From Acidimicrobiia bacterium (lineage in GTDB: Bacteria; Actinomycetota; Acidimicrobiia; Acidimicrobiales; AC-14): 20,212 nt of DNA. The notes under the pieces are model-generated. The model was not told where the DNA came from, did no database searches, and was given only the letters and a program-made list of their open reading frames with translations. Shown piece by piece: positions 1 through 20,212 of the stretch. Made by a program: the position numbers and the translations under genes. Location: assembly GCA_019243595.1 (NCBI GenBank), contig JAFAUA010000438.1:1-20212 (forward strand), in the 5' to 3' direction. Within the stretch, counting starts at the first letter, position 1. Each line of letters begins with the position of its first letter.

Positions 1-217
1 GCGCCAGCCGGGCGGCCGCCACTGCCTCCCGCCGAAAGCGCTCCTGGAACTGGTCGTCGCTCGCCAGCCGAGGGTGCAGCACCTTTATGGCGACAGGACG
101 GTCGAGGATCTCGTCCTTGCCTTCCCATACCTCCGCCATCCCGCCGCGGTCGATCAGTTGAACCAGGCGGTACCGGCCGGCCAGGATGGTCTCCGCGACG
201 ATCCGGGCGTCGGACAC
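1..217 (-). CDS. Ser/Thr protein kinase, N-terminal fragment (runs off the left edge)
   Basis: The visible 72 codons translate to the start of a Hanks-type (PknB-like) kinase N-lobe. It has GRYRLVQLI, a glycine-rich loop RGGMAEVWEG (residues 24-33), the ATP-binding lysine K45 in VAIKVL, and a helix-C stretch FRREAVAAARL. The usual first glycine of the GxGxxG loop is D23 here, but the following GGM is normal for actinobacterial kinases. The GTG at 217 is the most upstream start, because an in-frame TAG lies two codons before it. There is no Shine-Dalgarno sequence, but TACCTT (minus strand, 224-229) ends 6 nt before the GTG, which suggests a leaderless mRNA. The gene lies 46 nt downstream of degV and reads in the same direction. 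Kinase activity, membrane anchor and sensor domain cannot be judged because the rest is outside the window. Confidence 0.9.
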   Translation of the reverse strand, partial: MSDARIVAETILAGRYRLVQLIDRGGMAEVWEGKDEILDRPVAIKVLHPRLASDDQFQERFRREAVAAARLA

Positions 218-223
218 CGTCTA

Positions 224-229
224 AAGGTA
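224..229 (-). promoter_or_regulatory. Putative -10 element of a leaderless kinase mRNA
   Basis: On the minus strand TACCTT fits the actinobacterial -10 pattern TANNNT. It is followed by 6 nt and then the GTG start, so transcription would begin at or next to the start codon. No convincing -35 box is seen. This is a pattern match only. Confidence 0.4.
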
Positions 230-263
230 CCGAGCCGCTATCGGTGGATCAGATCAGACCGCG

Positions 264-1106
264 TCAACCGCCGACCTGGAAGGCGACGCCGATGACGCGG
301 GGACCGGCGTGGGCGCCGATGACCGCGCCGATGTCGCCGACGACCATCTTCTCGCGAGGGACCACCGGCTCGAGCAGCTCGATGAACTCGTCGAGGTCGG
401 GCGCGTCGCCGTGCATCACCGCCAGGTTGTCGATGCTGCCCGCGTCGCGGACCTTGTCGGCGATGTAGCGAAGGGCGCGCGAGCGCGTGCGCTGGCGGGA
501 CTCGGGCTCGACGCCCCCGTTGCGCACTTCGATGATCGGCTTGATCGAGAGCATCGACCCGATCAAGGCCTGAGCGCCGCCGACCCGCCCGCCCTTCTTC
601 AGGTTCTCGAGGGTGTCGAGGGCGCCATACACGCGAGTTCGGCTCACCAGACTCTCCGCAGCCGCCGCCACCTCGTCGATGCCCTTGCCTTCTGCGGCCA
701 GGCGGGCTGCCGCCGCGGCCATCATGCCCAACCCCATCGTCACCGACAGCGAGTCGATGTGGCGCACGGGGATCTCGCCCTGGACGGACTTGGCGGCCAT
801 CTGGGCGGCTTGTCCGGTGGCGGAGAGTTGCGAGGAGATCGTGATGGCGACGACGCCGTCGGCCCCTGCGTCGGCCGCCCGGCGGTAGGCCTCCTCGAAG
901 GCGCCGGCGGAGGGCGCCGAGGTTTCGGGGAGCACAGGCGAATTGCTGCACCGCGCCCAGAACTCCTTGGGGGACAGGTCCCGGCGGTCGACAAGCTCCT
1001 CGGCGCCGAAGCGGATGCTCAGGGGGACGATGTCGATGTTGAGCTCGGCGGCGAGATCGGCAGGCAGGTCGCAGCTGCTGTCGGTGACCACTCGGGGTCC
1101 GGCCAT
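264..1106 (-). CDS. DegV family fatty-acid-binding protein
   Basis: This 280-residue protein has the normal DegV length and layout. The N-terminal motif VTDSSCDLP lies at residues 7-15, the TSAPS ligand-loop motif at 62-66, and SSQLSATGQA at 91-100. The C-terminal half carries the typical LENLKKGGRVGGAQALIG segment. DegV (FakB-type) proteins bind a fatty acid and, in Firmicutes, present it to the kinase FakA. No FakA-like gene is visible here, so its partner is unknown. The ATG is preceded by a good ribosome site (GAGGAG about 5 nt upstream). The gene follows the small membrane-protein gene by 21 nt and precedes the kinase gene, so it is probably the distal part of the murJ operon. Family assignment is secure; the ligand is inferred from the family. 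Confidence 0.93.
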   Translation of the reverse strand: MAGPRVVTDSSCDLPADLAAELNIDIVPLSIRFGAEELVDRRDLSPKEFWARCSNSPVLPETSAPSAGAFEEAYRRAADAGADGVVAITISSQLSATGQAAQMAAKSVQGEIPVRHIDSLSVTMGLGMMAAAAARLAAEGKGIDEVAAAAESLVSRTRVYGALDTLENLKKGGRVGGAQALIGSMLSIKPIIEVRNGGVEPESRQRTRSRALRYIADKVRDAGSIDNLAVMHGDAPDLDEFIELLEPVVPREKMVVGDIGAVIGAHAGPRVIGVAFQVGG

Positions 1107-1127
1107 GTCTGCTCCTCTTCCTCTTTT

Positions 1128-1484
1128 TTATTGAGTGGGCGTCGCGCTGGCGGTCACGCTGACGTCGTACCAGTGCTTGGTGGGCCCGAAATTGTGCAGG
1201 ACGTAAGACTTCGCCTTCTTCGACAGCGTGACATGGACCACGCCCTGCTCGTCAACACTGAAGGCGGCCAGGGTGGCGCCGTCACCGTCGGCGTCGTGCT
1301 GGGCGGTGGCTCGGGCCTTGTCGGCGTCGTGGCCCGAAAAGTAGTCCTTGGCGGCGTCGGTGGCCGCGTCGTGTGCCTGTCCGTCGAGGATGACCCTGGT
1401 CACGACCGGGGACCCCGCCTCGAAGAGCACGAAACCGGCGAGGGCGATCCCGACGACCAGCTTGACGATCCATCTGCTGATCAC
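1128..1484 (-). CDS. Small single-pass membrane protein, weakly TadE/TadG-like
   Basis: This gene starts at a GTG that overlaps the murJ stop codon in a GTGA arrangement, giving 118 residues. Residues 5-25 form one hydrophobic segment (IVKLVVGIALAGFVLFEAG). A polar, alanine- and aspartate-rich extracytoplasmic region follows and ends in VSVTASATPTQ. The order of an N-terminal helix, a short alpha-helical stretch and a beta-rich VxVTxSxT end recalls TadE/TadG-like pseudopilin-type proteins, but no diagnostic motif is present, so this is only a resemblance. The reading frame stays open further upstream to 1745, but that part is antisense to nothing useful and overlaps murJ out of frame, so the GTG at the overlap is preferred. 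Tight coupling to murJ suggests an envelope-related role; no function can be assigned. Confidence 0.75.
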   Translation of the reverse strand: MISRWIVKLVVGIALAGFVLFEAGSPVVTRVILDGQAHDAATDAAKDYFSGHDADKARATAQHDADGDGATLAAFSVDEQGVVHVTLSKKAKSYVLHNFGPTKHWYDVSVTASATPTQ

Positions 1485-3112
1485 CTGGGCCGCCTGACGA
1501 GCTGGCGGGTGAACACAGTGATCTCCTCCACACCCAAGGTCCGCGCCACGCCTGCAAAGCTGACCACGCCAACGGCCACCGAGGCGAGCACCCGGGCGGC
1601 CAAGGCGAAGCCTCGCTCGTTGTCGATGCCAATCGAAACGACGACAACAAGCGCGGCCATGACCGCGGTGGCGACTGCGATACGCATGACGGCGGACGCG
1701 GTGCCCCCGTCCGAGAGGGCGCCCGTGCGTCGACGCAGGTCCCACCCGGCCACGGCGGCGGCGACGACGTACGAGATCGTGAAACCGACTGCGAGACCGT
1801 TCACACCGATCGCCGGGTACAGGATCAGGTCCAGCACGATCAGCACGATGTTCTCAGCGGCGTTGATGATGAACGGCGTACGTGTGTCCTGCATGGACGT
1901 GTAGCCGCGCACGAACAGCAGGTAGAGGCTGAACGCCGGAAGCCCGACCGCCAGCCACACCAGGACACCAGCCGTCAAGTGGGCATTGGCACTCGTGAAG
2001 TGCCCATGCTCCAGCAGCAGGGCGATGAGCGGTCGGGCGAGGATGATGTACCCGACGGCCGCCGGCAGCAGGACCAGCGTGCCGGTGCGAATCCCTATTC
2101 CGAGGCGCCGATGGAACCCGGCCATGTCGTGGCGTGACCACCGCTCCGCCAGGTCAGGGGTCAACGCGGTGAGGATCGATACGGCAAGGATGCCGTACGG
2201 CAGCTGAAAGAAGATGTAGGCCGCGCTGTAGGCCGAGACGCCACCACGGGTGCCATTGGCGAGGACGAGCGCGATCCAGAAGGCGACCTGGTTGGAAATG
2301 ACATAGCCGAAGGTCCAGCCGGACAACCGGACGACCTGGCGGAGCACGGCGTGGTGCAGGTTCCACCGAAAGCGCAGCTTCGGAGCGGCTCGCCGGAGAG
2401 CGGGGATGAGGGTGACGGCTTGGACTGCGACGCCGAGAGTGGTGCCCAAGCCGAGGAACAGCAGCAGACCCGTGTCGTAGCGGACGCTGTGAAGATCGAG
2501 ATTGTTCGCCATGTGCGGAATGAGCAACAGCACGCCGATGACGATGAGGTTGTTGAGGATCGGCGTCGCCATCGGCAGCACGAACTTGTGCCGTGCGTTG
2601 AGAACTGCAGCTACGAGCGCCGTCATCCCGTAGAAGAGGATCTGGGGCGCGAACATCCGCAGGAGGGCGCTGGCAACTGCCTGCTCGTCGCGGCCGGCTG
2701 GCCCCTTGAGCCGGAAGCTGTAGAGGTGGATGACGGCGGGAGCGATGACGACGAACAGGAGCGTCACGCCGACGAGTAGGAGGAGCGCGGTCGTGAAGAC
2801 CACGGAGATGGCCTCCCACGCATCGTCGTCCTGCCGCGTCGTCAGGTGTTCGACGAACACAGGGACGATGAACGACGCCATGATCCCACCGAGCACCAGG
2901 TCGTAGATGATGTTCGGCGTGGTGTTCGCCAGGTTGTAGCTGTCGGCGAGGCGGAAGAAGCCGAAGGCGTAGGCGAGAGCCACGACGCGGCCGAAGCCGG
3001 TGAGACGGGAGAAGAAGGTGGCGACCGCCATCCCGGCTGTGGCACGCGAGAGCCGCGCCGAGCCTTCGTCGCCGACCGCGGGCTGAGCGACGTCAGTGTC
3101 GCTGCTCGCCAT
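1481..3112 (-). CDS. murJ: Lipid II flippase MurJ (MviN family)
   Basis: MurJ moves the peptidoglycan precursor lipid II across the cytoplasmic membrane. The 543-residue protein is strongly hydrophobic, with about 14 predicted membrane segments as usual for the family. The N-terminus has the conserved block TFFSRLTGFGRVVALA (residues 32-47, with R36 and R42) followed by ADSYNLANTTPNIIYDLVLGGI. The start was placed at the ATG that overlaps the upstream TAA (TAATG). An extra 18 codons upstream would lie inside the DUF6049 gene and look unlike protein. The protein ends shortly after the last membrane helices. It lacks the C-terminal pseudokinase domain known from the M. tuberculosis homologue; a separate kinase gene lies two genes downstream instead. 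It sits between the DUF6049 gene (1-nt overlap) and the small membrane-protein gene (4-nt overlap). Confidence 0.96.
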   Translation of the reverse strand: MASSDTDVAQPAVGDEGSARLSRATAGMAVATFFSRLTGFGRVVALAYAFGFFRLADSYNLANTTPNIIYDLVLGGIMASFIVPVFVEHLTTRQDDDAWEAISVVFTTALLLLVGVTLLFVVIAPAVIHLYSFRLKGPAGRDEQAVASALLRMFAPQILFYGMTALVAAVLNARHKFVLPMATPILNNLIVIGVLLLIPHMANNLDLHSVRYDTGLLLFLGLGTTLGVAVQAVTLIPALRRAAPKLRFRWNLHHAVLRQVVRLSGWTFGYVISNQVAFWIALVLANGTRGGVSAYSAAYIFFQLPYGILAVSILTALTPDLAERWSRHDMAGFHRRLGIGIRTGTLVLLPAAVGYIILARPLIALLLEHGHFTSANAHLTAGVLVWLAVGLPAFSLYLLFVRGYTSMQDTRTPFIINAAENIVLIVLDLILYPAIGVNGLAVGFTISYVVAAAVAGWDLRRRTGALSDGGTASAVMRIAVATAVMAALVVVVSIGIDNERGFALAARVLASVAVGVVSFAGVARTLGVEEITVFTRQLVRRPR

Positions 3113-5124
3113 TACGCGGGCACCAGTCCCCGGGCCCGACGCCCGTTGATGGCGTGCCGCGCCCACCAGACGAGCAGGAACAGGCCGGCGGCCGCCGACA
3201 GGAGCAGCCCGACACCCGACGCCGCCGTGGAGCGCACGGTGATCTGCGTGTGCGCCACGACCAGGCTCCCGTCGGGCGACTGCAGGGTGACGAGCAGAGG
3301 GAAAGCACCCGACGCGCGCGTCTGCACTGAAAAGCGGGCGGTTTCGTTGCGGCGAAGGAGATCGAGCTTGCGCGTGACCTCGTTCGCCGGATGGCCGCCG
3401 TCGGCGCCCCCGGGGAACTCGACCTTGTCACTGCGCACGGTGACAACGACGTGCACCGGATAGCCGGTGTTGTTGCGGAAGGTCACGGGTATCTCGCCCG
3501 ACCGGGCCGTGAGGCGGATCGAGCCGGCGGGCGTCTGGATGCGACTCAGTTCCTTGTCGAGCGTCGCCTCGACGCCCGACACGTAGGACCGCTGGCGGCT
3601 GCTGCGCAGATCGGCTGAGTTGGCAGTCAGCAGCTGCTCGTTGAGAATGGCGTACATCGGGTTGTCGTCGTCGACGATCGACCGGAACGTCTCGAGGCGC
3701 TGACGAACGCTGCGCGTAGCGGTCGTCGAGACCGAGACGTTGCGGGGCGCGCCGACCATCTTCCGAACGAGCGGCGTGCCGTTGCCCCCGCGGAGCTTGT
3801 CGACGGTGGAGAACAAGGTGCTGAGTGTTACCGGCTCGACGACGGGGTTGTCGGTGAGGCCCGCCATCGCGGTGTCGAGGAACGAGCGGTCGGGCTTCCA
3901 ACCGCGCGGGGTGAAGGCGACGACCCCCCGTTGCTGACCTCCGGGCTGGTCGAAGTAGAGGACGGCGAGCTCGGCGAGGAAGCGGTGGGCCTCGAGGACC
4001 TGGTTGCCCCCGCCGCGGAAGTGGGCGGCCAGGCCCGGGTCGATCGAGACGGCCTGCTGTTTCCCGCCCTGGTGGGTGTCGACCAGATAAGGGCGGGACA
4101 GCGTGAGCCGCGACTGCAGCTGGGTCAGGCTGTTCTCGGGAAGCGCGACCTGGGTGATCCCGAGGTCGCGCAGGCGGCTCGTCGACGCGTCGTCGAGCGA
4201 CTCCTCGCTGACCCACGTCGTCGTGTCCACCGGCACCTTCAGCAGCTGGGTCAGTCGATCGTTGCCGAGGCGGACCTCCTGGTCGGCCTCACTCTGCAGA
4301 CCGCCGGCGATCAACTGAGGGAGGTTGGTCGGGACGTAGGGACCGGTGACGACCTGACGGCGGTTGGCGGCGGCCCGTCGGAGACTGCTGAGGGCACCCG
4401 CCGCCGCGCTGTCGTTGCTGGTCGTGAGAGCGTCCACCGTCTCGGGCGTCGGGGCCAGAACGAGGGGGACGGACGTCGATTCCAGGGCCTGGGTGAGCGT
4501 CTGGAGATCGCGAGCGTTGGTGAGCTTGCGAGTGCCGTCGGGGCGGATGCTGGGCGGTGCGTGGACGGGCACGATCCACGAGAAGTCGAGCTTGGGTCCG
4601 GTGCGGTTCGCCGGCAGGTAGGCGATGTGGGTCGTGAATCGATCGAGCACCGCGCCGCCGCCGTTCTCGCGCAGCTCGACGCGAAGTGGATACACGCCGT
4701 CCTGGCTGAGCAGGAGACGCCCGGGCTCACGCGGGAGGCCGGGATCCTGGAACGGCAGGATGACGCTGAAGTTGCCGGCCGGGTCGACGTTGAGGGCGCT
4801 CAGCGGCGTCGAGGTGACGTCGAGCAAGGCTCCGACGGCGCGCTCCTGCAACGTTTGCGCGAAGGCGGAGCGCGACGTGAGGCGGGCGTAGGTGTTGAGC
4901 ACGAGCTCGACGGCGGCAGGGTCTTTGATGCCGTCGACGTGGAGGCCGAGGCGGAACTCGCCACCCGGTTGGACCCATGGGCTCTGGGACGTCAGGGCGA
5001 TCGCGGCGTGCTGCTGCGACGCGGCGTGCGCGGGTGCCGGCAGCACGAGCACGATCAGGGCGGCGGCTGCGAGGGCGCCGAAAAGTCGCCGCGCGATCGC
5101 GGGCGGGGGATCAGTCGAGCGCAC
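3112..5124 (-). CDS. DUF6049 family secreted, membrane-anchored protein
   Basis: This 670-residue protein starts with a signal peptide: a basic ARR, a hydrophobic run LFGALAAAALIVLVLPAPAHA, and likely cleavage after A34. Near the C-terminus it has one membrane helix (VGLLLSAAAGLFLLVWWA), then a short basic tail. The large middle part is extracytoplasmic. It matches the actinobacterial DUF6049 proteins (M. tuberculosis Rv3909 type) in architecture, in segments such as FSWIVPVH, and in being encoded directly upstream of murJ. The biochemical role is unknown; location next to the lipid II flippase suggests a part in cell-wall assembly. The GTG start at 5124 overlaps the end of the acetyltransferase gene by 14 nt and has no clear ribosome site, so translational coupling is likely. 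No better in-frame start precedes the signal peptide. Confidence 0.88.
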   Translation of the reverse strand: MRSTDPPPAIARRLFGALAAAALIVLVLPAPAHAASQQHAAIALTSQSPWVQPGGEFRLGLHVDGIKDPAAVELVLNTYARLTSRSAFAQTLQERAVGALLDVTSTPLSALNVDPAGNFSVILPFQDPGLPREPGRLLLSQDGVYPLRVELRENGGGAVLDRFTTHIAYLPANRTGPKLDFSWIVPVHAPPSIRPDGTRKLTNARDLQTLTQALESTSVPLVLAPTPETVDALTTSNDSAAAGALSSLRRAAANRRQVVTGPYVPTNLPQLIAGGLQSEADQEVRLGNDRLTQLLKVPVDTTTWVSEESLDDASTSRLRDLGITQVALPENSLTQLQSRLTLSRPYLVDTHQGGKQQAVSIDPGLAAHFRGGGNQVLEAHRFLAELAVLYFDQPGGQQRGVVAFTPRGWKPDRSFLDTAMAGLTDNPVVEPVTLSTLFSTVDKLRGGNGTPLVRKMVGAPRNVSVSTTATRSVRQRLETFRSIVDDDNPMYAILNEQLLTANSADLRSSRQRSYVSGVEATLDKELSRIQTPAGSIRLTARSGEIPVTFRNNTGYPVHVVVTVRSDKVEFPGGADGGHPANEVTRKLDLLRRNETARFSVQTRASGAFPLLVTLQSPDGSLVVAHTQITVRSTAASGVGLLLSAAAGLFLLVWWARHAINGRRARGLVPA

Positions 5125-5824
5125 GGCGGAGCACGGCGAGGCCGCCCGGCTGCGTCCTGAACCCGGCCCGCGTGTACAACGAGAGGGCGGCCTCGTTGCC
5201 GAGTTGGGTATTGACGACGGCCCGCCCTGCGCCCCGCCGGCGGATCCATCTGAGGGCGTCGGAGACCAGTGCGAGGCCGCGCCCCCCGCGCTGGTGATCG
5301 GGGTGGACCGCCAGTCGTTGGAGATAACCCTGGCGGGCCGCCGTACCCGAGACGGCGTAGGCCGTGACCTGTCCCCCGGCCGTGCTCACTCGGAAGCGTG
5401 TGAGGGGGACGGCGTCGAGCGCCTCCTGAAGGCCCACTCGGTCGAGCTGCCAGAACGGCGAGAAGGCGGCCTCGTCGACGGCGAGAACGTCGTCCTTCTC
5501 ACCGCGCCGGGCGCGGCGGGTGGCGCCCCGCTCGAACGGCGGCATGTCCAAGAGGTCGTGGGCCAGAAGGTGCAATCGCTCGTGGGTCTCGAAGCCGGCG
5601 AGGAGGAACGGGCGCTGCTCGGGCGGGGCCAGCGCGGCGGTGACGACTGCCGTGTACCCCTCCTGGGCCAGCCGCTCGAGGCAGCGTTCGATGAACGCGC
5701 TCGACGGCGCCACCGCGTCCGGCACCGGGGCCAGGTAAGCGGTGCTGGTGCTGCCGCGCCAGGGCAGGACGCGGGCGCGCTCGACCCCGAACTCGACGAG
5801 AGCGGGATCGCGCGTGCGCACCAC
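5111..5824 (-). CDS. GNAT family N-acetyltransferase
   Basis: The C-terminal third is a clear GNAT domain. Motif A reads LQRLAVHPDHQRGGRGLALVS (from residue 168), with the acetyl-CoA pyrophosphate-binding pattern QRGGRG at 178-183. It is followed by the NxxALxLYxRxGF segment (from N210). The first 110 residues are divergent and may be a degenerate second GNAT fold. The substrate cannot be told from sequence. The gene starts at tandem GTG codons (5824 and 5821). TATCCT on the minus strand (5834-5839) lies 9 nt upstream, so the leader would be very short. It is the first gene of the run leading to DUF6049 and murJ, and is divergent from a deacetylase gene 59 bp away. Confidence 0.88.
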   Translation of the reverse strand: MVRTRDPALVEFGVERARVLPWRGSTSTAYLAPVPDAVAPSSAFIERCLERLAQEGYTAVVTAALAPPEQRPFLLAGFETHERLHLLAHDLLDMPPFERGATRRARRGEKDDVLAVDEAAFSPFWQLDRVGLQEALDAVPLTRFRVSTAGGQVTAYAVSGTAARQGYLQRLAVHPDHQRGGRGLALVSDALRWIRRRGAGRAVVNTQLGNEAALSLYTRAGFRTQPGGLAVLRRALD

Positions 5825-5870
5825 GGCATCGCGAGGATATGGGCCGGGGCTCGGCGGCGGGTGGCCGCCC

Positions 5871-5876
5871 TAGCCT
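5871..5876 (+). promoter_or_regulatory. Putative -10 element for the deacetylase-pilT transcript
   Basis: TAGCCT fits TANNNT and is separated by 7 nt from the ATG at 5884, the spacing typical of leaderless actinobacterial genes. The intergenic stretch is only 59 bp and must also serve the divergent acetyltransferase. No clear -35 box is seen. Confidence 0.4.
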
Positions 5877-5883
5877 CCTGGGG

Positions 5884-6894
5884 ATGGCCATCGTGGTCGA
5901 GACCCACCCCGCCTACCTGGCCCACGACACCGGCGCCGGACATCCCGAGCGGCCTGCTCGCCTCGACGCCGTCGTGGCCGGGCTGGAGGCGGCCGGCGTG
6001 GCCGACGACCTGGTCTGGGCCGAGCCGCGCGCCGCGACGCGAGCCGAGCTCGAGCGCGTGCACCCGGCGGCGCATCTCGACGAGCTCGAGGCCTTCTGTC
6101 TCGCCGGCGGCGGACGCATAGATGCCGACACGAGTGTGGTCACCGAGTCGTGGAACGCCGCGGTGTTGGGGGCCGGTTCCGGTCTGGACGCGATCGAGCG
6201 CCTCGAGCGAGATGAAGCGAACGCCGCCTTCTGTGTCGTGCGCCCTCCCGGTCACCACGCCACGCCGCAGCGGTCGATGGGGTTCTGCCTGCTCAACAAC
6301 GTGGCCGTCGCGGCCGCGGCGCTCGCAGATCGCGGCGAGCGCGTCCTCATCTACGACTGGGATGCCCACCACGGCAACGGCACCCAGGACGCCTTCTACG
6401 ACGACGCGCGTGTGCTCTACGTCTCGGCCCACCAGTGGCCGCTGTACCCCGGAACCGGGGCGCTGGATGACGTCGGAGAGGGCGCGGGCGTGGGTTACAC
6501 GATCAACCTGCCGTTCCCGCCGGGGACGACCGGCGACGTCTACCTGGCGGCCTTCGACGAGGTGGTGGCGCCCGCCGTCGACCGCTTCGACCCGACCTGG
6601 GTGATCCTGTCCGCCGGGTTCGACGCCCACCGGGCCGACCCTCTCACCGGCCTCAACCTCACCGCCGGCGACTTCGCCGACCAGACCGCCCGCGTGCTCG
6701 ACCTGGCCCCGCGCGGCCGGCTGCTCGCCTTCCTCGAAGGCGGCTACGACCTTCAGGCGCTGGCCCTGTCGGCGGGTGCCTTCGTCGCGGGCCTCGCCGG
6801 TCTGGCGTTTCGACCGGAAAAGCCGTCTACGGGCGGTCCGGGCAGAGCCGTCGTCGACGCCGCCTTTAGGAGTCGCTCGCAAGCGCCGATGTAG
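5884..6894 (+). CDS. Histone deacetylase-like (AcuC/HDAC superfamily) amidohydrolase
   Basis: This 336-residue protein has the complete zinc-dependent deacetylase signature. RPPGHHA carries the paired active-site histidines H124-H125. DWDAHHGNGTQ carries the zinc ligands D160 and H162. SAGFDAHRADP carries the third zinc ligand D247. LEGGYD carries the transition-state tyrosine Y288. The opening HPERPARLDAVVAGL is also typical. These enzymes remove acetyl groups from protein lysines, polyamines or small amides; the substrate here is unknown. The ATG at 5884 was chosen over an in-frame ATG at 5839 because the family starts right at this point and a -10-like TAGCCT lies 7 nt upstream. It is divergent from a GNAT acetyltransferase and is followed after 5 nt by pilT, so the two plus-strand genes are probably co-transcribed. 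Confidence 0.94.
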   Translation: MAIVVETHPAYLAHDTGAGHPERPARLDAVVAGLEAAGVADDLVWAEPRAATRAELERVHPAAHLDELEAFCLAGGGRIDADTSVVTESWNAAVLGAGSGLDAIERLERDEANAAFCVVRPPGHHATPQRSMGFCLLNNVAVAAAALADRGERVLIYDWDAHHGNGTQDAFYDDARVLYVSAHQWPLYPGTGALDDVGEGAGVGYTINLPFPPGTTGDVYLAAFDEVVAPAVDRFDPTWVILSAGFDAHRADPLTGLNLTAGDFADQTARVLDLAPRGRLLAFLEGGYDLQALALSAGAFVAGLAGLAFRPEKPSTGGPGRAVVDAAFRSRSQAPM

Positions 6895-6899
6895 GACGC

Positions 6900-8006
6900 A
6901 TGGCTACCAGTCGTGCGTCGCGCCCCGGCCTGGATCTGAACGACCTGCTCCGATACGTGATGGAGCAGCGGGCGTCGGACCTCCACATCAAAGTCGGCTC
7001 GCCGCCGTTCGTCCGCATCGACGGGCACCTGCAGGCGACCCCGTTCGACGTCGTGAACGGCGCTGACACCGAGCGCATGGCGTTCGCCATCATGCCGAAG
7101 GAGCGGGCCGACGAGTTCATGACCCACTCCGAAGCGGACTTCGCCCACAGCGTCGCGGGCATGGGCCGCTTCCGGGTCAACGTGTTCCGCCAGCGCGGGT
7201 CGGTGGGCCTGGTGTTCCGGCGCGTGCTGCCCGGCACGCCCTCGTTCGAGGCCCTCGGGCTGCCGCCGGTCGTCCGCCGCCTCGCCGAGGAGCCCCGCGG
7301 GATGATCCTCGTCACTGGCCCCACGGGCTCGGGCAAGACAACGACCATCGCGGCGATGATCGACCACATCAACGAGAACAAGGCCGTCAACGTCGTCACG
7401 ATCGAGGACCCGATCGAGGTTCTCCACCCCGACAAGAAGTCGATCGTCAACCAGCGCGAGATCGGCACGGACACCGAGGACTACGCGCAGGCGATGAAGC
7501 GGGTGCTCCGCCAGGACCCCGACGTGATCTTCATCGGTGAGATGCGCGACCCGGAGACGGTGTGGGCGGCGCTGTCGGCCGCGGAGACCGGCCACCTGGT
7601 GCTGTCGACGCTGCACACGACCGACGCAACCGAGACGGTGAACCGCATCGTCGACTTCTTTCCGCCGTTCCAGCAGAAGCAGGTGCGCCTGACGCTGGCC
7701 TCGTCGCTGCGCGGCGTCGTCAGCCAGCGGCTGCTCGAGCGGGCCGACGGCAAGGGCCGTGTGCCCGCCACCGAGGTGCTGGTGATGACCGGCCGGATCT
7801 TCGAGCGCATCGTCGACCCCGACAACACCGAGGCGATCGAGGAGATCATCGAGGAGGGCGAGTACTACGGCATGCAGACGTTCGACCAGAGCCTGTTCAA
7901 CCTGTACAAGAACGGCCTCGTCTCGCTGCGTGACGCCATGAGCGTGGCTTCGCACCCCCACGACTTCCGCATCGCCCTGCAGCAGGCGGGACTCAGCGTC
8001 TCGTAA
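6900..8006 (+). CDS. pilT: Type IV pilus retraction ATPase PilT-like
   Basis: The 368-residue product follows the PilT secretion-ATPase layout. The N-terminal domain has ASDLHIKVGSPPFVRIDG, as in PilT/PilU. The RecA-like domain has Walker A GPTGSGKT (residues 140-147), the Asp box TIEDPIE, Walker B VIFIGEMRD (209-217, with E214), and the His box HLVLSTLHT (232-240). PilT hexamers power pilus retraction and twitching motility. PilT is favoured over PilB because the protein is short, lacks the PilB N-terminal domain and shows no tetracysteine zinc motif. No pilin, PilB or PilC gene is in the window, so it is an orphan here. It starts 5 nt after the deacetylase stop; a weak AGGA lies just before the ATG. 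Confidence 0.92.
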   Translation: MATSRASRPGLDLNDLLRYVMEQRASDLHIKVGSPPFVRIDGHLQATPFDVVNGADTERMAFAIMPKERADEFMTHSEADFAHSVAGMGRFRVNVFRQRGSVGLVFRRVLPGTPSFEALGLPPVVRRLAEEPRGMILVTGPTGSGKTTTIAAMIDHINENKAVNVVTIEDPIEVLHPDKKSIVNQREIGTDTEDYAQAMKRVLRQDPDVIFIGEMRDPETVWAALSAAETGHLVLSTLHTTDATETVNRIVDFFPPFQQKQVRLTLASSLRGVVSQRLLERADGKGRVPATEVLVMTGRIFERIVDPDNTEAIEEIIEEGEYYGMQTFDQSLFNLYKNGLVSLRDAMSVASHPHDFRIALQQAGLSVS

Positions 8007-8015
8007 CTGCACCGT

Positions 8016-8021
8016 TACGCT
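8016..8021 (+). promoter_or_regulatory. Putative -10 element for the CCA-adding enzyme gene
   Basis: TACGCT fits TANNNT and ends 8 nt before the ATG at 8030, within the 23-nt gap after pilT. A leaderless or near-leaderless transcript is possible; read-through from pilT is equally possible. Confidence 0.3.
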
Positions 8022-8029
8022 TCGGACAG

Positions 8030-9412
8030 ATGATTCCGGAGCGTTTGAAGCCGTTGCTCGAGAGTGTCCGGCCCCTGGCCGAGCGCTTCGACGCGGCCGG
8101 CTTCAAGCTCTATCTGGTCGGCGGCGTGGTGCGGGACGCCGTGCTGGGGCGGCCGTTGTTCCAGGATCTCGACTTCACCACTGACGCGCGTCCCCAGGAC
8201 ACGCTCGCTTTGGTCGAGCACTGGGCCGAGTCGGTGTGGACGCAGGGCGAGCGCTTCGGGACCATCGGCTTCATCAAGGGCGGCCACCGCTACGAGGTCA
8301 CGACCCATCGCGGCGAGGCGTACAGCCCCGACTCGCGCAAGCCCGATGTCGTCTTCGCCGACGCCGTCGAGGAGGACCTGGCGCGTCGCGATTTCACGGT
8401 GAACGCCATGGCGCTGTCGTTGCCGGACGCAACGCTCATCGATCCCTTCGGTGGCGTCGACGATCTGGCCGCCCACCGCCTGCGCACCCCGCTGTCGCCG
8501 GAGGTGTCGTTCTCCGACGATCCCCTGCGCATGCTGCGGGCCGCGCGCTTCATCGCCGGCTACGACCTTGTGCCCGAGCCACCGTTGGTCGACGCCGTTC
8601 GGGCGCTGCGGGATCGCCTGGAGATCGTTTCTGCCGAGCGGATCCGCGACGAGCTCGACAAGCTGCTCGTTGTGCCCAAGCCGGGGAAGGGACTGTGGTT
8701 CCTCGTCGAGACCGGGTTGGCCGACGAGTTCCTTCCCGAGCTGCCGGCGTTAGGGCTCGAGCAGGATCCGATCCACCGGCACAAGGACGTCCTGGCCCAC
8801 ACCATCGCCGTCATCGAGCGGACCGATCACGCCGATCGGCTGCTGCGGATCGCGGCGCTGTTCCACGACGTCGGCAAGCCCAAGACGCGGTCGATCGGAC
8901 CCGAGGGCGTGTCGTTCCACCATCATGAGGTCGTCGGAGCGCGGATGACCGAGGAGCGCATGCGCGCCCTGCGCTACTCCCACGACGACATCGTCGCCGT
9001 GCGCCGACTGGTCGAGCTCCACCTGCGGTTCCACGGCTACAGCGAGGACTGGACCGACAGCGCCGTCCGCCGTTACGCGCGCGATGCCGGCCCGTTGCTC
9101 GAGCAGCTGAACGCGCTCACCCGGGCCGACTGCACGACCCGAAACAAGGCCAAGGCCAGGATGCTGTCCGAGCGCATGGACGCCCTCGAGGCGCGCATCG
9201 GCGAGCTCCGGGCCAAGGAGGAGCTCGACGCGCTCCGGCCCGACCTCGACGGCCGCCAGATCATGGACCATCTCGGCCTGCGGCCCGGCCCCGAGGTCGG
9301 CGAGGCCCTCCGGTTCCTCCTGGAACTGCGCATCGAAGAGGGCCCCCTGGGCGAGCAAGAGGCCTACCGGCGCCTCGACCAGTGGTGGGCCGCCCGGCAG
9401 CCCTCCTCTTAG
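8030..9412 (+). CDS. cca: CCA tRNA nucleotidyltransferase with HD domain
   Basis: The enzyme adds or repairs the 3' CCA of tRNAs. The 460-residue protein begins with a class II polymerase-beta-type head: LVGGVVRDAVLG (29-40) and the metal-binding DLD at 46-48. RRDFTVNAMAL and DDPLRMLRAARFIA follow. An HD phosphohydrolase domain follows, with H279-D280 in ALFHDVGKPKT and downstream HHHEVVGA. This two-part architecture is the usual actinobacterial form (PcnA/Cca). A strict poly(A) polymerase role is less likely but cannot be excluded from sequence. In M. tuberculosis the homologue is divergent from the DUF6049-murJ genes; here the same neighbourhood is kept but a deacetylase and pilT lie between. 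The stop codon overlaps that of the convergent methyltransferase gene. Confidence 0.94.
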   Translation: MIPERLKPLLESVRPLAERFDAAGFKLYLVGGVVRDAVLGRPLFQDLDFTTDARPQDTLALVEHWAESVWTQGERFGTIGFIKGGHRYEVTTHRGEAYSPDSRKPDVVFADAVEEDLARRDFTVNAMALSLPDATLIDPFGGVDDLAAHRLRTPLSPEVSFSDDPLRMLRAARFIAGYDLVPEPPLVDAVRALRDRLEIVSAERIRDELDKLLVVPKPGKGLWFLVETGLADEFLPELPALGLEQDPIHRHKDVLAHTIAVIERTDHADRLLRIAALFHDVGKPKTRSIGPEGVSFHHHEVVGARMTEERMRALRYSHDDIVAVRRLVELHLRFHGYSEDWTDSAVRRYARDAGPLLEQLNALTRADCTTRNKAKARMLSERMDALEARIGELRAKEELDALRPDLDGRQIMDHLGLRPGPEVGEALRFLLELRIEEGPLGEQEAYRRLDQWWAARQPSS

Positions 9413-10056
9413 ATCCCCTCTTTGCGGGCCCGGATGATGAGGGTCCTCGGGACGAACTTGAAGGTGTCCCGCCATTCGGGGCTGCGGGGGCCGGCGTTGG
9501 CGGGACCGGGTTCGAGGATGGTGTCGACGCGGAAGTTGGAGCGAGTGAGACCGGTGAAGAGCTCGGAGATCGTGCGGTGGGGGAGCTCGCCGTCGGTGCT
9601 GCGCTGGAAGTAGGACCGGCGCACGAGTAGTGGGTCCTCGGCGGCGTCGTCGATCATCGAGTACGCGGGGTGTGACACCGAGAACGCCAACGGGCAGTCC
9701 TGGCGGAGCACGCGGTGCACCTGGCGGAACACCCGGTTGAGGTCGTCGACGGCGTCGAAGGCGTAGGCGCTGAACGCCACGTCGATGCTGTCGGCCCGCA
9801 CGAACGCCAGGTCGGCCAGGTCGCTCTCGTGGAGCTCGACCTTCACCTCCTCCTCGTCGGCGCGGCTGCGCAGGGCGGCGAGGCGCTCGCGGGACGTGTC
9901 GACGGCGACCGTGTGGGCGCCTTGCTTGGCGAAGGCCACCGACGCCTGGGCAGCGACGCCCAGCTCGAGCACGCGCTTGCCCTCGAGGTTGCCGAGAAGC
10001 CGAAGCTCGGCCTCGGTCGGGATGTCTGGCCCGTAACGGGCGACGTCGGCCGCCAT
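9409..10056 (-). CDS. Class I SAM-dependent methyltransferase, unknown substrate
   Basis: The 215-residue protein has a Methyltransf_11-like Rossmann core. VLELGVAAQASVAFAKQGA is motif I (from residue 29), AVDTSRERL is motif II, and SIDVAFSAYAFDAVDDLNRVFRQVHRVLR covers motifs III-IV. Motif I is unusual: the common glycine-rich ExGxGxG reads E31-L-G33-V-A-A-Q, so two glycines are alanine. The rest of the fold is intact, so an active enzyme is still likely. The substrate is not evident. It starts 13 nt after the ino1 stop and has no strong ribosome site, so it is probably the last gene of the padR-ino1 operon. Its stop codon overlaps the convergent cca stop by 4 nt. Confidence 0.85.
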   Translation of the reverse strand: MAADVARYGPDIPTEAELRLLGNLEGKRVLELGVAAQASVAFAKQGAHTVAVDTSRERLAALRSRADEEEVKVELHESDLADLAFVRADSIDVAFSAYAFDAVDDLNRVFRQVHRVLRQDCPLAFSVSHPAYSMIDDAAEDPLLVRRSYFQRSTDGELPHRTISELFTGLTRSNFRVDTILEPGPANAGPRSPEWRDTFKFVPRTLIIRARKEGI

Positions 10057-10069
10057 ACGGGCCGGAACG

Positions 10070-11140
10070 TTACGCCTCGGCGGCGAAATCCTCGACCATC
10101 TGGCGGGCCTGGTCGTCGGGGTACTGCACCGGCGGCGACTTCATGAAGTACGCGGACGGGCCGAGCAGCGGGCCGCCGACGCCCCGGTCGAGCGCCAGCT
10201 TGGCGCAGCGCACGGCGTCGATGATCACGCCTGCCGAGTTCGGCGAGTCCCACACCTCGAGCTTGAGCTCGATGTTGAGGGGAACGTCACCGAAGTTGCG
10301 GCCCTCGATCCGGATGTACGCCCACTTGCGGTCTTCGAGCCAGGGCACGTGGTCGGACGGCCCGACGTGCACGTTCTCGGCGGGCAGGGGCTCGTCGAGC
10401 TGGCTGGTGACGGCCTGGGTCTTGGAGATCTTCTTGGACAGCAGCCGCTCGCGTTCGAGCATGTTCTTGAAGTCCATGTTGCCGCCGAAGTTGAGCTGGT
10501 AGGTGCGGTCGACGGCCATGCCGCGGTCCTCAGCGAGACGGGTGAGGACGCGGTGCACGATCGTGGAGCCGACCTGGCTCTTGATGTCGTCGCCGACGAT
10601 CGGGATGTTGGCGTTGGCGAACTTCGCCGCCCACTCAGGGTTGGAGGCGATGAACACCGGGATGGCGTTCACGAAGCCGACGCCCGCGTCGAGGCAGGCC
10701 TGGGCGTAGTGCTTCTGCGCGTCCTCGGAGCCGACCGGCAGATAGGAGACCAGCACGTCGGCCTGGGTGTCACGCAACACCTGGGCCACGTCGACCGCCT
10801 CCGCCGGCGACTCCTCGATCGTCTCCCGGTAGAAGGTGCCGAGGCCGTCGAGCGTCGGGCCCCGGTGCACCTGGACACCGAGCTCTCCGACGTTGGCGAA
10901 CTTGATGGTGTTGTTCTGGCCCGAGAAGATCGCCTTGCCGATGTCGAGGCCGACCTTGGCGGCGTCGACATCGAAGGCGGCGACCACCTCGACGTCGCGC
11001 ACGTGGTAGCCGCCGATCACGACGTGCATCAGGCCAGGGACGTCCTCGGCGGGGTCCGCGTTCTTGTAGTACTCCAGGCCCTGGACGAGCGAGCTCGCGC
11101 AGTTCCCGACCCCGGCGATTGCCAGCCGTACCTTGCTCAC
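10070..11140 (-). CDS. ino1: Inositol-3-phosphate synthase, actinobacterial type
   Basis: This enzyme converts glucose 6-phosphate to myo-inositol 3-phosphate with NAD, feeding phosphatidylinositol and mycothiol synthesis in actinobacteria. The 356-residue protein opens with the Rossmann motif [10 protein letters not shown] (residues 9-18). It carries [33 protein letters not shown] (216-224), KKISKTQAV and the family-specific [20 protein letters not shown] region. The GTG start overlaps the padR stop (GTGA). A longer version starting at 11191 would only add sequence out of frame with padR and unlike the family. The pairing with a PadR regulator directly upstream is the same as M. tuberculosis Rv0046c-Rv0047c, so control by that regulator is likely. 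Confidence 0.96.
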
Positions 11141-11757
11141 TTCTGTGTCCCTCCCTGCCGCCGTTCGGTGGCAATCAACGAGTCGAGCCACGAGATGTCG
11201 CGCTCGGTCGCTTCGGTTCCGTGTTCCATGAGTGACGCGGTATACGCGTCCATCCGCTCGCGGCCGGCCCGGATGCTTGCCCGGGCGCGGGCCAGACGTT
11301 CGACGAGGTGGGCGCGGCGCCGCTCGAGCAGTCCCAGCCGCCCTTCGGGTGGCAGGTAGCGACAGAAGGCCAGCTTCAGGTTGAAGGCGCGGTCGTCGTC
11401 ACCGCTCTCCGACTCGGCCGCCAGCAGCTCCTCGAAGAGTTCCTCGCCCCGCTCGGTGATGCCGTAGACCTTCTTGGCCCGGCCGCCGCGCTTGGGCTCC
11501 TTGCGAGCCCGGAACGCCGCTGCCTCCCCGGTCATCGAACCGGTCATCGGGATCGGGATCGCCGGTCCACGCGCCGGCTTCTCGAGGGCCTCGACCGCCT
11601 TGACCGCGCCGGCCGCCTCCAGGCGGGCCAGGGCTGGGTAGAGCGAGCCGAACGAAACGCTCGAAAACGGGCCGAGCGCGGCCGACAGACGCTTCTTGAG
11701 CTCGTAGCCGTGGAGTTCCTGTTCCTTCAGCAGGCCCAGGATCGCAAGTTCCAGCAT
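11137..11757 (-). CDS. PadR family transcriptional regulator
   Basis: The 206-residue protein starts with the PadR winged-helix domain: [24 protein letters not shown], then [19 protein letters not shown]. The wing is interrupted by a proline-, glycine- and lysine-rich insertion (residues about 60-95, including [12 protein letters not shown] and [13 protein letters not shown]). The C-terminal half is helical and charged, as in the Vir_act_alpha_C dimerisation region. It overlaps ino1 by 4 nt and is transcribed first, so it most likely controls the inositol synthase operon and itself. A promoter with a palindrome over the predicted start point lies just upstream. The effector is unknown. Confidence 0.92.
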
Positions 11758-11778
11758 GTGTCGGTCCGACCTATCGGT

Positions 11779-11790
11779 TCGATATATCGA
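11779..11790 (-). promoter_or_regulatory. Candidate PadR operator (12-bp perfect palindrome)
   Basis: TCGATATATCGA is a perfect palindrome in otherwise GC-rich sequence. It covers roughly +1 to +11 of the predicted padR transcript. Two further TATCG elements flank it (11772-11776 and 11798-11802). Position and symmetry suggest autorepression; binding by this PadR is inference. Confidence 0.5.
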
Positions 11791-11795
11791 GATTC

Positions 11796-11824
11796 AGTAT
11801 CGCGAGCATCCGGGGGAAGGTCAA
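11796..11824 (-). promoter_or_regulatory. Sigma70-type promoter of the padR-ino1-methyltransferase operon
   Basis: On the minus strand TTGACC (11819-11824) and GATACT (11796-11801) are separated by exactly 17 nt, close to the TTGACA/TATAAT consensus. The predicted transcription start falls near 11789, giving a leader of about 32 nt before the padR ATG. Confidence 0.6.
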
Positions 11825-11870
11825 AACCGGGTATCCACAGCTACGTCCGAGTGGTTAACCTGCCTTGGCA

Positions 11871-12278
11871 ATGACATCGTTTGGCCCGGAGTCGCTGCAG
11901 CGCTCGTCGGTTGGCGAGGGCGCAGGGCACATCGACTACCGCCTGGCCCGACGCCACCTGGTCAACGAGTACAAGCGTGGCCGCCTCGGCAAACGCGACC
12001 TCTGCGACGCCCATCCCGAGCTGATGCGTGCCGCCCGCCACATGGGGCAGGCGACGACCGAGCTGTGCCCGATCTGCGAGGAGGAGGAGCTGGTCCTCGT
12101 CTCGTTCGTCTTCGGGCCGCGGCTGCCGGCCCACGGTCGATGCGTCGGCAGCCGGGAGGAGCTCGCAAAGCTGGCCATCCGCTCCGGCGAGCGCACGTGC
12201 TACGTCGTCGAAGTGTGCCAGGGATGCTCCTGGAACCACTTGGTCCGAACCTTCGCTCTCGGTCGCACCGCTCGCTGA
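11871..12278 (+). CDS. DUF5318 family zinc-binding protein
   Basis: The 135-residue protein matches the actinobacterial DUF5318 family (M. tuberculosis Rv0049 type). It has IDYRLARRHLVNEYKRGRLGKRDLCDAHPELMRAARHMG, then CPIC (C66, C69), then FVFGPRLP, and CYVVEVCQGCSWNHL (C110, C116, C119). The two CxxC pairs suggest one structural zinc site. The function is unknown. The family is usually encoded next to a class A PBP gene; here two membrane-protein genes separate them. An in-frame TTG two codons earlier (11865) is possible, but ATG 11871 is preferred. TAACCT at 11856-11861 may be a -10 element, which would give almost no leader. The gene is divergent from padR across a 113-bp intergenic region. 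Confidence 0.85.
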   Translation: MTSFGPESLQRSSVGEGAGHIDYRLARRHLVNEYKRGRLGKRDLCDAHPELMRAARHMGQATTELCPICEEEELVLVSFVFGPRLPAHGRCVGSREELAKLAIRSGERTCYVVEVCQGCSWNHLVRTFALGRTAR

Positions 12279-12781
12279 CCACCCTGCAGGTCGGGGCCCT
12301 CGCGGGCGCCGGGGTGATGGCACTGACGTCGGCGGGCGACGCGCTGCTCTTGGGCGTGCTGCTCGGCGTCGCCGCGGGCGACGTCGAAGCAGGTGTCGCG
12401 TCGTTGCTCGCGGGCTTGGTCGTCCTGGGCCGCTTCGGGTCGACGTCGCTCGCCGCACTCGCCGGCGCCCAGCACGTCGTCGGTCCGGCGGGTACGAGCG
12501 GGCCGGTGCTGCTGGCGGCCGCCTCCTGGTGCGCGGCGGCCGCCCTGACACTCTCGACGCGAGCGGAGTTCGCTGTTGCCGTCGTGTTCGGGTTGGCCGC
12601 AGCGGACGTCGTCGCCGGTCCGGCGACGCACAGTGCGGAGTCTCTGGCGGTGCGCGCCGCGGCCTCACTCGTGGCCGTCGCGCTCGCCTGGTTCGCCGGT
12701 GGTTGGGTGCCAGCTCGTCTCGCCCGTCCCGCCGCGGTCGCGGCCGGTGTCCTCGGCGTGGTTTTGGTGCTGGCGGCCTGA
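12224..12781 (+). CDS. Unrecognised polytopic membrane protein (185 aa)
   Basis: The product is very hydrophobic and rich in Ala, Val, Leu and Gly, with perhaps five or six membrane segments. A short basic N-terminus (RSRSHR) precedes the first helix, LQVGALAGAGVMALTSAGDALLLGVLLG. No family motif was recognised. The start is uncertain. ATG 12224 gives the basic leader but overlaps the DUF5318 gene by 55 nt; GTG 12314 or ATG 12317 would avoid overlap but cut into the first helix. Codon use is strongly third-position GC, and the opposite strand gives only arginine-rich translations, which supports coding on this strand. It stops 2 nt before the next membrane-protein gene, so the two are probably co-translated and may form one complex. 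Confidence 0.65.
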   Translation: MLLEPLGPNLRSRSHRSLTTLQVGALAGAGVMALTSAGDALLLGVLLGVAAGDVEAGVASLLAGLVVLGRFGSTSLAALAGAQHVVGPAGTSGPVLLAAASWCAAAALTLSTRAEFAVAVVFGLAAADVVAGPATHSAESLAVRAAASLVAVALAWFAGGWVPARLARPAAVAAGVLGVVLVLAA

Positions 12782-12783
12782 GC

Positions 12784-14019
12784 GTGGGCGTGCTCGTCGA
12801 CCTCGCCGTTGCGGTACCGCTCGTCGGTGCGGTCGCCGCCGTACTCGTCCCGGATCGGGCGCTCGACGCGGTCCGGGCCAGCGCGCTCCTCGCCGCAGTC
12901 TGTTGGCTGGTGCTGCTCCTCGACGCGTCGGTCGTCTCGGTGACGCGGCTGCACAGCGCGCCGATCGTCGCCGCCGCCGGATTCGGCGCCGCCCTGCTCG
13001 TCGCCGCCGTCGACGGCGAAGCGGTCGAACGGCCCGTGCTGCTCGGCGTCGCGCTGACGGCCGCATCGATCGGCGTGGCCGCCGGGCGCGGCGCGACCGA
13101 CGGCGGGGGAGCGGTCGTCGCTCTGGCCGCGGCGGCCGCCCTGGCGAGCGCCGCCGGACGGCTGGCGGCGCGGGTGTGGGCAACCGCGGCCGTCGGCCTG
13201 ATCGTCGCCGCGATCGGGGTCGTGGCCCTGCGCTCGGCGGCCAATGCGTGGCAGCTGCCGCTCACCGACGCCGCTTCTCATCGGGGGCCGGGCGTGCTCG
13301 TCATGGTGGGCGCGGCGCTGGTCGCGGTGGCCGGCTGTGGGCGCCCGCGGGCTCCGCTGACCGTCGTCGTCCCGGCGGCCGCCTTCGTCGCCGCTCAGGC
13401 CGCGCCGATCGTGCATCGGACAGCCGGGCTCACCTGGTTCGCGGTCGTCCTCGCTGCTGCCGCGACGGCGGCCTCGGTGGCAGCCCGCGCCGGCCGTCCA
13501 CTCCTCGACCGCCCGGCGGCGGCACTCGTGCTGCTGGGTCTGGCGGCGCTTGTCGTTCCGGGCGCGGCACGCGGCCCGGGTCTCCTCCTGGCGTCCGCGG
13601 GGGCCGTCGCTCTGGGATTCGGCGCGCCCGTGGCCGCGGCGCTCGGCATTCCCGGCGGCATCGCCCTCGCGATCGCGCTCGCGGCGCAAGGCGGTGGCGG
13701 CGCCTTCGCCGTCGGCGGGCTCGGGGCGCTGGTCGCCCTGGCGCTCGCTGCGGTCGTCGTGCGGGCCGGAGCCGTGCCGCGCCCCTCGATCTGGACGGTG
13801 CCGATGTTCGCGGCCGGCGTCTGGCTGCTTGTCGCGCCGGGCACGTGGGGATGGGTCGGCCCGGCGGCGCTGCATGCCTATGACGTGGGCGCGGCGCGGG
13901 CCGCGGCCGGCGGCGCCCTGTGCCTGCTCGCCCTGGTTCTCCTGGGCCGCGATCCTGCCGGTTGGTACGCTCACGTGCTTCCCCCGGACACCGCAGGCGA
14001 GGATGCCGTCCGCCACTGA
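12784..14019 (+). CDS. Unrecognised polytopic membrane protein (411 aa)
   Basis: This long protein is almost entirely hydrophobic, with an estimated 11-12 membrane segments. The opening is VGVLVDLAVAVPLVGAVAAVLV, and the end is a short polar tail (GRDPAGWYAHVLPPDTAGEDAVRH). Only a few polar residues interrupt the helices, for instance LPLTDAASHRGPG and IVHRTAGLTW. The general look recalls proton-translocating antiporter subunits or glycan-polymer membrane proteins, but no diagnostic motif was found, so no function is assigned. The GTG at 12784 was chosen because it follows the previous stop by 2 nt; GTG 12790 is also possible. Its end overlaps the start of the PBP gene by 17 nt, which suggests coupled expression and a cell-wall link. 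Confidence 0.7.
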   Translation: MGVLVDLAVAVPLVGAVAAVLVPDRALDAVRASALLAAVCWLVLLLDASVVSVTRLHSAPIVAAAGFGAALLVAAVDGEAVERPVLLGVALTAASIGVAAGRGATDGGGAVVALAAAAALASAAGRLAARVWATAAVGLIVAAIGVVALRSAANAWQLPLTDAASHRGPGVLVMVGAALVAVAGCGRPRAPLTVVVPAAAFVAAQAAPIVHRTAGLTWFAVVLAAAATAASVAARAGRPLLDRPAAALVLLGLAALVVPGAARGPGLLLASAGAVALGFGAPVAAALGIPGGIALAIALAAQGGGGAFAVGGLGALVALALAAVVVRAGAVPRPSIWTVPMFAAGVWLLVAPGTWGWVGPAALHAYDVGAARAAAGGALCLLALVLLGRDPAGWYAHVLPPDTAGEDAVRH

Positions 14020-16246
14020 AACACGGCCTCGTCCGGCGCGATCGCGTCGGCCACCCACTCGATCCCGTGGGCGCGCCGCGCCCCAGCGACCCCAGGCCGG
14101 TGGTCCCCGCAAGCGTCGCAGCTGGCTGTGGCGCTACCGGCGCATGCTCTTCCTCTTCGGGCTGCTCGGTGCCACCGCCATCGGGGGCATTGCTTATGTG
14201 ATCGCCCAGGTGCCGCTGCCCAAGGACGCGCCGCTCGCCCAGACGACGATCCTCACCGACGCCAAGGGGAACCAGCTGGCGGTGCTGCACGGCGACGAGA
14301 ACCGGCTGCCGGTGAAGCTCAACCAGGTGCCCAAGGTCCTTCAGGACGCGGTGATCTCCTCCGAGGACCGCAAGTTCTACAGCCACTCGGGCGTCGACCC
14401 CGCCGGTGTTCTTCGAGCCACGTGGGCCGACATCCGCCATGGCGGTGCCGTCCAGGGTGGCTCGTCGATCACCCAGCAGTACGTGAAGAACACCTACACG
14501 GGCAGCCAGCGCACGTTCATGCGCAAGGTCAAAGAGGCCGTGCTCGCCATGAAGGTCGAGCGCAAGTACAGCAAGCGCCAGATCCTCGAGCGCTACCTCA
14601 ACACGATCTACTTCGGCCGCGGCGCCTATGGCGTGCAGGCCGCCGCCCACGCGTACTTCGATAAGGACGTCCAGCAGCTGGGGCTGCCCGAGAGCGCCCT
14701 GCTGGCCGGACTCATCCGCGGCCCCGAGGAAGCCGACCCGGCGCGGGGCCCGGCGCCGGCCGCACTGGCGGCCCAGCGGCGCTCCGAAGTGCTGCAGGCG
14801 ATGGTCGAGACCCACGCCATCACCGCCACTCAGAAGGTGGAGGCCGAGAGCGTCCCCATCGAGAGCAAGCCGCATGCAGCGAAGACCACCATCGCCTCGT
14901 CGGCGCCCGGCTCGGAGTACTTCGTCGACTACGTGCGCCGGCAGCTGGTCAAGAGCTACGGCGAGGACGCCGTGCTGCGCGGCGGCCTCCACGTGCAGAC
15001 GACCCTCGACCAGGGCCTCCAGAAGCAGGCCTACGACGCCGTCTACAAGACACTGTGGGACTCGAAGAACGATCCCGCCGGTGCGCTGGTCACCATGGAC
15101 GACGACGGCCACGTCCTCGCCATGGTCGGAGGCCGCGACTGGAACGCGTCGAAGGTCAACCTCGCGGTCGGCACCGGTGGCGGCGGCGTGGGCCGCCAGG
15201 CCGGTTCGTCGTTCAAGCCCGTCGTGCTCGCCGAGATGCTGAAAGAGGGGTACTCCGTCGAGTCGTCGTTCCTGGGCCCGCAGAAGATCACCTTGCCCAA
15301 GGCCGACAACGGCAAGGACTGGGAGGTGTCGAACTTCGACAACGAGAGCTTTGGCCGGTTGAACCTCGTCGACGCCACCGCACACTCGGTCAACACCGTG
15401 TACGCCCAGCTGGTCACGGCCATCGGGCCCCAGAACGTGATCCCGACGGCGCAGGCCTTGGGGATCAGGTCGTCGCTCGACCCAGTGCCGTCGATCACCC
15501 TCGGCACCCAGAACGTCTCTGTCATGGAGATGGCCGATGCCTACCTGAGCTTTGCCAACGAGGGCATGCAGACCGATCCCCAGGCCTTCTCCAAGGTCAC
15601 CGATGCCAGCGGCACCGTTCTGTACGACGGCAAGCCGCACCGTACGAAGGCACTCAGCCGCACGCAGGCCGACGTCATGAACTTCACGCTCAGCCAGGTC
15701 GTGCAGCGCGGCACGGGTACCGGTGCCCAGATCGGCGTCCCGGTTGCGGGCAAGACGGGAACGACCGAGGACTTCGGTGACGCCTGGTTCGTCGGCTACA
15801 CGCCGAAGCTCACCACCGCCGTGTGGATGGGCTACCCCGAGGGTCAGTCCAAGAAGATGACCGACGTGCACGGCGTGCACAACGTCAACGGAGGCTCACT
15901 CCCGGCGACGATCTTCAACCGCTTCATGACGCGCGCCGTGCACGACCCGCGCTTCGCGAACGCTGGCGACTTCCCCAAGCCGAGCAGCTTCCCGGGCAAG
16001 ATCCTCGGCCAGCGCGTGCCCTACGTCGACCAGTCCGCAACCACCCCGACGTCGGTCGGCACGGCGACGACGGCTCACCCGAAGACGACGGCGCCGTCTG
16101 CGTTGACACCGCCGACGACGAGCGCGGGACCGAAGCCAACAGCGCCGCCGCCGACCTCACCGCCCCAGACGATGCCCCCCGCAGCGCCCCCGCCCGAGCC
16201 GCCCCCGACGCGGACACCACCGACGCGCCCACCCCCGAGGCCCTAG
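14003..16246 (+). CDS. Bifunctional class A penicillin-binding protein (GT51 transglycosylase / transpeptidase)
   Basis: The 747-residue protein polymerises and cross-links peptidoglycan. A basic, proline-rich cytoplasmic tail of about 46 residues precedes one membrane helix (MLFLFGLLGATAIGGIAYVIA). The GT51 domain has the catalytic E121 in EDRKFYSHSG, then GGSSITQQYVKN and KYSKRQILERYLNTIYFGRGAYG. The transpeptidase domain has the SxxK motif S402-S-F-K405, the SxN motif S462-V-N464 and KTGT at 584-587. After about residue 678 comes a Pro/Thr-rich tail ending in a polyproline-like stretch, probably wall-associated. It matches the PonA1-type PBP found downstream of DUF5318 in mycobacteria. The ATG at 14003 lies directly after GCGAGG and overlaps the preceding gene by 17 nt. 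Confidence 0.95.
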   Translation: MPSATETRPRPARSRRPPTRSRGRAAPQRPQAGGPRKRRSWLWRYRRMLFLFGLLGATAIGGIAYVIAQVPLPKDAPLAQTTILTDAKGNQLAVLHGDENRLPVKLNQVPKVLQDAVISSEDRKFYSHSGVDPAGVLRATWADIRHGGAVQGGSSITQQYVKNTYTGSQRTFMRKVKEAVLAMKVERKYSKRQILERYLNTIYFGRGAYGVQAAAHAYFDKDVQQLGLPESALLAGLIRGPEEADPARGPAPAALAAQRRSEVLQAMVETHAITATQKVEAESVPIESKPHAAKTTIASSAPGSEYFVDYVRRQLVKSYGEDAVLRGGLHVQTTLDQGLQKQAYDAVYKTLWDSKNDPAGALVTMDDDGHVLAMVGGRDWNASKVNLAVGTGGGGVGRQAGSSFKPVVLAEMLKEGYSVESSFLGPQKITLPKADNGKDWEVSNFDNESFGRLNLVDATAHSVNTVYAQLVTAIGPQNVIPTAQALGIRSSLDPVPSITLGTQNVSVMEMADAYLSFANEGMQTDPQAFSKVTDASGTVLYDGKPHRTKALSRTQADVMNFTLSQVVQRGTGTGAQIGVPVAGKTGTTEDFGDAWFVGYTPKLTTAVWMGYPEGQSKKMTDVHGVHNVNGGSLPATIFNRFMTRAVHDPRFANAGDFPKPSSFPGKILGQRVPYVDQSATTPTSVGTATTAHPKTTAPSALTPPTTSAGPKPTAPPPTSPPQTMPPAAPPPEPPPTRTPPTRPPPRP

Positions 16247-16262
16247 AGGCCCCTAGGCCTCT
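16245..16262. terminator. Palindromic hairpin shared by two convergent stop codons
   Basis: AGAGGCC, a CCTA loop and GGCCTCT form a perfect 7-bp stem. It contains part of the PBP stop (16244-16246) and the whole stop of the convergent zinc-ribbon gene (16253-16255). There is no T-run on either side, so it is at best a weak, possibly bidirectional terminator or mRNA 3'-end stabiliser. Confidence 0.4.
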
Positions 16263-16483
16263 GCCTCCTCATGGGGGTATTGGGATCGGCAGGAGAAGCA
16301 CCACAGCTCGACCTCGTCGACGGTCTGCCTCGAGCCGGGCGTGTCCCAGGCCTCGGGAACCACGTAGACGCGGTGGACGGCGACCAGGTCGTCGTCGTCC
16401 CGAGCGCAGTTCTCGCAGGCCCTTTCCGACACTGCGTCGAACAGTAACTCCCGGGTAGGATCTTCAGAACCGCCGGCAGCCAT
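16253..16483 (-). CDS. Small zinc-ribbon-like protein (76 aa)
   Basis: The product has two CxxC pairs, CENC (C23, C26) and CFSC (C62, C65), separated by an acidic and then VHRVYVVPEAWDTPG segment. This is the layout of a small zinc ribbon or rubredoxin-like fold. Similar short proteins with a CxxC...VHRVYV...WCFSCRSQYPHE pattern seem familiar from actinobacterial genomes, but no named family was recognised. The ATG at 16483 gives a natural length; the frame remains open upstream but there it runs antisense to panB. Its start is only 27 bp from the panB start on the other strand, so the panB promoter must lie inside this gene, or this gene's promoter inside panB, or both. Function unknown. Confidence 0.65.
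   Translation of the reverse strand: MAAGGSEDPTRELLFDAVSERACENCARDDDDLVAVHRVYVVPEAWDTPGSRQTVDEVELWCFSCRSQYPHEEAEA
16456..16461 (+). promoter_or_regulatory. Possible -10 element for panB
   Basis: TAGGAT resembles a -10 box and would give a leader of about 43 nt before panB, lying within the divergent zinc-ribbon gene. No good -35 box is visible at the expected distance. Confidence 0.3.
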
Positions 16484-16510
16484 GGGGCGCTGGACGGGAA
16501 GGAGGCAGAC

Positions 16511-17371
16511 ATGCCGACCAATGCGATGACCGCGCCCGCGGTGCGCGCCAGCAAGGGCAGCGGTACGCCGCTTGTGATGGTGACCGCCTACGACGCTCCG
16601 GGAGCCCGCATCGCCGACGAAGCGGGTGTCGACATCATCCTCGTCGGCGACAGCCTGGCGATGGTGGTCCTCGGCTACGAGGACACCCTGCAGGTCACCG
16701 TCGACGACATGGCCCACCATGTGGCGGCCGTCGCCCGGGCCAAGCCCAGGCCGCTGATCGTTGGCGACATGCCGTGGATGAGCTACCACGTGTCCGTCGA
16801 GGACACGGTGCGCAACGCTGCCGCTTTGATGCGGGCCGGCGCCCAGTCGGTCAAGCTCGAAGGCGGGCGCAAGCGCGTCGACATGATCAAGGCGATCGTC
16901 GACGCCGAGATCCCGGTGATGGGCCACATCGGTCTCACGCCGCAGTCGGTCCACGCCCTCGGTGGGTTCAAGGTCCAGGGGAAGCAGGCGGCGGCCGCCG
17001 CAGCGCTCGTCGACGACGCGGTGGCCCTGGCCGACGCCGGCTGCTTCGCGATCGTGCTCGAGGCGGTGCCCGACGGTGTCGCACGCGCGGTGACCGAGGC
17101 TGTTGGGGTACCGACGATCGGCATCGGTGCCGGACCGTGGTGTGACGGCCAGGTGCTCGTGTACCACGACGTGCTCGGCATCGAGGACCGCATTTCGCCG
17201 AAGTTCGTGCGCCGGTACGCCAGCGTGAAGGCCGACTCGGTCGCCGCCCTCTCGGAGTACGCCTCCGACGTGCGGACCGGACGGTTTCCGTCCGAGGACG
17301 AGAGCTATCACCTCAGTGACGACGTCGCCGAGGCCCTCGGCCTCTACGGCGCTGTTACCAAAACGGCCTGA
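16511..17371 (+). CDS. panB: 3-methyl-2-oxobutanoate hydroxymethyltransferase (ketopantoate hydroxymethyltransferase)
   Basis: PanB adds a hydroxymethyl group from methylene-tetrahydrofolate to 2-oxoisovalerate, the first step of pantothenate and CoA synthesis. The 286-residue length is typical. Residues matching the known active site are present: metal ligands D47 in LVGDSLAMV and D86 in VGDMPWMSY, K115 and E117 in VKLEGG, and the catalytic glutamate E184 in VLEAVP. GHIGLTPQ and GIGAGPWCDGQVLVYHDVLG are also family hallmarks. A strong Shine-Dalgarno sequence AAGGAGG lies 6 nt before the ATG, unlike the many leaderless-looking genes in this window. It is divergent from the small zinc-ribbon gene and is followed by the DUF192 gene; no other pantothenate genes are present. 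Confidence 0.97.
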   Translation: MPTNAMTAPAVRASKGSGTPLVMVTAYDAPGARIADEAGVDIILVGDSLAMVVLGYEDTLQVTVDDMAHHVAAVARAKPRPLIVGDMPWMSYHVSVEDTVRNAAALMRAGAQSVKLEGGRKRVDMIKAIVDAEIPVMGHIGLTPQSVHALGGFKVQGKQAAAAAALVDDAVALADAGCFAIVLEAVPDGVARAVTEAVGVPTIGIGAGPWCDGQVLVYHDVLGIEDRISPKFVRRYASVKADSVAALSEYASDVRTGRFPSEDESYHLSDDVAEALGLYGAVTKTA

Positions 17372-17376
17372 ACGCA

Positions 17377-17382
17377 TAGTTT
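17377..17382 (+). promoter_or_regulatory. Putative -10 element of a leaderless DUF192 mRNA
   Basis: TAGTTT fits TANNNT and is followed by 6 nt and the GTG start at 17389, within the 17-nt gap after panB. There is no ribosome-binding sequence, which favours leaderless initiation. Confidence 0.45.
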
Positions 17383-17388
17383 CCCGCC

Positions 17389-17973
17389 GTGCCTCGCGGC
17401 GTCCGCCTGGGATTCGACGAGCGCCGCAACCAGCGGCGGCTGGCGTGGGCGATCGCGGTCGTCTTCGTCCTCGGCCTCCTCTCCTTCATCAGCAAGGGCG
17501 CCGACCAGCCCCGTGATCCGTACCTGAAGCCGGCGACCGGCTCGGCGGCGGTGCCGAGCGTCCTCACCCTGCCAGCGCGCCGGCCGGTGCCGGGCTTCGG
17601 GGAAATCTCCTTGCGGCTGACGAAGGGGCCACAGCTCTGCGCTCTGTTGGCGCAGACCCCGGCCCAGCACGCACAGGGACTGATGGGCCGCACCGACCTC
17701 GCCGGCCACGTCGGGATGCTGTTCGTGTTCGGGTCGGACACCACCGAGTCGTTCTGGATGCGGAACACCCCGATGCCGTTGTCGATCGCGTTCTACGACG
17801 CCGCCGGGTACTTCGTCTCGGCGACCGACATGGCGCCGTGCGCCGACCGCTCGAACTGTCCGACGTACTCGGCGGCGGCCGCCTACCGGTACGCGCTCGA
17901 GGTGCCCCAAGGCGGCCTGTCGGGCATCGGCGGCGGGCCCGGGTCGACGATCACGACCGGCGGAGCCTGCTAG
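17389..17973 (+). CDS. Membrane-anchored DUF192 family protein
   Basis: The 194-residue protein has a basic N-terminus (FDERRNQRRL), one membrane helix at about residues 18-35 (LAWAIAVVFVLGLLSFI), a proline-rich linker, and a DUF192 (COG1430) domain. Family signatures are LMGRTDL (from L98), GMLFVF, FWMRNTPMPLSIAFYD (from F122), the MAPC segment and YRYALEVPQG. The DUF192 fold is a small beta-barrel of unknown biochemical function, usually extracytoplasmic, as the topology here predicts. The domain carries paired cysteines (MAPC and CPTY) that could form a disulfide outside the membrane. It starts with GTG without a Shine-Dalgarno, 6 nt behind TAGTTT. Confidence 0.9.
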   Translation: MPRGVRLGFDERRNQRRLAWAIAVVFVLGLLSFISKGADQPRDPYLKPATGSAAVPSVLTLPARRPVPGFGEISLRLTKGPQLCALLAQTPAQHAQGLMGRTDLAGHVGMLFVFGSDTTESFWMRNTPMPLSIAFYDAAGYFVSATDMAPCADRSNCPTYSAAAAYRYALEVPQGGLSGIGGGPGSTITTGGAC

Positions 17974-18033
17974 TCGCTCGGAGTTCTTGTCATAGGGGCC
18001 TGGGACACTGGTCGGGATGATCGTCGGCTCGAC

Positions 18034-18039
18034 TACCAT
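18034..18039 (+). promoter_or_regulatory. Possible -10 element for the rpsF-ssb-rpsR-rplI operon
   Basis: TACCAT fits TANNNT and lies 82 nt before the rpsF ATG; the start point would be near 18046. No good -35 box is visible. It is supported mainly by its position upstream of a structured leader. Confidence 0.3.
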
Positions 18040-18061
18040 GACCCAGTTCCAGACGAACCCT

Positions 18062-18098
18062 GCCGTGCCATTGGCACGGCCCCGGGCAACGGCCCGGG
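18062..18098 (+). promoter_or_regulatory. Two abutting hairpins in the rpsF leader (candidate ribosomal-protein autoregulatory element)
   Basis: Hairpin 1 (18062-18080) is GCCGTGCC, loop ATT, GGCACGGC, an 8-bp perfect stem. Hairpin 2 (18081-18098) is CCCGGGC, loop AACG, GCCCGGG, a 7-bp perfect stem. No base separates them. The ribosome site GGAGGGAGG (18102-18110) follows directly. S6:S18 feedback through a leader RNA is known for rpsF operons in many bacteria; whether this pair folds into that motif is not established here. Confidence 0.5.
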
Positions 18099-18121
18099 TC
18101 CGGAGGGAGGTGGGCCTGCCC

Positions 18122-18472
18122 ATGCGGCCCTATGAGGTCATGATCATTCTCGACGCCGGCCTGGAGGAAGAGGCCATCCGGTCGGCGATCGACCGTGCTA
18201 CCGAGCTCATCCGCTCACGGGGCGGCAACAACAGCTCCATGGACAAGTGGGGGCGACGTCGGTTCGCCTACGAGCTCAAGCACAAGTGGGAGGGCTACTA
18301 CGTGGTCCTTCGGGCTGAAGCCGAGCCTTCGGTGATGACCGAGCTCGACCGGTCCCTCTTTCTCGCGGATGAGGTGCTCCGCCACAAGGTGATCCGTCTT
18401 CCTGACGACGTCGCGACTGCGGCGCCCAAGGCGGCGACGCCGGCGGCGGGCACGGAAGCGAACGGAGCATAG
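18122..18472 (+). CDS. rpsF: 30S ribosomal protein S6
   Basis: S6 binds S18 on the platform of the 30S subunit. The 116-residue product starts MRPYEVMIILDAGLEE and contains SMDKWGRRRFAYELKHKWEGYYVVLR and the LADEVLRHKVIRL end of the domain, all typical of S6. A short alanine-rich tail follows. The ATG at 18122 is preceded by GGAGGGAGG and matches the family start. An in-frame ATG at 18017 would add 35 residues translated from the leader hairpins and is rejected. It is the first gene of rpsF-ssb-rpsR-rplI. Confidence 0.97.
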   Translation: MRPYEVMIILDAGLEEEAIRSAIDRATELIRSRGGNNSSMDKWGRRRFAYELKHKWEGYYVVLRAEAEPSVMTELDRSLFLADEVLRHKVIRLPDDVATAAPKAATPAAGTEANGA

Positions 18473-18474
18473 AG

Positions 18475-18942
18475 ATGGCAAACGGCAACAACGTCACCGT
18501 CGTGGGCAACGTCACCCGCGACCCCGAGCTGCGGTTCACCGCCACCGGCCAGGCGAAGGCCAACTTCGGCATCGCCGTCAACCGGCGCTGGCAGAACCGC
18601 CAGACCCAGGAGTGGGAAGAGGCCACGTCGTTCTTCAACGTCGTCGCGTGGGGCGACATGGGCGAGAACATCGGTGAGTCGATCCAGAAGGGCGCCCGCG
18701 TGCTCGTCACCGGCCGCCTCGAGCAGCGCTCGTGGGAGACCGAGCAGGGCGAGAAGCGCTCCATCATCGAGATCGTCGCCGATGAGGTCGGCCCCAGCCT
18801 TCGGTGGGCCACGGCGGAGATCAAGAAGAACGACCGGCGCAGCCCGGGTGACGGTGGAGGGGGCGGCGCCAGCCGCCCCGTCGCCAACGAGCCGTCTGAC
18901 GGCGGCGGCGGCGGTTACGAGTACGGCGAGGAGCCCTTCTAA
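18475..18942 (+). CDS. ssb: Single-stranded DNA-binding protein
   Basis: SSB coats single-stranded DNA during replication and repair. The 155-residue product has a typical OB-fold region (residues 1 to about 112: [55 protein letters not shown]). A glycine-rich linker follows, and the protein ends in the acidic tip YGEEPF, which corresponds to the partner-binding DDDxPF tip. It starts 2 nt after rpsF stops, and its ribosome site GGAG lies in the last rpsF codons. Placement between rpsF and rpsR and before dnaB is the standard actinobacterial order. Confidence 0.97.
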
Positions 18943-19484
18943 TGGCGCGCGGTGGTGGTGGTAATGATCGCGGCGACCGGCGTCGGTCGCCCAAAGACAC
19001 AGGCCGGCGCACGGCCAAGAAGAAGGTCTGCATCTTCTGCAGCGAGCACATCAAGTGGGTCGACTACAAGGACGTGAACGTGCTGCGGCGTTTCATGTCC
19101 GACCGGGGCAAGATCCGGGCCCGCCGGGTGTCGGGCAACTGCGCCCAGCACCAGCGCGACGTCGCCGTCGCCATCAAGACGGCGCGTGAGCTCGCCCTGC
19201 TTCCCTACAGCCAGCGCACCGTCGCTGAGCGGGGTGGCGGGCGGGGCCCGCGGGGCCCGCGCGAGGACCGCGGCGATCGCGACGACCGCGGCGACCGTGA
19301 GGACCGCGGGGGTCGCGACGACCGCGGGGGTCGCGACGATCGGTCCGACCGGTCCGAGGTCCCCGGCGGCGAGCCGGACGAGCTGGTGAGTGAGGGCGAA
19401 GGCCTCGAGGAAGCCGTGCTCGAGGAAGAGGGCGCCGCCGGCGCCGCACCGGCTGACGAGATCGACGAAGTCGAGGCACCGTGA
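18942..19484 (+). CDS. rpsR: 30S ribosomal protein S18 with a long repetitive, acidic C-terminal extension
   Basis: The S18 core is at residues 26-92: [26 protein letters not shown], then [35 protein letters not shown]30, C33, C67 and H70 indicate the zinc-binding form. The total length is 180 residues, about twice the usual 75-90. After residue 92 come [10 protein letters not shown], five units of a six-residue repeat of the type (E/D)DRG(D/G)R from residue 108, and then an acidic tail ([15 protein letters not shown]). The reading frame is continuous, and the rplI start overlaps the stop (GTGA), so the extension is not an obvious assembly artefact. The ATG overlaps the ssb stop by 1 nt. Confidence 0.93.
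19263..19352 (+). repeat. Five 18-bp degenerate tandem repeats inside rpsR
   Basis: Units start at 19263, 19281, 19299, 19317 and 19335. The typical unit is GACGACCGCGGGGGTCGC, coding DDRGGR; variants code [18 protein letters not shown] and DDRSDR. The 18-nt period keeps the frame, so unit gain or loss would only lengthen or shorten the protein. Confidence 0.85.
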
Positions 19485-19927
19485 GGGTCATCTTGCGGGC
19501 CGACGTGCCTGATGTCGGCCACAAGGGCGACGTCCTCGACGTCGCCGATGGCTACGCCCGCAACTTCCTCGTTCCGCGCGGGCTGGCGATGGCCGCGTCA
19601 ACGGGCGCGCTCGCCCAGGCCGAGTCGATGCGCCGGGCCCGCGCCGTGCGCGACGCCCGCGACCGCGAGGCGGCCGAGGAGATCGCCACCAAGCTCACGC
19701 CGCTCACGATCACCATCCCGGCCCGGGCCGGTGCCGAGGGCCGCCTGTTCGGCTCGGTCACGCCCGCCGACGTGGCGTCCGCCATCGAGTCGCAGTCCGG
19801 GGTCGAGGTCGACCGCAAGCGCCTCCATCTGGACGAACCGATCCGCGCCCTGGGCGCCCATGAGGTACCGCTGCGGTTGCATCCGGAGGTCGAGGTCCGG
19901 CTGAACGTCGAGGTTGTCGCCGAGTAG
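19481..19927 (+). CDS. rplI: 50S ribosomal protein L9
   Basis: The 148-residue product has the normal L9 length. The N-terminal rRNA-binding domain reads [37 protein letters not shown] charged connecting helix follows (residues about 45-75), then the C-terminal domain with [16 protein letters not shown] and [22 protein letters not shown]. The GTG start overlaps the rpsR TGA (GTGA), so translation is coupled. It is the last gene of the ribosomal operon; a 121-bp gap with regulatory signals separates it from dnaB. Confidence 0.97.
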
Positions 19928-19942
19928 CTGACGTGCCACAAT
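19914..19942 (+). promoter_or_regulatory. Candidate dnaB promoter
   Basis: TTGTCG (19914-19919) and CACAAT (19937-19942) are 17 nt apart and each match the sigma70 consensus at four of six positions. The -35 box lies in the end of rplI. The predicted start falls inside the adjacent LexA-like palindrome. Confidence 0.45.
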
Positions 19943-19963
19943 CGAACGTGTGTTCGGTTGTGG
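19936..19963. promoter_or_regulatory. SOS (LexA) box within a 28-bp dyad upstream of dnaB
   Basis: The core CGAACGTGTGTTCG (19943-19956) matches the Gram-positive LexA operator CGAAC-N4-GTTCG, and the base before it also fits the mycobacterial TCGAAC form. The dyad extends outward through CCACAA and TTGTGG with a single non-Watson-Crick position, giving 12-bp arms around a GTGT centre. Placed over the -10 and start region of a plausible promoter, it would repress transcription when bound. As RNA it could also form a hairpin after rplI, but no U-run follows. Confidence 0.65.
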
Positions 19964-20048
19964 ACGGCGGTCCCCAGCTCTTCCCCGGAAAAAAGGCACT
20001 GTGTCCCGTCGCCGGTCCACAGCGTGATCCGGCAGGGTGAGCGGACTC

Positions 20049-20212
20049 ATGGTTCAGTCAATCGACGACGCCCGGCGCCGGCAGCAGCGCGTGGGTCGGA
20101 TCCCGCCCCACAACCTGGAGGCCGAGGAGTCCCTGCTCGGCGCCATGCTGCTGTCCGGCGACGCCATCGCAGCCGCGGTCAACATCCACCTGAGCGCCGA
20201 GGACTTCTACAA
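20049..20212 (+). CDS. dnaB: Replicative DNA helicase DnaB, N-terminal fragment (runs off the right edge)
   Basis: The 54 visible codons read MVQSIDDARRRQQRVGRIPP, then HNLEAEESLLGAMLLSGDAI and HLSAEDFY. This is the start of the DnaB N-terminal domain (usually xPPxNxEAExSxLGxxL). DnaB is the ring helicase of the replication fork. The ATG at 20049 is preceded by AGGGTGAGCGG, a weak ribosome site. The gene lies 121 bp after rplI and has its own candidate promoter and LexA box. The helicase domain, and any intein common in actinobacterial DnaB, would be outside the window. Confidence 0.95.
   Translation, partial: MVQSIDDARRRQQRVGRIPPHNLEAEESLLGAMLLSGDAIAAAVNIHLSAEDFY

Follow-up and report, generated by a model that had tools for sequence, protein, structure and literature searches.

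A predicted LexA operator between rplI and the replicative helicase gene dnaB in an Acidimicrobiia bacterium

Genes and elements around the rplI–dnaB gap

The window, by which we mean the whole 20,212-nucleotide stretch analysed here, ends inside dnaB. Upstream of dnaB lie ssb, rpsR and rplI in the same orientation, with the ends of rpsR overlapping both ssb and rplI, and a gap of 121 bases separates rplI from dnaB. The 54 available residues of the dnaB product match the DnaB N-terminal domain (PF00772, 4.9e-7), and at the corresponding place of two other loci (L279 and L281) both the N- and C-terminal domains of DnaB were found. The S18 protein of the window has a long C-terminal tail with Asp/Arg/Gly repeats and an acidic end. 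The genes and elements are as follows.

18475..18942, + strand: ssb, open frame, PF00436; the first of the co-oriented genes upstream of dnaB
18942..19484, + strand: rpsR (ribosomal protein S18), open frame; PF01084 at residues 37-87 of 180
19481..19927, + strand: rplI (ribosomal protein L9), open frame, PF01281 and PF03948
19914-19919, + strand: -35-like TTGTCG, within the last codons of rplI; 4/6 to TTGACA
19936-19963: extended dyad CCACAATCGAAC-GTGT-GTTCGGTTGTGG, read from the sequence; 12-base arms, 11/12 Watson-Crick pairs
19937-19942, + strand: -10-like CACAAT, immediately abutting the predicted operator
19943-19956, found on the + strand: predicted LexA operator (SOS box) CGAAC-GTGT-GTTCG, CGAACGTGTGTTCG; exact match, 0 mismatches
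19959..19967, - strand: DnaA-box-like CCGTCCACA, 7/9 to TTGTCCACA
19970..19977, + strand: GTCCCCAG, one base off ATCCCCAG, an element enriched in the rplI–dnaB gaps of the order
20013..20021, + strand: DnaA-box-like CGGTCCACA, 7/9
20049..20212, + strand: dnaB (replicative DNA helicase), from its ATG; first 54 codons, running off the window end

A sequence-only reading of this DNA had described a LexA box between rplI and dnaB, embedded in a dyad with 12-bp arms and overlapping a TTGTCG-N17-CACAAT promoter. The box is present exactly, and the dyad is found where it had been placed, with one of its 12 pairs unformed. For the promoter the letters, positions and 17-base spacer are right; the hexamers themselves are weak, each agreeing with the sigma-70 consensus at 4/6 positions, which is below the scan threshold, and the scan returned no promoter-like sites. 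The TTGTCG-N17 arrangement recurs in the genus, followed by CACAAT in genome G388 and by CATAAT in G346. Within the whole window CGAACN4GTTCG has a single exact match. When up to two mismatches are allowed, the matches are no more numerous than chance predicts (16 seen, 17.7 expected), so that only the exact match counts.

LexA and its candidate boxes across the genome

The genome to which the window belongs (G000; 3.70 Mb in 597 contigs, 81.5% complete) contains one LexA gene, recognized by PF01726 (6.8e-26) and TIGR00498 (222.7 bits). Its product carries the S24 peptidase domain (PF00717), and the presumed Ala-Gly, Ser and Lys of self-cleavage were picked out by eye in its sequence. The exact motif occurs at 15 sites in G000, compared with 3 for a reversed-pattern control. 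The surroundings of the 14 sites other than that at dnaB were taken as 13 stretches in which flanking frames were sought. NCBIfam was used to scan ten of the products near the sites, and Pfam to scan six more that came from G000 contigs or the window; several of the box-adjacent products are clipped by contig or stretch ends.

Twelve of the 15 sites adjoin lexA (two sites), recA, ruvC, dnaE2, imuA', dinB, dnaB and genes for a PcrA/UvrD-like helicase, an Rv2578c-type radical SAM protein, a DEDD exonuclease with a UvrC-like part and a PDDEXK_5 endonuclease, the dnaE2, radical SAM and PcrA-like matches being below curated cut-offs. The frame following imuA' encodes an IMS-domain, ImuB-like protein. 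The two lexA boxes lie 126 and 102 bases before the lexA start and the recA box 47 bases before the recA frame; the boxes of ruvC, dinB and the PcrA-like gene overlap the probable start codons. The sequence-only reading had pointed to recA, lexA and dnaE2 as the genes at which to look for the motif, and all three carry it. Of the other three sites, one lies 82 bases upstream of clpP, one (L014) separates two frames that lack Pfam matches and one (L015) is within a short frame that has none either. The excess over the control, together with the concentration of the sites at repair-type genes and dnaB, indicates that the LexA of G000 most likely reads this motif, which would make CGAACN4GTTCG the organism's SOS box.

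Several of these loci have features of their own. The clpP box CGAACATATGTTCG (L008:2078; G000:C170:4077) is exact and fully palindromic. ClpP clears LexA fragments in other bacteria, and clpP may belong to the SOS regulon of G000, or the box may serve the opposite side. The small PDDEXK_5 endonuclease gene (L012:1998-2321; G000:C305) begins 23 bases after the start of its exact box. Both boxes of the lexA pair (L010:1995 and 2019, C216) are exact and they lie 24 bases apart; pairs 27-28 bases apart are also present in G025 (C192, the same two sequences) and G079 (C4). The RecA of G000 (L017:3-1028, C367) appears to bear an intein, as judged by an N-terminal splicing region (TIGR01445) at residues 223-305.

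Conservation of the dnaB box and alternative explanations

RplI was found in 114 of 118 Acidimicrobiales genomes. With the 25 lowest-scoring genomes left out, we examined 90 rplI loci, among them that of the window, in 89 genomes and kept 84 gaps after removal of five loci without dnaB downstream and one with dnaB more than 600 bases away. Scored by their best match, 10 of these gaps had an exact box, 17 a box with one mismatch and 7 a match with two, against dinucleotide-shuffle expectations of 0.01, 0.69 and 8.2. A box with at most one mismatch therefore precedes dnaB in 27/84 gaps (0.70 expected). In the family of the window such a box was present in all ten genomes, being exact in eight (G000, G388, G346, G079, G322, G368, G115 and G297) and having one mismatch in two (G029 and G407).

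Outside the order, 82 genomes were taken from the 144 with RplI in a phylum sample, from which 11 of the order had been removed. dnaB was obtained in 71 of them, eight of which have no gap after rplI. Within 500 bases before dnaB the box was exact in 12 genomes and had one mismatch in 6 (mononucleotide-shuffle expectations 0.02 and 0.34), a total of 18/71 against 0.36 expected that includes four doubtful matches, three at 242-412 bases before dnaB (G198, G233 and G257) and one that may be coding (G262). Exact LexA boxes are plentiful in several genomes that have none at dnaB, with 57 in G034, 35 in G027 and 32 in G107 compared with 5, 2 and 1 for the control. A further set of 80 named loci, drawn from Acidimicrobiales and Acidimicrobiia first and then from other actinobacteria and other phyla, contained five boxes with at most one mismatch before dnaB (L120, exact; L110, L118, L153 and L165); it was kept out of the counts, and L110, L120 and L165 repeat G021, G336 and G001 by sequence. 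Conservation in relatives, on which the sequence-only reading had made its proposal depend, is thus complete in the family, and in the order and the phylum the box is much commoner than chance predicts. The box is conserved in the family and patchy beyond it.

Two loci stand apart from this survey. L153 (JAJPJL010000052.1), from a Bacillota metagenome-assembled genome and thus outside the actinobacteria, has the one-mismatch box CGAACATATGTTCT 28 bases before dnaB. G080 possesses two rplI–dnaB loci (L028 and L049), of which only one has a box, with one mismatch, and this duplication is possibly due to contamination (5% listed).

For the analysis of pairing and flanks we used 24 boxed gaps of the order. 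G061, G101 and G002, in which the box comes 17-32 bases ahead of the aligned start of dnaB, were set aside here and are retained in the count of 27/84. In 17 of the 24 gaps the box follows a TANNNT hexamer by 0-3 bases. The window is among the seven without this hexamer, and its box abuts the weak CACAAT match instead.

The same gaps bear on whether the dyad acts as RNA. The sequence-only reading had named, as its alternative, an RNA hairpin at the end of rplI; such a hairpin could be a terminator or stabilizer and not a protein site. A 61-nucleotide RNA does fold well, its energy of -26.2 kcal/mol (z -3.34) making it more stable than 199 of its 200 shuffles. However, there is neither a T run nor a terminator-like site in the scanned interval 19800-20212, as would be expected of an intrinsic terminator with its G+C-rich stem and T run. 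Each outer pair of the stem is formed in 4-11 of the 24 boxed gaps, compared with 16-24 for the pairs of the CGAAC/GTTCG core, and in G346, of the same genus, the core is kept and the outer arms are not. The core letters are kept rather than covarying, as is the case for a protein site, and the same core is found at recA, lexA and other genes of G000. We consider a hairpin function very improbable.

It is also unlikely, to a lesser degree, that the palindrome arose by chance or is a LexA site that is bound without regulating dnaB. The control pattern does reach its three occurrences in G000, and at least one of the 15 G000 sites (C358:247, L015) lacks a plausible target and could itself be a product of chance. 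Against this, the composition of the 121-base gap predicts 0.00012 exact matches, and the box is found throughout the family and beside a -10 element in many other genomes.

We favour, with a probability of roughly 0.83, a LexA operator that covers the -10/+1 of a dnaB promoter located in the gap after rplI. The helicase would then be SOS-inducible in addition to its supply by read-through from ssb-rpsR-rplI. In an undamaged cell a LexA dimer at 19943-19956 would bar RNA polymerase from the dnaB promoter. Since dnaB is essential, its basal supply would probably come from read-through, in keeping with upstream genes that overlap or adjoin in one direction and with the lack of a terminator-like site after them in the scanned interval. 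Upon damage, RecA filaments would trigger LexA self-cleavage and the dnaB promoter would open. More replicative helicase would then be made, which could serve to restart broken forks. Counting against an SOS operator are the 57/84 gaps of the order and the 53/71 genomes outside it in which the box is absent, and the weak hexamers of the window. The absence of dnaB from the main text of a Streptomyces venezuelae LexA study and the lack of UV induction in Leptospira, both described below, also count against it.

The gaps of the order contain further recurrent words. The DnaA box TTGTCCACA is present as 18 exact sites in 14 of the 84 gaps, where 0.3 would be expected, and TTRTCCACA with at most one mismatch occurs in 57/84 gaps against 5.9 expected. 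In three whole genomes DnaA boxes are rare, with 3-5 in each. As judged by these sites, dnaB may also answer to DnaA. The idea that the DnaA boxes mark the gap as oriC was not supported in G002 and G089, where exact TTGTCCACA sites are found at the record start and elsewhere, outside the gap. Two words are unexplained: ATCCCCAG, present on either strand in 33/84 gaps (0.8 expected), and CTAGCGA, likewise on either strand in 15/84 (0.7 expected), which appears as TTCCCCTAGCGA in G029, G368 and G115.

A PafBC-type element in relatives and the meaning of the predicted dnaB operator

The promoter motif of the activator PafBC has been given as tTGTCRgtg-8 nt-TannnT (PMC5656591) and as TGTCAC-10N-TA-3N-T (PMC8151990). 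PafBC is activated by single-stranded DNA, and sigma-A polymerase then uses PafBC promoters (PMC11804915). Upstream of dnaB, TGTC-N12-TANNNT is present in 10/84 gaps of the order, with 0.4 expected, and in 11/71 genomes outside it; any other spacing from 6 to 20 yields 0-2 in the order, and other spacings likewise yield 0-2 in the outgroup. This spacing before dnaB in relatives is that of the published PafBC (P1-type) promoters (PMC5656591, PMC11804915). The exact element occurs in 8/24 boxed gaps compared with 2/60 others, as raw counts in which kinship is ignored.

The element also forms a composite with the LexA box elsewhere in these genomes. TGTC-N12-TANNNT-N0..2-CGAACN4GTTCG has 90 exact matches in 62/397 genomes of the order, and its reversed control has none. 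In the set of 118 genomes we counted 29 composites at N12 and 10 at spacings 13-20 together, two of the ten using a LexA box that also belongs to an N12 site. At 30 composite loci (L277-L306) the best downstream frame most often encodes a DUF222 protein (13 loci, one below cut-off). Gyrase/topoisomerase IV subunit A was found at 5 loci, DnaB at 4, a DNA methylase at 2 and RuvC at 1, and the frames of the other 5 have no Pfam match. All five gyrase/topoisomerase IV loci belong to one family (f34), and G297 alone holds seven composite copies. An intein-like stretch, whose LAGLIDADG match is barely above cut-off, seems to interrupt the DnaB of G336 (L300); in the DnaB of G115 (L278) the DnaB_C match ends after 33/255 positions, perhaps also because of an intein.

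A PafBC element was sought in the window as well, and the required spacing was absent. The window has TTGTCG-N17-CACAAT and its promoter is thus not of the PafBC (P1) type. Exact composites number zero in G000 and in the two other genomes of the genus, G346 and G388. No WYL genes were found in G000, whose assembly is 81.5% complete; G388 and G346 have three each, and a gene with a PafC-type HTH (PF19187) is present in G346. Loss of PafBC from the whole genus was rejected because of these genes.

The promoter of the window could be viewed as a variant of composite control, in which the dnaB of the lineage stands on a PafBC-type promoter (TGTCR-N11-TANNNT) with LexA at +1 and the window has had the PafBC element swapped for an ordinary TTGTCG-N17-CACAAT. 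The spacing-specific enrichment before dnaB inside and outside the order, the agreement with the published motif (PMC5656591), the preference of the element for boxed gaps, the abundance of the composite against its empty control and the PafC-type gene within the genus all argue for such an origin. The window and both other genomes of its genus nevertheless lack the PafBC spacing, G000 yielded no WYL gene, and the exact element is missing from 16 of the 24 boxed gaps. We give this origin a little less than an even chance. In the window itself, the arrangement looks like LexA control kept on an ordinary, weak promoter. Extended to much of the phylum, dnaB would be a damage-response gene whose gate needs both PafBC, activated by single-stranded DNA at TGTC-N12-TANNNT, and RecA-driven cleavage of LexA at +1, with the DnaA boxes linking the promoter to replication initiation; the window would have lost the PafBC half and kept the LexA half. 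This wider picture is possible and decidedly tentative.

The box resembles the SOS boxes of Gram-positive bacteria and actinobacteria in its sequence, in its single cognate LexA and in its use at lexA, recA, dnaE2, ruvC, imuA' and dinB, and differs in its target, a replicative helicase. The LexA consensus of Streptomyces venezuelae is tCGAAC-N4-GNNCGa, and the word dnaB is absent from the main text of the ChIP-seq paper that reports it (PMC9380542). Searches of the literature on a LexA box at dnaB in Actinobacteria and on LexA in Acidimicrobiia returned nothing relevant. The mycobacterial LexA regulon includes dnaE2, imuA'-imuB and Rv2578c, and G000 is likewise boxed at dnaE2, imuA' and an Rv2578c-type gene. 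In contrast to these, dnaB is an essential replication gene and not a mutagenesis gene.

The closest precedent is Mycobacterium tuberculosis, in which mitomycin C raised the dnaB transcript in a recA-deleted, pafBC-silenced strain; the gene is described there as partially dependent on PafBC with a putative SOS box upstream (PMC8151990). Given this report, the idea of an SOS-controlled dnaB is not wholly new. That box is putative and from one species, whereas the box described here is exact or nearly so across a family, recurs in the phylum and often abuts a PafBC-type -10. In mycobacteria recA is served by separate promoters, P1 and the LexA-regulated P2 (PMC8151990, PMC5656591), whereas before the dnaB of relatives of the window the operator adjoins the PafBC-type promoter itself. 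In Leptospira, which belongs to another phylum, UV did not raise dnaB (0.61-fold; PMC3789691). What is new here is the conservation of the box and the composite PafBC-LexA architecture, of which we found no description in the literature examined.

These results point to a recurrent composite PafBC-LexA class of promoters, and the conservation of the box over many families backs the thin observation made in M. tuberculosis. In E. coli, whose SOS response is the textbook case, the helicase of the fork is not known to be an SOS gene. With a conserved LexA operator at dnaB, the bacteria considered here would resupply the fork motor when they respond to damage, and fork restart through helicase supply would become testable.
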